Below, piece after piece: positions 1 to 41,454 of a DNA stretch of 41,454 bases. Below the pieces are notes generated by a model. The model ran no database searches. It was not told the DNA's origin and saw only the letters and a list, made by a program, of their open reading frames with translations. How positions within the stretch are numbered: position 1 is the stretch's first letter; every line of letters begins with the position of its first letter. The translations under genes and the position numbers were made by a program. The DNA is from a bacterium (GTDB taxonomy: Bacteria > Patescibacteriota > Saccharimonadia > Saccharimonadales > UBA4665): NCBI GenBank assembly GCA_021829145.1, contig JAJZOE010000032.1, positions 1-41,454 on the forward strand. Reading direction: 5' to 3'.

Positions 1-30
1 AGCAATCGTCACCATTAAAATGTGTATAGC
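1..30. repeat. 30-bp inverted copy of 1789-1818 at the window edge
   Basis: Bases 1-30 are the exact reverse complement of 1789-1818, which lies inside an ordinary coding gene. The match stops at base 31. Bases 1-30 contain an in-frame stop (16-18) just before a frame that clearly belongs to the C-terminal half of a longer protein. The simplest reading is a false assembly extension at the contig end, not biology. Confidence 0.85.
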
Positions 31-696
31 AACTTTCAGGGTGGTAATATGTGGAGTTATTTCGGAGCTTATGCCGAAGCTATGCGAGATGTGATTGGAC
101 TAACAGGACTTGATTGTTGGGAAAAATACCAGACATGGGAAGATGCTATGAAAGAAGGGGGCTTCAGAGTGATGCACGAAGAATTCTGTATTGTATCTGA
201 CTTCCCTAAGACTTTGTTAGTAGATGAGCAAAACAGACCTCACTGTGATAGTGGACCAAGCCACGAATGGCGAGATGGTTTTAAAATATATCACCTACAC
301 GGCGTTAAGTTTGACGAAGAAATGCACAAAAAACTAACTTCTGGTGATTTCACGCTTGAAGAATTGGCTACTAATACCAATATGACAGCCGACCAAAGAG
401 CTGAAGCCTTGTTTTGGTTACCGCCTGAAAAGCTTTTAAAACAAGTAAATGCTGAACTAATCCATACAGGTGTTAAAGGAACTAAACTGTATCACGTACC
501 TAAAATCATAGACGCTAAAGACCAATATTGTATGCTCATGGAACACCCGACCATTAAAGATAGATTCTTTATTGAATGGGTAGACCCCGAAGTAGGAAAG
601 CTTAAAGATGCTGACTTAGCTCAATGTTACGCCTGGCAAGATGAAGACGGTGACCCAATACCATTAAGTGAATATCTTGAGGCCATTGAAGCATGA
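22..696 (+). CDS. DUF6745-type repeat protein, C-terminal part (5' end missing)
   Basis: This is the C-terminal domain of a protein I recall as DUF6745-like: a G-G-N-M-W segment, the F-C-I-V-S-D / N-R-P-H / G-P-S core (about residues 56-80), the Y-H-L-H-G-V-K-F strand, and a tail with D-P-E-V-G-K and Y-A-W-Q-D. No function is established for this family. A GTG at 22 gives an open frame, but it lies in the artefactual first 30 bases, so true sequence probably begins near base 31. The N-terminal half is the gene at 41040-41454, which ends in the 12-bp repeats that precede this domain in family members I recall. The stop overlaps the next start (ATGA at 693). Split gene: confident. Function: unknown. 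Confidence 0.8.
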   Translation: MYSNFQGGNMWSYFGAYAEAMRDVIGLTGLDCWEKYQTWEDAMKEGGFRVMHEEFCIVSDFPKTLLVDEQNRPHCDSGPSHEWRDGFKIYHLHGVKFDEEMHKKLTSGDFTLEELATNTNMTADQRAEALFWLPPEKLLKQVNAELIHTGVKGTKLYHVPKIIDAKDQYCMLMEHPTIKDRFFIEWVDPEVGKLKDADLAQCYAWQDEDGDPIPLSEYLEAIEA

Positions 697-1001
697 AAAC
701 ACTCGATGAACAGATATACGAAATAGTTGATGAGTTTACTACACCTGGTAAAGCTGAGCGTTATATAAGCGAGTTGTTGGACTCAATTAAGAAAGTAGTT
801 GCCGACTATATCCAAAGTATTGAGTTGCCAGAGAATAGGCCAGAATGGAATATTGATAGTAAATATCAGATTATTGACGATACTCTAGGCAACAGAGCTC
901 AAGAACTCTATGAAGACATGAGGCTTGGTTACAATCAAGCCCTTACCGACTGCCAAGCTAAATTAGATGAAGTAGTAAAAAGTCTAAAGGAGACTAAGTA
1001 A
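693..1001 (+). CDS. Hypothetical acidic helical protein
   Basis: A 102-aa protein I do not recognise. It is rich in acidic and amphipathic helix-forming residues, with no membrane segment or cysteines. Its ATGA overlap with the repeat protein gene upstream suggests translational coupling, so it probably belongs to the same unit. Confidence 0.75.
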   Translation: MKTLDEQIYEIVDEFTTPGKAERYISELLDSIKKVVADYIQSIELPENRPEWNIDSKYQIIDDTLGNRAQELYEDMRLGYNQALTDCQAKLDEVVKSLKETK

Positions 1002-1058
1002 GTGTCAGTAGATAAAGCTAATAAGCAGAGCAATAGTAAATTAAATAAGGAGATAGAA

Positions 1059-1376
1059 ATGTCAAAGCAAGAAACTATAACATTGAATGGTAAAATCTAC
1101 ATAGAATTTGACCCTAATAAAAAAGATATTCTACCTGCAGTAGAAACAGACCATATTATCGTGATTGCACAACGTGGCTGGATATTTGAAGGCTACAAAG
1201 ACAAGGGGCATAAAGATGAAATAGTATTGCTGAACGCTAATGTAGTTCGGTCATGGTCTAACGGTAAGGGCATTGGTGGATTGGCTGAAGCTAAAAATGG
1301 CTATACGCTTGACCCTGTAGGAACTATTCACCTAGCCAATGAAGCTGTAATAGCCGTTGTAGATATGAGGTGGTAG
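1059..1376 (+). CDS. DUF6948-like small protein
   Basis: The protein has 105 aa. The start is ATG 1059, preceded by AAGGAG (1047-1052) at good spacing. An earlier in-frame GTG at 1002 has no such site. The segment I-A-Q-R-G-W-I-F-E-G, then W-S-N-G-K-G-I-G-G-L-A and L-D-P-V-G-T with a beta-rich C-terminus matches my memory of a small family (DUF6948) that often sits beside low-complexity Gly-Tyr repeat genes, as here. Biochemical role unknown. The family assignment is from memory. Confidence 0.75.
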   Translation: MSKQETITLNGKIYIEFDPNKKDILPAVETDHIIVIAQRGWIFEGYKDKGHKDEIVLLNANVVRSWSNGKGIGGLAEAKNGYTLDPVGTIHLANEAVIAVVDMRW

Positions 1377-1377
1377 T

Positions 1378-1713
1378 ATGTCGTATTCACGTAATCCTAA
1401 TACTGCCGATGCAATAAGACCGTTAGCAGAACTTCCCACACGCGACGGCAACGGCTACGGCTACGGCTACGGCGACGGCAACGGCTACGGCAACGGCAAC
1501 GGCGACGGCTACGGCGACGGCGACGGCAACGGCAACGGCTACGGCAACGGCAACGGCTACGGCGACGGCAACGGCTACGGCGACGGCTACGGCGACGGCT
1601 ACGGCGACGGCAACGGCTACGGCAACGGCTACGGCAACGGCTACGGCAACGGCTACGGCAACGGCTACGGCAACGGCGACGGCGACGGCAACGGCTACGG
1701 CGGTATATTATGA
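1378..1713 (+). CDS. Glycine-rich (G-N/Y/D)n repeat protein
   Basis: The protein has 111 aa: 22 ordinary residues, then 86 residues of strictly alternating Gly with Asn, Tyr or Asp, then G-I-L. The codons are almost entirely GGC alternating with AAC, TAC or GAC, which makes a GC-rich island in an AT-rich genome. The frame is kept open throughout and both flanks are tightly packed (start one base after the DUF6948-like stop; ATGA overlap with the next gene), so it is very likely translated. No catalytic residues. It could be a flexible adhesive or phase-separating peptide. Function unknown. Confidence 0.8.
   Translation: MSYSRNPNTADAIRPLAELPTRDGNGYGYGYGDGNGYGNGNGDGYGDGDGNGNGYGNGNGYGDGNGYGDGYGDGYGDGNGYGNGYGNGYGNGYGNGYGNGDGDGNGYGGIL
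1444..1701 (+). repeat. 43 copies of the hexamer (A/T/G)AC-GGC
   Basis: A perfect 6-bp periodicity covers 258 bp. Five of the six bases are fixed in every copy; only the first base of the non-glycine codon changes (A, T or G), and C (His) never occurs. Slippage or homologous recombination alone does not readily explain variation confined to one base. Confidence 0.95.
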
Positions 1714-2120
1714 CTCAGAGCAAGAGTAGAGAGGTTTTAAATCCTGATGGAACGCCTATTGGTGGTGGTCATTATGAACGAGGCGATGGCTATACACATT
1801 TTAATGGTGACGATTGCTCTAAAACTATAGAACAGAGCAATAACCCTAAAGCAATAGATGACATAAGACAACAAATAGCTAACTTACCTATAGTCGGTAG
1901 ACAGCTGAGGACTAATAGTAAACATGAATACTTGGTCAAGGAAGATGTCGAGAAAATAGTAGACCTTATGCGCACCCAAAACCTAGCCCTCCTAGACCAA
2001 ATTGAGAAAGATGTTATAGGCAAAGATTTTACAGTAGTAACTGAATATGACAAGGCTATCAATGGCGTAAAAAGAGACCAGCGTAAAGCAATAGATAATA
2101 TAAGAAAGGAAATAATGTAA
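1710..2120 (+). CDS. Hypothetical protein with coiled-coil C-terminus
   Basis: A 136-aa protein of unknown function. The N-terminus (S-K-S-R-E-V-L-N-P-D-G) resembles the starts of neighbouring genes at 2302 and 2521. A Gly/His-rich segment follows, then a long charged helical part (about 45-136). ATGA overlap with the repeat gene upstream. Positions 1789-1818 inside it are duplicated in inverted form at the window edge. Confidence 0.75.
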   Translation: MTQSKSREVLNPDGTPIGGGHYERGDGYTHFNGDDCSKTIEQSNNPKAIDDIRQQIANLPIVGRQLRTNSKHEYLVKEDVEKIVDLMRTQNLALLDQIEKDVIGKDFTVVTEYDKAINGVKRDQRKAIDNIRKEIM

Positions 2121-2305
2121 TGAACTTAGGTAGATTTTATTTAGATATGTTATTAGCGCTACTGGTGGTGCTTGGAATACCGCTATTGATTTTACTCCCA
2201 CTGCAACATCGCTATCCAGACGCAGGATACTACCTAACCCCAGTATTTGTCTGCACCAGCTTTTTAATGGGTAGATACATGAATAAGAGGTATCCAAAGC
2301 CATGA
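2120..2305 (+). CDS. Small two-helix membrane protein
   Basis: A 61-aa protein with one strong hydrophobic segment at about residues 8-26 (L-L-A-L-L-V-V-L-G-I-P-L-L-I-L-L) and a weaker second one around 38-50, ending in a basic K-R-Y-P-K-P tail. Probably inner-membrane. It overlaps both neighbours by a few bases. Holin, superinfection exclusion or accessory functions are all possible and nothing decides between them. Confidence 0.65.
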   Translation: MNLGRFYLDMLLALLVVLGIPLLILLPLQHRYPDAGYYLTPVFVCTSFLMGRYMNKRYPKP

Positions 2306-2517
2306 AACCTAACCCTAGTAATAGCAGGAGTGAAGATAAGCCTATTACCAAAGAAGAACTAGGGGCTTGGGGTGGATATGTAGATGATTATTTTTGCGAA
2401 GTATTGAATGGCGAAAAGTCAGCCGAGAAAGCTAAGGAAGATTTGCTGTCTTTCAGGAATAGTAAATGGTATACGGGCGATGACTCTGAATTTCAAGAGA
2501 TTAAAGAAAAGGACTAA
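2302..2517 (+). CDS. Hypothetical small acidic protein
   Basis: A 71-aa soluble, charged protein with no recognisable domain. It begins with a Ser/Asn-rich stretch (S-N-S-R-S-E-D) similar to the neighbouring gene starts. Overlaps the membrane protein gene upstream by 4 bases. Confidence 0.65.
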   Translation: MKPNPSNSRSEDKPITKEELGAWGGYVDDYFCEVLNGEKSAEKAKEDLLSFRNSKWYTGDDSEFQEIKEKD

Positions 2518-2520
2518 CCC

Positions 2521-2808
2521 ATGAACAGGAGTAATAGTAGTAAGATTAATCCGGACGGGGAAACTATGACCGATAACATTAACCCTGCATTAGTTTTTAG
2601 CCGCCAAGGAGGCAGGATATTTATTACAGATAAAGTAAGCGCTAGCGAACTACTAGACCCCGTTAACATATCTACCGTAGCTCCTTTGTATATAGACGAT
2701 GAAACAATAATCATCAACCAGACTAGCCTATTTAACTTACCTTCTTTAAGAACTGACTTGGTAAAACTTGACGACGATGGATCTATTTCTTGGAAGTCAA
2801 TCAAATGA
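2521..2808 (+). CDS. Hypothetical protein
   Basis: A 95-aa protein, unrecognised. The first Met (2521) opens the S-N-S-S-K-I-N-P-D-G-E leader that echoes adjacent genes. An internal ATG at 2566 is a possible alternative start without a clear Shine-Dalgarno site. The rest is a beta-rich sequence with several Ile/Asp strands. Confidence 0.6.
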   Translation: MNRSNSSKINPDGETMTDNINPALVFSRQGGRIFITDKVSASELLDPVNISTVAPLYIDDETIIINQTSLFNLPSLRTDLVKLDDDGSISWKSIK

Positions 2809-2837
2809 GTAATAGTAATAAGGAGGATATATGTTAA
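2805..2837 (+). CDS. Possible 10-aa leader peptide
   Basis: An ATG overlapping the previous stop opens an 11-codon frame (M-S-N-S-N-K-E-D-I-C) that ends just inside the next gene and contains that gene's AAGGAGG site. It is another copy of the S-N-S start element and may couple translation of the following gene. It may also be chance. Confidence 0.3.
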   Translation: MSNSNKEDIC

Positions 2838-3091
2838 AGGTTGGGGATAAGGTTTTATTAGAGGAAGCATGGGAAGATGATGAGGGACACTTTCACGATG
2901 AGTATGTGACGGTTGCTAAAATATTACCCGATGGCAGGTTCACGATTAGAATTGGTCATTGGAAAACTCGCTCATGGAAGCAACAAGCTATCCAAGCATG
3001 GTTAAATAGGTTTGTTTGGTATGCTAAAGACTACGAGGCAATAACGAGACAAGCAATAATAGATGAGGCTACAAATGAGCGTTCACTTTAG
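2831..3091 (+). CDS. Hypothetical small protein with near-consensus RBS
   Basis: An 86-aa protein, unrecognised. AAGGAGG at 2820-2826, close to ideal spacing, suggests high translation. The first half resembles a short SH3-like or KOW-like barrel (V-G-D-K-V-L-L, then V-A-K-I-L-P-D-G-R-F-T-I); the second half is Trp-rich helix. The stop overlaps the methyltransferase start. Confidence 0.7.
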   Translation: MLKVGDKVLLEEAWEDDEGHFHDEYVTVAKILPDGRFTIRIGHWKTRSWKQQAIQAWLNRFVWYAKDYEAITRQAIIDEATNERSL

Positions 3092-3470
3092 CTCACTACG
3101 GCTAGACTGGAAAACGCCTAAAGCTGTTTATCAGATACTTGATGCCGAGTTTGGGTTTGACCATGACCCATGTCCACCGAATTATACCGTAGATGGACTT
3201 ACGAGCGAATGGGGGGGGTGCAACTATGTCAACCCTCCATACGGCAGAGAATTACCCAAGTTTATAGAAAAAGGTTACAACGAGTATCTGAAAGGCAAGA
3301 CAGTGGTGTTTTTAATACCTAGCAGAACTGATACTCGCTGGTGGCACGATTACTGCATGAAAGCCGATGAGATACGTTTTATTAGGGGTAGGTTAAAGTT
3401 TGATGAACACGAGAACTCCGCACCGTTTCCGAGTGCAATAGTTATTTTTAGAGGAGAACCAAATGACTGA
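3075..3470 (+). CDS. DNA N-6-adenine methyltransferase (phage Dam type)
   Basis: A 131-aa member of the phage Dam adenine-methyltransferase family, which transfers methyl groups from S-adenosylmethionine to adenine N6. The order is typical: W-K-T-P near the N-terminus, F-D-H-D-P-C-P, the catalytic N-P-P-Y-G motif at about residue 55, then V-V-F-L-I-P-S-R-T-D-T-R-W-W and F-I-R-G-R-L-K-F. ATG 3075 is preferred over ATG 3063 because GAGG (3065-3068) lies six bases before it. A run of eight Gs (3211-3218) just before the catalytic motif is a possible slippage site. Likely role: protecting phage DNA from restriction, or marking DNA for regulation. Confidence 0.88.
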   Translation: MSVHFSSLRLDWKTPKAVYQILDAEFGFDHDPCPPNYTVDGLTSEWGGCNYVNPPYGRELPKFIEKGYNEYLKGKTVVFLIPSRTDTRWWHDYCMKADEIRFIRGRLKFDEHENSAPFPSAIVIFRGEPND

Positions 3471-3738
3471 ATTAGAAAAAGATGTGGAGGAAGCCCTGAA
3501 ATGGTATAACCAGACAAGTCGTGGTGTTGAAACTGGCGAACCTGAAAGAGAATTCATTAAAGCCCTACTAACCCTTATCGAGTCTGAGGTTAGGAAAGCG
3601 ACGCTAGACGAATGGAAAAGATTTAAGACATCTGGCTTGGACCCCAACAAGACATTAGCCCAAGTATTAATGTATGCTGACGCTCGCATTAAAGAATTAG
3701 TATACCAAGAGCTATCGGCAGAAAAAGGAAAGGAATAA
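3463..3738 (+). CDS. Hypothetical helical protein
   Basis: A 91-aa acidic, mostly helical protein without recognised motifs. It overlaps the methyltransferase end by 8 bases and is preceded by GAGGAG within that gene. Probably cotranscribed with it. Confidence 0.7.
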   Translation: MTELEKDVEEALKWYNQTSRGVETGEPEREFIKALLTLIESEVRKATLDEWKRFKTSGLDPNKTLAQVLMYADARIKELVYQELSAEKGKE

Positions 3739-3739
3739 G

Positions 3740-4096
3740 ATGATACAAAAACTCTGTAAATCCTGTGGCAACTCCTATTACCAATACAACTCTTTAATGA
3801 CCATGTGTGATATGTGCCGTATCAATAAACACGCTACCAAACCCTTAAAAAAGATTGGTCCCATAACCAGAAAATGGATAGAAACACGCAAGGATTGGAT
3901 AGTTAAAAACCCTGGACCGTGGAATTGTTATATCTGCAACAAGAACTTAGGTATTAACTCAATGGAGTTAGATCACATTAAATCTAGATCCAGATACCCA
4001 GAACTTAGATATGATCTTGAAAACTTAGCTCCTTGTTGCCATACCTGTAATCAAGAAAAGGGATCTTTAGACCTAGAACAGTTTATGATAAAATAA
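3740..4096 (+). CDS. HNH endonuclease with zinc ribbon
   Basis: A 118-aa protein. The N-terminal zinc ribbon uses C-K-S-C and C-D-M-C (residues about 7-26). The C-terminal HNH nuclease has C-Y-I-C, the L-D-H-I core (His is the metal-binding or general-base residue), R-Y-D-L-E-N-L and C-H-T-C-N-Q-E-K-G. Such nucleases cut double-stranded DNA and occur as packaging cofactors or homing enzymes. It lies far from the terminase genes, so a homing or accessory role is more likely. Last well-supported gene of the left plus-strand group. Confidence 0.85.
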   Translation: MIQKLCKSCGNSYYQYNSLMTMCDMCRINKHATKPLKKIGPITRKWIETRKDWIVKNPGPWNCYICNKNLGINSMELDHIKSRSRYPELRYDLENLAPCCHTCNQEKGSLDLEQFMIK

Positions 4097-4136
4097 TCTC
4101 GTAAACAAGGAATCGCAGAGTCTTAAACTCAGTATT

Positions 4137-4301
4137 TTGAAACAGATAGACTTCAAGTTCTACTACGAACTACTACCAGATGACGGCAAACCGGTTATGC
4201 ACCCCCACGAGAAAATAATCGAAACCCTCTACTGGGCAATCGAAAGTCAACTGATAGCTTACTTACTCTTGCTACTGATCGCTCTTAAAAAACACTTATA
4301 A
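4137..4301 (+). CDS. Possible 54-aa protein with C-terminal membrane helix
   Basis: A frame from TTG 4137 fills the gap after the HNH gene: a soluble N-terminal part (D-F-K-F-Y-Y-E-L-L-P-D-D-G-K-P), then a hydrophobic helix near residues 39-50 (I-A-Y-L-L-L-L-L-I-A-L) and a K-K-H-L end. It stops 6 bases into the convergent minus-strand gene. The sequence is protein-like, but no Shine-Dalgarno site precedes the TTG and the frame is open further upstream, so the start is uncertain. Confidence 0.4.
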   Translation: MKQIDFKFYYELLPDDGKPVMHPHEKIIETLYWAIESQLIAYLLLLLIALKKHL

Positions 4302-4622
4302 TTCTTTCAGCTCTCGCTCAAGCCGTTTGTGTTGGTATATAAAGTATGCTGTTTGGTCGCTTCTAGTCGGCTCAATGGTGCTGATGTAAGTGTCGAAGCC
4401 TAGGTTGACCATTTCGGCAATCGTAGCGTCGCAATCAAACATATAGATAGGGTCTTCTTCTGGTGGGTAGTGAAATATGTGATTAAAAATAGCGTAAGTT
4501 CCTATCCATGTGAACAGGGTGGTATTGTACTTGTTGCAGTATAGATATTCTTCTTCTGAAGTCCGTATCTCATAGGTAGTTTCGTCAATTGGGGCTTCAA
4601 AATAGCCGTTCTCTTTACCCAT
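4296..4622 (-). CDS. Hypothetical protein, last gene of the lysis operon
   Basis: A 108-aa acidic protein rich in aromatic residues (Y-E-I-R, Y-L-Y-C, F-T-W-I-G-T-Y). No known domain. It overlaps the gene upstream by 8 bases and converges on the plus-strand genes. Function unknown. Confidence 0.7.
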   Translation of the reverse strand: MGKENGYFEAPIDETTYEIRTSEEEYLYCNKYNTTLFTWIGTYAIFNHIFHYPPEEDPIYMFDCDATIAEMVNLGFDTYISTIEPTRSDQTAYFIYQHKRLERELKEL

Positions 4623-4878
4623 GATGAATCCCCTCTACTATAAAGTCATACTGCTCTAATAGATTTTCGGCTATACGCATAGCCTTGCGTTCATCGTTAT
4701 TTATATGCTCGGTAAGACTTAGGTCGTCAAAGTGGTCAATCAGATGATTGATAACTTCTAGTCTGTCGGTAGAGGTTTCGGCTCGTAGTTTATTGGTGAT
4801 GTACTCCATCTGAAAAGGATTTGGTTTGGGGGGTGGTCCCACTTCAGAGTGTAGGTCGGCATGAACCTCTATAAGCAT
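4615..4878 (-). CDS. Hypothetical helical protein
   Basis: An 87-aa protein with a proline-rich start (G-P-P-P-K-P-N-P) and two or three amphipathic helices (N-H-L-I-D-H-F-D-D-L, A-E-N-L-L-E-Q-Y-D-F). Unrecognised. Probably the next-to-last gene of the minus-strand operon. Confidence 0.65.
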   Translation of the reverse strand: MLIEVHADLHSEVGPPPKPNPFQMEYITNKLRAETSTDRLEVINHLIDHFDDLSLTEHINNDERKAMRIAENLLEQYDFIVEGIHHG

Positions 4879-4914
4879 AGGTATAACAAGATGCCCTAGA
4901 TTCCTAAATTTAGT

Positions 4915-5043
4915 TTATTCTCCAGAGTGATACCAATTACCGACCCAGAATAAATGATGATAATTGTACCCACGATAGCGTGGTCGTTCGGGGTGGTTGA
5001 CACTAGCACCCCTGTATTGTCCAGAAGTGCTAGAAGTTGTCAT
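4915..5043 (-). CDS. Possible 42-aa aromatic/basic peptide
   Basis: An intact frame from ATG 5043 to TAA 4915 encodes a Tyr/His/Arg/Trp-rich peptide (for example R-P-R-Y-R-G-Y-N-Y-H-H). Its ATG overlaps the stop of the mini-gene upstream (ATGA), an arrangement seen throughout this operon. It fills an otherwise unexplained gap. No homology recognised. Confidence 0.45.
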   Translation of the reverse strand: MTTSSTSGQYRGASVNHPERPRYRGYNYHHLFWVGNWYHSGE

Positions 5044-5105
5044 ATGCAGTCGTCGTCTTTCAAGTGCCTGTGCCTACAGATATTGCACCACTTAGGCTTT
5101 TCCAC
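5040..5105 (-). CDS. Possible 21-aa Cys/His mini-protein
   Basis: GTG 5105 opens a 21-codon frame with C-N-I-C-R-H-R-H-L-K-D-D-D-C, a potential metal-binding knuckle. It starts one base after the upstream stop and overlaps the next frame by ATGA. The ribosome site is weak (AAGG directly adjacent), so confidence is limited. Confidence 0.4.
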   Translation of the reverse strand: MEKPKWCNICRHRHLKDDDCI

Positions 5106-5106
5106 C

Positions 5107-5298
5107 TTATTTAGTCCTGACGTGTAATGAATGAAGTCCTAGCGCCCCTAGAACGGTGTCTATGAGAGTTAGTTCGGCTCCCGTAAGCTTAATGACTCCA
5201 TTGCTGATTAACGCCTGAACTACGATAAGTAATACTGGGGCGATTAACGGCATATAGTGCGTGTATAGATTCTTAAATGTTACCGATGGAAGTGTCAT
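5107..5298 (-). CDS. Small membrane protein, holin candidate
   Basis: A 63-aa protein with a hydrophobic helix at about 15-32 (M-P-L-I-A-P-V-L-L-I-V-V-Q-A-L-I), a second hydrophobic stretch around 38-55, and a basic R-T-K end. Size, topology and position in a lysin operon suggest a holin-like or antiholin-like role, but at least three other small membrane proteins compete for that job here. ATGA overlap with the PLD-like gene upstream. Confidence 0.6.
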   Translation of the reverse strand: MTLPSVTFKNLYTHYMPLIAPVLLIVVQALISNGVIKLTGAELTLIDTVLGALGLHSLHVRTK

Positions 5299-5894
5299 TT
5301 GGTACCTTTCATTTGAGCTAAAGCTGTTTGGTGTTCAACCGCTAATCTAGCTTTTAGCCTGTTTATATAAATTAGATTAGCCGAAATTGTAAGTGTGTTG
5401 TTTTGGTTTTTAAAACCAGGAATAGAATTAACGCCAGGAATAAGGGAAATACCAATACCCTCACCTGCGTTTGACCAGTTGACAGAACCCTCATAAGCTA
5501 GAGCTAGCCCAACACATACACCAGCTTTAGTATGGCTGATTTGATGCGTAGCGGATTCTCCTATGGCGATATCGTTTAAGAAATTAGGGTCAGATGTTTC
5601 ATCGGCGGATAGGATTGCTTTTTCGTGAACTCCGCCAGCTTGAGACTTGTCTAGTGTTCCCTGTACAAACATATTGGCGTTTTTAAGTTGAGCCATAATA
5701 TCGCTATTTAATACTGGGTCATCGTAGCCATACATATTAAAATCGTGCTCTAAGTCCTCATTGGTCAACAGATAGTGCATGATACCATGAACATCATCTC
5801 GTCCGACGAAAAAGATATAGCTCTCTCCATAGCCAGCAGTTAGTTTTCCTGAAGCAGTGAATTGGGCTAGTGGTTGAAGTTTAGGATTATCCAT
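5295..5894 (-). CDS. Phospholipase D/nuclease-superfamily protein, divergent
   Basis: A 199-aa protein. A V-Q-G-T-L-D-K-S-Q segment (77-85) and I-G-E-S-A-T-H-Q-I-S-H-T-K followed by E-G-S-V-N-W-S (about 111-141) match the single-HKD PLD/Nuc layout and align with the paralogue at 7455-7940. The HxK pair (H121, K123) is kept, but the aspartate expected after four residues is replaced in the C-V-G-L stretch. It may be catalytically altered or have become a binding protein. Its place in the lysis operon suggests action on phospholipid, on DNA released at lysis, or in binding Pup-tagged targets. None is proven. Confidence 0.7.
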   Translation of the reverse strand: MDNPKLQPLAQFTASGKLTAGYGESYIFFVGRDDVHGIMHYLLTNEDLEHDFNMYGYDDPVLNSDIMAQLKNANMFVQGTLDKSQAGGVHEKAILSADETSDPNFLNDIAIGESATHQISHTKAGVCVGLALAYEGSVNWSNAGEGIGISLIPGVNSIPGFKNQNNTLTISANLIYINRLKARLAVEHQTALAQMKGTK

Positions 5895-5902
5895 ATTAAC
5901 CC

Positions 5903-6127
5903 CTACTGGCCGCCCTGCTGAACAAACCCTCGAACGAAGGTGGCGGCATCGTTTTCCTTGAGCAGGTCATCTATCTCATTTAATATGGCGTCTATGGCTT
6001 CGTTGTCTACGGCCGGCTTGACAGCGGTCTTGCCAGCGTCTACAGCAGCTTGCTCTTGAAGTTCTTTGGCTTCTTCGTCGCTTATTTGTCTTCGGCTTTC
6101 TTTACTTTTTCTGACGTATTCGCTCAT
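5903..6127 (-). CDS. pup: Prokaryotic ubiquitin-like protein Pup homologue
   Basis: A 74-aa protein: a charged, disordered N-terminal half (R-K-S-K-E-S-R-R-Q, then Glu/Ala-rich), and a C-terminal half with E-I-D-D-L-L-K-E-N-D (51-60) and F-V-R-G-F-V-Q-Q-G-G-Q (64-74). This is the Pup signature: the helix binding the proteasomal ATPase Mpa/ARC, and the GGQ end that Dop deamidates to GGE before PafA links it to lysines. Cellular Pup is usually about 60-70 aa. No Dop, PafA, Mpa or proteasome gene is present, so the host machinery would be needed. Start ATG 6127 has AGGAG upstream and overlaps the stop of the GH25 lysin (ATGA), so it is coupled to the lysin. It could tag host proteins, or compete with host Pup. 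Confidence 0.88.
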   Translation of the reverse strand: MSEYVRKSKESRRQISDEEAKELQEQAAVDAGKTAVKPAVDNEAIDAILNEIDDLLKENDAATFVRGFVQQGGQ

Positions 6128-7080
6128 TTTCTAACTCCTATAAATGTTAAAATGAAGTTCCATATTTGTTCCCAGAAACCAGTTGATTGTTGAGGTGAAG
6201 TGTTTAGTGTTGAGTTACTTATTTCTTGGATAGAATCTAAGGTACTTGCTTTGTCCTGCACGTTAGGCGTATTAGTTTCTGAGATGTTTGTTTGATTATT
6301 AACAACTGGCTCTGGGACGACTTGGGGCGTAGTAGTTACTACCGTAGTTGGCTCTGTGGCTTGCACAGGAGCGGTCTGGACTGATTCAACTGTTGGGGTG
6401 GTGGTTGGTACTACTGGAGTTACAACAGGCACTTGTACCGATTCAGTCGAGGGTAAGGACTGAACCGGAGCAGGTACCCCGTAACTTTCGAATAGTGTTC
6501 TATCTCCAAACACATGGTCTACATCTACTGGACCATTAACACCAGGAACAGTAGTAGTTCCGTACTGTTGTATAACGTATTGATAAGGGAAGTTTGGAAT
6601 AGGCGACGTGTAAGGATAGCTTGGTCCCGCAACCCAGAGTGGACAACCGCCGATTGTTGCCCAGTTAAACTCTTTGAAGTTGGATATATCCCCATAAATA
6701 AAGGTATGAGCACCAGTTTTTTCTAAGATAAAGTCTGCCCATGCTTTACCCGCTTGAACTGGGTCAATGTGATTAGCTAGCATGGCTTGGATATTAGCAG
6801 GCTCAAAGTCCAGTCCAACACATTCTCCTGGCTGTAAATTACTACCAACCCACTGCATAAACCACTCAGCTTCTGCTAACGGACTGTTTATATCAAATCT
6901 AGCAACATGGTAATAGCCCCTAGCTAAATCAACACCTCTTGCACCTTGACGATTATGTGAGAATTGGCTATCAAGGATATTTATACCCTCAGTAACTTTA
7001 ATAAAGCAAAAATCAACGTGTTGAACTAGAGTATTAAAGTCTGTGTCTATTTGAGAATAAGCTAAGTCTACGCCGTTCAT
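6124..7080 (-). CDS. GH25 lysozyme (muramidase endolysin) with Thr/Pro linker and Trp-containing tail
   Basis: A 318-aa protein. Residues 1-195 form a GH25 N-acetylmuramidase-like barrel: N-G-V-D-L-A-Y-S-Q, F-I-K-V-T-E-G, R-G-Y-Y-H-V-A-R, G-L-D-F-E-P (catalytic Asp/Glu strand), L-W-V-A-G-P and Q-Q-Y-G. A long Thr/Val/Pro/Gln linker follows (about 200-290), then a hydrophobic end, F-W-E-Q-I-W-N-F-I-L-T-F-I-G-V-R-K. There is no signal peptide. It would cleave the glycan backbone of the host wall. The C-terminal helix resembles the tail of the second GH25 protein (7942-8847) and may anchor to wall or membrane. Confidence 0.85.
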   Translation of the reverse strand: MNGVDLAYSQIDTDFNTLVQHVDFCFIKVTEGINILDSQFSHNRQGARGVDLARGYYHVARFDINSPLAEAEWFMQWVGSNLQPGECVGLDFEPANIQAMLANHIDPVQAGKAWADFILEKTGAHTFIYGDISNFKEFNWATIGGCPLWVAGPSYPYTSPIPNFPYQYVIQQYGTTTVPGVNGPVDVDHVFGDRTLFESYGVPAPVQSLPSTESVQVPVVTPVVPTTTPTVESVQTAPVQATEPTTVVTTTPQVVPEPVVNNQTNISETNTPNVQDKASTLDSIQEISNSTLNTSPQQSTGFWEQIWNFILTFIGVRK

Positions 7081-7129
7081 ATTTATTTCTCATATTTTGG
7101 ATTTGTATATGTAGGAGGGTAATGATTAT

Positions 7130-7444
7130 TTACAGATATTTTTTAACAAATGCCAGATGAGTAAAATAGCCCAAAATTGATGCTCCCGATAGGGTGATTG
7201 CACCTACTTTAATCGAAGTATTGTTGGTGCTGAAAAAACCTACCCACGTAGCTACTTGAACCGCTAAATGAAACCAAAAAGCAGGACTCTTATAGTCTTT
7301 GCTGATTTCACTAACTACTTTTTTAACATCGCTTACCACTACATTGGGGGATGTTGGGGCTGCTAAAGGCGCTAAAGTTGCTTGTGCCGGCTGTATATTG
7401 TCCGGCGTAGTTGTTAAATTGTTTAGTAGTTGTGTTGGTTGCAT
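7130..7444 (-). CDS. Holin-like membrane protein
   Basis: A 104-aa protein. ATG 7444 is chosen because AAGGAG sits at ideal distance; an earlier ATG at 7468 has no such site. After a Pro/Ala-rich soluble part and an amphipathic helix (V-K-K-V-V-S-E-I) come two hydrophobic segments, F-W-F-H-L-A-V-Q-V-A-T-W-V-G-F-F and I-T-L-S-G-A-S-I-L-G-Y-F, ending K-K-Y-L. Two helices next to a lysin gene suggest a holin, but the family is not recognised. Confidence 0.65.
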   Translation of the reverse strand: MQPTQLLNNLTTTPDNIQPAQATLAPLAAPTSPNVVVSDVKKVVSEISKDYKSPAFWFHLAVQVATWVGFFSTNNTSIKVGAITLSGASILGYFTHLAFVKKYL

Positions 7445-7454
7445 TGCAATCTCC

Positions 7455-7940
7455 TTAGTTATTTTCACTATTTATTATCCAACTTTTGATGGAATTAGCA
7501 ATTGTGGTTAAATCTTGGGCTACCGAACTGTTATTTTCAATAAAGAAAAAGTTATCTTCTAGCCCAGCAACTTTTGTAAAATTGAATGACCCATATTCGG
7601 CATGTATACCATCGACTACTGAAAATTTATCATGCACTATATGATGCATACTTGACTCGCCAATTGTCATATTTATCCCTGAGGCTTTTAGAGAGGCTAT
7701 GACAGGTTTTTCGCTTGAACCCGTGCTTTGACTTTTATCCAGAACTAAAGTTACGACAACCCCCTTATTTTTAAGCTCAGGAAGGATAGTTTCAAAAGCT
7801 ACAAGATTAAAAGAATAATCAACTATTAAAAGCGATGTTTTTGCTGATTGCCAAAAGGCGGTTAGTCTCTCCAGTGCTACTTCTTGCGTATCTGGTGCTG
7901 GAGTATGCCATAACTCCCTACCGTCTGGTAGAATAGTCAT
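7455..7940 (-). CDS. Phospholipase D/Nuc-type single-HKD enzyme
   Basis: A 161-aa protein. V-V-V-T-L-V-L-D-K-S-Q (about 61-71), then I-G-E-S-S-M-H-H-I-V-H-D-K-F-S-V-V-D-G (93-111) contains an intact HxK(x4)D motif (H103, K105, D110) followed by G-S-F-N-F-T. Single-HKD proteins of this size act as dimers on phosphodiester bonds of phospholipids or DNA. No signal peptide. It lies between two GH25 genes, so it may attack membrane lipid during lysis or degrade host DNA. Paralogue of the divergent PLD-like gene at 5295-5894. Start ATG 7940 lies one base after the upstream stop. Confidence 0.82.
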   Translation of the reverse strand: MTILPDGRELWHTPAPDTQEVALERLTAFWQSAKTSLLIVDYSFNLVAFETILPELKNKGVVVTLVLDKSQSTGSSEKPVIASLKASGINMTIGESSMHHIVHDKFSVVDGIHAEYGSFNFTKVAGLEDNFFFIENNSSVAQDLTTIANSIKSWIINSENN

Positions 7941-7941
7941 T

Positions 7942-8847
7942 TTAGAACAACCCCCTAATCCAGTTCCATATCCTAGTCCACCAACCGACCGAAAGACTTA
8001 TGCGTGTAGTGGAGTTTTGGGAGGTATTTGTGGTTGAGGTGCTAGGCTTGTCCGGCTGTCCAGTCGTAACTGGTGGCGTGTATGTTTCTGTAGGTGTTTG
8101 TTTTGTTGGTACGGTTGGTGGCGTAGTTGGAGTTACATAGACCGTGGTGGAAGTTGTGCTTGGAGCCACCGTAACGGTTGTTGAGGAAGTGCTCGGTGCT
8201 GAGGTGGTGATAGGTGAAGACTGAGGCGTAGAAACGATTGGAGCGGGGGCAGCAGTAGTTGAGGGTGCATGATAGCCGTAAGTATAGCTTTTAAGCGACT
8301 CAAGAGTACCGAAATATTCATCCGTGTCTGCGCCATTAACTATCGGCCCCTGCTGAGCCACATAGACGCCCACGCCCGTAACGTTTTGGCTAAATGGTAC
8401 GTCTGGAGCGGCAATCCACTCACTACAGAGAGCAAAGACTGGACTCCAGTCATACTTCTGCCTGAGATAACGATCTATATACACCCAAGGGTAGCAACCC
8501 GTACTTCTATGATGGTCCGTAACGAAAGTCAGTACGTCCTGGACTAGGTTCGGACCATCTATCTCTACGTCAAGGGCATAGCCGTCACCTACCGCTAGGG
8601 GTGAAACGCATCTTAGAAACCATGCGGCTTGAATATTGGGGTCAACCGCAGGAACAAAGAAGTGGTACATGAACGGGATTTTGTTGTACTTTTTGGCACT
8701 GGCGTAATTATTGTCTAATTGAGAGTCAATGTAGGGCTGCAAGCTACCCGTGTAAAAGCCCGACGCTTTCATCATCACCATTGGATCTGTGTTTGTCGCC
8801 ATGTTATAGTTGCCGTTAGCGTAACTTATATCGACGAAAGGTATCAT
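7942..8847 (-). CDS. GH25-like muramidase with Ser/Thr/Pro linker and Trp-rich tail
   Basis: A 301-aa protein. Residues 1-195 form a divergent GH25-type barrel: I-P-F-V-D-I-S-Y-A-N-G, F-M-Y-H-F-F-V-P, A-L-D-V-E-I-D-G (putative catalytic Asp/Glu pair), G-C-Y-P-W-V-Y-I-D and W-I-A-A-P. A roughly 90-residue Ser/Thr/Pro linker follows, ending in S-V-G-W-W-T-R-I-W-N-W-I-R-G-L-F. It shares plan and tail motif (I-W-N-x-I) with the GH25 gene at 6124-7080, although the barrels are quite different. AGGAGG precedes ATG 8847. One could be the endolysin and the other a wall-degrading virion or accessory enzyme. Confidence 0.8.
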   Translation of the reverse strand: MIPFVDISYANGNYNMATNTDPMVMMKASGFYTGSLQPYIDSQLDNNYASAKKYNKIPFMYHFFVPAVDPNIQAAWFLRCVSPLAVGDGYALDVEIDGPNLVQDVLTFVTDHHRSTGCYPWVYIDRYLRQKYDWSPVFALCSEWIAAPDVPFSQNVTGVGVYVAQQGPIVNGADTDEYFGTLESLKSYTYGYHAPSTTAAPAPIVSTPQSSPITTSAPSTSSTTVTVAPSTTSTTVYVTPTTPPTVPTKQTPTETYTPPVTTGQPDKPSTSTTNTSQNSTTRISLSVGWWTRIWNWIRGLF

Positions 8848-9140
8848 CGTTTCCTCCTATATGCATGCTTTATGCCTAAATGCTTATGGACTGCCTTTAT
8901 TGCACTAAGGGTCTCTTCATGTTTATCTGACTGTAGATTCTGTCCCACGATAATAATGGGGAGTAATACTAGCTGCAAGAAATATCCTGATATAGAACCA
9001 ATAACAAGTGTGCCCTTCGTATTACCAGTAAGAGAATAATAGATACCCATTCCACCTATAATTGTGAATATATAGGCCATAAGCATAGTACCCACCCATT
9101 TGGTAATTTTTAGAGCTAGCCAGTTATTAAAGTGTTTCAT
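8844..9140 (-). CDS. Two-helix membrane protein
   Basis: A 98-aa protein with helix 1 at about 13-35 (W-V-G-T-M-L-M-A-Y-I-F-T-I-I-G-G), helix 2 at about 44-66 (L-V-I-G-S-I-S-G-Y-F-L-Q-L-V-L-L-P-I-I-I-V-G), then a cytoplasmic E-T-L-S-A-I-K-A-V-H-K-H helix and a basic R-R-K-R end. The V-G-Q-N-L-Q junction looks familiar from membrane proteins of phages of high-GC Gram-positives, but I cannot name the family. Candidate holin or spanin-like factor. Overlaps both neighbours by 4 bases. Confidence 0.65.
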   Translation of the reverse strand: MKHFNNWLALKITKWVGTMLMAYIFTIIGGMGIYYSLTGNTKGTLVIGSISGYFLQLVLLPIIIVGQNLQSDKHEETLSAIKAVHKHLGIKHAYRRKR

Positions 9141-9460
9141 TTCTTTGTTATTAAGTTTTTAAGCATCTGGTTTTGAGTGTTGCTAATATTCTTAAGTTCA
9201 GTAAGAATAGCTTCAAGCGGTAGACTTTCAACAATTTGTATACGGGTTTGTAACTTTTCGATGGTCAATTTATTGTCTGCTAGTTGGAGGGTGTGAATGC
9301 CGGCTTGATCGGTAAGGGCTTTAATATTGTCGTTCTGTAGCTGGACGGTTTCCTTATAATTATTAAATCGTAAAAACGAGAATATAGCACCAGCAACGCC
9401 AAAAGTACCTATGACATAACTAATTGGCACTATATCTTGGACAACAGATGCAAAGATCAC
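9137..9460 (-). CDS. Membrane-anchored coiled-coil protein
   Basis: A 107-aa protein: N-terminal hydrophobic segment (I-V-P-I-S-Y-V-I-G-T-F-G-V-A-G-A-I) followed by a long coiled coil (about 35-100). The start is GTG 9460, overlapping the stop of the mini-gene before it. A helix plus coiled coil resembles phage lysis or envelope-spanning factors, but no family is recognised. Confidence 0.6.
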   Translation of the reverse strand: MIFASVVQDIVPISYVIGTFGVAGAIFSFLRFNNYKETVQLQNDNIKALTDQAGIHTLQLADNKLTIEKLQTRIQIVESLPLEAILTELKNISNTQNQMLKNLITKK

Positions 9461-9522
9461 TTTTTCTTTGCCTTTGGTTTAACTTTTATGCCTTTTAGGA
9501 CTTCAGCTATAGTCTTTGCCAT
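9457..9522 (-). CDS. 21-aa basic peptide
   Basis: ATG 9522 lies inside the end of the upstream gene and the frame ends at TGA 9457, overlapping the next GTG. The peptide (M-A-K-T-I-A-E-V-L-K-G-I-K-V-K-P-K-A-K-K-K) begins like its two upstream neighbours (M-A-R-T-I-S-E, M-A-N-T-I-Q-A-V-L-K). That similarity and the overlapping starts and stops argue it is translated. Confidence 0.5.
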   Translation of the reverse strand: MAKTIAEVLKGIKVKPKAKKK

Positions 9523-9742
9523 CTTCTGTCTCCTTAACACTTTTGATTGTAAATCTTGCTTCCATTGGTCGCTTAACATTATCCCATTCATCGCCTTTGC
9601 TCAAAGACTCTAGGGTAGCATCAACATGTAGACAGTATCTTTTGCCTACTTGCCAGTTTTTTATAGCTGGTAAGTCTTTTGCGTCAAGTCTAATAGTAGG
9701 CTTAGGGCGTGATATATTAAGTTCCGAGATCGTACGTGCCAC
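9503..9742 (-). CDS. Hypothetical protein (M-A-R-T-I- start)
   Basis: A 79-aa protein starting at GTG 9742, which has AAGGAG upstream inside the previous gene's last codons. The body is probably beta-rich (K-R-Y-C-L-H-V-D-A-T-L-E, E-A-R-F-T-I-K-S-V). Unrecognised. Second gene of the minus-strand operon. Confidence 0.65.
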   Translation of the reverse strand: MARTISELNISRPKPTIRLDAKDLPAIKNWQVGKRYCLHVDATLESLSKGDEWDNVKRPMEARFTIKSVKETEDGKDYS

Positions 9743-9744
9743 AG

Positions 9745-10077
9745 TTATATCTCCTTAAGTTTAAGTTTCATTTTGCGGAAATTGGCGTTAAGTATACGCA
9801 TAGTCTGTTGTTTTAACTCTTCGGCATTCTTTGGTTTTTCTTTACTTAGTCTTTTAAAGTCAAAAGCTAATTCGTCGGTATGATCAAATGAGTGGCGCAG
9901 GTTATATTCGCCTGAATCTATAATATGTCCGAAGTGGATTTTTTTGTCAGTTTCGGTTGTTGGCTTTGGGCCTTTTCCCTCCATAATTTGTCCGTCGCTT
10001 CTATGTGACATGATTTTATAAACCGCACTTGAAGATGGCGTATTATTTTTTAAAACCGCTTGGATTGTATTTGCCAT
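9745..10077 (-). CDS. Hypothetical protein, first gene of the lysis operon
   Basis: A 110-aa basic protein of unknown function. It begins M-A-N-T-I-Q-A-V-L-K and ends in a Lys/Leu-rich helix. It follows directly on a promoter and 5' hairpin cassette (10089-10146), so it heads the operon containing the lysins and Pup. Confidence 0.65.
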   Translation of the reverse strand: MANTIQAVLKNNTPSSSAVYKIMSHRSDGQIMEGKGPKPTTETDKKIHFGHIIDSGEYNLRHSFDHTDELAFDFKRLSKEKPKNAEELKQQTMRILNANFRKMKLKLKEI

Positions 10078-10088
10078 AATATAAAAAT

Positions 10089-10146
10089 AGCCCCGACTTG
10101 CTCAAGGGCTTGCCATGATTATACCAATCGTATATTCTTATGGCAA
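10089..10146 (-). promoter_or_regulatory. Promoter and 5' hairpin cassette of the lysis operon
   Basis: On the minus strand TTGCCA (10146-10141), a 17-base spacer and TATAAT (10123-10118) form a strong sigma-70-type promoter. Seven bases later AGCCC pairs with GGGCT (10110-10089) around a loop containing GAGCAA, followed by an A-interrupted run of Us, then the first gene at 10077. No minus-strand gene lies upstream within 4 kb, so this hairpin cannot be the terminator of a preceding gene. It overlaps the upstream region of groES on the other strand. Confidence 0.75.
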
Positions 10147-10448
10147 TGACTAACGCCAATGAGCCTAATTTAAACCCCGCACCAGGATATATCCTAGTTC
10201 AATTGGGTGACGTATATTCTGGTATTAAGATGCCTGAAGGAAAATATGATACTCGTACTGATGGCATTGTACTCAAAGTTAACCCTCAACCTCGAACTAA
10301 AGACCATGAAATGTTAACTAAATGGGCACAGGGATTGATAGGGAAACGAATATATTGGATGGAATTTCGCGAGGGAAAGCGAATTAATTTTGGTGGTCAA
10401 CCATACGCTACTATTAGGATTGAAGACGTCGAGAGTTGGGAAGAATGA
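10140..10448 (+). CDS. groES: Co-chaperonin GroES homologue
   Basis: A 102-aa protein. N-P-A-P-G-Y-I-L-V-Q-L is the first strand. G-I-K-M-P stands where GroES has the hydrophobic tripeptide of its mobile loop; then D-G-I-V-L-K-V-N, a long G-K-R-I-Y-W strand and Y-A-T-I-R-I-E-D-V at the end. It should cap the phage GroEL, whose gene follows after one HNH gene. Start ATG 10140; ATG 10146 is possible. The region before it has no clear Shine-Dalgarno site but offers TATACC and TATATT as -10 elements, so a very short leader is possible. Its stop overlaps the HNH start (ATGA). Confidence 0.85.
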   Translation: MAMTNANEPNLNPAPGYILVQLGDVYSGIKMPEGKYDTRTDGIVLKVNPQPRTKDHEMLTKWAQGLIGKRIYWMEFREGKRINFGGQPYATIRIEDVESWEE

Positions 10449-10936
10449 AAAAAATTAAGCTAAATAACGGTCAATATGTTTTGATTGATGACGAGTATTA
10501 TGAAGAATTAACTAAATATAAATGGTATCTGAACAAATTGGGCTATGCCACTACAGGGATTTGGTGTAAGGAAAATAAAAAAACTAAACAAGTTTTATTA
10601 CACAAAATAATAATGAATACCCCCAAGGGATATTGCGTAGATCATATTAATGGCAACAAATTAGATAATAGGCGACTTAATTTAAGATTGGCTACCATTG
10701 CGGAGAACGTGAGGAACCAAAAAAGAAACAAGTCAAGTATTAGTGGCTATAAAGGGGTGCAGACTAATTACTCCTGTCCAAATCGTCCCTACGAAGCTGC
10801 CATTACTTTTTGTCGTAAACAAATACATATATTAAGAAGTGCAGATAAAGAAGAATGTGCTTGGGTATATGACCAAGTTGCTATGCAATTATTTGGAGAG
10901 TTTGCTAATCCTAACTTTGGAGGTTGGAATGTCTAA
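10445..10936 (+). CDS. HNH homing endonuclease between groES and groEL
   Basis: A 163-aa protein. The N-terminal part has the L-N-N-G-Q-Y-V-L-I-D-D-E-Y-Y fold that precedes many phage HNH enzymes. The core is L-L-H-K-I-I-M-N and C-V-D-H-I-N-G-N-K-L-D-N-R-R-L-N-L-R (HNH). S-G-Y-K-G-V is followed by Y-E-A-A-I-T, an AP2-like DNA-binding segment. Start ATG 10445 overlaps the groES stop, and the gene overruns the groEL start by 8 bases, so it sits seamlessly in the operon. It is probably a free-standing homing nuclease, cutting copies of the locus that lack it. A TTG at 10436 is a less likely start. Confidence 0.88.
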   Translation: MKKIKLNNGQYVLIDDEYYEELTKYKWYLNKLGYATTGIWCKENKKTKQVLLHKIIMNTPKGYCVDHINGNKLDNRRLNLRLATIAENVRNQKRNKSSISGYKGVQTNYSCPNRPYEAAITFCRKQIHILRSADKEECAWVYDQVAMQLFGEFANPNFGGWNV

Positions 10937-12479
10937 AGAAAGCCGAACTGTTGTATCTGAATCAGTAATGCACGCTAAGATCGCTAGTGGTGCTAGGAAA
11001 GTCTATCTACTGGCTAAGGCAGGTTATGGCCCAGGCGCGGGCAATGTCATGCTTGAACAGAAGTATGGCGACCCTATGTTATCTCGTGATGGTGTATCAA
11101 ATATTCGTAGACTATACCTTGAAGAACCAACAGAGAATATGTCTGCTAGAGCTATAATTCAAGCCTCAAGTATGAACAACCGCAATGTAGGTGATGGTAC
11201 TACTGCTGTAGCTATTCTTACATATCTCTTATACACCTCAGCTCGTAAACTTGTAGTATCCGGCTATGGACGTATGGAAGTAGCTAAAATGTTAAAAGAT
11301 GTTCAGTACAAAATTATTGAGGAAGTTGAAAAACTATCTATCCCATTTACTGAGCAAATGTTACATGCTGTTGCAAAGACTTCGACAGGCGATGACGCTA
11401 TAGCTAGTATGCTAGATGATATTTTCAAAGACCTAGGCGAAGACGCCGGCGTATTGGTTGAGAGTTTTGGGGGTACGGACACCTATTCAGAGATAGTCGA
11501 TGGCTTTTATTTTAACAAGGGCTTTACTGCCGTCGGGCTGACCAATCAACCATCTAACTTAAGATCATTCCACGAAGGCAAAGTACCTATCCTAATATCT
11601 GAAAAACGACTTCTTACCAAGACAGATATCGGTCCACTGCTTCAGATACTGGTTAAAAATAATGTTAAAGAGGTTATTTTGGTTGGCGAGTGTAGCCCTG
11701 AGGTGTTAGAGGTAATTGCCGCTAACTGGCTAGGTGGAGTAATAACAACTGTACCTGTTGACGTACCATATTATGAGGGGCTTAGAACTATATTTATGAA
11801 CGACCTTGCTTTACTTACTGACGGTGTTGTCTTAACTCCGGGCACTGATCCTAACGACTTCACGGTAGACATGCTAGGCTATGCCACTAAGGTAGTGATT
11901 GATGAGCGTTCTACTAAGATAATAGGGGCTGATGGATCGTCTGAAGCAGTCAAAGAACGTATTAAAGAACTTAAGAGTGAACTTGCTAAAAGTACTTCGC
12001 AAGTAGATATAGACGCTATTAGAGAGAGAATATCTAGGTTAAACGGTAAACTAGCAATCTTACATGTTGGAGGTGCTACCGAGTTTGAAAGGGAAGAGCT
12101 TAAACTAAGAGTTGATGACGCTATTTCAGCTATTAGAGCTGCTTACAAGAGCGGTGTTGTGCCTGGTGGTGGCGTAACTCTAGCCAGAGCTGATAGCGGA
12201 CAATTTCAAGACGCATACAAAAAACTTCTCAAACTCCTATCTAGTAACAGTGGTCTAAACCCTGAGCGTATCTTACAAGATATTGAAAAAGCCAAAGACT
12301 GGTTTGGATATGATCTGAGAAATATGACCGATAAACCTGTTGACCTTAGAACTATCGGTATCTTAGATCCAACAGTCGTAGTAACCGAGATTGTAAAAAA
12401 CGCTACATCTATAGCCTCATCTCTTATAACGGTTAGTGCTGGTACAGTTTTTGTGGATAGAGAGTCAAAAATCGATTGA
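10929..12479 (+). CDS. groEL: Chaperonin GroEL homologue
   Basis: A 516-aa protein (cellular GroEL about 540-548). Equatorial and ATP-site motifs are present: G-P-G-A-G-N-V-M-L, the G-D-G-T-T-A loop (with the catalytic-type Asp), K-L-A-I-L-H-V-G-G-A-T-E and L-R-V-D-D-A. G-V-V-P-G-G-G-V-T-L and G-I-L-D-P-T-V-V mark the C-terminal equatorial half. The Gly-Gly-Met tail is absent. The apical domain is divergent. ATG 10929 is chosen for GGAGG at 10919-10923. With groES it forms a complete chaperonin pair, probably for folding capsid or tail proteins. It is flanked downstream by a new promoter. Confidence 0.95.
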   Translation: MSKESRTVVSESVMHAKIASGARKVYLLAKAGYGPGAGNVMLEQKYGDPMLSRDGVSNIRRLYLEEPTENMSARAIIQASSMNNRNVGDGTTAVAILTYLLYTSARKLVVSGYGRMEVAKMLKDVQYKIIEEVEKLSIPFTEQMLHAVAKTSTGDDAIASMLDDIFKDLGEDAGVLVESFGGTDTYSEIVDGFYFNKGFTAVGLTNQPSNLRSFHEGKVPILISEKRLLTKTDIGPLLQILVKNNVKEVILVGECSPEVLEVIAANWLGGVITTVPVDVPYYEGLRTIFMNDLALLTDGVVLTPGTDPNDFTVDMLGYATKVVIDERSTKIIGADGSSEAVKERIKELKSELAKSTSQVDIDAIRERISRLNGKLAILHVGGATEFEREELKLRVDDAISAIRAAYKSGVVPGGGVTLARADSGQFQDAYKKLLKLLSSNSGLNPERILQDIEKAKDWFGYDLRNMTDKPVDLRTIGILDPTVVVTEIVKNATSIASSLITVSAGTVFVDRESKID

Positions 12480-12504
12480 CTTTATTGAGGTATAGCGGTA
12501 TAAT
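12476..12504 (+). promoter_or_regulatory. Sigma-70-type promoter for leaderless operon
   Basis: TTGACT (12476-12481), 17 bases, TATAAT (12499-12504). It overlaps the last codons of groEL. The next gene's GTG starts exactly 6 bases after the -10 box, so transcription should begin at the start codon. Confidence 0.8.
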
Positions 12505-12510
12505 TAAAGG

Positions 12511-12615
12511 GTGAAAACGAGTATTTATATCCGCAAGGAAGATGTCGCTAAGTGGCTTTTGATAAAAAATAAGTCTGACTTTATACACAAAATACTCAAT
12601 GGTGATAAATTATGA
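12511..12615 (+). CDS. 34-aa leaderless protein, ribbon-helix-helix-like
   Basis: GTG 12511 opens M-K-T-S-I-Y-I-R-K-E-D-V-A-K-W-L, then L-I-K-N-K-S-D-F-I-H-K-I-L-N-G-D-K-L, ending at TGA 12615, which overlaps the next ATG (12612). A short beta strand followed by two helices with S-D-F-I is typical of ribbon-helix-helix DNA-binding proteins such as antitoxin N-termini. It lies 6 bases after a consensus promoter and would be translated without a leader. It might repress its own promoter. DNA binding is inferred from pattern only. Confidence 0.65.
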   Translation: MKTSIYIRKEDVAKWLLIKNKSDFIHKILNGDKL

Positions 12616-13133
12616 CCGACCAAAAAGCCATAAGACCAGACTGGAAAGTTAGCACTATCCCCAAAGACGCTACAAACGCCACAGACCCTGTTGTAGCCTC
12701 TAATAAAGAGCTAGAGGCTGTTATCGCTAATCCTACGTCACTTCGTCCTAATACGCCCCTAGAAAGCGATCAGGTAGCCACTAAACCTACCCAGATAGAA
12801 GTAGCCCCTAGATTTAATGCTAATGTACCGTATACGCCTCAACCTACTATCTACTCAATGAACGACCAGATACTTATGCAAGCTATCAGAATAGCGGTCA
12901 AAAATGGTTGGAGTGAGTATCGACATTTCGCCAATGATGCAGTGACTCTAGGCCTAGAAGCTGAAGCTGTGATTACTGGAATGAAGAAGCAACGATTACA
13001 AGTTGACACTTTACTTATTAAAAAAGACTTCTGTAGGTTTTTATGGCCTAAAACTTGGCAGACTAAACTACCTGAAATGATACTCTCTGACGATCAAATG
13101 AAATATTTGGAGGGACACCTAGAAGATGAATGA
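12612..13133 (+). CDS. Hypothetical protein with Pro/Thr-rich N-terminus
   Basis: A 173-aa protein. Residues 1-75 are Pro/Thr/Ala-rich and probably disordered; 80-173 form helices with conserved-looking W-S-E-Y-R-H-F and F-C-R-F-L-W-P. Unrecognised. It is coupled to the 34-aa gene before it and overlaps the next gene by 8 bases. Confidence 0.7.
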   Translation: MTDQKAIRPDWKVSTIPKDATNATDPVVASNKELEAVIANPTSLRPNTPLESDQVATKPTQIEVAPRFNANVPYTPQPTIYSMNDQILMQAIRIAVKNGWSEYRHFANDAVTLGLEAEAVITGMKKQRLQVDTLLIKKDFCRFLWPKTWQTKLPEMILSDDQMKYLEGHLEDE

Positions 13134-13380
13134 AAACGACTTTAAATTAATGGCTGAAGATTTTAAAGCCTTTCAAGACAAAATGTCTCTAGGTCAACAG
13201 TCTCAATTCTATCTAGATAACATGGTTAAATACCTTCAAATACTTTACTACTCCAAAATGCTCGACGATGAGCGTATCCATAAAGTAGTTACAATGAAAA
13301 TTAACCCCATGTTCCAATCTCTAGCTGATGAGATGAGTAAAATAATTGATGAGTATCAGGATAGACACGGAGAAATCTAA
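13126..13380 (+). CDS. Hypothetical helical protein
   Basis: An 84-aa protein, Met/Lys/Gln-rich and mostly helical, no recognised domain. A GGAGG inside the upstream gene precedes its ATG. It is followed immediately by the GTG of the next gene. Confidence 0.7.
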   Translation: MNENDFKLMAEDFKAFQDKMSLGQQSQFYLDNMVKYLQILYYSKMLDDERIHKVVTMKINPMFQSLADEMSKIIDEYQDRHGEI

Positions 13381-13686
13381 GTGAAAGACTGGCTTAACTT
13401 CGACTATCAGGAAAGTGACCATAGCTGGATCGCTAAAGTTAAAGATGACACTGGACAAGTAGTTGCTACATTCAGATATAACTCTGTTAAGCCCAGTAAG
13501 GCTAAAAAAACAGCGGGTGTTACTAAAGGCGCTTATCAGAGAGCAGATGAAGACCATAAAAGTGTTGGAGTAGTAAAACCTAAATCGCCCGCTAAACTAG
13601 AAGCTGAAGCAATGGCTGACTGGGAAAGAAAAGCCTTAATTGAGCAGGCCACAAGACCGTATGAATTTCCAGGAGGTAAAGCATAA
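13381..13686 (+). CDS. Hypothetical basic protein
   Basis: A 101-aa protein starting at GTG directly after the previous stop. The beta-rich start (W-L-N-F-D-Y, S-W-I-A-K-V-K-D-D-T-G-Q-V-V-A-T-F) resembles a small nucleic-acid-binding barrel; a Lys/Ala-rich linker follows. Function unknown. Its stop overlaps the next start. Confidence 0.65.
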   Translation: MKDWLNFDYQESDHSWIAKVKDDTGQVVATFRYNSVKPSKAKKTAGVTKGAYQRADEDHKSVGVVKPKSPAKLEAEAMADWERKALIEQATRPYEFPGGKA

Positions 13687-13919
13687 TGGGAACAATTAGA
13701 AACGGTAAATATTATTCAGATAAAGCTCCAGAGCCACCTAAGAGCAGTCCTGAGTTTAAGAGATGGAGTCATCAAGATCAACGTAACGCTCACTCTGCGG
13801 AATTATTACAAAGGCACAAGCAGGGTAAACCTAACGGTGAATGGATAAGAACCTACCCAGAGGAAGCTAAACTGTCATTTGATGAGCAAACAATAAGGAA
13901 GTTCGGGAATCAATATTAA
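13686..13919 (+). CDS. Hypothetical basic protein
   Basis: A 77-aa hydrophilic protein with a possible helix around R-N-A-H-S-A-E-L-L-Q-R-H. Preceded by AGGAGG in the end of the upstream gene. No homology recognised. Confidence 0.65.
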   Translation: MGTIRNGKYYSDKAPEPPKSSPEFKRWSHQDQRNAHSAELLQRHKQGKPNGEWIRTYPEEAKLSFDEQTIRKFGNQY

Positions 13920-13928
13920 GGAGTAATT

Positions 13929-14180
13929 ATGGGTAAATTGAAAGACAGCAAAGCTAAATCAGACAGCAAGAAATATAGTCTATCTAAGTTTGAAGAAAAC
14001 TATCTAAAAGCTTTGGTTATCAATCGAAACGAAAGCTATAACGCTTACCAAAGGGCAATTCAGGCATTCTTAATTTATTTAGCTGATGGTAAATGGAGTA
14101 TTAAAGATACCGAAAACTACGATTTTACTGCTGATTTGGAAAAAGGTACTGTAGGTGTAACTAAGAAGGAGAAGGTATGA
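13929..14180 (+). CDS. Hypothetical helical protein
   Basis: An 83-aa protein: Lys/Ser-rich start, then a helix E-E-N-Y-L-K-A-L-V-I-N-R-N-E-S-Y-N-A. AAGGAG precedes the ATG. Unrecognised. Confidence 0.65.
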   Translation: MGKLKDSKAKSDSKKYSLSKFEENYLKALVINRNESYNAYQRAIQAFLIYLADGKWSIKDTENYDFTADLEKGTVGVTKKEKV

Positions 14181-14380
14181 GCGGATTTTGGACAGTTGTT
14201 AGTATAGCGATGGGCGGATTAGTGGTTAAAGATCTTAACACTCAATATAAAAAATATAAAGGCACATATAAACCCAAAGCCCATATCCACACGACATATA
14301 CAAAAGTTCCTACTGGATATAGGGGTTGGATAAAACCTAAGTATAAAGACATCAAAGAGACAAAAATAATCTATTATTGA
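14177..14380 (+). CDS. Hypothetical small protein with N-terminal hydrophobic helix
   Basis: A 67-aa protein: a short hydrophobic start (F-W-T-V-V-S-I-A-M-G-G-L-V-V) and then a Lys/Tyr-rich basic tail, possibly membrane-attached. Its last 7 bases overlap the end of the convergent virion gene cluster. Confidence 0.6.
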   Translation: MSGFWTVVSIAMGGLVVKDLNTQYKKYKGTYKPKAHIHTTYTKVPTGYRGWIKPKYKDIKETKIIYY

Positions 14381-16401
14381 GCGTATTGTGGAGCTTGACC
14401 CCCTCCAAGGGTACTCATTAATTGGCGTATTCCATCTATTGTCTGTTGTGCTGTAGGTCGGTTCTGAGTCATGGTTGGCATGGCTGTAGGTGTTACACCG
14501 GCAGCCTCAAGAGCCTTAGTGGCTTGTTGCTCTTGGATAGCTAAAGTATTATTCAATAGTGAGGCTGGACCTCCTGTAAATGTTTGCCCAAGTTGAGATA
14601 ATAACCCCATTACTGGTCCTTGTCCTGTACCGGCAAGACTTGAAGTGTTAGCCATTTCCTGTGCAGCCTTTTCGGCCGCAAGAGCCTTAGTGGCATAACC
14701 TAAGAGGTTTGGAAGTTGAGAAACCTCAGAAGAAAGACCTGGAGCTGTGGCACCGCTTAGTACTTCATTACCAGCTGATAAATCTTGCCTTAATAGTTGC
14801 TCTAATAAACTATTTTGTAATCCACCATTCATATTTGCATTTACTCCTTGTGGTTGGTTTTGTGATACTGTCGGAGATGACCCTATCATAGAGCCGATTG
14901 CACCTGGAATAGCTCCCATTGCCGCTTGACCAATAGTATCTGCTCCAGTGGTAGTTCCTAGCCTAGATAGTATTCCTCCAACTCCTTCTAGTGCCCCTGG
15001 ACTACCGCCTAACATTCCGAGTGCCATTAAAGGTAATCCAACGGTAGGATGATTGGTTACGGTTTCATATCCCCCAGCTAACTCGGCAAGAGTTTTCGGA
15101 TTAAGTAATTTAGAGGGGTTATCTACCAAATTATTCAGCCCCTGTTTAGCTCTAGCTACTCCTCTGGGAGTGGCAACTGCCTGTTCGTCTTTGATAGCGT
15201 TCCTAGACAAATTATTCATTTCGGCATATGGTCTTTTAGCATTCACAAGATCAGTGTGCGTTTTGGCGTTGTTAACCTGAGCTTCTATGCTATCTGCTTG
15301 TTTTTGTCCGAATTCATCAACTAAGGCTTGTTTTTCTTCTGGCGTTACTGTCCTAGACGCAATAGCCGCATTGACTTCTGGAGTGCCAGCAACGTCTTTG
15401 GCGTTCTTATATAAAGCAGATATGTTATCGTAATTAGATTTTAAAGTATTAAAATGCTGTGGGGCATTAAGTCGAGAGTTTTCCATTAATGCTTTCGCTT
15501 CTCGTTCTTGAGCTCCAAGAGATTGTGCGAAATCATTAACCTGCTGAGGGGTTAGGGTTTCGGGAATTTGCCCCCTTTCATTAATTATTTTAGCATCCAC
15601 AGCTGCTTGTTGTTCTTGAGGAGTAAGATTAACAATGTTATTGCTTGTCAATACGTCAGATGTTTTTATGGGATTAGAAGCTCCTTGAGCTAAAGCCTGT
15701 TGGTCGATACCGTCTATAAAATTACCTCCTTGAGCAACATGTGCCATTTGTTCTGGAGAGGTAGCATCACGTCCAAAACTTGTCATAATAGCCTGATTGT
15801 CTTTTAGATTATTGGCAGTTTGTACTCCCGTACCCATACCGCCGAAATTATTCTTAGTTGCATTAGCGGCATCAACGGCTGCCTGGTCGGCACTATCAGC
15901 AATGGCCTTAGCAGATGCGTCCGTACCTAATTTTGCTAAATATTTACCACCAACTTGCATCCCCTTACCTAGTAATTCACCCCCTGCCTGTCCAGCCGCT
16001 CCCAGACCCGCTGAAGTCAGGTCGTTCATTTGTAATGGGTTCTTGCCTTGAGCTAAGTTTTCTCCAGCTTGACCTAATCCTCCACCGATACCAGCTAAAC
16101 CTATATCAAAAGGAGCCGCTAATCCACCGGTAGCCAGATCGGCTATTGTGGGTAATGCTATCGAACCTATAGTTGGCAATAATCGTGTAATATCTCCCAA
16201 AAATCCACCACCACTGTTTTGAGGGGGGTTTTTAGGAGCAGTATTTTGCTGTAGCTGATTTAATACGTTTTGAGCAGAATTAACGTTACCTCCTAATCCA
16301 GACGGAACGGTCGGCATGGTCGGAGAAGACATGGGAGTATAGGGATTAACAGCCTCACCAGTTGGTAAGTTAGTTCCTAGTGTTGGGGATAGTGGGTTCA
16401 T
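14374..16401 (-). CDS. Probable internal virion / DNA-ejection protein (large)
   Basis: A 675-aa protein. N-terminal Pro/Thr/Asn-rich part, then Gly/Ala-rich hydrophobic stretches (about 75-160: L-L-P-T-I-G-S-I-A-L-P-T-I, G-L-A-G-I-G-G-G-L-G), a helical middle (about 190-420), a second Gly-rich hydrophobic block (about 450-510) and a Gln/Thr-rich end. Glycine-rich membrane-active segments in a long helical protein at the far end of the virion cluster fit podovirus ejection proteins that form a channel through the envelope. There is no sequence match I can name. It overlaps the preceding gene by 4 bases. Confidence 0.6.
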   Translation of the reverse strand: MNPLSPTLGTNLPTGEAVNPYTPMSSPTMPTVPSGLGGNVNSAQNVLNQLQQNTAPKNPPQNSGGGFLGDITRLLPTIGSIALPTIADLATGGLAAPFDIGLAGIGGGLGQAGENLAQGKNPLQMNDLTSAGLGAAGQAGGELLGKGMQVGGKYLAKLGTDASAKAIADSADQAAVDAANATKNNFGGMGTGVQTANNLKDNQAIMTSFGRDATSPEQMAHVAQGGNFIDGIDQQALAQGASNPIKTSDVLTSNNIVNLTPQEQQAAVDAKIINERGQIPETLTPQQVNDFAQSLGAQEREAKALMENSRLNAPQHFNTLKSNYDNISALYKNAKDVAGTPEVNAAIASRTVTPEEKQALVDEFGQKQADSIEAQVNNAKTHTDLVNAKRPYAEMNNLSRNAIKDEQAVATPRGVARAKQGLNNLVDNPSKLLNPKTLAELAGGYETVTNHPTVGLPLMALGMLGGSPGALEGVGGILSRLGTTTGADTIGQAAMGAIPGAIGSMIGSSPTVSQNQPQGVNANMNGGLQNSLLEQLLRQDLSAGNEVLSGATAPGLSSEVSQLPNLLGYATKALAAEKAAQEMANTSSLAGTGQGPVMGLLSQLGQTFTGGPASLLNNTLAIQEQQATKALEAAGVTPTAMPTMTQNRPTAQQTIDGIRQLMSTLGGGQAPQYAQ

Positions 16402-17435
16402 TGTAGGTTATATCCCCCTCCCTGAAGTCCCATATTATTACCCCCCATAACACCTCCAATGGATAGATTTGCAACAGGACTACTATTTACGACAGGAAGG
16501 CTTGGAGACCCCATACCGGTTAAGTATGCCCCAGCTTGATCAAGTGGTATTCCTAGAGCATTTGCCATATTTCGAGCTGTAGTATGCGGATTAGAATGAA
16601 GATATGCTTGGATAACTGATTGTCTTTGCTGAGCGGCTTGTGCCTCGTTAGCGGCAATTGTACTAGGTGCTACTTGCTGAGCGACGCTTGCTTGAAGAGC
16701 CTGAGCCTGAGCGGTTACATAATTATTGTGAGCATTTTGAAGTTGAGCAATTTGCTGAGCGTTGTAATATCCCTGCCGAGAGGCGGTTTGCATGATACTT
16801 GCCATTGTCTGACCAGCCGCTTGCATAGCACTTACTGATTGGGCGTATTGACCATTTGCTCCCGTCAATAAGTTGCCGTAATTAGTGGACTGTTGTCCGG
16901 TGATGTTATTAGCATTTGTTACATCTTGACCGTATAATCCCTGTTGAGCACCTATTACTCCTTGTAAACCTGTAAGCTGAGCATTATTATATGCCTGAGC
17001 TCCACTTAACCTACTCGATAAGTTGCTTAAGTTTTGGGTTTCTTGACCTGCTGTAGCTCCTGAGTAATTGCTCATTTGCTGTGCAGCACGAGGAGCATTA
17101 GCGTATGCTTCCGCACTTGTTGAAGCAGATTGGACGGCGGGCAATAATGCACTTTCTGCCCCAGAAGTTACATTTGGATTATATCCTTGATTAGTTTCAG
17201 AACGATTAAGATTAGAAAAATAAGTATTCGGAAGATTATTAGTATAATTTAACAGATTGTTATAGGCAGAATTAGAGAGATTATATGACTGATTCTTCTG
17301 GGCAACGTCTTGAGCATATTGAGCTTGATCTTGAGCACTTTGATTGTTTATTGCCTGTGTTCTAGCCTGACCATGCTGATATGCCTGGTTTTCTAAGGCT
17401 TGAGTTTGTGACTGGCTTGTAAAATTAGGGTTCAT
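16398..17435 (-). CDS. Gln/Asn/Ala-rich internal virion protein
   Basis: A 345-aa protein. Gln, Asn, Ala and Ser dominate; there are long helices around residues 1-60 and 180-270 and a Gly/Asn-rich end. The composition resembles ejection proteins carried in podovirus capsids. It is paired with the larger ejection candidate downstream (overlap of 4 bases). It is first in a transcription unit that starts at its own promoter-hairpin cassette (17454-17488). Confidence 0.6.
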   Translation of the reverse strand: MNPNFTSQSQTQALENQAYQHGQARTQAINNQSAQDQAQYAQDVAQKNQSYNLSNSAYNNLLNYTNNLPNTYFSNLNRSETNQGYNPNVTSGAESALLPAVQSASTSAEAYANAPRAAQQMSNYSGATAGQETQNLSNLSSRLSGAQAYNNAQLTGLQGVIGAQQGLYGQDVTNANNITGQQSTNYGNLLTGANGQYAQSVSAMQAAGQTMASIMQTASRQGYYNAQQIAQLQNAHNNYVTAQAQALQASVAQQVAPSTIAANEAQAAQQRQSVIQAYLHSNPHTTARNMANALGIPLDQAGAYLTGMGSPSLPVVNSSPVANLSIGGVMGGNNMGLQGGGYNLQ

Positions 17436-17450
17436 ATTTCTCCAATAAAA

Positions 17451-17488
17451 AAACCGACATATGCTCTGTCGGCTTTAAGTTGATTATA
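17451..17488 (-). promoter_or_regulatory. Promoter-hairpin-U-run cassette before ejection genes
   Basis: Minus strand: extended -10 TG-A-TATAAT (TATAAT at 17488-17483), ten bases, then hairpin CCGACA/TGTCGG (17472-17454) with loop GAGCATA, followed at once by seven Us and a GGAGAA ribosome site. The hairpin lies at the 5' end of the predicted transcript. Confidence 0.65.
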
Positions 17489-17494
17489 TCATAT

Positions 17495-17893
17495 CTAGAA
17501 AGGTATATTGTAAACAAAAACATCAACCACGTATGTCTGACTTGTAAGAGTAATTGTTGAACCGGTATTGTTGGATACCGATATTTCAACTACGACAGAA
17601 TTTCCGCTATAATTAGTAGATATTTGTACGGTTTCGGTTGAAACATATTGCCATATAGCCGTTATTGAAACGGTATTATTGTTTAAAAAGCTTTTATTCC
17701 CTGTATTTTGATTTGTCAAAAATATATCTGAAAACTGTACCCCTGACGGCATTGTAATTGTAGTGGAAAAATTAGCCCCTGATCCATTAGCGATTGTGCC
17801 ACTACAGGCAATAGAACCTGTTGGAGAAGAGGTGTTTATAAAGTTCGCAGTAACGCTTGAAAAAGCCAGTTGGTCATATCTATATTTAGTCAT
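17495..17893 (-). CDS. Beta-rich virion protein
   Basis: A 132-aa protein. ATG 17893 overlaps the previous stop; a longer frame from 17947 would run deep into the upstream gene and is less likely. The sequence is a succession of Thr/Asn/Ser beta strands (I-S-V-S-N-N-T-G-S-T-I-T-L) typical of tail-tip or receptor-binding domains. Probably a tail appendage. Confidence 0.6.
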   Translation of the reverse strand: MTKYRYDQLAFSSVTANFINTSSPTGSIACSGTIANGSGANFSTTITMPSGVQFSDIFLTNQNTGNKSFLNNNTVSITAIWQYVSTETVQISTNYSGNSVVVEISVSNNTGSTITLTSQTYVVDVFVYNIPF

Positions 17894-18596
17894 AATATAC
17901 CCGATACCATAGATTAAAGGTTGATGCTCCAGTTGTGCCGGTGTCATAATATACAGTAAGTGTTGATGTATTGGCTATACCCCAAACCTCATATTGACTG
18001 CCGGAGTTATAAAGCCAAATGTCTCCTGAACCACCCCCAATGGAAGGCCAAACTTGACCAGATAATGAATTAAAGAACAATTTAAAATTAGGTGCATAAC
18101 CCAAACTGTGAGTAATCGTATAAGTTCCAGTATTTCCCGCTCCTGGATTAGATAAACTGACTGAACTAGATAGATCTATTTTTTGATAATTCTCTCTGCT
18201 ATCAAAAGCCGTTTTAGAAGTATTGGTGGCATTATTAACAAATGTAATTAACGGATTAGTAGTATCGTAGTTATTTATCCAAGTACATACAAGTTTATAA
18301 TAAATTGTTCCAGTATCAACTGTACTAAGAAAATAAATATTGCTTGCATCGCTGTATGCAAGACACGAGCCCGTGCTATTGCCCTGTCCACTTGGGAACC
18401 AATTAGTGTTATCGAAAGAAAACAGAGCATCGCAGAATACAGGTCGGGTAAAATTATGAGCTAAAACTGTCTGGTATAGATACCCTCCCAAAACTGAGCT
18501 ATACGATGCGGCATTAAAAGAGTTTTCATAAATACCGCATATCTTATCCGTTTCAAAAGCGGTCGAAAATAGTACATCATTAACATTTTGACTCAT
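17886..18596 (-). CDS. Tail appendage protein
   Basis: A 236-aa beta-rich protein with abundant Tyr/Asn/Ser/Thr. H-S-L-G-Y-A-P-N-F-K-L-F-F is a motif I recall from phage tail-fibre or receptor-binding proteins. It overlaps both neighbours by a few bases. Exact role not determined. Confidence 0.6.
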   Translation of the reverse strand: MSQNVNDVLFSTAFETDKICGIYENSFNAASYSSVLGGYLYQTVLAHNFTRPVFCDALFSFDNTNWFPSGQGNSTGSCLAYSDASNIYFLSTVDTGTIYYKLVCTWINNYDTTNPLITFVNNATNTSKTAFDSRENYQKIDLSSSVSLSNPGAGNTGTYTITHSLGYAPNFKLFFNSLSGQVWPSIGGGSGDIWLYNSGSQYEVWGIANTSTLTVYYDTGTTGASTFNLWYRVYYD

Positions 18597-19054
18597 GTGA
18601 ATATGTTATTTACGTTTACACCAGATATAGACTGCACTATTCCAACCGTTCCATCTGGCAGTAAACCTATAAGTATTTGCGGTACGCCACTTTGAGAATA
18701 CTGAGAAGTGCCGTCATATAAATTTATTCCATAAGAACCACTTGGAAGTAGTCCTGCCTCAAGCATAGTAGACCCTGAGCCATTTAATACGTTCATGCCA
18801 TAAGCCCCCGTGCTATATTCTCCCAGTGTAAGTATGTTAGTTCCACTTCCATTGTATACATCCATACCATACTGATTAGTCCCCTTTGAGCCTATATTAC
18901 CCAGTTTAAGAGCTTCATATTGAATGCCGTAAAACGTTTCACTTGAATAGTCGTTTTGATAAATTAATTGACTAGGTGAGGCTGAATTAACATTAATACC
19001 AGGTTTACTGACTTTTATGCCGAAGAAGTTATTTTGATTACTTTGTGGACCCAT
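18593..19054 (-). CDS. Tail fibre-like protein with degenerate repeats
   Basis: A 153-aa protein. Three imperfect repeats of the form Y-G-M/I-x-V/L-x-N/D-G-S/T with L-x-x-G (about residues 60-115) suggest a trimeric beta-fibre shaft. Probably part of the tail fibre complex with its neighbours. Confidence 0.6.
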   Translation of the reverse strand: MGPQSNQNNFFGIKVSKPGINVNSASPSQLIYQNDYSSETFYGIQYEALKLGNIGSKGTNQYGMDVYNGSGTNILTLGEYSTGAYGMNVLNGSGSTMLEAGLLPSGSYGINLYDGTSQYSQSGVPQILIGLLPDGTVGIVQSISGVNVNNIFT

Positions 19055-19056
19055 AA

Positions 19057-19386
19057 TTATCCTAACTGTGTTCCTTGAGATAGCCTTACAATACCATTAG
19101 CATCTGTTTGAGTAACCTGACCAGAAATTGACTGTTGACCGGTGTTAGATCCTCCAGTAGAGAAAACAGGGTTAGTTATTGGGTTAGAGGCTTGTGCGAA
19201 GTAAATTAACCATTCTAAACCGACGTAAGGTATCTGAGGAAAACCTGGCTGAACCTTTGATCTTTGAGGTTGAATTGCTTGGATATTAAAGTCAAAGTTA
19301 CCGACTATCGGGTTAGAGGCAAAAGAAATAGACGGGTCGTTTTGCGATACGCTAGATATGATTGGTGAGTTTATATCGTCAAACAT
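19057..19386 (-). CDS. Small structural protein
   Basis: A 109-aa Ser/Gln/Pro-rich protein with a hydrophobic motif V-G-L-E-W-L-I-Y-F-A. Adjacent to the large tail protein, so probably a tail component. No family recognised. Confidence 0.55.
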   Translation of the reverse strand: MFDDINSPIISSVSQNDPSISFASNPIVGNFDFNIQAIQPQRSKVQPGFPQIPYVGLEWLIYFAQASNPITNPVFSTGGSNTGQQSISGQVTQTDANGIVRLSQGTQLG

Positions 19387-21516
19387 TTAAGCCTCATTCG
19401 GAATTAAGTCACCTTCTGAATTATTAGGGTCAATCTCAGGAGATATACCAAGTATTACGGCGGGTGATGTAGCCGTTCCGTCATTAACTAATTGAAAACC
19501 CCACTGTAATTCATGAAATCTTGCATTGTTCCATTCAACAAAAGCCTCTGTTGCTCCCGTCGTTACAGCAGAACCATATTCTTTTGTCCCTCTATCTATT
19601 GTCCAATAAGGAGTGAGTGTCCAACCCGCAGGAAGTGCCTCGAAATAAATCTTATATCTAACAGCCATCTTTTCTTTATAAACAACTCCACCATCGAATA
19701 TTAAAGAATCCCAATTAGCAAATGTGCCAGGGTTAGAGAAGTTGTCAATTACATCGAGTCCATAATGAGTAACGCTATTACTATCAGTGTATTGCCAAGA
19801 GGTATAGGTGGTATCGTAGAAGTTTACACAACAGCCAGTGTTTAAATTGTTAGCGGTTGAGTAATTTAAGTTTGTATAGGTTTCTGTTTCACTGTCATAA
19901 TCTGTCATAGATAACGAATAAGAATAGATAAACGAGTTAGGGTAAATCATCTCAACACCACCCCATGACCAGATACCATAATCTATATTAGGGTCGGTTG
20001 TAAAGCTAGGATATGCCATTAACATAATGTTGTATCTTGAGGTAAATGAGCGTGGGTTAGATCTTGTCTGATCTACTGCCCCCATATAGTCCGTGTTTTG
20101 GTAGGCTAGCTTCCTAACCTTAAGGACTGTCTGACCACCACTCCATGCGTAGAGGCTTCCTGAACAGGCAAAGTAAGTTACGTTATTAAAACTATAGAGT
20201 GAGTATGGTGATCCCATAGGCATATCGATATAGAAAGCTGGTGCAGTTGTTGAGCCGTCCCAGAAATATAAGCGTCCCACCTGTTCTTTTCTGTCGGAAT
20301 TAGTCGATCTACGTTCCGTACCAATAACTAAATATCCATAATTAGTCGTTAAACCGCAGACTTCCTCGCCTGGCCGAAATGTCAATGTATGCCGTCTAAA
20401 CTGTTGAGATGAGGGATTGGAATCATTGCCGAAGTTATAGGTTGCTAGATACTCTCCGTTACCTATACAAAGTAGAGGTGAGCCCGTACCGGTGAAATAA
20501 TCAGTAGGATGCCACTTATTATTAGTCTCAACCAGCCTATAAGCAAAGACAACCATATTAGCACCCGATAGATCGTTGGCGTTATAGGTATAAACCTTAG
20601 CTGTATCGTTTTGTACCGATGACGTTAGGTGAAAATGATAAGTAGGTGAATAGCCTACGTTAGAGGCATTGACATATGCCCTAACTTGTTTACCAAAGAC
20701 AAAGTTATTCCAGCCAGTTGTCATATCAGCATTGGTTATCTCAACGCTAGCTAATTCGTTGTTAAGACTATCATGCATGGTAAGAGTCCAATTACCAGTA
20801 CCGATAGCGTCAACATAAACAGCAACAGAATATAATGGCTCAATATCTGGTGCAAAGTAACAGAAGTTAGTATCATTCTCTATTATTGTACTTGGCAAAT
20901 TATAAGTATTTGTCAACGTGTTAGTTACAAGAGTAGAATAATTGGATAATGTTATACCGCTGGTTACGTCTAAAGAATCGCTTACTATATTATTTCTGTA
21001 CCCTGCTCCACCGTCGAAATAACCGCTAGCTGAGTTAAATAAAGAAACACAACCTAAGGCTGAACTAGCACTAGCGTCCCATAAGTCTTTCCTAATAACT
21101 GGTTGTCCAGTTGCAGTTGAAGTCACTTGACCATATAAAGATACAGCCGATTGTCCTGGCATATAGAGTTGGTCGGTGATTTGAGAATAAAGAAGTCCAG
21201 CTGAACCGTCTTCGTTTAATTGGTCAATAATTGAAACATTGTTAGAAGCGTCTATTTTATAGAAATAGCCTTTAGAGCCAACAGCCCATCTATTGCCGGA
21301 TAAATCTTGTTGGACATCTAGAATCAAGTCTTTTAGATTACCAGCTATTTGTCTACTAGCGGGTAGGACTGACATTTGAGAGGGAAAAGTTCTAGGGTCT
21401 AAGTTATGAGATGAATAGTATGAGTTAGCAATACCCATCTTGTAGTCGACTGTCATGCCGCCCTGAAAGTATTGCTGTGAGGGTATAAACTTTTTGCTAT
21501 CTTGTGGATCTGCCAT
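19387..21516 (-). CDS. Large tail protein, beta-propeller-like
   Basis: A 709-aa protein. It has an almost purely beta pattern with repeated W/Y-G and L-x-x-D-V segments, for example D-L-I-L-D-V-Q-Q-D-L-S-G-N-R-W-A-V-G-S-K-G (about 61-81), which resemble propeller blades, and G-Y-L-V-I-G-T-E-R. The size and place after the adaptor and fibre genes fit the tail nozzle/hub or receptor-binding protein of a podovirus. There is no definite family match. Confidence 0.6.
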   Translation of the reverse strand: MADPQDSKKFIPSQQYFQGGMTVDYKMGIANSYYSSHNLDPRTFPSQMSVLPASRQIAGNLKDLILDVQQDLSGNRWAVGSKGYFYKIDASNNVSIIDQLNEDGSAGLLYSQITDQLYMPGQSAVSLYGQVTSTATGQPVIRKDLWDASASSALGCVSLFNSASGYFDGGAGYRNNIVSDSLDVTSGITLSNYSTLVTNTLTNTYNLPSTIIENDTNFCYFAPDIEPLYSVAVYVDAIGTGNWTLTMHDSLNNELASVEITNADMTTGWNNFVFGKQVRAYVNASNVGYSPTYHFHLTSSVQNDTAKVYTYNANDLSGANMVVFAYRLVETNNKWHPTDYFTGTGSPLLCIGNGEYLATYNFGNDSNPSSQQFRRHTLTFRPGEEVCGLTTNYGYLVIGTERRSTNSDRKEQVGRLYFWDGSTTAPAFYIDMPMGSPYSLYSFNNVTYFACSGSLYAWSGGQTVLKVRKLAYQNTDYMGAVDQTRSNPRSFTSRYNIMLMAYPSFTTDPNIDYGIWSWGGVEMIYPNSFIYSYSLSMTDYDSETETYTNLNYSTANNLNTGCCVNFYDTTYTSWQYTDSNSVTHYGLDVIDNFSNPGTFANWDSLIFDGGVVYKEKMAVRYKIYFEALPAGWTLTPYWTIDRGTKEYGSAVTTGATEAFVEWNNARFHELQWGFQLVNDGTATSPAVILGISPEIDPNNSEGDLIPNEA

Positions 21517-21517
21517 A

Positions 21518-22237
21518 TTATGCTGCCGTTGTTACGTTTGTCCAAGTAGTAGAACCACTAGTGTTTATATATAGTCGAGTTGAGGTAGATGAGCCATCAC
21601 TCCTAAGATATAAAGAACCTTGTGCTGCACTTAAGGTAGGCGCTCCACTACCCCAATAAATACCGAAACCCGAAACTGAGGATAGCAGTAAGCCGACAGT
21701 TGATAATCCGCCACTAGGTATAGCTGACGCTCCCTGTAGAGTTGTCTGGTTAGTAACACCTAGAGTGCCAGATAGAGTTGTATTGCCAGTAACACTTAAC
21801 GTACTCGTTAAACTTAAGGCACTACTAATCTTGCTACTAGTTATACTTATTCCGTAAAGAGTGCCACTATCGGCAGTAGTATATCCGATAACTGTATCAG
21901 TATTAAGTGTAGGGTTATTGATTGTCGGTGTATTGAGCGTAGGGCTTGTCAGAGTCTTATTGGTTAATGTCTGAGTGTCCGTAGTTCCTACAACCGTTCC
22001 AGCAGGCACAGTATTAGCCCAGATACTCGTTCCATTAGATGCAGATGTCAGGAAAGTACCGCTGACTGGCGCAGTTTGGGTACTATTTGTGCCAAGATAT
22101 GTCTCTGTGGCTATAATAGCATCGTGTTCATTGTCTGAAATAGATGCTAGAGAGGGGCTATTCCTATCATCATTAGATGTAGGATAAGGTAAGGTTGTAC
22201 TTGCTGAATCTAGTGAACCTGGGTAATTGGTCGACAT
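21518..22237 (-). CDS. Tail fibre-like protein
   Basis: A 239-aa protein. The N-terminus (N-Y-P-G-S-L-D, then N-S-P-S-L and H-D-A-I-I-A-T-E-T-Y-L-G-T) parallels that of the gene at 24289-25104, and both contain D-T-Q-T-L-T-N-K-T, a short motif common in phage fibre shafts. The C-terminus has an L-Y-L-R-S-D-G-S strand typical of fibre tips. It is the first gene after the cassette at 22251-22293. Confidence 0.7.
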   Translation of the reverse strand: MSTNYPGSLDSASTTLPYPTSNDDRNSPSLASISDNEHDAIIATETYLGTNSTQTAPVSGTFLTSASNGTSIWANTVPAGTVVGTTDTQTLTNKTLTSPTLNTPTINNPTLNTDTVIGYTTADSGTLYGISITSSKISSALSLTSTLSVTGNTTLSGTLGVTNQTTLQGASAIPSGGLSTVGLLLSSVSGFGIYWGSGAPTLSAAQGSLYLRSDGSSTSTRLYINTSGSTTWTNVTTAA

Positions 22238-22250
22238 AATTTCTCCTAAA

Positions 22251-22296
22251 TAAAAAAAGCCACTCCTGCTCGGTGGCTTATAAGGATATTATAGCA
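22251..22296 (-). promoter_or_regulatory. Promoter-hairpin-U-run cassette before tail genes
   Basis: Minus strand: extended -10 TG-C-TATAAT (TATAAT at 22293-22288), eight bases, then hairpin AAGCCAC/GTGGCTT (22279-22257) with a loop beginning CGAGCAG, then a U-run and AGGAG before the gene at 22237. Confidence 0.65.
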
Positions 22297-22305
22297 GAGG
22301 TTAGG

Positions 22306-23181
22306 CTAGTAATCTTCTAATTTACCTCCCTCTTCGAAGTCTGCTCTAGTAAACTTATCCATTCTAGCCCCATATGTAATTGTACCGATATGACAACTAT
22401 GACAAAGGGTGCGTCCATTGCTGACATCGTTCCTAAGCTCAGGGAATAAACCCCAAGGTTTGATATGATCTACTTCTAGGTCTTCACGGCTATCGCACCA
22501 AATACACTTAAACCCATCACGGCTTAAAACGGCATTACGCCAAGCAGACTTACCAGCTCCCTTTCGGAGTAATGCATTGGTACTAGATATACCTCCCTTC
22601 CAACGTGAACTTTTCTCTCCCGAATAATACATGCCTCTGCATTTTAATGAGCAAAATCTGCCCCTGCCATTTTCGAGTTCGCTTGGGAATACTTCAAATT
22701 CAACCCCATCTTGAAGACAAGTAACTTTTATCTTTTCTTTTCTCTGATGTTCAAGTTGACAATCTTTAGAGCAAAAACGACGTATCTGCCCATGTGTGTA
22801 GGCATAATTATTAACTGTATATTTAGAAGTATAATGCTTGCCACACTGTTCACAATCTCCCTCAATGCGTTTCTTTAATCGAGCTATATTAAAACATTCG
22901 GGTGAGCAGTATTTGTTAGTCTTATGAGTTGGTGTATACTCCTTATCACAAAATACGCACTTCTTAGTTTTAACTCCCATGTCCGCATTACGGCAGTCCT
23001 GAGAACAGTAGATAGGTATTTTACTAGGACTTTTTTGAGGGTAGGTCTTTTTACAGTTTTTACATATAAACGTGGCACGTGCCTTAGTTTTGGCTTTGTT
23101 GGCACAATCTTGAGAACAGTACTTAACACGAGCGTGTGAAGTCTTAAATTCCTTCTTGTCGTATTCACATAATTTAATCAT
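22306..23181 (-). CDS. HNH endonuclease with tandem zinc ribbons
   Basis: A 291-aa protein. It has five zinc-finger modules of the type C-x2-C ... Y-C-S-x2-C (about residues 5-190; the first has C-E-Y-D in place of C-x2-C), then W-K-G-G-I-S, and a C-terminal HNH nuclease with C-I-W-C, L-E-V-D-H-I-K-P, L-R-N-D-V-S-N-G and C-H-S-C-H (about 225-275). It is a likely homing endonuclease inserted between the head-tail adaptor and tail-fibre genes. It has its own consensus promoter and would be leaderless, unlike the surrounding virion genes. Confidence 0.88.
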   Translation of the reverse strand: MIKLCEYDKKEFKTSHARVKYCSQDCANKAKTKARATFICKNCKKTYPQKSPSKIPIYCSQDCRNADMGVKTKKCVFCDKEYTPTHKTNKYCSPECFNIARLKKRIEGDCEQCGKHYTSKYTVNNYAYTHGQIRRFCSKDCQLEHQRKEKIKVTCLQDGVEFEVFPSELENGRGRFCSLKCRGMYYSGEKSSRWKGGISSTNALLRKGAGKSAWRNAVLSRDGFKCIWCDSREDLEVDHIKPWGLFPELRNDVSNGRTLCHSCHIGTITYGARMDKFTRADFEEGGKLEDY

Positions 23182-23187
23182 GTATAC

Positions 23188-23216
23188 AGTATAGCAAAAC
23201 CAATCATGTTTGTCAA
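23188..23216 (-). promoter_or_regulatory. Consensus promoter giving a leaderless HNH transcript
   Basis: Minus strand: perfect TTGACA (23216-23211), 17-base spacer, TATACT (23193-23188). Six bases separate the -10 box from ATG 23181, so transcription should start at or beside the A of the start codon. Confidence 0.85.
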
Positions 23217-23241
23217 TGGAAAATAAAATAACATATTATGC

Positions 23242-23270
23242 TTGACATAACAGATTAGGGAGAGTATACT
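23242..23270 (+). promoter_or_regulatory. Consensus promoter facing into the adaptor gene (antisense)
   Basis: Plus strand: TTGACA (23242-23247), 17 bases, TATACT (23265-23270). It is back to back with the HNH promoter. The only coding sequence downstream is on the opposite strand (23275-24195), so its product would be antisense RNA to the adaptor gene. No plausible plus-strand gene follows. Confidence 0.65.
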
Positions 23271-23274
23271 TGAG

Positions 23275-24195
23275 CTAGGCCGTTATTGGAGGCGGAGGGA
23301 TTAAGAATATTGAGTAACGGTATCTATCCGTTTGATTCTGAACCATACCAGTAGTCTTGCCTGAATAAGCCTCTTTATACTGTTTAAGAAGTTCCATAAA
23401 CTGGTCATTGAACAAAGTCGATGTCGCTTTATCTTTACGCTTTAGATAAAACTGGGCGGCGGCATAATAAACTAACCCTAAGTGATAATCCTCAGGTATA
23501 TCTGGACAATCGCCTAAGATGTAGTCAAGATTAGCTGAACCATAACCCCCATAAAAGTTTTCTAGCTCAAGCTGACTTGTTGAATCATAAGTAGCCACCT
23601 GATACCAAGCCTCATTAAATCTATTCTGTATCTGAAACCACCTACCGACAAAAGTTGGGTCAATGATGTTATTTGAGAATGAAACCGTAGTCGAGGCATT
23701 AGAAACCGTTGCAGTTCCAGTAATAACATCTGCCATACCAATTTGCAGTTGAGGCTCGTAGGATACGTTTAGAGCATTCGTAGCATTGGCTGATGGTAAC
23801 GGCCATAGTCCTATCTCATTTCGTCCTCTGATGAAGTAATAAGTCGGCACGTTAATCGTAATAGCAGGGATAACGTTAATTTTGTTCCATAGGTACTCAC
23901 TGCTTACCTGCTTAACTGGATAGTTAAGTCCATTAGAGTTGACGTAGACCTCGGTAACACGGACGCAATCAGGTGGGAGTTCGTAGTATTGTTGGTTGTT
24001 GATAAGTCCAGCGGCTGCCTGTTTTCTAGTCCAATAGCGTCTAGCTTGGTTCTTAAACAGCTTAAGTCCTTGGTTTAAGTCCTGACCGATATTAGTCACG
24101 TCCTGAGAGTCGGTACTTTTAATACCGCATATGTCGATTGTACGATTAGATAATCCGGTGAAGGTATAAATGACGCTATCCTCCTCTCTTGTCAA
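23275..24195 (-). CDS. Head-to-tail adaptor protein
   Basis: A 306-aa protein if TTG 24195 is used. Motifs such as A-R-R-Y-W-T-R-K-Q, Y-Y-E-L-P-P-D-C-V-R-V, Y-F-I-R-G-R-N-E-I-G-L-W-P-L-P and D-I-P-E-D-Y-H-L-G-L-V-Y-Y-A-A are typical of the adaptor ring joining portal and tail in P22/T7-like podoviruses. TTG 24195 has no ribosome site, whereas AGGAGG (24185-24180) lies eight bases before an in-frame ATT (24171-24169), which may be the true start (298 aa). Portal-to-tail connection is the expected role. Confidence 0.75.
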   Translation of the reverse strand: MTREEDSVIYTFTGLSNRTIDICGIKSTDSQDVTNIGQDLNQGLKLFKNQARRYWTRKQAAAGLINNQQYYELPPDCVRVTEVYVNSNGLNYPVKQVSSEYLWNKINVIPAITINVPTYYFIRGRNEIGLWPLPSANATNALNVSYEPQLQIGMADVITGTATVSNASTTVSFSNNIIDPTFVGRWFQIQNRFNEAWYQVATYDSTSQLELENFYGGYGSANLDYILGDCPDIPEDYHLGLVYYAAAQFYLKRKDKATSTLFNDQFMELLKQYKEAYSGKTTGMVQNQTDRYRYSIFLIPPPPITA

Positions 24196-24223
24196 GTCTT
24201 AATTGTTTTTTTTCGGTAGTCAT
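24176..24223 (-). CDS. Possible 15-aa leader peptide upstream of the adaptor
   Basis: ATG 24223 opens M-T-T-E-K-K-Q-L-R-L-D-K-R-G-G and stops at TAG 24176, just past the AGGAGG site and four bases before the ATT proposed as the adaptor start. Termination here could deliver ribosomes to the non-AUG codon. Confidence 0.35.
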   Translation of the reverse strand: MTTEKKQLRLDKRGG

Positions 24224-24288
24224 ATCTTTATATTCCTATATTTCCGTATACTCTACCGATTTATTGTTAGGTTGCTCATGTTATGTTC

Positions 24289-25104
24289 CTATACCGTATC
24301 CGCAGTTATGCCTACAAAACCCGTAAAAGTAATCGCCGACGAAGTGGTATTACCTAAAGTTAAAATAAACGTAGTTACGCCAGCGGTAACATTTCCGTTA
24401 TCTAATGTTGCGTAAATACGCCCTCCATAACCACCCAGAACACCAGTCGTAAAATAGAGAGAAGATGTATTGGTAACCCCAACTGGAACAGATATAGTAA
24501 GTGCTTGCACATAGCTATTTGCTGGTACCGATAAAGATGTAATTCCGACCTGCTGGTAATACTGTTGCCAGTTCCCATAGTCTTTTTTATACCAACCATT
24601 TGCATCGGGGCCTGATTTTGTTAGGTTCATATTAGACGATGTAATGGTAGCATTGGCTATCTGAGTGGCTGTGATAGTAGCATTGGCTATCTGAGTGGCT
24701 GTAATGGTAGCATTGGCTATCTGAGTGGCTGTAATGGTAGCATTGGCTAGTTGTGATGCGGTTATAGATAAATTAGCAATATCCGAACCTGAAATATTAC
24801 TAATCGTGTTACTAGAGAAGTCTATGGTCTTATTAGTTAAAGTCTGCGTATCAGATATTCCGACTATAGCACTAGCTGGGGTAGCTAAGCTCCATGCACT
24901 TGAACCGGTGCCAGTAGATACGAGAGCGTAAGTTCCACTAGGAGTACTTGCTCCGGTTCCTAGCTTAGTCTCAACAGCTATAACCGCATTATTCTGGGTT
25001 GCTTGTCCGTCGCTCAAACTTGGGCTATTGGTGTCTTGAGTAGCGCTAGGATTAGGTAAGCTTGTCCCATTATCTAGCGAAGTGGGAAAATTAGTTGCTC
25101 CCAT
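24289..25104 (-). CDS. Tail fibre-like protein with 10-residue repeats
   Basis: A 271-aa protein. The N-terminus (N-F-P-T-S-L-D, T-N-S-P-S-L, A-V-I-A-V-E-T-K-L-G) matches the gene at 21518-22237. D-T-Q-T-L-T-N-K-T follows, then a shaft of A-T-I-T-A-T-Q-I-A-N repeats (about 118-150) and a globular tip (about 160-271). It is probably a trimeric fibre. Repeat-number change could alter fibre length. Confidence 0.72.
   Translation of the reverse strand: MGATNFPTSLDNGTSLPNPSATQDTNSPSLSDGQATQNNAVIAVETKLGTGASTPSGTYALVSTGTGSSAWSLATPASAIVGISDTQTLTNKTIDFSSNTISNISGSDIANLSITASQLANATITATQIANATITATQIANATITATQIANATITSSNMNLTKSGPDANGWYKKDYGNWQQYYQQVGITSLSVPANSYVQALTISVPVGVTNTSSLYFTTGVLGGYGGRIYATLDNGNVTAGVTTFILTLGNTTSSAITFTGFVGITADTV
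24641..24760 (-). repeat. Four tandem 30-bp units in the fibre gene
   Basis: Units begin at 24641, 24671, 24701 and 24731. The first and third are identical, the second differs by two bases, and the fourth diverges in its last third. They encode the decapeptide repeats of the fibre shaft. Confidence 0.9.
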
Positions 25105-25553
25105 TAGAAACTACCTCCCGTAACTTCAGTCCATGCAGTAGCTTTTTTCCAACTTTCAAAACTCATACCGTTATTGGTTGAGTCATAGTTAGGCGATACG
25201 GCAGAGTTAGAACCGTCGTAACTATCGGTAGAATTATCGAATATATCTAGGTCAGCCTCAGCTCCGGCAGTAGCTACATAAGTCCCTGCCTGATTCTCCA
25301 TACCTGGGTTAGCTGCCCAATGAACAGGAGCAGCGAATAGAGGTACTGTAGTCGGGCCACCATAGTATTGCTGGTATAACTCAGATAGTGGAGTATACGC
25401 AGTTGGGTTTTTCCACGACGCATAACTATCACTACTTACGCCGTCATAGGGCTGTGCTGAATTATCGTACGGCTCTGTACTGACATCATAGTTAATCAGG
25501 TCAGCAGTACTGGCCAGCGGATTGAATGTCCAAGAAGTCGGAGACTTACTCAT
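25104..25553 (-). CDS. Virion protein with internal duplication
   Basis: A 149-aa protein. S-D-S-Y-A-S-W-K-N-P-T-A-Y-T-P-L (about 41-56) is echoed by M-S-F-E-S-W-K-K-A-T-A-W-T-E-V near the end, and the Y-D-N/G segments recur, so it looks like two copies of a roughly 60-residue module. Asp/Tyr/Ser-rich. Position suggests a head or tail accessory protein. Confidence 0.55.
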   Translation of the reverse strand: MSKSPTSWTFNPLASTADLINYDVSTEPYDNSAQPYDGVSSDSYASWKNPTAYTPLSELYQQYYGGPTTVPLFAAPVHWAANPGMENQAGTYVATAGAEADLDIFDNSTDSYDGSNSAVSPNYDSTNNGMSFESWKKATAWTEVTGGSF

Positions 25554-25563
25554 CTAGGCCTCC

Positions 25564-25947
25564 TTACGAAGCATTAAGCGAATTGAAGTAGAAGTTTACA
25601 GTATCTGGACTAGTCCCCTCTAAGTATATGTATTCTTGTCTAGCGCAAGGAAATGTCTGAGACGTGCCGATCGGTACAACGAAGTAAACCGACATCGTGG
25701 AATCCTCTGACACTTTTACAGAAGCCGTATTAGGGTTAATTGTGCACTCAACGGCACCGTTAGGCACAGTCAAGGTTTGAACTGAACCAGACATAGCTAA
25801 AGGTGAGCCTACGGGACTAGAAGCTCCGTCTTGAGTCTGAAAGCCATTACCTAGCGCTCCAGTTAGGGCGTTACGGTTGCCGTCCATAATAAGACCATTA
25901 AAGGTTGTTTCTGTTTTAGCTCGATATGGTGAAGGTGTGTATGCCAA
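25564..25947 (-). CDS. Small virion protein
   Basis: A 127-aa beta-rich protein (V-E-C-T-I-N-P-N-T-A-S-V-K-V-S-E) ending in N-F-Y-F-N-S-L-N-A-S. It is the first gene after the cassette at 25963-26030. Possibly a decoration or fibre-attachment protein. No family recognised. Confidence 0.55.
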   Translation of the reverse strand: MAYTPSPYRAKTETTFNGLIMDGNRNALTGALGNGFQTQDGASSPVGSPLAMSGSVQTLTVPNGAVECTINPNTASVKVSEDSTMSVYFVVPIGTSQTFPCARQEYIYLEGTSPDTVNFYFNSLNAS

Positions 25948-25962
25948 GATATTCTCCTTATA

Positions 25963-26030
25963 ATAAAAAAGCCCACTGATTGCTCAGAGGCTTATGATTG
26001 TATTATAAGTCTATTATCTAGTTTAGTCTA
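25963..26030 (-). promoter_or_regulatory. Promoter-hairpin-U-run cassette
   Basis: Minus strand: TAGACT (26030-26025), 17 bases, TATAAT (26007-26002), nine bases, hairpin with AGCC/GGCT and CTGA/TCAG arms (25992-25970) closed by a GCAA tetraloop, then six Us and AAGGAGA before the gene at 25947. Confidence 0.7.
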
Positions 26031-26513
26031 GCCAAGATTCTGTTTGCTGTCACGCTCATCAAGTATTTGTTCTTTAGTCTGCAGTTCACGCTCTTTCAAA
26101 GCCAGTGCTTTTAAAAGTTTGGTAGCTTCAGCTTGAGAGTGCTTTAAGTTCATGTCTTCTCTTTGTTTTTCAGCTTGTAATTCTCTAATTTCAATCTTTA
26201 GTTTGGCTACTCCCTGATCGTATACTTCTTGAAGATTATTTACTTTAAGATTCAGTAATTCATTGTCGTCATGAAGTTGTTTATTTTGTTCCTGTAAGTC
26301 AGCTAACTCTCTCAAGGAGTCATCTTTTTTGTTTTCAATAGTGTTAATATCGGCATTTAATTCAGTCAATCGGATATTATATGAGCTAATCGCCTCGTCT
26401 ATGGCATCCTCTTGACTTTTAAGATAGGCTTTTCTCTCCTTTAGAGTTGATTTGACTTTCCTAAGTTCTTTTTTTAAAGCCGTAAGATCTTTAGTGCTAG
26501 GTTGTGAGTTCAA
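26028..26513 (-). CDS. Coiled-coil protein
   Basis: A 161-aa protein, almost entirely one long charged coiled coil (about residues 8-155) with Leu heptads. No membrane segment or signal. It lies among virion genes and overlaps the preceding gene by 17 bases. Perhaps a scaffold or capsid-internal rod. Confidence 0.65.
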   Translation of the reverse strand: MNSQPSTKDLTALKKELRKVKSTLKERKAYLKSQEDAIDEAISSYNIRLTELNADINTIENKKDDSLRELADLQEQNKQLHDDNELLNLKVNNLQEVYDQGVAKLKIEIRELQAEKQREDMNLKHSQAEATKLLKALALKERELQTKEQILDERDSKQNLG

Positions 26514-27090
26514 TTCCTAACTCCTTAGCAAGATCGCTAACTGTTTGTTTTGTTTCTTTGGCGTTAGATTCAACTTCATCGGCTTTGATAACTCCAGGTA
26601 CGGGGGTTTCTCCTGCAGCTACCGGTTGAGCGGCTACTTGTCCGCCAAAGGTAGGAACTTCTTTGCCAATATATATTTGAGGCAAGTAAATATCCCAGCC
26701 ATTTGGGTCTTCCCAGTTAATAATCTTCTCTGTTGGCTTGTTGTTTGAGTCCAGTTTCTGTTGACCCTTAACACCTGATTTCTTAGCCAGAATCTTCTTA
26801 TACATAGACTCAACACAGATATATGCGTTCCAGCCCTCTAGTGGCATAGATTCGCCTGGCTTAATAGAATACTGGCGAGGTGGCCGGCGGTAGGTAATTT
26901 TAGTTGGGCCTTTGTCGATGTCAAATGTTTCGTCTTGTGGGGCTAATACCTGCCAATAAAACGTCTCATCGTCAATGTTCATAATCCGCACGTATTCATG
27001 CGGTTCCCATAACTCTCTCAATCTTTCACCTAATCTTTTAGGTAGTCCTGGTTTTTGAGTTCCATAAATCGGTGGCGCTACATCAGCCAT
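26497..27090 (-). CDS. Virion-cluster protein of unknown function
   Basis: A 197-aa protein. The N-terminal half is ordered (W-E-P-H-E-Y-V-R-I-M, F-Y-W-Q-V-L-A-P, R-R-P-P-R-Q-Y); the end is an Ala/Val/Pro linker and a short helix. The layout fits a capsid-associated protein. No known family. Confidence 0.6.
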   Translation of the reverse strand: MADVAPPIYGTQKPGLPKRLGERLRELWEPHEYVRIMNIDDETFYWQVLAPQDETFDIDKGPTKITYRRPPRQYSIKPGESMPLEGWNAYICVESMYKKILAKKSGVKGQQKLDSNNKPTEKIINWEDPNGWDIYLPQIYIGKEVPTFGGQVAAQPVAAGETPVPGVIKADEVESNAKETKQTVSDLAKELGIELTT

Positions 27091-27271
27091 TTGTTTCTCC
27101 TTCTACTGTTTTTACTTCTTGAGGTTCTAATTTAAGTATCTGTTCATTAATTAATAAAATAGCACCTTCAAAGCGGTGCATCTGTGCGGTTTTCTCATTA
27201 ATATCATCAATTATAGTTTGTAAGTCTTTTTGGAGTTCGGCTCTCTTGGCCTCTAGGGTTGATTTGTCCAT
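27083..27271 (-). CDS. Short coiled-coil protein
   Basis: 62 aa from ATG 27271 (a TTG at 27280 is the alternative). One coiled coil, L-E-A-K-R-A-E-L-Q-K-D-L, then F-E-G-A-I-L-L-I-N-E-Q-I-L-K. No ribosome site is evident. TATATA ends ten bases upstream of the ATG, so a very short leader is possible. It overlaps the next gene by 8 bases. Confidence 0.55.
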   Translation of the reverse strand: MDKSTLEAKRAELQKDLQTIIDDINEKTAQMHRFEGAILLINEQILKLEPQEVKTVEGETNG

Positions 27272-27310
27272 TTGGAGCAAGTATATAACGTTGTAAGTTC
27301 TTATGCAAAC

Positions 27311-27378
27311 AAAAAACCGCCAAGAGGACTAGCGGTTTAATGCGGTGTTTATTTTATATTATTTCTAGGTTGTTGCAA
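27311..27378 (-). promoter_or_regulatory. Hairpin-U-run cassette with weak promoter
   Basis: Minus strand: TTGCAA (27378-27373), 16 bases, TAAAAT (27356-27351), twelve bases, then hairpin AAACCGC/GCGGTTT (27338-27314) and six Us. It is the member of the series lacking the GAGCA loop. It could equally be an ordinary terminator after the gene ending at 27365. Confidence 0.55.
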
Positions 27379-27919
27379 ATGGAGTAGCTATTGTACCAGA
27401 AGCGATGTTAACTCCACCAACTTCCCATAAACCAGTAGTCACGCAAGCTATAGTTATTACTGTACCTAGTAATCCACCAGTTGTAGTACCGTTCATGGTG
27501 ACTGAAATGTCCGTTGCTCCATCTCCAGTGAATACATCTGCTGCACCACCGGCTGTTGCTTCTGTAATGCCACCGATCAAAAAGCCGTTAGACGATCCTG
27601 CTGTAATCTTATAGCTATTGCTAGTTACAGAAGTTTGAACTATGAACTTATAAACCAAGCCCGCTTGTGCTGTGGGTAATGTAACAGTTACTCCAGAAGC
27701 ACTGTCTAACAAATATGTCGTACCGGAATCGGCAACGGTAAGCGTAGTTGCGCTTGTCAAAGAACTTACATTAGCTTGAGCATTTTTAATAGCACCGTCT
27801 ACAGTAAGGCTGTTATTGATCACAACGGGGTAATTCGTGTAAAGACCCCCCTGCAATTCAACAGCGTTTACATATTGTTCTATTGGTAGATGTGTACTGT
27901 TTTGTGCTGTTCGTGCCAT
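27365..27919 (-). CDS. Decoration-like virion protein
   Basis: A 184-aa Thr/Gly/Ala beta-rich protein. The segment from T-T-L-T-V-A-D-S-G-T-T-Y through V-T-V-T-L-P to F-I-V-Q-T-S-V-T is a pattern common in phage decoration and head-fibre proteins. Located two genes after the major capsid protein. AAGGAG precedes ATG 27919. Confidence 0.62.
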   Translation of the reverse strand: MARTAQNSTHLPIEQYVNAVELQGGLYTNYPVVINNSLTVDGAIKNAQANVSSLTSATTLTVADSGTTYLLDSASGVTVTLPTAQAGLVYKFIVQTSVTSNSYKITAGSSNGFLIGGITEATAGGAADVFTGDGATDISVTMNGTTTGGLLGTVITIACVTTGLWEVGGVNIASGTIATPFATT

Positions 27920-27928
27920 ATTTACTCC

Positions 27929-28780
27929 TTAGAGTATGTTAAGTACTACCGAAGCTACTCCTGAAGTTACAGTGGTAAGTGCTTGACCGATTAAGTAATC
28001 GGTGGCAGCTGAGCCTACAACTACATCTCCTGCGGTTGTAACAGATTGTTTAATAGATTCAAATGCAGTAGTTCCGGTTGCGTCAGCGTTTACTACACAG
28101 TCACCTTTGGTCTGTAGCCATGCTAGGTATTGCTGAGATGAAGTGTTGGGAACTTGTACGGTTAGAACTCCTACTGGTCGTCCTACAGTTGCACTTGTTA
28201 CAACGTTAGACCAAGGGCTCTTGAATAGGCTTACCGTGTCAGTACCGGCAACTAGTTTTTCGGGCTGAGCTAAAGGTTCAGCAAGACGAAGGGTGATAGT
28301 TCCAGAGGCAGCTGCTGAAGTGTTGCCTGCAAGTTTGTATTTAACTGGACCTTCGTTGGTGCCTGAAGTTTGGTTTACTTCAACATAGCCACCTGCAAAT
28401 TCGTCGGCCGTTACAGCCGTTGCGCCGTTAGTTACATTGAAGCTTAGAGATCCTTTAGTTAAAGCACTGTCAGAACCTGAAGCCGTACCATTAAAGAATG
28501 CCGTGTTTTGCGGTTGAGTTGAGGAAATTGCTAGTCCAGTCGTATTGGCTGCTTGAGTAGGAGCTACTAACAGTTGTCCGGGGGCTAAAGTGGCAGTTCC
28601 TCCAATCAAACACCAGCGGTAGAATCTACCATCGCCAGTTTGTCCTACATAGCCAAGTTGAGACAAATCGGTTGTTGCTCCAGGAGTCCAGCCACCATCG
28701 CCACCACCTGATGTTAGAGAGGTGTAAGCACTGATTGTGTTTATGTCGTTCTCGGTTAGATATCGTGGGCCGTTTTGCAT
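27929..28780 (-). CDS. Capsid decoration or minor head protein
   Basis: A 283-aa protein directly after the major capsid gene. It is beta-rich with low lysine content: V-G-Q-T-G-D-G-R-F-Y-R-W-C-L-I-G-G, then L-A-P-G-Q-L-L-V-A-P and I-T-L-R-L-A-E-P-L. Many phages with a similar gene order put a decoration or minor capsid protein here. The role is inferred from position and composition. Confidence 0.65.
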   Translation of the reverse strand: MQNGPRYLTENDINTISAYTSLTSGGGDGGWTPGATTDLSQLGYVGQTGDGRFYRWCLIGGTATLAPGQLLVAPTQAANTTGLAISSTQPQNTAFFNGTASGSDSALTKGSLSFNVTNGATAVTADEFAGGYVEVNQTSGTNEGPVKYKLAGNTSAAASGTITLRLAEPLAQPEKLVAGTDTVSLFKSPWSNVVTSATVGRPVGVLTVQVPNTSSQQYLAWLQTKGDCVVNADATGTTAFESIKQSVTTAGDVVVGSAATDYLIGQALTTVTSGVASVVLNIL

Positions 28781-28788
28781 ATTATCTC

Positions 28789-29889
28789 CTAATTGCTCGT
28801 GATGTTAATTAACTTACCGTTACGTCGTGGTTGGCCACAAACTAGGTTACCCATGAGCATTAACAGACCGACTGCACCATACTGGTTTACAGGACTCATC
28901 ATTTCACGGAATTGCCATGCGCTTGGGAATGGTACATCGTCGTAGAAACCTTCTGTAACTTCGACTGCGGAGCTAATCTTCTGCAAGTCCGGGCTTCGGA
29001 GTGCATAAAAGTCAATGTAGTGTTCGTTTAGCCAGAAGAATGTACCAGAAGTTGCCATGTCGTCAGCGATCATGTTCCTTGCTCGGTAGTCAAGAACGTT
29101 GAATCCGGCGGCACCCTTTAGTGCTTGGTCGCCACTAGGTACTGCAACTCCGGGTGGAAGTCCACCGTCAATTCGGTTGTAGCCGCCCATACGTACAGTG
29201 TCGTATCGGGCAGATACCATTGGTTGGATAATACCTTCAATGAATGTCCAGATAGCTTTGGTAGTAAGACCGATTGTTGGGCTTTCTGAAGTTGAGCCAG
29301 CGGCTGATACGTTATCGAATTCGCTTGATAGGTAGTCTAGGGTGATGATTCCTGAGTTTAGAGCAGTTAGGTCAGTTACATCAGCGTTTACGAATGGTGA
29401 GGTTGAGCGGGTAATGCCGCCGTAAGCTGAGGAGTTAGTGCCATTGTCTACTATAAGACCAAGACCGTCAAAGTCTTTGCCGTTACCAAATCCGTATAAA
29501 ATGCCACCGATGCCAACGAGTCCCGAAATCTTAGCCTCGTCCATACGAGTACTAAGTAGTCTTAAGACCTGCTTCTCGTTGTTGGCGTTAACATCTCGTT
29601 CGATACCAGGTACAACGACTGATTGCTCATAAGCGGCAACGTACCATGTGAACAAGCGAGTATTGTCGGTAGCGGCAGTTGGGAAGGTGTCCATACCACT
29701 GAATGAGCCGCCAGTTGTACTGTTAGCAGTTTCAATCGGTAGGTTAAGAGTAACTCCGCTCCATTCTTTAACGTTTGTAAGAACACGAGCCGTCCAAATG
29801 TTCGAGTTGTTTATCTGGTCGACTAAGCGAGGCAGAATCTCCTGATAGGTGATGTCTGTTACTCTGTCGGTAAAAACCATGCCAGCCAT
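28789..29889 (-). CDS. Major capsid protein (HK97-fold candidate)
   Basis: A 366-aa protein. N-terminal helix, S-G-V-T-L-N-L-P-I, then F-P-T-A-A-T-D-N-T-R-L-F-T-W-Y-V-A-A-Y-E-Q-S-V-V-V-P-G (an E-loop/P-domain-like pair of strands), V-L-R-L-L-S-T-R-M-D-E-A-K (spine helix), A-D-D-M-A-T-S-G-T-F-F-W-L-N and G-A-V-G-L-L-M-L-M-G-N-L-V at the end. It lies between the scaffold-like and decoration-like genes and has the strongest promoter of the virion cluster. No protease gene is nearby, so maturation cleavage is doubtful. Confidence 0.85.
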   Translation of the reverse strand: MAGMVFTDRVTDITYQEILPRLVDQINNSNIWTARVLTNVKEWSGVTLNLPIETANSTTGGSFSGMDTFPTAATDNTRLFTWYVAAYEQSVVVPGIERDVNANNEKQVLRLLSTRMDEAKISGLVGIGGILYGFGNGKDFDGLGLIVDNGTNSSAYGGITRSTSPFVNADVTDLTALNSGIITLDYLSSEFDNVSAAGSTSESPTIGLTTKAIWTFIEGIIQPMVSARYDTVRMGGYNRIDGGLPPGVAVPSGDQALKGAAGFNVLDYRARNMIADDMATSGTFFWLNEHYIDFYALRSPDLQKISSAVEVTEGFYDDVPFPSAWQFREMMSPVNQYGAVGLLMLMGNLVCGQPRRNGKLINITSN

Positions 29890-29912
29890 GTAGTAATCCT
29901 TTTTTAAGATAT

Positions 29913-29981
29913 AAAAAAAAGCCGCCGATTGCTCGATGGCTTAATGTTTATAACTATAAGTTACTATTTTTGGCTTGTCAA
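29913..29981 (-). promoter_or_regulatory. Major capsid promoter-hairpin-U-run cassette
   Basis: Minus strand: TTGACA (29981-29976), exactly 17 bases, TATAGT (29958-29953), about ten bases, hairpin GCC...CGA/TCG...GGC (29940-29921) closed by a GCAA tetraloop, eight Us, then AAGGA before ATG 29889. The promoter overlaps the last codons of the upstream gene. Confidence 0.8.
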
Positions 29982-30398
29982 CACTTTCTTAGCTTCTAGC
30001 TTAACAAGTCTGTCTTTTAAGTCGACTATATCTTTATTCTTAGCTTCTATCTCCTCTACTCGATGAGTAAGATTTTTATTGACGGACATGGCAAAAGAAG
30101 TAAACTCGGTGTGTATTTTTTCAACATACGTTTTTAATTCAGTAAGTTCTTTGTCTTTAGCTTCTAGCTGTCTTTCAATATTGCGGATATGAACCATCCA
30201 AGGCTCAGCCAAAAACTTCTTTTGTTTCTCGTCTAATTCTTTAGCTAATTCCTCTACTGTCTCAAAGCTTTGCTTGTATCTATCAAAGTGAATCTTCTTG
30301 CCTAGCTCTTGCGATAAATAAGTTCCGGCCTCTTCGGTTAGTAAGCCCATTTTGACAAGTAACGCTAATGTGGTGTTAGTATAATTATACAAAGTCAT
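29964..30398 (-). CDS. Coiled-coil virion-cluster protein
   Basis: A 144-aa protein. Residues 1-35 are a small helical domain with L-L-T-E-E-A-G-T-Y-L; 45-140 form a coiled coil with E-L-K-T-Y-V-E-K-I. It lies between the scaffold-like and capsid genes. Assembly factor or minor scaffold are both possible. Confidence 0.6.
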   Translation of the reverse strand: MTLYNYTNTTLALLVKMGLLTEEAGTYLSQELGKKIHFDRYKQSFETVEELAKELDEKQKKFLAEPWMVHIRNIERQLEAKDKELTELKTYVEKIHTEFTSFAMSVNKNLTHRVEEIEAKNKDIVDLKDRLVKLEAKKVLTSQK

Positions 30399-30403
30399 TC
30401 TCC

Positions 30404-31441
30404 TTATAAATTATACGCCGCTATTATTTGGTCAATATTAGCATAGCGTCCAAGTTTAGGCTTATTCTGCTTGGTTTCAGCTCCCGTGCCAGCATTAGCT
30501 TTGGCTAGAGGTTTAGCAACTTCAACTCGCTCTTTATCCTCTTTAGCCTGTTTCTCACCAACGACTGGATTGTCTGATCGCCATAACTTAAATGCATCTC
30601 TATAGGTTAAGGGTCGATATTGTCCACCATTTTTCTGATATATCTGCCATCTTGCCTGATTCTCTTTGTTATAGAACTCTAGAACTTCTTGCATCTGCTT
30701 GACTGCTGGGTCATTTTCAAACTCTGGGTCATTAACGTCAAGTGTCTTAAATAAATCAAGTCCATCACGTCCAGCTTGCTTTTGACGCTGCAAGTAAGCT
30801 ATATCCTTTTGAATATCCTTGTCTTCTTGTGTTTGAAAATCTTGAGCTTGCTTTTGGGCTTGCTGATTGCGGTAATCAATCTGTAGTTGCTCTGCTTTAC
30901 GGGTTAGTGAATCGAAGCCTAATTGAGCTTGCATGCGGTCATGCTCATTCTCAAAGGTATATCCGTTAGGTAGATTAGCTGGACTATAAGCTTGTACGTT
31001 CTGAACTGAATCACCGACTTTAATCCTTACTGTGATCGGCTGGCCGATGTTTTGTGCAATGTATTGCTCTTCTGCATTGAATGACTGGGGGATTTGGTTC
31101 TGTTGAACAGGTTGAGTGGCAGGTGCTGGTTCGGGCGTAACGTCATCGATTCCTTCGTCTGCGAAAAATCCAGTTGGCTCTTGAGTAGCTTCAGGTGTTG
31201 TCGGTGATTCAGTAGTCGTTGTCGTTGCTGTCTCTTTTGTCGTCTCAGGCTCTTTTGTAGGCTCGGCTGGCTCATTGGGCTTTTCTCCTTTATTGTCTTC
31301 AGCAACTAATTTATCGTATATACGTTCAGCGGTATTGCTCAAAGGCACCTTGGCTGATCCTCTATTTAAGATTGCACTTTCTATTACTGAACCGTCTGTT
31401 ACCGTGCCTGATTGTGGAGTTGTTGGGGCTTGTGGATTCAT
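30404..31441 (-). CDS. Scaffold-like capsid assembly protein
   Basis: A 345-aa protein. Long acidic Pro/Glu/Thr-rich disordered N-terminus (about 45-130), a short Ile/Val strand region, then Gln/Lys-rich helices (about 180-300) and a basic Ala/Lys-rich end with Y-A-N-I-D-Q-I-I-A-A-Y. Elongated, charged proteins between portal and capsid genes are usually scaffolds. No sequence family recognised. Confidence 0.65.
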   Translation of the reverse strand: MNPQAPTTPQSGTVTDGSVIESAILNRGSAKVPLSNTAERIYDKLVAEDNKGEKPNEPAEPTKEPETTKETATTTTTESPTTPEATQEPTGFFADEGIDDVTPEPAPATQPVQQNQIPQSFNAEEQYIAQNIGQPITVRIKVGDSVQNVQAYSPANLPNGYTFENEHDRMQAQLGFDSLTRKAEQLQIDYRNQQAQKQAQDFQTQEDKDIQKDIAYLQRQKQAGRDGLDLFKTLDVNDPEFENDPAVKQMQEVLEFYNKENQARWQIYQKNGGQYRPLTYRDAFKLWRSDNPVVGEKQAKEDKERVEVAKPLAKANAGTGAETKQNKPKLGRYANIDQIIAAYNL

Positions 31442-31461
31442 AGATCTCTTTCCATTTACGT

Positions 31462-33594
31462 TTATATTACACTCATCTGTGCAGGATTTGCAAGGTTGTT
31501 ATTGGGAACTGCTGTTGGTTGTGGAATAGGTGACTGTCCCATTATGCCGGCTATTGACGGAATGGGTTGAGGTGGGGCTACCTGCGGAGGTGCACCTACG
31601 GTCGGTTGACCAGGCATGCCCTGTGGCATCATACCACCCATTGGGGGTTGACCCATCATTTGAGGGGGCATTTGTCCTGGCATCATAGCGGGTTGTTGGC
31701 CTGGCATTGGTGGTTGACCGGCTAACATTTGAGGTTGAGGCGGTGTTGGTGGAGCAGGTTCTGGTTCTGGTGGAGCACTCATTTGGTCAAGTTGAGTTCT
31801 TAACTCTAGACTCTTTAGCTCTTCTTCAACTATATCCATTAATAGCTTTTGCTTTTGAGATGACGCTTTTAGGAACTCATCGGTAATCATTTGCTTGCGG
31901 TGAGACAAGATGTGTTCTTCATTGGCTTCCTGGTATGGCTTAACATTTTTAGAACCTGCCATTATCTCAACAAACTCCATATATGCTTGACCGTCTTGCT
32001 CTTTATTCTCAACGTCTCTAGCCAGTCCCTCAGGATTAGATTTGAACTTATACCAGTTATCGTATCGTTGCTGAGGGTTATCCATGTGCAGGTCTTTATA
32101 TAAATCAAGAGGAGATATAAGTCCCATTTTAGCTAAGTTCATAGCCACTGCTTCTTGTCTAGCCTTGTCAAATGGCAGTGTAGTGCCAGAGCGCACCTGA
32201 ACTTGCATGCCTGGGTCAATCATGTATCGGGTCAAGACTATATGATCAAAGTCACCATCACCACCGTTATAGACTGCCCAGTGTTTCTCGGTGTACCAGA
32301 CTCTGGCTAGTTGTAACCATAAGTTAAATACTTGTCGAGCCGTACGCTCAACAGCCCTAGCTAGTCGATCCTGTCTACCGCTAGCTTGGTTCTTAATCAT
32401 AATAGCCTCACCGAGTGTCTGGTCTTTGCCTGCTTCAGTATCGTTAGAACCGGACATTTGAGCCGGTGTACCCATTAAGCTATGCAATGTAGTGCGAAGA
32501 TCCTGCTTATCTTCAACCACAAAGTCAGGTAGCATGTGTGGCGGAACTTGCATAATAAACTCTTCGATTGGTCTACCGCCTGTTTTTATAACAAACTTCT
32601 GGTTAGGATCACCAGTCAAGTTTTCAGCGTCATCCATCGTAATAGCTTCGTCAGATAATGCCAAGAAACCATTGGCGGTGTCGGCATTCTCCATAATCTG
32701 TCGGCCACGCTTATTTAGTACGTCTTGCATTGAGTAGGCTTGCTCAACAGGAGTAGTTTCGTCAATCCAGTGAATACCAGAGTTTAAATAATTCAGAGGG
32801 ATATAAGGTTTCATTGGAGCGTCAAGGAAGTTATTGAGTTTGCCGCCATCTTGGTCATATAGCCAGTTAGGGTCTTTAACTTTAGATAGCATGACGTTTT
32901 TCATATAGCAAAATACGACTTCCTCTTTTTTGCCTCGATCGTAAACAGTCGCATGGACTTCACGCCAAACTACCTCTTGGGTCATTTGTGCTGGTGTGCC
33001 TTGTTTGATTTTCATTAACTGAAAGATTTCTTTTTTCTTTTTAGGAAAGAGCATGACAACATTCTCTAAGGTGTCTTTGTGCAACTCACATATAAAGGCA
33101 GGGTTTTCGCCCATCTTGGCATTCTTGTCTACGATTATCCAATCAGGGTTAATTGACTTAAAACATATTTCTTTAGTCTCAGGGTCATACCAACCCTTAA
33201 TAACTCCAAGTCTTTTAACTAATACTCCATATAAAGCCTGTTCAAAGACAGTCGATAGCTCGTGAATGTCATTATAGGCCATCATCGCCTTCTCAACGTC
33301 CCGGGCGATAATCTTTGACTTATCACCCGATTGAGACGGATAGACTTCAGGTCTTGGTGATTGAGCGGTCACATAACTAATAATCGTATCGATAGCAACA
33401 TGTACTTCATTGTCTACATAGGGTATTTGGTATCTATAAAGTTTAGAAATATCTATCTGCCTACCAATAACCATACGTTCCGACTGTGCTCTAGCATATT
33501 TCAGGTTATAACCTTGGTCTGCGTCCCAGTAATGTACCGAGTCTTCAATCCTGGTGTTAAGATTTTTAATCATGTCCTGATCAGGAATGAACAT
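31462..33594 (-). CDS. Portal protein
   Basis: 710 aa from the first ATG. The order is typical of podovirus-type portals: V-H-V-A-I-D-T-I-I-S-Y-V-T-A (wing), V-L-V-K-R-L-G-V-I-K-G-W-Y-D, P-D-W-I-I-V-D-K-N-A-K, A-R-A-V-E-R-T-A-R-Q-V-F-N-L-W-L (stem/crown helices), and a Pro/Met/Gly/Gln-rich C-terminal tail (about 630-700). The start is probably further upstream: 32 more in-frame codons to an ATA at 33690-33688 read like real protein and carry AGGA seven bases before it, whereas ATG 33594 has no ribosome site. It forms the dodecameric DNA channel. Confidence 0.85.
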   Translation of the reverse strand: MFIPDQDMIKNLNTRIEDSVHYWDADQGYNLKYARAQSERMVIGRQIDISKLYRYQIPYVDNEVHVAIDTIISYVTAQSPRPEVYPSQSGDKSKIIARDVEKAMMAYNDIHELSTVFEQALYGVLVKRLGVIKGWYDPETKEICFKSINPDWIIVDKNAKMGENPAFICELHKDTLENVVMLFPKKKKEIFQLMKIKQGTPAQMTQEVVWREVHATVYDRGKKEEVVFCYMKNVMLSKVKDPNWLYDQDGGKLNNFLDAPMKPYIPLNYLNSGIHWIDETTPVEQAYSMQDVLNKRGRQIMENADTANGFLALSDEAITMDDAENLTGDPNQKFVIKTGGRPIEEFIMQVPPHMLPDFVVEDKQDLRTTLHSLMGTPAQMSGSNDTEAGKDQTLGEAIMIKNQASGRQDRLARAVERTARQVFNLWLQLARVWYTEKHWAVYNGGDGDFDHIVLTRYMIDPGMQVQVRSGTTLPFDKARQEAVAMNLAKMGLISPLDLYKDLHMDNPQQRYDNWYKFKSNPEGLARDVENKEQDGQAYMEFVEIMAGSKNVKPYQEANEEHILSHRKQMITDEFLKASSQKQKLLMDIVEEELKSLELRTQLDQMSAPPEPEPAPPTPPQPQMLAGQPPMPGQQPAMMPGQMPPQMMGQPPMGGMMPQGMPGQPTVGAPPQVAPPQPIPSIAGIMGQSPIPQPTAVPNNNLANPAQMSVI

Positions 33595-33723
33595 GGACAG
33601 TTTTGGCAGTATGTCAATTACACCGTCTTCACGACCAATATTATCTACGGCGTTGTCTTGGAATGGTGCTTGTATCTGTTCGTAATCTATGGCTTTATCC
33701 TGCCTTTTATGTCCTTATATAAA

Positions 33724-33763
33724 ATTAACCATCAGATTGCTCTGGTGGCTTAGGTTAATAATA
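33724..33763 (-). promoter_or_regulatory. Hairpin cassette before the portal gene
   Basis: Minus strand: TATTAT (33763-33758), nine bases, then an imperfect stem CCACCAGA/TCTGATGG (33748-33729) closed by a GCAA tetraloop, then UUAAUUUUA. The -35 region is poor. Same geometry as the other cassettes. Confidence 0.55.
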
Positions 33764-34030
33764 TCACATCGCATAGCGGTTTGGTGGCTCTTCATAACTT
33801 GTTATATAAATATTTGTTCTGACTCGGCAACGACGGCATAATTCAGATAGAACTGCCGTGTCTGCCTTGAAAACTTGAGCCGGCGCACCAACATTGGTAA
33901 TCCGTCTTACAAGTAGTCCCTTAACCTCAATAAGCTTCTGACCGCATGACCCGCAAACTTCCATTTCCCATGAGGGGTCATTGACATTGTTGTAGATATA
34001 TAGGCTAATCTCTCTCATTGATAACGCCAA
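33764..34030 (-). CDS. Zinc-ribbon-like small protein
   Basis: An 88-aa protein with C-G-S-C (about 26-29) and C-R-R-C (about 65-68), which could chelate one zinc. The start (34030) overlaps the large terminase end; M-R-E-I at 34018 is an alternative. Located between large terminase and portal. Function unknown. Confidence 0.65.
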   Translation of the reverse strand: MALSMREISLYIYNNVNDPSWEMEVCGSCGQKLIEVKGLLVRRITNVGAPAQVFKADTAVLSELCRRCRVRTNIYITSYEEPPNRYAM

Positions 34031-35469
34031 TCTTTACCCTTAGCTTTGGTTGTTTCTTTTAGTGCTTTGGTCATATCGAAATTGTACTGCAAGCGATCGT
34101 TAATAACCATATAGCCCTCTTTGTTTGGCTTAGAGGCTGGCTTAGGAGTAACTGCATGAAATTGGCCACCGTTAGTAATTCTGTATATCCCATATGTTAC
34201 CGAGTCATATGCGTGATCTTCGGCTTCGGGGTCGATCTCTTCGGGTTTATGTTCATCATAGGGGAGTGCTGGTATGGTTCTGATTAAATTACGGCAAGTA
34301 TCGAAGACTAGCATATAGGGCATTCCATCGGGCGAGTCAGCTAGGACGTTATGCATTAGCCCTGCTCTATTCATTTTGGCTTTATGACTTTGAGCTTCAG
34401 CCGGCAATATTGTTATATTCACGTGAAGTTTATCAAACACACGTCTAAACTGCTGCTCAATGGGCTGTGACCCTCCAAGATTACTATAGGCATCATGGGG
34501 CATAATCAACGCTTCGATAGGCTCGTCTTTTATAATCTGCCCGAGTTCATTAGCCCACCAGTCGGGACGCTTCTCGTTTATATATATCTCTCTGTAAACA
34601 ATAAAATGGCGAACACCGAACTCATTTTCTGGAGTAACAGCAATCCAATGTGCGCTGGCTGGATCGTTATAGCCCCAGTCAAAGCCTATAAACAGGCGAC
34701 ACTGTTCTTTATTAAAATCAAAAGCAGGGATAACATGCTTGTCTACTCTCCACTCTTTAAATACCTGGCCGACAAATATATTCCAATCACCGAACCGCCA
34801 TGCTTTATATAATGCTTCGTCGGTAAACTTAAGGGCATCAAGCTGTTTTACATAGTCGGGGTCGGCTGTTTGTAATATAGGGTTATCGTCAATGGTTGCT
34901 GGTATGAAAACACGTTTTTTGCCGTCTTCGCCAATAAATGGTTTGTTTGGAGGGGCTGGGTCAATAAATCTATCTTTAACCCACATATGCCCTACACCTC
35001 CCGGGTTAGTCGTGGCAAAGACTTGAGGTTTCAATTCAGGTATTGTAGTCCTGGCTGATGATATAAGTTTCATGTACCTATCAAGCGTGGCTATCTGGTT
35101 AAGCTCTTCGATAAGTATTTTGTGATACTCATGACCCATATACTTAGTGTAGGTGTTGTCATCTTTTAGGTGGCCAGTTCTTATCAATGCGCCAGAAGGA
35201 AAGCGAATAATCGCAGGCTTGCCAGTTATGTCAGCATGAAGCCCGGAATACATATATCTAGCACGCTCAATCCAGTCGCTTAGATCGTCCGCATTACGCC
35301 TAATAACTAATCCCTGAAAGCGAGGGTGCTTAACGTATTCAGTCAGCCAAATTAAGCCTGCAAACGTCTTACCGCCTCCCCGAGCGCCACCATAAAGTAT
35401 TTCACTTATACTATAGGGCTGCTGAAGAGCGTATGTCTGTTGACCTTCATTTGGTTTTAGTATTATCAT
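34015..35469 (-). CDS. terL: Terminase large subunit
   Basis: A 484-aa protein. ATPase: Walker A G-G-A-R-G-G-G-K-T (about 27-35), Walker B K-I-L-I-E-E-L-N (about 115-122), and an A-T-T-N-P-G-G motif III (about 152-158). RNase H-like nuclease: F-I-G-F-D-W-G-Y-N-D-P (about 248) and D-H-A-Y-D-S-V-T-Y-G near the end supply acidic residues. It powers DNA packaging and cuts the concatemer. Its start overlaps the small subunit gene. Full length for the family. Confidence 0.95.
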   Translation of the reverse strand: MIILKPNEGQQTYALQQPYSISEILYGGARGGGKTFAGLIWLTEYVKHPRFQGLVIRRNADDLSDWIERARYMYSGLHADITGKPAIIRFPSGALIRTGHLKDDNTYTKYMGHEYHKILIEELNQIATLDRYMKLISSARTTIPELKPQVFATTNPGGVGHMWVKDRFIDPAPPNKPFIGEDGKKRVFIPATIDDNPILQTADPDYVKQLDALKFTDEALYKAWRFGDWNIFVGQVFKEWRVDKHVIPAFDFNKEQCRLFIGFDWGYNDPASAHWIAVTPENEFGVRHFIVYREIYINEKRPDWWANELGQIIKDEPIEALIMPHDAYSNLGGSQPIEQQFRRVFDKLHVNITILPAEAQSHKAKMNRAGLMHNVLADSPDGMPYMLVFDTCRNLIRTIPALPYDEHKPEEIDPEAEDHAYDSVTYGIYRITNGGQFHAVTPKPASKPNKEGYMVINDRLQYNFDMTKALKETTKAKGKDWRYQ

Positions 35470-35881
35470 CTGGCAATTTCTTTGGAGTGTAAATGACTAT
35501 CTGCTCGCCACCCGAAGTAATATCTTGCTGAGTTTGATCTTTATAGCCAAAGTTGTTTTTAAGATTAAAGATAGCTCCGGTGGGCTGTTTTTCCATCAAT
35601 CTAGTCTCTACATCTTCTTGAACTCTATCTCTAGCCTCTTTTATTGTGTCACCAAATTTATCACTATGAGAGTATTCAGAAAGCGCCTGTCTACTTAAAC
35701 CAATCCTTCTAGCGAGTCCCATCATTGTATAGGGTGCTGGATTGATAACTTCTATCACTGACTCAGATTTGGGGCTATAGACATGCTGTATTCTGTTATC
35801 ACACCAATCAAAGTATTCATCAATAGCGTTCCGTAAGTCTTCTTCTTTCTGGTATTTGAGAGGTCTGCCAACTTGTGCCAT
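35447..35881 (-). CDS. terS: Terminase small subunit
   Basis: A 144-aa protein. R-P-L-K-Y-Q-K-E-E-D-L-R-N-A-I-D-E-Y-F (helix), Y-T-M-M-G-L-A-R-R-I-G-L-S-R-Q-A-L-S-E-Y (helix-turn-helix, about 52-71), a further helix, and N-L-K-N-N-F-G-Y-K-D, a motif frequent in phage small terminases. It recognises phage DNA for packaging. A TATAAT box lies nine bases before its ATG, giving a leader of only about two bases. Confidence 0.88.
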   Translation of the reverse strand: MAQVGRPLKYQKEEDLRNAIDEYFDWCDNRIQHVYSPKSESVIEVINPAPYTMMGLARRIGLSRQALSEYSHSDKFGDTIKEARDRVQEDVETRLMEKQPTGAIFNLKNNFGYKDQTQQDITSGGEQIVIYTPKKLPDDNTKTK

Positions 35882-35890
35882 TATTCTGTA

Positions 35891-35937
35891 ATTATAACAC
35901 TCTAAGTAGCTTTTTTATTTACATTTTAACTCTAAGT
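35891..35937 (-). promoter_or_regulatory. Terminase promoter region with two 9-bp direct repeats 30 bp apart
   Basis: On the minus strand TATAAT (35896-35891) lies 9 bases upstream of ATG 35881. ACTTAGAGT occurs twice, at 35907-35899 next to the -10 box and at 35937-35929. The 30-bp spacing (about three helical turns) suggests a dimeric regulator binding one DNA face. The -35 region is A-rich and not consensus, which would suit an activated late promoter. Confidence 0.6.
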
Positions 35938-36168
35938 TAGTTAAGTATAAGTTGTAATTTTTATAAACCTATTCTTGTTCTCTGAGCATAGATTTAGGCT
36001 GGTACTGTTAATAAAGAATGTAATTAAATTATTAATGTACAAGGCAATAGTTAAGCTGGGGCTGATGTAACCAGTCCTGATGTTGCTTAACCGTCCTATT
36101 CTCGCCCTCGTCACATGAGTTTGAGTTTTGGCTGTTAGATTTGACCGGTCTAACATTTGAACTGTCCG
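35938..36168. other. Non-coding control region
   Basis: No convincing gene. An open minus-strand frame (35941-36156) has poor composition and no ribosome site. The region holds an inverted repeat (36134-36154). Together with the flanking promoter and RNA elements it is probably the main early/late switch region. Confidence 0.5.
36134..36154. promoter_or_regulatory. Inverted repeat GTTAGA-N9-TCTAAC
   Basis: Arms 36134-36139 and 36149-36154, with the self-complementary GACCGGTC (36143-36150) overlapping the spacer and right arm. An operator or small hairpin near the predicted small RNA promoter. Confidence 0.4.
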
Positions 36169-36256
36169 GAATATCTTACAGATATTGACATTTACTATAT
36201 GCTTGTTAAAATAGAATTACAAGCGCTACATGTAGCGTAAGAGAATATCTTACAGA
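36169..36256 (+). repeat. 14-bp direct repeats flanking the small RNA promoter
   Basis: GAATATCTTACAGA occurs at 36169-36182, three bases before the -35 box, and again at 36243-36256 inside the predicted transcript. One may bind a regulator, or the RNA copy may pair with or titrate the same factor. Confidence 0.6.
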
Positions 36257-36287
36257 CCCCACTGGAAACGGTGGGGATTTCTCTTTA
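36185..36287 (+). ncRNA. Predicted ~70-nt small RNA with three hairpins
   Basis: TTGACA (36185-36190), 16 bases, extended -10 TG-T-TAAAAT (36207-36212); predicted start near 36219. The RNA would fold as hairpin 1 CGCTA/TAGCG (36224-36237, a perfect 14-bp palindrome in DNA), hairpin 2 TAAGA/TCTTA (36238-36252), and terminator CCCCAC/GTGGGG (36257-36276) followed by a U-rich tail. No open frame fits. The terminator could also serve the convergent gene ending at 36285. Expression is not proven. Confidence 0.6.
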
Positions 36288-36611
36288 CTTAAAATATATA
36301 GGTATTGGCTGATATTCCTTAGGCTCAATATTAGATATATTCCCTGAACATTGACCATTGTATAGCCAGTTAGCAGAGTCTCTCATTAAGTATTCTATAT
36401 AATAAGTTCTAGTAGTTGGGTCGACAGAATAGTTAGAGTTTTCTGGAGAAGGTCCGGTAGAGCAGTAATAATGATAATTACCAATAGTGTCTTGAAAATA
36501 GATATTAGCTGATTGAAATGTTGAACCGTCCAGGAACTGCGAGTTATCTATCCACCAGCTTGGATCAAGTAGGTTATATATCTCGTCTTTATTAAGTCTA
36601 GTTAGTGGCAT
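36285..36611 (-). CDS. SWWI-motif paralogue 2
   Basis: 108 aa from ATG 36611 (GTG 36620 also possible). R-L-N-K-D-E-I-Y-N-L-L-D-P-S-W-W-I near the start matches the upstream paralogue. The remainder is beta-rich with two cysteines (Y-Y-C-S, Q-C-S-G). No known family. ATG lies inside the end of its paralogue, so the two are coupled. Confidence 0.62.
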   Translation of the reverse strand: MPLTRLNKDEIYNLLDPSWWIDNSQFLDGSTFQSANIYFQDTIGNYHYYCSTGPSPENSNYSVDPTTRTYYIEYLMRDSANWLYNGQCSGNISNIEPKEYQPIPIYFK

Positions 36612-36906
36612 TGAATACACTCGTTAAGTCTTTATGACCGGTTATGGCTATTGCATGTTCGTCAAATAATCTTTGAGCTGTTTCGGTTCGAAGTTGATTA
36701 ACAAAGTCCGTTAGATCGTCGGTGTATGCACCCGTACCTGCGTTTAATCCATTGGTCTGATATGGAGCACTTGAAGTAAACTCACAACCTGTAATGCCAT
36801 CGGTATTGAAAACTATTACCGTAGATATAAATAACGTACCCCATGCGCTTTCCTGAGATATCCACCAAGAGGGGAGTAAGGCGTTATATATTTCTTCTTT
36901 GGTCAT
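36598..36906 (-). CDS. SWWI-motif paralogue 1 (leaderless)
   Basis: A 102-aa protein beginning M-T-K-E-E-I-Y-N-A-L-L-P-S-W-W-I-S. This opening recurs in the next gene; the two C-termini differ. The ATG is six bases after a TATAGT box, so the transcript should be leaderless. Position next to the early promoters suggests a regulatory or early takeover function, without direct evidence. Confidence 0.65.
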   Translation of the reverse strand: MTKEEIYNALLPSWWISQESAWGTLFISTVIVFNTDGITGCEFTSSAPYQTNGLNAGTGAYTDDLTDFVNQLRTETAQRLFDEHAIAITGHKDLTSVFNATN

Positions 36907-36912
36907 GACTTA

Positions 36913-36941
36913 ACTATACATTAAAAAATCACCCCTGTGGA
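36913..36941 (-). promoter_or_regulatory. Promoter giving a leaderless transcript
   Basis: Minus strand: TCCACA (36941-36936), 17 bases, TATAGT (36918-36913), then six bases to ATG 36906. The -35 box lies within the long inverted repeat at 36928-36987. Confidence 0.65.
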
Positions 36942-36987
36942 TATAAGGAGAAACGAAAGGACTAACAATCAATCTCCTAGGGGTGAT
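36928..36987. promoter_or_regulatory. 60-bp nested inverted repeat between divergent operons
   Basis: Outer arms ATCACCCCT (36928-36936) and AGGGGTGAT (36979-36987); inner arms GGAGA (36947-36951) and TCTCC (36973-36977). The loop contains ACGAAAGGACTAA, the same sequence that forms the ribosome sites before 37079 and 37375. No U-run follows, so a terminator is unlikely. It could be an operator pair or a structured leader that exposes or hides a decoy ribosome site. Confidence 0.5.
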
Positions 36988-37000
36988 ATACGTATTATAT

Positions 37001-37028
37001 CATCAATTCTCATCAATTCTCATTGACA
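37001..37028 (+). promoter_or_regulatory. Tandem CATCAATTCT decamers next to a TTGACA box
   Basis: CATCAATTCT is repeated exactly at 37001-37010 and 37011-37020 and is followed by TTGACA (37023-37028). No good -10 box stands 17 bases on (AACTAT at 37046). This looks like a regulator-dependent early promoter for the gene at 37079. Confidence 0.5.
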
Positions 37029-37078
37029 ATCAATCTTGCTTATGCAACTATTAAATAGTCATTAACGAAAGGACTAAT

Positions 37079-37288
37079 ATGACTAAACAAACAGCAGAAG
37101 AAAACACTGCAAAAAACAATATAATAGATCGCATCTTTATGGGGGCAGGAGTCTTCTCTCTACTTACCCTGAGCTTTCTAGGGCTACTAAAATATATAAG
37201 TGCGCCTAAGCCAATTAGCTATCTATTAGCTGGCGCTGGTGTAGTCTTTGTTGTGTACTTGGTTTTAAGCCCAATCTATAGAAAATAG
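37079..37288 (+). CDS. Two-helix membrane protein, first early gene
   Basis: A 69-aa protein with hydrophobic segments at about 22-40 (G-A-G-V-F-S-L-L-T-L-S-F-L-G-L-L) and 46-64 (I-S-Y-L-L-A-G-A-G-V-V-F-V-V-Y-L-V-L). Small early membrane proteins are often superinfection-exclusion or host-takeover factors; nothing here decides. The ribosome site is GAAAGGACTAA, shared with the gene at 37375. Confidence 0.65.
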   Translation: MTKQTAEENTAKNNIIDRIFMGAGVFSLLTLSFLGLLKYISAPKPISYLLAGAGVVFVVYLVLSPIYRK

Positions 37289-37315
37289 TTATCCACCGGT
37301 AAGCTTAAGAAACTA

Positions 37316-37344
37316 TTGACATATAACATAAGCAAGTGTAGACT
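37316..37344 (+). promoter_or_regulatory. Early promoter
   Basis: TTGACA (37316-37321), 17 bases, TAGACT (37339-37344), followed by AAACGAAAGGACTAA and ATG 37375. Likely start of the recombination operon. Confidence 0.75.
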
Positions 37345-37374
37345 TAAATCATAAGTAAACGAAAGGACTAAAAA

Positions 37375-37452
37375 ATGAGTATCAACGTAACCTATATACC
37401 AAGCAAAGTAGAGGTTGAGGTTTACTCCTTAACATGGTTTGTAAAGGCTTAG
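37375..37452 (+). CDS. 25-aa truncated paralogue or leader peptide
   Basis: M-S-I-N-V-T-Y-I-P-S-K-V-E-V-E-V-Y, then S-L-T-W-F-V-K-A and stop. The first 17 residues match the start of the next gene (M-K-I-N-V-I-Y-I-P, I-E-V-Y). It has the good ribosome site and the promoter, and the longer copy starts one base after its stop. It is either a decayed duplicate or a leader peptide kept for coupling. Confidence 0.55.
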   Translation: MSINVTYIPSKVEVEVYSLTWFVKA

Positions 37453-37453
37453 T

Positions 37454-37675
37454 ATGAAGATTAATGTAATCTACATACCCCAGGAACAAGAGATAGAAGT
37501 TTATCAGCATGATTGCTTTATAGACGGGCATATCATGGAAGAGGTAGAACTTGACCCTAACTACTTAGCTTGGAATGGCGATAGATATGATATGACGAAT
37601 CTTCCAACTGAATATGGCCAAGTATGTAAATATTGTGACTATCAAGAAGTAAACGAGGACTACGAAGATGACTAA
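37454..37675 (+). CDS. Small acidic protein with CxxC
   Basis: A 73-aa protein: beta-rich start, one C-K-Y-C near the end and an acidic tail. Unrecognised. Full-length version of the truncated peptide before it. Overlaps the next gene by 8 bases. Confidence 0.65.
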   Translation: MKINVIYIPQEQEIEVYQHDCFIDGHIMEEVELDPNYLAWNGDRYDMTNLPTEYGQVCKYCDYQEVNEDYEDD

Positions 37676-38090
37676 TATTAAATCAATTATCGAGGACGAG
37701 ATAAGTGATGTTATGGTACTTGAGAGATCTTTGAGTGAGGTGGAGACCGAGTTAAGATCAAATCCAACATTTCTAAAATTCTTGGAAATTCAGCAAGCAT
37801 ACAACGATAAATATAAAGAAGTAAAAAAAATTATAGGCGATCAGCACATTGAAGCCTATAAGATAGACCCTAACCTAAAAACCTTAAAGTTTGACTTCGG
37901 AACAATGACTGTTAAGGATATTAACAATCTAGACATTGATGAAACGGTATTGCCCCCTAGATATTTTAAGAGTGTACCGAACACTACTAAAATACGAAAC
38001 CAATATGACCTTGAGGGTACATTGCCAAAGGGCGCAACTGTGACTAAATCATATCAGCACAGCATGAGCCTCAAGAAAGTGAGCGCGTAA
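37668..38090 (+). CDS. Putative host-nuclease inhibitor or Gp157-like recombination accessory protein
   Basis: A 140-aa protein. Helical N-terminal half (I-I-E-D-E-I-S-D-V-M-V-L-E-R-S-L), then T-L-K-F-D-F-G-T-M-T-V-K-D and L-P-P-R-Y-F-K-S-V-P-N-T-T-K-I followed by a basic tail. This layout and position before recT recall Gp157/Gam-like proteins that protect phage DNA ends, but the similarity is pattern-level only. Confidence 0.5.
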   Translation: MTNIKSIIEDEISDVMVLERSLSEVETELRSNPTFLKFLEIQQAYNDKYKEVKKIIGDQHIEAYKIDPNLKTLKFDFGTMTVKDINNLDIDETVLPPRYFKSVPNTTKIRNQYDLEGTLPKGATVTKSYQHSMSLKKVSA

Positions 38091-38272
38091 TGGACTTTGA
38101 TATATCTAACTCTGATACTATCAAGAATTTAACCGATGAAGCGATCAATAAAACACAGATCATTACTTACAAGTTTGTAATTAACCTTTTAGATAAGTTT
38201 CCAGTGGACACCGTAAAAGAGGTCTGTAGTAACGAATTAGCAAAGCTAGAAAGAGAGGTAGAAAATGGATAA
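38090..38272 (+). CDS. Hypothetical small helical protein
   Basis: 60 aa, helical, unrecognised. Start overlaps the upstream stop by one base, and its end overlaps recT by 8 bases, so it belongs to the recombination operon. Confidence 0.6.
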   Translation: MDFDISNSDTIKNLTDEAINKTQIITYKFVINLLDKFPVDTVKEVCSNELAKLEREVENG

Positions 38273-39263
38273 CAAAGTATCTGCCACCAACAACATAGGC
38301 AATGTTACTACCACAGTATCGCTTGCCACCGTAGACAACGCCAGAGAGCTTGTCTTGAGATATGCTAATACCTTAGTAGGCACACAACGAGCACAGGAGT
38401 TTATAACTCAACTTGGATTCTTGGTGCGGACTAACCCTAAAATAGCTCAGTGTACCCCAGAGAGTATCTTTACTTCCATGATGCAATGCATAAGGTTAGA
38501 CCTACTCCCAAATACCCCAGAGCAGTATGCCACCCTCATTCCTTACGGCAGAGAATTACAATTCCAGCTTATGTATCCTGGTGGCATAGAGCTTGCCTAC
38601 AGGTCTGGCGTAGTTAGTACCATCAAAGCCGATGTAGTGTTCCCGGAAGACGAATTTGATTATGATGATGCCATAAACTACATTCATCATAAAAAGAACC
38701 TCACAATCGACCGTACGAAGGCCGAGAACATAATTGCCGCCTATGCTGTCGGCAAACTAGCTAACGGCGAAGTAATGTTTGAAGTTATGTCACCAAGCGA
38801 AATTAAGAAGATTAAAGATAAGGCAGTTAAAGCAAAAGGGCCAGACAGCCCATGGGCGCAATGGGAAGAGCGTATGATACGCAAGTCACCACTTAAAAGA
38901 CTATTCGGTGTATTACCCTCTAGCACTAAAGATAATAGATTTAAGGAAGCGGCACACTGGGACTCATTAACTGAAGGCGGTAAAAAAGTAAGGGCTGATG
39001 TTAAGACTGGCGAGATAATCGAATACGATAGTTTAGAAAACGAAAAAGCTACCGAAGAAGAGAAAGACGAAATTGTTAAAGCTAATACGCCCCTAGATGA
39101 AATAAAAGAGATATTCCCTGAAGCCAAAGAAGTACCAATCAAAGAAACAGTCAGAGAAAAAGCCAAGAGATTATACATAGATAAAAATCAAGACTATAAG
39201 GAAGATCAGGAGTTGCTTGCAACATTAAGGAGCGAGGAAAATGAGCAAGAATCGGAAGTATAA
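38265..39263 (+). CDS. recT: RecT-family single-strand annealing protein
   Basis: A 332-aa protein. The RecT core spans about 20-215: P-E-S-I-F-T-S-M-M-Q-C, L-D-L-L-P-N-T-P-E-Q-Y-A-T-L-I-P-Y-G, L-Q-F-Q-L-M-Y-P-G-G-I-E-L-A-Y-R-S-G, and P-W-A-Q-W-E-E-R-M-I-R-K-S-P-L-K-R. An acidic Glu/Lys-rich tail follows (about 245-332). It anneals complementary single strands for recombination-dependent replication and repair, together with the YqaJ-type exonuclease at 39401. AGAGAGG precedes the ATG. Confidence 0.92.
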   Translation: MDNKVSATNNIGNVTTTVSLATVDNARELVLRYANTLVGTQRAQEFITQLGFLVRTNPKIAQCTPESIFTSMMQCIRLDLLPNTPEQYATLIPYGRELQFQLMYPGGIELAYRSGVVSTIKADVVFPEDEFDYDDAINYIHHKKNLTIDRTKAENIIAAYAVGKLANGEVMFEVMSPSEIKKIKDKAVKAKGPDSPWAQWEERMIRKSPLKRLFGVLPSSTKDNRFKEAAHWDSLTEGGKKVRADVKTGEIIEYDSLENEKATEEEKDEIVKANTPLDEIKEIFPEAKEVPIKETVREKAKRLYIDKNQDYKEDQELLATLRSEENEQESEV

Positions 39264-39393
39264 AAAACAATTTTTAATCGAAATTGAGGGTATATCCACT
39301 AATGAGTTTATGCCTACCGTTATTGCAATTGTATTAAATAGTGTAGTTGAATCTATAAACACTTACAAACAAACCACTGCGACTATTAAATAG
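39241..39393 (+). CDS. 50-aa protein overlapping the recT end
   Basis: ATG 39241 preceded by AAGGAG and GAGGA within recT; it ends at TAG 39393. Basic start (S-K-N-R-K-Y-K-K-Q-F), then a helix M-P-T-V-I-A-I-V-L-N-S-V-V-E. It fills the gap between recT and the exonuclease gene. Unrecognised. Confidence 0.65.
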   Translation: MSKNRKYKKQFLIEIEGISTNEFMPTVIAIVLNSVVESINTYKQTTATIK

Positions 39394-39400
39394 GTCACTA

Positions 39401-39943
39401 ATGATAACCCTTCATGACGTCGAACAAGGAACACCCGAATGGCATGCGCTAAGAGAAGGTTTATATACGGGCGAAGGGGCGCATAAACTTCTTAAATACG
39501 GCAAGATAGACTATGCCTTAAGCCATGTAAATAACTTCAAGGGTAACTTCTGGACAAAACGAGGTCATCTCCTAGAGAAAGAAGCTATGGGGCTTTATCA
39601 ACGAATAAATAACCTCAACATTCTAAGTGTTGGATTTGTAACAAACGATAAATACCCAGAATGCGGTTACTCGCCTGATGGATTATTGCCGAGCATACTA
39701 CTAGAAGTTAAGTGCTTCGATAAAGACGAACACATGAAGCTAATCAACGCCAAGACCATTGACGACATACCATTTAAGATACTAGCTCAGATCTACTTTG
39801 GACTTTTAATTACCGAGTTACCCCTAGCACAGTTAATTGCCTACAACCCTAAAATGAAAGACGTAAAAGACAGATTCAAGATTATAGAGATCCCAGCCAA
39901 GAGAGCAGTTATAAACAACTTTAAAAGAATACTGAAAGGGTAA
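39401..39943 (+). CDS. YqaJ/lambda-exonuclease-type recombination nuclease
   Basis: A 180-aa protein. G-T-P-E-W-H-A-L-R-E-G (about 9-19), R-G-H-L-L-E-K-E-A (about 55-63), Y-S-P-D-G-L-L (about 90-96) and L-E-V-K-C (about 101-105) contain the acidic and Lys residues of the PD-(D/E)xK nuclease core; Q-I-Y-F-G-L-L is the helix after it. It should resect 5' strands to feed RecT. Slightly shorter than most YqaJ proteins (about 200 aa). Confidence 0.88.
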   Translation: MITLHDVEQGTPEWHALREGLYTGEGAHKLLKYGKIDYALSHVNNFKGNFWTKRGHLLEKEAMGLYQRINNLNILSVGFVTNDKYPECGYSPDGLLPSILLEVKCFDKDEHMKLINAKTIDDIPFKILAQIYFGLLITELPLAQLIAYNPKMKDVKDRFKIIEIPAKRAVINNFKRILKG

Positions 39944-39945
39944 AT

Positions 39946-40146
39946 ATGTGGACAGAAGAGAGTAAAAAAGCATTCGGCGAAAGAATGAAATCCAAATATG
40001 GAGAAGATTATTACTCAAAAATAGGGCGTAAAGGTGGCAAGAATGGCAATACTGGTGGTTTCTATGCTGATAGAGAATTGGCAAGACGAGCAGGGGTAAA
40101 GGGCGGTAAAATAAGTAAAAGGGGGAAGTATGAAAGATCTATTTGA
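39946..40146 (+). CDS. Small KGG-motif basic protein
   Basis: A 66-aa protein. Two K-G-G motifs (R-K-G-G-K-N-G-N-T-G-G and V-K-G-G-K-I-S-K-R-G-K) with F-Y-A-D-R-E-L-A-R-R-A-G between them. Similar short phage proteins exist; role unknown, possibly nucleic-acid binding given the charge. Confidence 0.65.
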   Translation: MWTEESKKAFGERMKSKYGEDYYSKIGRKGGKNGNTGGFYADRELARRAGVKGGKISKRGKYERSI

Positions 40147-40327
40147 ACAATATCGATACTTATTTAATCGTTTAACTGTCGGACAAGCTCTTGAACTTAG
40201 CAGGTTAGATGAAGAAGAAGACTACTTTGCCATGAAATGGTTTCTAGAATACCTATCTAAGTTACCTAGAAAAATTGTTGTTACAGATTGCAGTGAGATA
40301 ACAAAAATAGAAGTGAGGGTGGCATGA
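40130..40327 (+). CDS. Hypothetical small protein
   Basis: A 65-aa acidic helical protein with a C-terminal strand (I-V-V-T-D-C). GGGGAAG lies just before its ATG within the upstream gene. Unrecognised. Confidence 0.6.
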   Translation: MKDLFEQYRYLFNRLTVGQALELSRLDEEEDYFAMKWFLEYLSKLPRKIVVTDCSEITKIEVRVA

Positions 40328-40662
40328 ACCAATCTACCATATTCGATATAACCGAGAAAAAGAAGTTAGAAGGTATAGAGCTTGTCTATGCTCATGCAGA
40401 TACAGAGTGGAAAAAAGAAGCAAGTCTACAGCTCCAAAAAGTAATTGATAACTGTGAACATTTTACTTCAGATCATATTTTAATACCACTAGAGAAAAGA
40501 GGCATAACGACAAGAGATACGAGAGCACTGTCCGCTATATTATTGGCGGCTAAGAGACTAAACTTAATAGAGCCAACAGATAACTTTGTAAAGTGTCAAA
40601 GAATATCAAGGCATCATGCACCAATAATGGTATGGAAAGTAATTAAAAGGAGAACAATATGA
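40324..40662 (+). CDS. Winged-helix-like phage protein
   Basis: A 112-aa protein. W-K-K-E-A-S-L-Q-L, F-T-S-D-H-I-L-I-P-L-E-K-R-G-I-T-T-R-D-T-R-A-L-S-A-I-L, then R-H-H-A-P-I-M-V-W-K at the end. This F-T-S-D / R-A-L / W-K frame is common in small phage and prophage proteins near replication genes, probably a winged helix binding DNA. Role not established. Confidence 0.62.
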   Translation: MNQSTIFDITEKKKLEGIELVYAHADTEWKKEASLQLQKVIDNCEHFTSDHILIPLEKRGITTRDTRALSAILLAAKRLNLIEPTDNFVKCQRISRHHAPIMVWKVIKRRTI

Positions 40663-41015
40663 AAGTATCAAACATTAAAGACGGTAAAAGAGTAGCAATT
40701 ACTCATGGTGAGTTGTTTATCTTACCAGTAGACAGCGTGCCAGAGGGTAAGACAAGTCAGCACGAAACATTAATCTTAGCTCACTCGGAAACTGGCCATC
40801 ACCACGTTTTAGAAAGTCCTAGGCATAAGTTTACCCTAACCGAAATAGGCGACTCAATCGAGCGTTATTTAACCCTTGAGCGTGAAGCTGAACTTGTCCA
40901 TAAAAAGACTTACGATATTCACGAAACAAGGATACTAACGCCTGGCAGTTACCGAGTATTCATTAAAAAAGAATACGACGTACGCCAACAAGCGATGATT
41001 AGAGTTTTTGATTAA
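40659..41015 (+). CDS. Small beta-rich protein with HxxxHHH motif
   Basis: A 118-aa protein. The segment L-I-L-A-H-S-E-T-G-H-H-H-V-L (about 44-57), with four histidines, may bind metal. R-V-F-I-K-K-E-Y-D and an R-V-F-D end follow. I recall it as a neighbour of DUF6745-like genes, and it precedes one here. Role unknown. Confidence 0.65.
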   Translation: MKVSNIKDGKRVAITHGELFILPVDSVPEGKTSQHETLILAHSETGHHHVLESPRHKFTLTEIGDSIERYLTLEREAELVHKKTYDIHETRILTPGSYRVFIKKEYDVRQQAMIRVFD

Positions 41016-41039
41016 TCTTAACTAAGGAGGGAGTACAGA

Positions 41040-41454
41040 TGAGCAAAATTGTTAGAACACCAACCAGAGCTGAGGGCGGTATTACTGAAGATGAAAAAAA
41101 GCAGATGGATTTAATTACCCAGAAGTGGATAAAAAACGCTTTTAGAACCGAACCGATTGACAAAGATAAAATAACCAAAGCAATTAAAGACCTGTACAGG
41201 GTTTCAGGCTTAAAAGAACCTAGAGTTGTTATAGCTCCTAGTCCTTATGTTATGGCACTAGCTTATGGACTATCTGCTGGAATATGGTATTTACGTAAAA
41301 AAAATAAAGAGGTAAATGACGCAACCGCTGACGCAACCGCTGACGCAACCCGTGACGCAACCGATGTCGCAACCTATGGCGCAACCCGTGGCGCAACCTA
41401 TGACGCAACCCGTGACGCAACCTATGACGCAACCGCTGACGCAACCCGTGACGC
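41040..41454 (+). CDS. DUF6745-type repeat protein, N-terminal part (runs off the window)
   Basis: AAGGAGG lies before ATG 41040. At least 138 aa: a helical domain (about 1-60), R-V-V-I-A-P-S-P-Y-V-M-A-L-A-Y-G (about 62-77), a short basic stretch R-K-K-N-K and then D-A-T-x tetrapeptide repeats to the window end. It continues on the circle into the gene at 22-696. The repeat blocks assembly, which explains the break. Function unknown. Confidence 0.82.
41318..41454 (+). repeat. 12-bp coding repeats (GNC-GCA-ACC-NNT), at least 11 copies
   Basis: Codons 2 and 3 (GCA ACC) are invariant. Codon 1 is GAC, or GTC/GGC (only its middle base changes). Codon 4 is GCT, CGT, GAT or TAT (always ending in T), giving Ala, Arg, Asp or Tyr. 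The array runs past the window end. Confidence 0.95.

Follow-up and report, generated by a model that had tools for sequence, protein, structure and literature searches.

An orphan pup gene in the lysis block of a Saccharibacteria-type phage and its possible use by a host PafA/Dop-family enzyme

We report that a phage contig binned with a small genome of the Saccharibacteria type encodes a genuine Pup, the small protein which some bacteria attach to other proteins as ubiquitin is attached in our cells, and that the same bin contains a chromosomal enzyme of the PafA/Dop family. The contig, referred to here as the window, is the whole stretch of 41,454 nucleotides that was analysed. From the comparisons given below we put at about even the chance that this orphan Pup serves as a tag with which the host PafA/Dop-family enzyme modifies proteins late in infection. 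Many host regulators are phage targets, and the supply of a bacterial ubiquitin-like tag by a phage is apparently unstudied; a literature search that took in few subscription papers and no bioRxiv preprints returned no paper on a phage Pup and none on Pup in CPR bacteria.

The phage gene encodes a genuine Pup

The open reading frame at 5903-6127 on the minus strand encodes the 74-amino acid product MSEYVRKSKESRRQISDEEAKELQEQAAVDAGKTAVKPAVDNEAIDAILNEIDDLLKENDAATFVRGFVQQGGQ, whose C-terminus reads VQQGGQ. It matches both PF05639 (Pfam Pup; E=2.4e-13, 51.2 bits against a cutoff of 27) and TIGR03687 (NCBIfam pupylate_cterm; E=3.6e-11, 42.9 bits against an equivalog cutoff of 41.45), and in a phmmer search of the PDB the top six matches were all Pup chains. 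The original prediction that the product follows the Pup consensus up to its GGQ end, for which a Pup-family HMM search had been named as the check, is borne out by these scores, and the match is far beyond chance. Pups have been described as proteins of approximately 50-90 residues carrying a C-terminal G-[EQ] signature (Iyer 2008, PMC2588565), and the window Pup has both this length and this ending.

The C-terminal signature I-D-D-x-L-x-E-N ... F-V-x-x-[FY]-V-Q-x-G-G-Q is the same as that of actinobacterial Pup (PF05639, TIGR03687), from which the window Pup differs in being phage-borne with no enzyme nearby, in having a one-residue insertion that lengthens the linker before F-V, and in belonging to a host lineage without Mpa and 20S. 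The invariant columns of the helices that bind the Pup enzymes and Mpa are all retained. The window Pup thus appears to possess all that a Pup needs, namely a helical segment that binds PafA/Dop, a Gly-Gly-Gln end and an N-terminal half that is flexible; free Pup is largely disordered.

The lysis block is duplicated and its second copy holds pup

The start codon of pup overlaps the stop codon of a GH25 muramidase gene as ATGA (6127-6124), just as had been predicted, and an AGGAG ribosome site stands upstream. This muramidase (GH25 #2, 318 aa, 6124-7080; PF01183 E=1.8e-18, phrog_291 endolysin E=7.1e-28) belongs to a block of GH25, PLD and small hydrophobic protein genes that is present twice in the window (5107-8847, all on the minus strand), with pup in the second copy. 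The same copy contains a PLD-like protein of 199 aa that begins 8 bp after pup (5295-5894) and a candidate holin of 63 aa (5107-5298), a hydrophobic protein with no family match in Pfam. The first copy consists of GH25 muramidase #1 (301 aa, 7942-8847; PF01183 E=1e-8), homologues of which were found in three genomes (G299, G302 and G321), a PLD-family protein with an intact HxK(x4)D motif (7455-7940; PF13091 E=1.5e-12) and a candidate holin of 112 aa (7130-7468), for which hydrophobic segments speak and which has no Pfam or PHROG match. The two PLD proteins are paralogues (32% identity, E=5e-12 by BLASTP), and the two muramidases are 26% identical (E=5e-7). The HKD motif of the second PLD protein is degenerate, its aspartate having been lost, and the first PLD protein also matches the DrmC (DISARM) models, probably through a shared PLD fold only.

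The best promoter-like match upstream of this minus-strand operon is TTGCCA-N17-TATAAT at 10118-10146 on the minus strand, with TG before the second hexamer; it agrees with the consensus at 11/12 positions, a score that describes resemblance and not function. Divergent from the lysis operon are GroES-like (10140-10448) and GroEL-like (10839-12479) genes, which are conserved in most relatives covering that region. Low-complexity proteins are encoded elsewhere in the window, with a Gly-Tyr-Asn-Asp repeat (1378-1713) and an ATRDATYDAT repeat (41039-41454), and repeats of the NSG type occur in a related phage fragment (L045).

The phage and its probable host

The window is an entire contig (C70) of MAG G000, a small CPR-like genome of 924 kb that is 73% complete and 3% contaminated. 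Its major capsid protein (28789-29889, minus strand; phrog_9953 E=1.5e-55) shares 55% identity along its entire length with that of TM7 phage DolZOral124_53_65 (MG269973), the nearest named relative, which was associated with a TM7 genome when recovered (PMC7739484). The terminase large subunit (34015-35469, minus strand), identified by tblastn to annotated phage terminases, is 40% identical to that of the same TM7 phage and 41% identical to a fragment in a MAG of the same genus (G015). The structural genes of the window are therefore related to those of a TM7-assigned phage, which places it in the Saccharibacteria (TM7) phage group. The two phages have a Cpn60 gene in common, whereas DolZOral124_53_65 has no Pup and has other lysis genes (amidase, lysozyme-like).

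Given the kinship of capsid and terminase to the TM7 phage, together with the terminase relative in the same-genus MAG, we infer that this is a phage of bacteria in the Saccharibacteria-type lineage to which the MAG belongs. As the MAG is incomplete and slightly contaminated, the phage may have been mis-binned, and gaps in the MAG may hide genes for Pup, Mpa or 20S. A side observation concerns locus L022 (10271-12202), where the terminase is split by an intein-like insert and an overlapping open reading frame resembles a homing endonuclease.

A PafA/Dop-family enzyme without Mpa in the host lineage

The original prediction that the phage carries no ligase, Dop, Mpa or proteasome gene was upheld in the open reading frame lists, in Pfam searches of selected frames and in genome-wide scans with PF03136, PF00227 and TIGR03689. 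On another contig of the MAG (C36), within a bacterial neighbourhood, we found a 485-aa protein of the PafA/Dop family (PF03136 E=1.5e-67). Its NCBIfam scores of 187 bits for PafA and 186 bits for Dop both lie far below the equivalog cutoffs, and as the two are equal an assignment as Dop from PDB scores was withdrawn. The aspartate of the PafA motif YLDV, which we take to be the catalytic base, aligns with that of YLDL in this enzyme. No cellular Pup was found in the MAG besides the phage copy.

Across the host order, Pup is present in 17 and PF03136 in 54 of 295 genomes. With the MAG itself left out, 15 of the 16 genomes with Pup also contain PF03136, compared with 53 of all 294 genomes (P=1.5e-11), and in several genomes the two genes are adjacent; on the strength of this co-occurrence, host-order Pup goes with a PafA/Dop-family enzyme. 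Most of the host-order enzymes of the family (L012, L010-L019, L112-L131) are nevertheless orphans, with neither a Pup nor Mpa detected. Neither the host PafA/Dop-family enzymes nor the host Pups match any PADLOC defence model, and a defence role for the enzymes accordingly finds no PADLOC support.

Among 41 related genomes none has Mpa above the TIGR03689 cutoff; matches below it occur in nearly all of them and were rejected as FtsH-like (approximately 620-640 aa, with scores far below the cutoff). For the 20S core there is no PF00227 match in the MAG (73% complete), and 20S-like proteins are encoded in only 2 of the 41 genomes, neither of which is the MAG. The predicted delivery of tagged proteins to a host proteasome is thus unlikely here. 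Pupylation in Corynebacterium likewise operates without 20S subunits, the ATPase gene having been kept (PMC3511204), and it differs in this last respect from the host order described here, which has no Mpa above cutoff. Host-order genomes with Pup and PafA/Dop genes and with neither Mpa nor a proteasome would offer a simple setting in which to study non-degradative pupylation.

Recent gain of pup, most likely from the host order

We found no Pup in 25 capsid- or genome-related phage records, seven of which are IMG/VR contigs of 38-48 kb and near full length, nor in four further terminase relatives and the same-genus MAG, so that all 30 relatives, phage records and MAGs together, lack it. Close relatives share the lysis block of GH25, PLD and small hydrophobic protein beside GroES/GroEL and have it without Pup, so that the survey of related phages proposed at the outset did not recover the same gene beside GH25. 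In both G+C and GC3, pup is the second highest of the 73 genes, a G+C signal of only about 2 standard deviations. The absence of Pup from the relatives and its high G+C for this phage together indicate that pup was gained recently.

With respect to origin, the window Pup has 23 residues up to its C-terminus when counted from the conserved I-D. Only two cellular Pups, one from the same genus as the MAG (L007) and one from the same order (L008), share this length; in every other cellular Pup examined, and in each of the 24 phage Pups, the segment measures 22 residues. The window Pup also scores higher against a profile of host-order Pups (57.3 bits) than against one of phage Pups (45.1 bits), and since the two profiles overlap in leave-one-out scores this is support and not proof. 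The cellular Pups of the host order, rather than actinophage Pups, are most likely the source. Their pairs with PafA/Dop-family genes (L005-L008, L107, L109-L111) resemble the window in the 23-residue tail of L007 and L008, in giving the best profile score and in the lack of Mpa; they differ in that the cellular genes are chromosomal and stand beside a PafA/Dop-family gene, whereas the phage pup stands alone.

Pup recurs in unrelated phages

No characterised phage Pup was known to the original prediction, which holds in so far as we found no paper on one; the gene itself is annotated in Streptomyces phage Dagobah (MT711977; Pup QMP84414, beside the endolysin) and present in IMG/VR. The paper on Dagobah (PMC7650747) makes no mention of Pup. 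Profile scans of IMG/VR gave 34 contigs with Pup, which may include host DNA and in which gene calls at high-G+C loci represent simple picking of open reading frames; ten of these Pups were checked and all ten lie above the Pfam cutoff. Profiles were needed to find them, as the window Pup used as a single query against viral sequences gave no match. Dop and Mpa are absent from the DNA around all 34 loci. Two other candidates were dropped: in MT835496 ('Bacteriophage sp.') the Pup belongs to an Mpa-Pup-Dop cluster of actinobacterial type (L021, 4865-9558) and is probably bacterial contamination, and Erwinia phage matches to residues 38-65 were partial and weak (E=0.1).

Many of these loci have phage genes near Pup, which include a terminase or portal (L030, L037, L160, L164), thymidylate synthase (L038), a helicase (L034), an exonuclease together with dCMP deaminase (L036), an endolysin (L039, L040, L147) or a holin (L140). 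The order endolysin-Pup-primpol is kept in three Dagobah-type phages at approximately 46-78% identity, and one pair of phage Pups gave an omega of about 0.11, indicative of purifying selection. The 24 distinct phage Pups divide evenly between a GGQ end (12) and a GGE end (12), with GG[QE] intact in all. Pup is therefore a recurring phage gene for which a lysin neighbourhood is frequent and not general. The coupling to a lysin that had been proposed for the window stands as ATGA adjacency, which is positional only, given the very different neighbours elsewhere and the lysis blocks without Pup in the relatives.

Possible roles of the phage Pup

In our reading, a phage of the Saccharibacteria type has recently acquired pup, most likely from its host lineage, by insertion into a lysis block that had been duplicated, where the gene occupies the second copy. 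Pups are defined by covalent linkage to lysines through PafA once Dop has deamidated them. The chromosomal PafA/Dop-family enzyme of the host would deamidate and/or ligate the phage Pup, which would be attached to proteins of the infected cell, probably late, as its location among the lysis genes suggests, with a presumed benefit to the phage. Since neither Mpa nor a 20S core belongs to the host lineage, the tag would most likely alter the activity of host proteins or block them, or else compete with the cell's own pupylation, with no delivery to a proteasome. The idea that the phage redirects host proteins or sequesters host factors, which formed part of the original prediction, remains sensible where it concerns hijack of, or competition at, the PafA/Dop-family enzyme that this host possesses, and is unlikely where it concerns Mpa, which it does not.

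Competition alone could be the purpose, such that phage Pup would act as a decoy that occupies the host enzyme and blocks cellular pupylation without tagging, and this would pay, for instance, where the pathway of the host is directed against phages or governs survival. That phages carry Pup without its enzymes fits such a role, as does the patchy occurrence of cellular Pup and PafA in the host order, which is often seen for accessory or defence genes. A pure decoy, however, need not keep the GG[QE] ending found in 24 of 24 phage Pups, the host genes lack a PADLOC defence match, and in the MAG no cellular Pup was found with which to compete; we regard the decoy role as unlikely without being far-fetched. 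Rather improbable in our estimate is that pup is a host gene acquired by chance, not yet lost and of no use to the phage. Its absence from all relatives searched, its atypical G+C and its position in a duplicated and rearranged block would all suit a mere passenger, and with no relative carrying pup the selection on the window copy has no comparison. Yet the gene has a clean start and a ribosome site inside an overlapping operon, retains all the conserved Pup residues, and belongs to a family that recurs under purifying selection in unrelated phages.

Marking of proteins for Mpa and 20S is how Pup works in actinobacteria (PMC3511204), and Dagobah infects Streptomyces, so that proteasome hijack could hold for the actinobacterial Pup phages; for the present host, with no PF00227 match in the MAG, Mpa in 0 of 41 genomes above cutoff and 20S-like proteins in 2 of 41, we consider it very improbable. 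It seems scarcely probable, too, that Pup tags the neighbouring lysins or PLD proteins of the phage itself, thereby timing lysis or marking virion proteins. The ATGA coupling to GH25 #2 speaks for such a function, and Pup adjoins the endolysin in the Dagobah lineage and lies near an endolysin (L039, L147) or a holin (L140) in others. Against it, the remaining phage Pups sit beside terminase, thymidylate synthase, dCMP deaminase or helicase genes, the relatives have lysis genes without Pup, and lysis blocks are common insertion sites.

Extending our preferred reading, in which the host enzyme uses the orphan Pup as a tag, it is possible, and we suggest it only tentatively, that phages of widely different lineages use orphan Pups to take over host pupylation, and that in Saccharibacteria-type hosts they feed or jam an undescribed proteasome-independent pathway. 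With orphan pup genes in dozens of phages, Streptomyces and phage Dagobah already provide a system in which the question can be tested. The Dagobah Pup is, like the window Pup, a phage-borne orphan beside an endolysin; it differs in coming from an unrelated phage, in its 22-residue tail and in its GGE end, owing to which it needs no deamidation. The Pups of L164/L165 and of L166 are identical save for a final Glu or Gln, which amounts to a naturally occurring switch of Dop dependence.
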